7,480 nt of DNA, from contig JAFWCP010000359.1 in the NCBI GenBank assembly GCA_017536845.1, positions 1 to 7,480 of the forward strand, written 5' to 3'. The position numbers were made by a program, and so were the translations under genes. Below are positions 1-7,480 of this stretch, in pieces (position 1 is the stretch's first letter; every line of letters starts with the position of its first letter). A model generated the notes under the pieces. That model saw nothing but the letters and a program-made list of their open reading frames with translations. It was not told where the DNA came from and ran no database searches. The stretch comes from Solobacterium sp. Its GTDB lineage: Bacteria; Bacillota_I; Bacilli_A; Erysipelotrichales; Erysipelotrichaceae.

Positions 1-30
1 AAATCCTCTTTTGCAGAAGTGTGGTGACTC
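1..30 (+). repeat. Left terminal inverted repeat of the IS
   Basis: Thirty bases starting aaatcctcttttgcag are the exact reverse complement of 1237-1266. The repeat starts at the first base of the window, so more of it may lie outside. Confidence 0.9.
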
Positions 31-48
31 AGATTAAGATGGATCAAT

Positions 49-1110
49 TCAACCTTCGCTATCATCTTCTTCATAGAAGATTTCAGGCATTCTTGATGTT
101 CTGAAGAAGTCTCTGTATCTGAGACGTACTTTCTTCCTGACAGCCATGTCAAGGAACAGTTCTACCTTCTTCAGCTTATTTGACGGCGGATTCATGATAA
201 AGACAAACAGATTCAGGTAACCTGATATATGATCACGCAGGAATCCTGAATGAGAATCAAGGAAGATCTTAAGCAGATTATGGATCTTGTTGATCGGATC
301 CAGTGGGTTATTGATATCTTCCAGTTTCTTAAGATCTTCAGATCTGTATGTCTCTGCCTTAAGGCTGAGCTTGCTGATCAAAGCATCATGAGATCCATCT
401 GAATCATGGATGATTGTTGATTTGGCAGCGATATGGTCCTGAAACGAATTCAATGTATCATTACTTGATGGTTTGCCGTTCCCTTCATAGATACAGTATA
501 TTCTCCGCTTGTCTTTAGCTACACCGATACAGAGTTGATTCTTTGACAGCCCACGCAGCAAGGTTCCATCCTCATTATGGACTATGTCCTCTTTCCTCAC
601 TGAGTAATAGGTTTCATCCAGCCATACCTTCCCGGAAAGCAGGATATTGTCCTGGCTTCCATCCAGAACCATAAACACCTTCTCCAGCCAGTATCTTGAA
701 GTGGTAAAGGCATTTCTGTTGTTCTTGGAATCAGAATTCAGGCTGACAAAGTCGAACAGGTTCAGCAGATACTGCATCCATTCGCCAATTGAAAGTTTAT
801 GATCTTCAAATATCGTGCCGGTGGTAACACTGAATGACTTCCCGCACCTCTTACATTGGTATCGTGTAAGTCCTGTGCTGTATTTGCCATATCTGATAAA
901 CTTCTGTCCCCCGCAATAGGGGCATGATTCCGGAGTGTATGTATTAAACAACTCCGCATCATTCATTTCGGCAAGGCTCTTGTGATGATCATCATAGCTT
1001 CTGTGATAAACAGTGCGTAGATACCCCTGCAGAGGGGTAAGATGATCCACGTCTAAATCATCCCACGGTGTTGCCCGTCGGGATACTGACATCTTTTGCG
1101 GTGTTTTCAT
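49..1110 (-). CDS. IS1595-like family transposase
   Basis: Predicted transposase of 353 residues that would bind the terminal repeats and cut and join the element. Residues 63-89 form a zinc ribbon (Cys63, Cys66, Cys86, Cys89; CPYC...CKRC). The catalytic domain shows a first acidic residue in WLDETYY (Asp165), a second in HDSDGSH (Asp236 or Asp238), and a C-terminal block with INKIHNLLK and YLNLFVFI, as in IS1595/ISXO2-type enzymes. No frameshift or stop is seen, so it may be active. The ATG at 1110 is chosen because AAAGGA lies about 9 nt upstream. An in-frame TTG at 1149 would add 13 residues but has no ribosome site and falls inside a leader stem. The exact IS subgroup is uncertain. Confidence 0.85.
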   Translation of the reverse strand: MKTPQKMSVSRRATPWDDLDVDHLTPLQGYLRTVYHRSYDDHHKSLAEMNDAELFNTYTPESCPYCGGQKFIRYGKYSTGLTRYQCKRCGKSFSVTTGTIFEDHKLSIGEWMQYLLNLFDFVSLNSDSKNNRNAFTTSRYWLEKVFMVLDGSQDNILLSGKVWLDETYYSVRKEDIVHNEDGTLLRGLSKNQLCIGVAKDKRRIYCIYEGNGKPSSNDTLNSFQDHIAAKSTIIHDSDGSHDALISKLSLKAETYRSEDLKKLEDINNPLDPINKIHNLLKIFLDSHSGFLRDHISGYLNLFVFIMNPPSNKLKKVELFLDMAVRKKVRLRYRDFFRTSRMPEIFYEEDDSEG

Positions 1111-1190
1111 GGGTGGTAGTCCTTTCGGCTCAGCCGACCAGTCACACAAAGGACTACCACATCGCTAATATGTGACTGACCGGCTGAACC
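1111..1190 (-). promoter_or_regulatory. Structured transposase leader with interleaved stems over the ribosome site
   Basis: In transcript order the leader has segments A (1190-1171), B (1160-1148), C (1146-1127) and D (1125-1113). A pairs with C over 20 bp, with three G-U pairs in the minus-strand RNA and no mismatch. B pairs with D over 13 perfect bp. The pairings interleave (A-B-C-D), so they are either mutually exclusive or form a pseudoknot. D contains the AAAGGA ribosome site and ends 2 nt before the ATG, so B:D pairing would hide the start. Hairpins that hide the start site are a known way for IS elements to limit transposase made from read-through transcripts. The pairing is seen directly; its function is inferred. 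Confidence 0.6.
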
Positions 1191-1219
1191 CATTAGCTGA
1201 ATCGTTACGATCCGCTAAT

Positions 1220-1228
1220 AGTATATCA
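1220..1228 (-). promoter_or_regulatory. Candidate transposase promoter (extended -10)
   Basis: On the minus strand the sequence TGATATACT is an extended -10 (TGn followed by TATACT, 5 of 6). No good -35 is present at 16-18 bp, which extended -10 promoters can tolerate. Transcription would start near 1213 and include all four stem segments of the leader. Confidence 0.45.
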
Positions 1229-1236
1229 CTAAGCCG

Positions 1237-1266
1237 GAGTCACCACACTTCTGCAAAAGAGGATTT
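1237..1266 (-). repeat. Right terminal inverted repeat of the IS
   Basis: This is the exact reverse complement of 1-30, with no mismatch over 30 bases. It lies about 10 bp upstream of the extended -10 proposed for the transposase promoter, so part of the promoter's upstream region is within the repeat, as in many IS elements. Confidence 0.9.
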
Positions 1267-1350
1267 AAAAGAAAAAAAATGAGATTTGCTGAGGGAGGCA
1301 ATATTTCCGCCGAAATCTGCTTTTCTGAAGAAAAGTGTGATGCGGGCAGC

Positions 1351-1382
1351 AAAAACCGGATGTACGGCAGAGTACACCCGGT
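1351..1382 (-). terminator. Rho-independent terminator closing the peptide operon
   Basis: In the minus-strand transcript an 11-bp stem (1382-1372 with 1365-1355, one G-U pair) and a 6-nt loop are followed directly by TTTTT. It sits about 60 bp past the stop of the concanavalin-like gene and ends the minus-strand operon. The stretch 1267-1350 between it and the IS contains no gene that I can support. Confidence 0.85.
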
Positions 1383-1439
1383 CATTTAAAACTCATATTG
1401 TGAATGCCATGTATCCTTCTGGTCCGCAATGGCTTATGT

Positions 1440-2048
1440 TCAGTCTTTGTATGTGATCTTCAGATCCCGGAAATACCCTTCCGTTCCGATGTCGACAAAC
1501 AGTCCGACCGCGCCTCTTTCGCCCTTGCCATGGATCATCTCATCAACCGTCAGCACCGGCTGATCATTGACATAGAATGTTCCTTTTTCATCCTCAATCA
1601 CTGCCTTGATGGTGATCCATTCATCCAGGGCAATATCCGCCTTTGAATCATACTTTGTAATGCCATGGTTCCGGAAGTATTCAAACGTATAGTTCGGATA
1701 GGAAAAATACTGCGTGCCATGGGAAAGGCGAACCGGATTGTCCGTCATCCGCGGCCCGTTGGTCGGACGGATATACCAGGATTCAAAAGCACTGTCATCC
1801 GCATTGATGCGGAAAGCCAGGCCGATAAAGCCGCGGGCAAGATCCGGCGCGTCCGGCAGAAGCTTACTTAAAACCTTCACCTCAATTGTGCCGTTATGGA
1901 AGTTCTCCGTACCGGCAATCCTGGCATATGTATTCTCATCATACATGTACAGCTTATCTTTGTGCTTGACGACCCGCACACATTCAAAACCGTCGAATTC
2001 CATGACTTCGGCATGGACATAGCTTTCAATCAGATCTTCTTTTTTCAT
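1440..2048 (-). CDS. Cytoplasmic concanavalin-like (DUF1080/LamG-like) domain protein
   Basis: Protein of 202 residues with no signal peptide or membrane segment. The alternating strand pattern and blocks such as NFHNGTIEVKV, GFIGLAFRIN, WYIRPTNG, DEWITIKAVIED and GAVGLFVD are typical of the beta-sandwich of concanavalin-like/DUF1080 domains (related to 3-keto-glucoside hydrolases and LamG). Most such proteins are secreted glycan-active enzymes or binders; a cytoplasmic single-domain version has no assigned role that I know of. The start has AGGAGG 5 nt before the ATG. It is the last gene of the minus-strand operon, 70 bp after the oxidoreductase, and may also have its own promoter. No catalytic residues can be named with confidence. 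The fold call is good; the function is unknown. Confidence 0.7.
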   Translation of the reverse strand: MKKEDLIESYVHAEVMEFDGFECVRVVKHKDKLYMYDENTYARIAGTENFHNGTIEVKVLSKLLPDAPDLARGFIGLAFRINADDSAFESWYIRPTNGPRMTDNPVRLSHGTQYFSYPNYTFEYFRNHGITKYDSKADIALDEWITIKAVIEDEKGTFYVNDQPVLTVDEMIHGKGERGAVGLFVDIGTEGYFRDLKITYKD

Positions 2049-2080
2049 TTTTCCTCCTGCATCCTTATTCTGTTCTCTTG

Positions 2081-2086
2081 ATTATA
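2081..2086 (-). promoter_or_regulatory. Candidate internal promoter (-10) before the concanavalin-like gene
   Basis: A perfect TATAAT lies on the minus strand in the 70-bp gap after the oxidoreductase stop, about 32 bp upstream of the next ATG. The best -35 at 17 bp (TGGTGA) matches only half of the consensus. It could let the last gene be expressed apart from the peptide operon. Confidence 0.35.
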
Positions 2087-2118
2087 CATCCATCTGAGGC
2101 ATATCACCAGTTTGATAT

Positions 2119-3072
2119 TCATGCTTCTTCCATTGTTACGACAATCTTGCCGTTGACGCCTTTCTCCTGTGCCTTGACGGCTTTCTTAAGATCCCGGAAA
2201 GCAAAATGGGCGCCAATAAAGGGAGTGATCTTCTTCTCATCAAGGAAACGGAAGATATCCGTCATGACTTCCTGGGTCGGATAGTTTGAGAAAAACCCGG
2301 TCAGATACACTTCATTGGGAATCTCCTTAATCGGGTCAAACCGGTTCAGATAATACTGTCCGCCTAAGATACCGGTATTGCATACAATGCCGCCCCGGTA
2401 CACACAGCGCAGTGAATCTGCCAGTGTCCGCGGCCCTACCAGTTCAAGAACCTTATGGGCATACACCGTACCGCCGATCTTTCCCGTATCCAGGATCCCT
2501 TCTGCACCAAGATCCGTGATCAGATGCATCTTCTCCTTTTTGTGGGTTGTGCCGATCACGACGCAGCCATACGCCTTTGCCAGCTGTATTGCCGCATAGC
2601 CCAACGCTGATGTTGCCCCCCTGATCAATAATGTTTCCCCTTCTTTCAGCTTTAAGGACTGGAATAACGAACCCCATGCTGTAAAGAAGGTTTCCGGCAC
2701 TGCCGCAAGATACTTTGTTGATAACGCAGAAGATACATGGAATACATTCTTCACCGGTACTGCCGCATACTCCTCATACGAACCGTTGAAGCTTCTTCCC
2801 ATACCGCCCATCAAGGCACATACAGGATCCCCTTCCCTGAATTTCTCATCCATGCTTTCTGCAATTACCCCGACACACTCAATGCCGGGCACAATCGGCT
2901 TACGAATATACCCCGCCTGGATTTCACTCGTCCTTAAGATCAGCTCCGAATGGTTCATGCCAAAGCCCAGGATCCTGATGACGACAATCCCCTTTTCCGC
3001 ATGCGGCTGTTCTGTCTCTGTCAGCACGATATCATCACTGTTTGTAATCCCTCTCAATAATAATGCCTTCAT
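2119..3072 (-). CDS. Zinc-free MDR-family NAD(P)H oxidoreductase (quinone oxidoreductase-like)
   Basis: Protein of 317 residues from the medium-chain dehydrogenase/reductase superfamily. An N-terminal GroES-like domain carries GFGMNHSEL (residues 36-44) and PGIECVGVI (62-70). The Rossmann domain has the nucleotide-binding GATSALG motif at 152-158. The usual catalytic Cys after the first GroES strand and the four-Cys structural zinc lobe are absent, which points to a quinone oxidoreductase/enoyl reductase type rather than an alcohol dehydrogenase. The ATG overlaps the stop of the radical SAM gene as ATGA, with GGAAGGAGAT just upstream, so translation is probably coupled. An ATG 21 bp upstream is in frame but lacks a ribosome site. 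Coupling suggests a shared pathway, possibly redox tailoring or self-protection, but the substrate cannot be read from the sequence. Confidence 0.85.
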   Translation of the reverse strand: MKALLLRGITNSDDIVLTETEQPHAEKGIVVIRILGFGMNHSELILRTSEIQAGYIRKPIVPGIECVGVIAESMDEKFREGDPVCALMGGMGRSFNGSYEEYAAVPVKNVFHVSSALSTKYLAAVPETFFTAWGSLFQSLKLKEGETLLIRGATSALGYAAIQLAKAYGCVVIGTTHKKEKMHLITDLGAEGILDTGKIGGTVYAHKVLELVGPRTLADSLRCVYRGGIVCNTGILGGQYYLNRFDPIKEIPNEVYLTGFFSNYPTQEVMTDIFRFLDEKKITPFIGAHFAFRDLKKAVKAQEKGVNGKIVVTMEEA

Positions 3073-4109
3073 TGTCCCATCTCCTTCCAGCATTGCGGGT
3101 CTGCATCATACATGTTATGCGTATAGCCATACGTCACCGAAGGGCAGCCTCTGCAGTATGCCAGCAGTTCACATCGGCTGCACTTTGTGAATCTGCCATA
3201 CTGCCGGTATCCTTCATATGCTTCACCTGTCCAGATGTCATACAGTTCATTATCAAACACATTTCCCACCGGTGAAGGCATCCGCCGGCAGGCACATACC
3301 GTCCCGTCGGGCAGGATTGTCATATGGCTGCGGCCAAGATTGCAGCCATCCACAACCGTATCTGCAGGAATGTCTTTCCGGGGATGAAACAGCCCTTTTT
3401 CATACAGGTACAATGTCCAGAGATGGTCCTTCAACTGATAGGTAGTTTTTGAATCCTTATGGGCAAGATACCTTTCCCAGCAGGTATCCAGAAATGCCTT
3501 ATATTCCAATGGCGTCATGTGGATATCCGGGTCATATGCCTTTTCTGTCGATGTCGGGCAGTATCTGCCGACCGCATAGACATCCACGCCAAGCTCATCG
3601 ACCAGGTCAATCAAGGCAGGAATGTCTTTGTGGTTGGTTTTCGAAACCGTCGTCATGACAGCCGCCCACATGCCGGATTCCCTGATCATCCGGATGGCGG
3701 AAAGGGTGGCTTTGAAACTGCCCGGTTTGCGGAACATATCATGCGTCTGTTCCAGCCCATCCAGTGATACCTGGTACTTCACACAGCCAAGGCGCTTCAT
3801 TTCCGCACATCTTGCCGGGGTGAGATGGAACGGATTGCCCATGATGCAGAAACGGATCTGCCTTGCATGGAAGTATTCCAGAAGCGTATGAAAATCAGGA
3901 TGCAGGATCGGATCACCGCCGGTCAGGTAAATATAAGGCGTCCTGTGGATCGTCTCACAGAACCTTACAATCTTATCCGTGACTTCCTTCATTTTTTCCA
4001 GAGGCATACTGATCAAAGAAGGATGTCCTTCCGAAAAGATATAGCAATGTCTGCATCTTTGGTCACATTCATCGGTAATATGCCACTGTACGGCAAAATA
4101 ACTGGCCAT
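3069..4109 (-). CDS. Radical SAM/SPASM peptide maturase, ACGX-repeat system
   Basis: Predicted enzyme of 346 residues that modifies the ACGT-repeat peptide encoded upstream. The radical SAM core opens with Cys15-x3-Cys19-x2-Cys22 (CDQRCRHCY), which binds the [4Fe-4S] cluster that cleaves S-adenosylmethionine, followed by GGDP at 64-67. The C-terminal SPASM domain has Cys256, Gly269-x4-Cys274, then Cys310, Cys313, Cys319, Cys322 and Cys340, enough to hold auxiliary clusters as in thioether-forming and other peptide-modifying enzymes. The N-terminal QWHITDECDQRC context agrees with the family I recall as 'radical SAM/SPASM, ACGX system'. No separate PqqD-like recognition domain is seen. The ATG is fixed by AAGGAGG about 8 nt upstream; a TTG 36 bp earlier sits in a hairpin. 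The reaction (thioether crosslink, epimerisation or other) is not determined by the sequence. Confidence 0.88.
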   Translation of the reverse strand: MASYFAVQWHITDECDQRCRHCYIFSEGHPSLISMPLEKMKEVTDKIVRFCETIHRTPYIYLTGGDPILHPDFHTLLEYFHARQIRFCIMGNPFHLTPARCAEMKRLGCVKYQVSLDGLEQTHDMFRKPGSFKATLSAIRMIRESGMWAAVMTTVSKTNHKDIPALIDLVDELGVDVYAVGRYCPTSTEKAYDPDIHMTPLEYKAFLDTCWERYLAHKDSKTTYQLKDHLWTLYLYEKGLFHPRKDIPADTVVDGCNLGRSHMTILPDGTVCACRRMPSPVGNVFDNELYDIWTGEAYEGYRQYGRFTKCSRCELLAYCRGCPSVTYGYTHNMYDADPQCWKEMGQ

Positions 4110-4127
4110 CGTTTTTTCCTCCTTGGA

Positions 4128-4153
4128 AAGGACGCTGTATTTCAAGCGTCCTT
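4128..4153 (-). promoter_or_regulatory. Intercistronic hairpin between peptide and maturase genes
   Basis: A perfect 9-bp stem (4153-4145 with 4136-4128, extendable by one G-U) encloses an 8-nt loop in the 60-bp gap. No real T-tract follows, so it is more likely a partial terminator or an RNA-stabilising 3' end than a full stop. Such a hairpin would give more peptide mRNA than enzyme mRNA, as is common for RiPP operons. The stem is seen; the role is inferred. Confidence 0.6.
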
Positions 4154-4169
4154 CGAATGATCCTTGTAA

Positions 4170-4283
4170 TTATTCAGGATCCTTGGTGCCGCAGGCAGGA
4201 GCCGGTTCAGGATCCTTTGTCCCACAGGCGGGTGCCGGATCAGCTGTGCCGCAGGCTGCTGAGAAAAGATTCATATCCAACAT
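4170..4283 (-). CDS. ACGX-repeat RiPP precursor peptide (three CxxxD repeats)
   Basis: Peptide of 37 residues. A very short leader (MLDMNLFSA, residues 1-9) precedes three tandem units beginning ACGT at residues 10, 19 and 30. The units are ACGTADPAP, ACGTKDPEPAP and ACGTKDPE. Each Cys (11, 20, 31) is followed four residues later by Asp (15, 24, 35), and the units are joined by Pro/Ala/Glu. It matches the ACGX-repeat peptides that sit next to a dedicated radical SAM/SPASM protein, which is the next gene here. The start is well supported: AAGGAGGA lies 8 nt before the ATG. A longer in-frame version reaching back to 4403 would overlap the divergent regulator and has no support. No protease, transporter or immunity gene is recognised in the cluster, so the mature form, its export and its function are unknown. 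Confidence 0.88.
   Translation of the reverse strand: MLDMNLFSAACGTADPAPACGTKDPEPAPACGTKDPE
4173..4256 (-). repeat. Three tandem coding repeats in the precursor peptide
   Basis: Units at 4256-4230 (27 nt), 4229-4197 (33 nt) and 4196-4173 (24 nt) encode ACGT-x-DP modules. Synonymous changes occur between units (TGC/TGT, GGC/GGG, ACA/ACC) while ACGTxDP is kept in protein, which indicates selection on the peptide rather than a very recent DNA duplication. Confidence 0.85.
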
Positions 4284-4306
4284 CTTTGCTTCCTCCTTAT
4301 ACGCAT

Positions 4307-4312
4307 ATTCTA
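4307..4312 (-). promoter_or_regulatory. Candidate -10 for the peptide operon
   Basis: TAGAAT (5 of 6) lies 23 bp upstream of the peptide ATG on the minus strand, just before the ribosome site. The -35 positions at 16-18 bp are poor, so the promoter may be weak or activator-dependent, or the real one may lie nearer the regulator. Confidence 0.3.
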
Positions 4313-4331
4313 AAAGCACGGAAAGAGAAAA

Positions 4332-4358
4332 GCACTGTGCAAAATCAGACAAACTGTC
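4332..4358. promoter_or_regulatory. Candidate operator dyads between the peptide operon and the TetR gene
   Basis: Two short perfect dyads lie in the divergent intergenic region: GCAC-T-GTGC at 4332-4340 and GACA-AAC-TGTC at 4348-4358. The second overlaps the -35 of the regulator promoter, where binding by the regulator would block its own transcription. TetR proteins commonly bind dyads between themselves and a divergent target. The arms are only 4 bp, so the operator role is tentative. Confidence 0.4.
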
Positions 4359-4373
4359 GGAATTTGATATAAT
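4346..4373 (+). promoter_or_regulatory. Promoter of the TetR-family regulator
   Basis: A perfect extended -10, TGATATAAT at 4365-4373, has a weak -35 (CAGACA, 4346-4351) 16 bp upstream. Transcription would start near 4380, directly at the AGGAGG ribosome site (4381-4386), giving an mRNA leader of only about 14 nt. Confidence 0.7.
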
Positions 4374-4393
4374 ACCCAAAAGGAGGAATTCCC

Positions 4394-4975
4394 ATGAGCA
4401 CATACGACGACGCCAGAGAGAAAACCAAACAGAAGATCTTCAACGCCTACTGGACCCTGTACCTGGCCAATCAGAAAACCACCATAGCGAAAATCAGTGA
4501 AGCGGCAGGCATCCACAGATCCACATTCTACTTCTATTACGAAACCGCGGATGATGTTCTCAGGGAAATTGAAAACCGCCTGTTTGCGGAACTGAAAGCA
4601 GTCCTTTCAACAAAGAACCGCAGAGAGAAGGAGTATCGGGCAGTGATGGTGGAACTGCGGGATATGTTCCGGGAAAACCGGAAATACCTTGTCCCGCTGG
4701 TAGTACAGTACAAAGACAATACCTTTGCGCTCAGGTACAGAGAATTCCTGAAGGAGAACTTTGCGGAAGACATCGGCCTGGATTACCGTTCCGGCAATGC
4801 GGTCAAAAATGATGCTGCAAACTGTGTGCTGGCCGGCATGATTGAAATGATGCTGTATGAACTGGCCAGTGAGATCCTTCCTCACGAGTATACCTACCTC
4901 ATCGGCAACGGCATTCTATACAAAGGCGTGGCCAGAACCATGACCGAAGACCTCAACATCAGGTTCGGCCGATAA
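4394..4975 (+). CDS. TetR/AcrR-family transcriptional regulator
   Basis: Protein of 193 residues, a normal length for the family. The N-terminal helix-turn-helix is at residues 30-49 (IAKISEAAGIHRSTFYFYY), with the typical RSTFYFYYET sequence of a TetR recognition helix. The C-terminal domain is a helical ligand-binding and dimerisation region of unknown ligand, ending in a helix with IEMMLYELASE. The start is fixed by AGGAGG 7 nt upstream. It is divergent from the precursor peptide gene with only 110 bp between them, which makes it the likely regulator of the RiPP operon and of itself. An inducer cannot be predicted. A bidirectional terminator lies 20 bp past the stop. Confidence 0.9.
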   Translation: MSTYDDAREKTKQKIFNAYWTLYLANQKTTIAKISEAAGIHRSTFYFYYETADDVLREIENRLFAELKAVLSTKNRREKEYRAVMVELRDMFRENRKYLVPLVVQYKDNTFALRYREFLKENFAEDIGLDYRSGNAVKNDAANCVLAGMIEMMLYELASEILPHEYTYLIGNGILYKGVARTMTEDLNIRFGR

Positions 4976-4991
4976 GGGCGGATTCCTGTAG

Positions 4992-5030
4992 ACAAAAGGC
5001 TTCCGCACTCACGGAAGCCTTCTCTTTCCT
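4992..5030. terminator. Bidirectional terminator between TetR and amidohydrolase genes
   Basis: A perfect 10-bp stem (4996-5005 with 5012-5021) has a 6-nt loop. On the plus strand TCTCTTTCCTT follows; on the minus strand TTTTG follows. The two convergent genes end within 30 bp of either side, so one hairpin serves both. Confidence 0.85.
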
Positions 5031-5049
5031 TATAAATATAAGTTATATC

Positions 5050-5883
5050 TCAATGTTCCAGGCCCAGGATTCTTCCGGCATTGCGAAAGAGGATGTTTTC
5101 TTTGTCCTGCTGTGAGATGTGTTCCCCAAGCACAGCCTGGACATACATCCGGGGATTGCAGATGGGATAATCCGTGCCGAACAGCAGACGCTGCGAACCG
5201 ACTTTCTTTACGGCAGAGGCCAAAAGGCCATAGCGGAAAAGGCCGGTGCCGGAAAGGTCCAGATACAGGTTCGGGTATTTCTCCATCCGCTCCACATGCA
5301 GAAGGAAGTCCTCCCGCTGGCCGGGATGGGCAGCAACAAATGTGACATCAGGGTTGTTCCTGACCATGGCTTCGGTTTCCTTTGGCCATTCGGGCATGGT
5401 ATGGAAGCTGACCACCATGCCGTATTCCCCGGCCAGATGCAGGATTTCCCGCAATGCTTCACTGCTGTAATCATGCCCGGATGCTGCCCAGCCATGCAGA
5501 TAAGGGACAAGCTCACCGACCAGCTTTACCCCGGCTTTGTGCATGAACGCCACTTCTTCCAGGGAATCCTGCAGATAGCCGGGATGGACATGGAACCCCG
5601 GCAGGTAGAAATCTCCGTATATCTTTTTCAGTTTCAGGGCATCACGGTTCAGCGTTCTGATTTCATTAAAGCTGCTGACCGGGCCTCTTTTGAATGTGTT
5701 GAGCACAGACCCGCAGATTAAGGAAATCCCGGCCTTTCCCACATCTTCACGTACCTCTTCCGTCGGCAGGTAAAAGTCTTCCAGGTATACGCCCATATTC
5801 TCTTCCTCACGCAGGTAAGGATGTGTATGAAAGTCGATGACGCTTCTGTTTTCAATGATATTGTTTTCCCATTCCCGTTCCAT
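5050..5883 (-). CDS. Metal-dependent amidohydrolase (amidohydrolase-2-type TIM barrel)
   Basis: Protein of 277 residues. It has the family metal ligands in order: His19-Thr-His21 after the first strand (VIDFHTH), Glu124 (VGEL), His161 (SFHTM), His186 (AAHPG) and Asp238 (FGTDYP). This is the pattern of COG2159-type hydrolases and decarboxylases; the substrate is unknown. It is predicted cytoplasmic. The frame stays open 26 codons further upstream, but the ATG at 5883 is chosen because AAGGAG lies 8 nt before it and because the upstream extension overlaps a good promoter. It is separated from the RiPP locus by a two-way terminator and probably forms its own unit. Confidence 0.85.
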   Translation of the reverse strand: MEREWENNIIENRSVIDFHTHPYLREEENMGVYLEDFYLPTEEVREDVGKAGISLICGSVLNTFKRGPVSSFNEIRTLNRDALKLKKIYGDFYLPGFHVHPGYLQDSLEEVAFMHKAGVKLVGELVPYLHGWAASGHDYSSEALREILHLAGEYGMVVSFHTMPEWPKETEAMVRNNPDVTFVAAHPGQREDFLLHVERMEKYPNLYLDLSGTGLFRYGLLASAVKKVGSQRLLFGTDYPICNPRMYVQAVLGEHISQQDKENILFRNAGRILGLEH

Positions 5884-5908
5884 TGCATTCTCCTTCAGTT
5901 TTTTCAAT

Positions 5909-5923
5909 AGCAGGCATCCTGCT
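5909..5923. promoter_or_regulatory. Dyad at the amidohydrolase transcription start
   Basis: A perfect 6-bp inverted repeat, AGCAGG-CAT-CCTGCT, overlaps the predicted start of transcription. It could be a repressor operator or a 5' mRNA hairpin; nothing in the sequence decides between them. Confidence 0.4.
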
Positions 5924-5931
5924 TCCTGCAC

Positions 5932-5961
5932 ATGATAGCACCTTGCAATTTTCATGGTCAA
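5932..5961 (-). promoter_or_regulatory. Promoter of the amidohydrolase gene
   Basis: On the minus strand, TTGACC (5961-5956, 5 of 6) and TATCAT (5937-5932, 5 of 6) are 18 bp apart. Transcription would begin near 5925, about 42 nt before the chosen ATG. It starts inside or just before a dyad at 5909-5923 (AGCAGG-CAT-CCTGCT). Confidence 0.65.
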
Positions 5962-6102
5962 ACATCCATGCCTTCCCGGTTGGTATTTCCCTCCTTCTTT
6001 TCAGAATCCTCCATATTCCTGCCTGCAGAACTGTAAGGCATCAGCCATGGATTCTTTTTCAGCTGTTTTGCCAGAGGACACAGGAAGGACATAACTGATC
6101 TC

Positions 6103-6108
6103 TATAAT
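6103..6108 (+). promoter_or_regulatory. Candidate -10 directly before the LytTR gene
   Basis: A perfect TATAAT ends 6 bp before the ATG at 6115, so transcription would start at or next to the start codon. No -35 is found at 16-18 bp. Two direct repeats of AGGACA (6075-6080 and 6086-6091), exactly 11 bp apart, lie just upstream and could bind an activator. The rest of 5962-6102 shows no gene. Confidence 0.4.
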
Positions 6109-6114
6109 GGAGGC

Positions 6115-6807
6115 ATGAAATCCTGTATGCAGAAATATACCGTTGCCATTGTCGATGCTTCCGGACCCGATCTTGAAAAACTGTGCTGCCTTGCGGAGGA
6201 AGTGATGCCAGGATGCCAGCTGTCCTGCTTTTACAGCCTGCAATCCTTTGCCATGCAGGAAAACGTCTATGACCTTGTGCTGCTGGATGTGCTGACAGGA
6301 GGCCATACCAGCATAGCCTTTGAGGAACAGATCGCACGTAAGGCAGGCTGTATTCTCTATACAGGCACTTCCCTGAACATGATGGAGTTCGCCTTTCACT
6401 CCAAAGCGGCAGGGTTCCTGGTCAAGACAGACCCGGATGTCAAGAACCTGGCAAAGATGGCATCCGTCCTGCGAAGGCTTCCGAAAACCATTCATGTTGA
6501 TACAAACTGCGGGCCGGCATGGATTCCGGAAAACAGAATCATCTTTGCGGAAAAACAGGGCTCATACATCCTGTTGCACCTGACTGCCCATAGAACACTT
6601 GCCAGCCGCATGATGACGCTGAAAGAGCTGAATGAACAGACAGGAAACCGCCTTGCACAGGCAGACCGGAAAACACTCATCAACCCTTGCCACATCCGGA
6701 AAATCCATCATCACACGGTATATCTGACAGAAGAAACGGAAATCAGGCCATCCCGCCGTCAGCTTGAAAATATCAAGGAGCTCTTCCTGAGAGGCATCAT
6801 GCTGTAA
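6115..6807 (+). CDS. LytTR-family response regulator-like protein
   Basis: Protein of 230 residues. Residues 8-125 resemble a receiver domain: VAIVDAS with Asp14, the phospho-acceptor candidate Asp58 in LVLLDV, Thr83 in YTGTS and Lys104 in GFLVK. The usual acidic pair before the first helix is reduced to one Asp (Ala15 at the partner position), so phosphorylation may be weak. Residues about 133-228 form a LytTR DNA-binding domain (IIFAEKQGSYILLHL, LAQADRKTLINPCHIRKI), of the AgrA/VirR type. No histidine kinase or peptide pheromone gene is adjacent. The ATG at 6115 has GGAGG only 1 nt away, too close for normal initiation, and a second ATG at 6127 is 13 nt away. Start choice is therefore uncertain and a leaderless mRNA is possible. 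Confidence 0.85.
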   Translation: MKSCMQKYTVAIVDASGPDLEKLCCLAEEVMPGCQLSCFYSLQSFAMQENVYDLVLLDVLTGGHTSIAFEEQIARKAGCILYTGTSLNMMEFAFHSKAAGFLVKTDPDVKNLAKMASVLRRLPKTIHVDTNCGPAWIPENRIIFAEKQGSYILLHLTAHRTLASRMMTLKELNEQTGNRLAQADRKTLINPCHIRKIHHHTVYLTEETEIRPSRRQLENIKELFLRGIML

Positions 6808-6886
6808 AGTGCTGTTTTTGCCAGGAAAGAGTTCCTGTTTCCCCTTGCGGAAGATTTCTTTTCATTGGCCATTGCAGATTTATCTA

Positions 6887-6912
6887 TCCTGAGATTTTCA
6901 GGAATCTTTTTT
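6887..6912 (+). terminator. Likely terminator after the LytTR gene
   Basis: A 6-bp stem (TCCTGA at 6887-6892, TCAGGA at 6898-6903) with a 5-nt loop is followed by ATC and then six T. The stem is short, so termination may be partial. The stretch 6913-7086 up to the MerR promoter holds no gene that I can support. Confidence 0.5.
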
Positions 6913-7086
6913 CTGATCATGACCGGTTATCTGAAGATCCTTGGGCTCATCACGCAGAATCACAGCGGATGCAGAAGTGACGTACCCAATCAGAAGCACA
7001 TCAGCTGCCAATGAAAGATTCCTTTGATGCTGTGCTTTATCTTCACTGCCTTTGCCGGTATCACATAAAAAAAACGAAAAAGACGC

Positions 7087-7117
7087 TTGACTCTCACACC
7101 GTGGCAGACATTATCCT
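7087..7117 (+). promoter_or_regulatory. MerR-type promoter with operator in a 19-bp spacer
   Basis: TTGACT (7087-7092, 5 of 6) and TATCCT (7112-7117, 4 of 6) are separated by 19 bp. An imperfect dyad, GACTCTCAC-ACC-GTGGCAGAC (7089-7109), lies across the spacer. A too-long spacer with a central dyad is the hallmark of promoters that MerR-family proteins activate by twisting the DNA, so the downstream gene is probably autoregulated. Confidence 0.75.
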
Positions 7118-7155
7118 TTTTATGAGCTCAAATAACAGCAGCAGGAGGTACCGCC

Positions 7156-7353
7156 ATGCTGAAAATCGGAGAATTTTCAAAACTTGCCAGAATCAGTGTC
7201 AGAATGCTACGCCACTATGATGAGATCGGTCTTCTGAAACCGGCAGAAACTGACCCCTTCACGGACTACCGGTATTACAGGGAAGATCAGCTCCCGACAG
7301 CAGGGCGTATTGCCGCCCTGAAGGATATGGGTTTTTCTCTTGCAGATATCGTC
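7156..7353 (+). CDS. MerR-family regulator, 3' part missing at a sequence junction
   Basis: The first 66 codons encode a MerR winged helix-turn-helix: LKIGEFSKLARISVRMLRHY, then DEIGLLKPAE, DYRYYREDQL and IAALKDMGFSLADIV. These are the standard blocks of multidrug-sensing (BltR/TipA-like) MerR proteins. AGGAGG lies 7 nt before the ATG. From about 7354 the frame stays open to the window end, but the residues no longer resemble a MerR coiled coil, and the same bases read well as a permease on the opposite strand. The gene is therefore cut by a rearrangement or by an assembly join. The effector domain is missing and the inducer cannot be predicted. Confidence 0.85.
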
Positions 7354-7356
7354 AGT

Positions 7357-7480
7357 CGGCAGCACGTGGACCAGGATGGTGCGGAACTTGTTGGAGCCCG
7401 TGGCCTTGGCCGCCTCCACGTATTCGTTGCCCTTGATGGACATGACCGTGGAGCGCATCATACGCGCGCCGCTGGCGATG
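7357..7480 (-). CDS. Fragment of an ABC transporter permease (DppC/OppC-like), both ends missing
   Basis: The minus strand encodes about 41 residues with the EAA loop of binding-protein-dependent permeases: ARMMRSTVMSIKGNEYVEAA, then AKATGSNKFRTILVHVLP. The pattern EAA-x3-G-x9-(I/V)-x-LP contacts the ATPase subunit. The order R-S-x-V...YVEAAKATG is most like peptide or nickel permeases of the DppC/OppC type. Family similarity ends exactly after LP, where Asn is expected and Thr-Asp-Asp follows. GC is about 63% by hand count (76 of 120 in 7361-7480), against 52% in the preceding 90 bases. It is probably from another locus or another genome. Confidence 0.75.

What the first reader, a model, noticed from the sequence alone, without database searches (positions are those of the whole stretch)
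3069..4283. ACGX-repeat RiPP: precursor peptide next to a dedicated radical SAM/SPASM maturase
A 37-residue peptide with three ACGT modules sits 60 bp upstream of a SPASM-domain radical SAM enzyme, both with strong ribosome sites. I recall ACGX-repeat peptides and their partner enzymes as families defined by comparative genomics. I do not know of a characterised product, so the chemistry may be undescribed.
Basis: partly seen in the sequence, partly recalled or inferred. Interest (0 to 1): 0.85.

Follow-up and report, generated by a model that had tools for sequence, protein, structure and literature searches.

The report
Cysteine-repeat peptide operon with dedicated reductase
A gut-type bacterium carries a tiny cysteine-repeat peptide next to the radical enzyme that probably modifies it, and relatives show that this pair almost always comes with its own reductase and regulator, which points to a job in redox chemistry inside the cell rather than an exported antibiotic.

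Summary
A 37-aa peptide with three ACGT modules (4170-4283, -) lies 60 bp upstream of a 346-aa radical SAM/SPASM enzyme (3069-4109, -) scoring 494.5 bits against NCBIfam rSAM_ACGX (cut-off 400). The peptide itself escapes NCBI's target_ACGX model. An ACG-repeat peptide precedes 82 of 84 related enzymes; the two misses are contig-truncated. In a 398-genome draw it accompanies 9 of 9 enzymes over the cut-off and 0 of 21 fetched below it.

The two-gene picture is incomplete. A dedicated NAD(P)H-type reductase follows: MDR (as here) or an unrelated nitroreductase, exactly one in 58 of 61 full-context loci, with 8 swaps at least on the enzyme tree. Regulators are TetR (here, with a shared operator-like site) or redox-type HxlR. 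No exporter or protease recurs among the neighbour clusters listed. ACGX genomes are enriched for SirTM sirtuins.

Best reading: an intracellular multi-cysteine peptide serving redox or electrophile stress, with Cys-to-Asp/Glu (C-X3-D) thioethers the likeliest modification. The pair is known; operon logic and short-leader subtype appear new. Chemistry and function are untested.

The parts
4170..4283 (-). acgA-type precursor peptide, 37 aa, leader of 9 residues, three ACGT modules, each Cys followed by Asp at +4 (C11/D15, C20/D24, C31/D35)
   Evidence: similar peptides upstream of 82 of 84 related enzymes; not hit by TIGR04341
4245..4256 (-). ACGT module 1 (residues 10-13)
   Evidence: sequence
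4218..4229 (-). ACGT module 2 (residues 19-22)
   Evidence: sequence
4185..4196 (-). ACGT module 3 (residues 30-33)
   Evidence: sequence
4292..4297 (-). ribosome-binding site AGGAGG of the peptide gene
   Evidence: sequence; present in most of the aligned intergenic regions
3069..4109 (-). acgM-type radical SAM/SPASM maturase, 346 aa; C15-x3-C19-x2-C22 cluster motif; seven conserved Cys in the SPASM part (C256, C274, C310, C313, C319, C322, C340); no RRE-like N-terminal extension
   Evidence: TIGR04340 494.5 bits, cut-off 400; PF04055 and PF13186; alignments (C19 nearly invariant, the others invariant); AlphaFold2 model mean pLDDT 91.9
4118..4123 (-). ribosome-binding site AGGAGG of the maturase gene
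2119..3072 (-). dedicated MDR-type reductase (quinone oxidoreductase/PIG3-like, 317 aa, zinc ligands absent by eye); start overlaps the maturase stop by 4 nt (ATGA, 3069-3072)
   Evidence: next to the maturase in relatives; strong homologues only in ACGX genomes of the sets searched
4346..4361 (.). putative TetR operator, CAGACAAACTGTCGGA (reverse complement matches TCCGACN5GTCTR), between the divergent TetR and peptide genes
   Evidence: same pattern between TetR and peptide in all 12 other loci that hold the TetR gene, and in none of the other 101 loci fetched; binding not shown
4394..4975 (+). divergent TetR-type regulator, 193 aa
   Evidence: PF00440 20.3 bits, below its cut-off of 24; same gene in 13 of 61 full-context loci, each time with the MDR
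1440..2048 (-). 202-aa 3-keto-disaccharide-hydrolase/LamG-like protein downstream (weak matches only); a homologue lies near the operon in one other locus (L036), so probably not part of the core

Best explanation
The locus is a compact RiPP-type operon (acgA-acgM-reductase, divergent TetR) making a modified peptide that stays in the cell and works in redox or electrophile stress. Steps: (1) shown by genomics: acgA and acgM are a precursor-maturase pair. (2) inferred: AcgM has no RRE and the peptide almost no leader, so it recognises the repeated A-C-G-S/T/A module itself, as anSME recognises a short motif (recalled), and modifies every module. (3) inferred, about 0.4: the modification is a thioether from each Cys to the Asp/Glu four residues on (C-X3-D/E), as PapB does. 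(4) shown by genomics: the operon goes with one dedicated NAD(P)H-type reductase, MDR or nitroreductase, interchangeable in evolution; inferred: it acts on the modified peptide, either as a tailoring reduction or in repeated turnover. (5) inferred: the product is a multivalent cofactor or thiol carrier, made when the TetR or HxlR regulator senses its signal.
For: Pairing. Reductase: of 61 loci with enough flank (of 84), 33 MDR only, 25 nitroreductase only, 2 both, 1 neither within 3.5 kb (its MDR starts 3.2 kb downstream); fewest changes on the maturase tree, 8. Genome-wide, 398 genomes: MDR at E<=1e-60 in 3 and nitroreductase at E<=1e-30 in 6 genomes, together the 9 ACGX genomes with no overlap, 0 of 389 others (cuts chosen after seeing the lists); by coordinates 8 of the 9 are the gene next to the maturase and 1 (G330) is one gene away. 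Regulator: HxlR or TetR in 58 of 61; two HxlR proteins tested are nearest the redox regulators RrpB/RrpA, below those models' cut-offs, and 47 of 51 keep a Cys before the KW motif, 4 unscored; operator-like site in 13 of 13 TetR loci. HypR, YodB and CatR of the MarR/DUF24 family sense quinones, HOCl and diamide, and a nitroreductase and azoreductase of their regulons detoxify diamide and quinones (PMC6943732, passages). C-X3-D/E: 67 of 82 peptides have an acid at +4 in every CG unit that is not the first of a CGxxCG doublet; 8, all from methanogens, have none, and 8 peptides have one at +3 in every unit (sequences). PapB makes six such links in CX3D (PMC9413430, passages). No RRE: barrel starts at residue 4. 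Fold: SuiB, anSME, TigE, SkfB, PqqE.
Against: No chemistry or expression was measured. By sequence the maturase is nearer SbtM (199.5 bits) and heme b synthase AhbD (132.1) than PapB (55.9, cut-off 340), so the thioether rests on spacing alone, and spacer repeats inside one peptide are not independent. The first Cys of the 126 CGxxCG doublets has Cys, not acid, at +4. The window's own regulator is TetR, not HxlR, so the stress reading leans on relatives. L083 has its MDR 3.2 kb away with opposite-strand ORFs between. One MDR at E 5.7e-53 (34% identity, one stop inside) occurs in a genome without an enzyme over the ACGX cut-off (G311), and ten nitroreductases at E 6e-26 to 9e-21 do too. In the genome draws only the best few first-look candidates per genome were scored. 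Absence of an exporter or protease was judged from the 40 largest neighbour clusters printed, not by a transporter search; one ABC-ATPase cluster occurs in 5 of 84 loci, in mixed orientation, median 4.1 kb away.
Confidence: 0.58

Rival explanations
1. Two-step tailoring. AcgM oxidises or dehydrogenates the Cys side chain (thioaldehyde/formylglycine-like, or a dehydro residue), and the reductase then reduces it, as the unrelated LanJA (MDR) and LanJB (flavin) enzymes both reduce dehydroalanine in lanthipeptides. The reductase is a biosynthetic enzyme and the end product need not be redox-active.
For: Two non-homologous reductases swap in the same slot, fewest changes 8, which parallels LanJA zinc/NADPH and LanJB flavin dehydrogenases (PMC11519912, passages; that LanJA is an MDR is recalled). 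anSME with bound Cys peptide is among the best fold matches (TM 0.73-0.76), and like anSME the enzyme has no RRE (anSME chemistry recalled).
Against: The MDR lacks zinc ligands as judged by eye on the consensus of 44; TM-scores do not separate anSME from SuiB; it does not explain redox regulators.
Confidence: 0.3
2. Ordinary secreted RiPP (antimicrobial or signal), exported and cleaved by general machinery.
For: Precursor plus SPASM maturase is the usual anatomy of sactipeptides and ranthipeptides (recalled); three loci lie on plasmids and the system crosses phyla.
Against: No exporter, protease or immunity gene recurs among the neighbour clusters printed; conserved partners are cytosolic-type redox enzymes and regulators; window-type peptides have almost no leader for a peptidase to remove.
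Confidence: 0.08
3. Metal or metalloid binding peptide, phytochelatin-like, with Cys-Gly repeats as ligands and the radical enzyme installing an extra ligand.
For: Two to eleven CG units per peptide, Asp/Glu close by.
Against: No metal transporter or metal regulator seen among the neighbour clusters printed (not searched for by family); does not explain the reductase.
Confidence: 0.08

Closest known systems
NCBIfam ACGX system: TIGR04340 rSAM_ACGX and TIGR04341 target_ACGX (RefSeq symbols acgM, acgA)
   Same: Maturase over the family cut-off; ACG-repeat peptide directly upstream; same order as Roseburia acgA-acgM.
   Different: Window peptide is short-leader and single-module and is missed by TIGR04341. 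The NCBIfam entries seen here name two parts; the reductase, regulator and operator-like site are added by this work. The full text of the NCBIfam entries was not available.
Ranthipeptides of the PapA/PapB (freyrasin) type
   Same: Multiple C-X3-D motifs, SPASM-type radical SAM enzyme (PMC9413430, passages).
   Different: PapB model scores 55.9 of 340; no RRE here, while the PapB paper describes an RRE-leader model; no reductase or HxlR/TetR partner known to me for PapB.
SbtM, thio(seleno)oxazole modification radical SAM maturase (TIGR04082)
   Same: Next-best family by sequence, 199.5 bits.
   Different: Below its cut-off of 350; SbtM has about 195 N-terminal profile positions that are absent here.
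LanJA/LanJB dehydroalanine reductases
   Same: One RiPP job done by either of two unrelated dehydrogenases (PMC11519912, passages).
   Different: No lanthipeptide synthetase seen; MDR here looks zinc-less.
SirTM/Zn-Macro extended operon (lipoylated GcvH-L, LplA, OYE)
   Same: In a subset of relatives Sir2 and macrodomain genes stand near acgA-acgM and an NAD(P)H-type oxidoreductase; the Roseburia pair tested is nearest SirTM 5a3a and Zn-Macros 8rsi, 5kiv.
   Different: Not present in this window; of 6 of 18 genomes or records with a GcvH match, five have it on another contig or outside the held locus by coordinates and one coincidence (L036) was checked and is not GcvH.

Membership tests
TIGR04340 rSAM_ACGX | whole-protein score at or over 400 bits | tested here: met
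   494.5 bits
TIGR04340 rSAM_ACGX | radical SAM CX3CX2C motif and SPASM domain | tested here: met
   C15, C19, C22; PF04055 78.2 and PF13186 46.2 bits, both over cut-off; alignment A3
TIGR04340 rSAM_ACGX | ACGX-repeat peptide nearby | tested here: met
   60 bp upstream
TIGR04341 target_ACGX | score at or over 28 bits | tested here: not met
   no TIGR04341 match up to E 10 for the window peptide; of 9 relatives scanned with it, 4 match it weakly (7.3-12.3 bits) and 5 not at all; Roseburia acgA scores 73.8
TIGR04341 target_ACGX | repeated ACGX modules | tested here: met
   three ACGT
Ranthipeptide (PapB type) | Cys to Asp/Glu beta/gamma-carbon thioether | not testable with these tools
   needs tandem mass spectrometry
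Ranthipeptide (PapB type) | C-X3-D/E spacing | tested here: met
   3 of 3 modules in the window; every non-doublet unit in 67 of 82 peptides
Ranthipeptide (PapB type) | PapB family model NF047865, 340 bits | tested here: not met
   55.9 bits
SbtM (TIGR04082) | 350 bits | tested here: not met
   199.5 bits
SirTM/Zn-Macro redox system | SirTM and Zn-Macro genes in the operon | tested here: not met
   none in the window; Sir2 near 15 and macrodomain near 12 of 61 full-context loci
Sactipeptide | Cys to alpha-carbon thioether | not testable with these tools
   needs tandem mass spectrometry

The most novel reading that the evidence does not exclude
The ACGX peptide is a genetically encoded thiol/thioether redox carrier that takes the place of lipoylated GcvH-L: matured by AcgM instead of being lipoylated, turned over by the MDR or nitroreductase instead of OYE, and in many genomes reversibly ADP-ribosylated (on its Asp/Glu) by the SirTM/Zn-Macro pair, whose targets outside the GcvH-L operon are unknown. 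Support: SirTM at E<=1e-20 in 7 of 9 ACGX genomes against 12 of 389 others of the same 398-genome draw (at E<=1e-70, 5 of 9 against 9 of 389), also where it is not adjacent (G001, G007); no GcvH match in 12 of 18 genomes and records with a Sir2 or macrodomain gene near acg (two of the 18 are plasmids and many are incomplete MAGs). The window itself shows no SirTM.
Probability: 0.17. Interest if true: 0.87.

Novelty: new variant of a known kind. Interest (0 to 1): 0.62.

Why it matters
The ACGX pair has sat in family databases as a precursor and a maturase without a role that I know of. If the reductase is an obligatory third part, the system moves from the pile of presumed antimicrobials to the small set of peptide-derived redox agents (PQQ and mycofactocin are the recalled examples), scattered over Bacillota, Bacteroidota, Spirochaetota and gut methanogens (by record titles). 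Alternation between two unrelated reductases gives an experimental handle: whatever both can act on must be the shared substrate. The SirTM link offers a candidate answer to a question that PMC11490716 (passages) leaves open, namely what SirTM/Zn-Macro pairs outside the GcvH-L operon modify.

Tried and rejected
Searching the window's own genome: none is held. Explaining the peptide as chance: rejected. Reading the longest TTG frame as the enzyme start: rejected, the ATG at 4109 has the ribosome site and matches relatives. A first neighbour count in which a fused ORF made ferredoxin-flavin proteins look like nitroreductases was replaced by a stricter one. L025 as a true enzyme without peptide: rejected, its upstream stretch is panB, which in L044 stands between peptide and enzyme. 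Literature search for ACGX gave 28 papers, 20 listed, none about RiPPs by title; acgM as a word start was swamped by ACGME papers, so a paper using only that symbol could have been missed. A script for long palindromes in the intergenic regions found no shared one; the shared site was seen on the alignment. Rows dropped: L002 (frameshifted enzyme) and L020 (a stop inside the matched stretch) from the tree, and loci with neither or both reductases from its change count; 23 of 84 loci without enough flank from the neighbour counts; four HxlR rows unscored. Fisher values treat related genomes as independent. Not used: second structure job, VIA-align, viral and metagenome scans, RNA tools.
Full report
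WHAT IS THERE. On the minus strand of the window, a 37-aa ORF (4170-4283) with three ACGT modules is followed after 60 bp by a 346-aa radical SAM/SPASM gene (3069-4109), whose stop overlaps the start of a 317-aa MDR-type reductase (2119-3072) in an ATGA. A TetR-type gene (4394-4975) is divergent. Both peptide and enzyme have AGGAGG 8 nt before their ATG. The enzyme scores 494.5 bits against TIGR04340 rSAM_ACGX (cut-off 400); next are SbtM at 199.5 (cut-off 350) and two families near 132. The peptide's only NCBIfam match up to E 10 is an unrelated one at E 4.5, although Roseburia acgA matches TIGR04341 with 73.8 bits. In alignment A2, 24 of 33 peptides match TIGR04341 at E up to 10, which is not the curated cut-off.

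PAIRING. A protein search found 2924 homologues of the enzyme at E<=0.001; some of the 120 listed are named ACGX-system proteins by their sources. The two misses are cut by contig ends behind panB (L041 by eye). In an even draw of 398 genomes from the phylum of Sporomusa silvacetica (the centre included), 9 have an enzyme over the cut-off, all at 546 bits or more, and the next best scores 241. Thirty matches of that search were fetched, one per genome: 9 of 9 over the cut-off have the peptide within 1.5 kb and 0 of 21 below it do. Other matches below the cut-off were not examined.

THE PEPTIDE. In 80 distinct peptides (82 loci) there are 406 CG units; the residue before Cys is Ala in 382, after CG it is Ser, Ala or Thr in 400. 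The number of units runs from 2 to 11 and 53 of 82 peptides contain CGxxCG doublets. In one search some peptide starts were taken too far upstream, the window's among them, and a few were cut by contig ends; this affects leader lengths but not the CG units. Of 280 units that are not the first of a doublet, 218 have Asp/Glu at +4. Counted by locus, every such unit is acidic at +4 in 67 of 82; 8 loci have none at +4, all from methanogens, and 8 loci have every unit acidic at +3 (the sequences show these to be the methanogen ones); at +2, +5, +6 and +7 the counts are 0, 0, 1 and 0. About half of the peptides (40 of 82) have an [S/T/I/V]AQ motif; the window type has only nine residues before the first module.

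THE THIRD GENE. Clustering of neighbours and a stricter recount give, for 61 loci with at least 1.2 kb upstream and 1.7 kb downstream: MDR only 33, nitroreductase only 25, both 2 (L010, L071), neither 1 (L083, MDR 3.2 kb downstream). HxlR 45, TetR 13, one or the other 58, a flavin-binding-like plus 4Fe-4S protein 21, Sir2 15, macrodomain 12, DUF1848 8, cupin 6. All 13 TetR loci have the MDR. On a maturase tree (82 rows plus two outgroups, quick method) the fewest changes between MDR and nitroreductase are 8; 34 of 80 inner branches are weak, so the number is rough. Strong homologues of the two reductases are otherwise rare: in a 50-genome set chosen by me (14 with ACGX, 36 of the draw without) the MDR is in 8 and the nitroreductase in 6 of the 14, complementary, and in 0 of 36 (E<=1e-20). 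In the whole 398 draw at that threshold the MDR is in 7 genomes, 3 of them ACGX (E<=1.9e-84), the rest at 5.7e-53 (G311) and 5.8e-22 or weaker; the nitroreductase is in 16, 6 of them ACGX (E<=2.8e-36), the rest at 6.0e-26 or weaker. So each of the 9 ACGX genomes holds exactly one strong match, next to the maturase in 8 and one gene away in G330; the cuts at 1e-60 and 1e-30 were set after seeing the lists, and only the best first-look candidates of a genome were scored. The flavin/4Fe-4S protein was sought in the 50-genome set only: 6 of 14 and 0 of 36.

REGULATION. Two HxlR proteins tested match PF01638 and are nearest RrpB/RrpA, below those models' cut-offs. PMC6943732 (passages) says that the MarR/DUF24 regulators HypR, YodB and CatR sense HOCl, quinones and diamide through an N-terminal Cys, and that azoreductase AzoR1 and nitroreductase YodC act in diamide and quinone detoxification. 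In the window's clade the regulator is TetR; the stretch between it and the peptide gene holds TCCGACN5GTCTR in all 12 other TetR loci and, as its reverse complement, in the window at 4346-4361, and the pattern is in none of the other 101 of 113 loci; a slightly different spelling of it occurred in 0 of 200 shuffles of the window. Binding is not shown.

STRUCTURE AND CHEMISTRY. The enzyme model (54 sequences, mean pLDDT 91.9, pTM 0.89) starts its barrel at residue 4, so there is no room for an N-terminal RRE. Best folds are BlsE, SuiB, TigE, anSME, SkfB and PqqE, with TM-scores of 0.61-0.76 that do not discriminate. PapB puts six thioethers between Cys and Asp of CX3D motifs and accepts zero to six residues between (PMC9413430, passages); this would also cover the methanogen spacing. 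PMC10470005 (passages) reports that FMN with NADPH can activate PapB, so the flavin/ferredoxin-like neighbour and the reductase could alternatively serve to reduce the maturase; I rate this lower for the reductase because MDR enzymes pass hydride (recalled).

SIRTM LINK. The Sir2 and macrodomain proteins of the Roseburia acg operon are nearest SirTM 5a3a (6.8e-65) and Zn-Macros 8rsi and 5kiv (names SirTM/Zn-Macro for these entries recalled, titles shown are Sir2 family protein and ADP-ribose hydrolases). PMC11490716 and PMC4518038 (passages) describe the SirTM operon with lipoylated GcvH-L and an OYE reductase and tie it to oxidative stress; PMC11490716 says that other targets of SirTM are unknown. 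In the 398 draw SirTM at E<=1e-20 is in 7 of 9 ACGX genomes and 12 of 389 others (Fisher 5.8e-9, relatedness ignored); at E<=1e-70, 5 of 9 and 9 of 389. In the 50-genome set it is in 11 of 14 and 0 of 36, the 36 being part of the 389. Three of the 7 are weaker cases: G341 has only 34% identity or a fragment, G330 a fragment at a contig end, G247 a gene in two pieces. So SirTM also occurs without ACGX and ACGX without SirTM. GcvH is found in 6 of 18 genomes or records chosen for a Sir2 or macrodomain near acg: in G006 and G009 on other contigs than the acg locus, in G418 and G421 at positions beyond the end of the acg contig, in G420 outside the held locus whatever the contig, and in G417 (L036) a coordinate coincidence was checked and is not GcvH. 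No paper held has both SirTM and radical SAM.

VERDICT. The enzyme is a member of a known family with a precursor subtype that the known model misses. The larger, apparently undescribed point is a regular, interchangeable reductase with stress-type regulation in relatives. Function and chemistry remain inferred.

Noticed in passing
window 1-1266: Complete-looking IS1595-like insertion sequence: transposase 49-1149 (-) between perfect 30-bp terminal inverted repeats at 1-30 and 1237-1266.
   Followed up: partly
window 7156-7480: A MerR-type gene loses its Pfam match after residue 65 while G+C climbs to 0.62-0.68 and the opposite strand reads, by eye, like an ABC-transporter permease; possible assembly junction or recombination point.
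   Followed up: partly
L044 430-1251; L025 3-455: A panB (ketopantoate hydroxymethyltransferase) gene stands between acgA and acgM in some Bacteroidota; why is unclear.
   Followed up: partly
L067, L071, L073, L079: A small cupin gene is inserted between peptide and maturase in these Bacteroidota loci.
   Followed up: no
L002 8001-9025: The maturase gene on the Methanosphaera plasmid is annotated as two reading frames although a peptide ORF and a reductase flank it; described only.
   Followed up: no
L093 1480-3177: The best enzyme below the ACGX cut-off (241 bits) sits beside a second radical SAM-like gene and a precursor-like ORF with a Cys-rich end: probably a different RiPP system.
   Followed up: no
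window 5050-5961 and 6115-6807: Amidohydrolase (-) and a LytTR-type regulator (+); no link to the finding seen.
   Followed up: no
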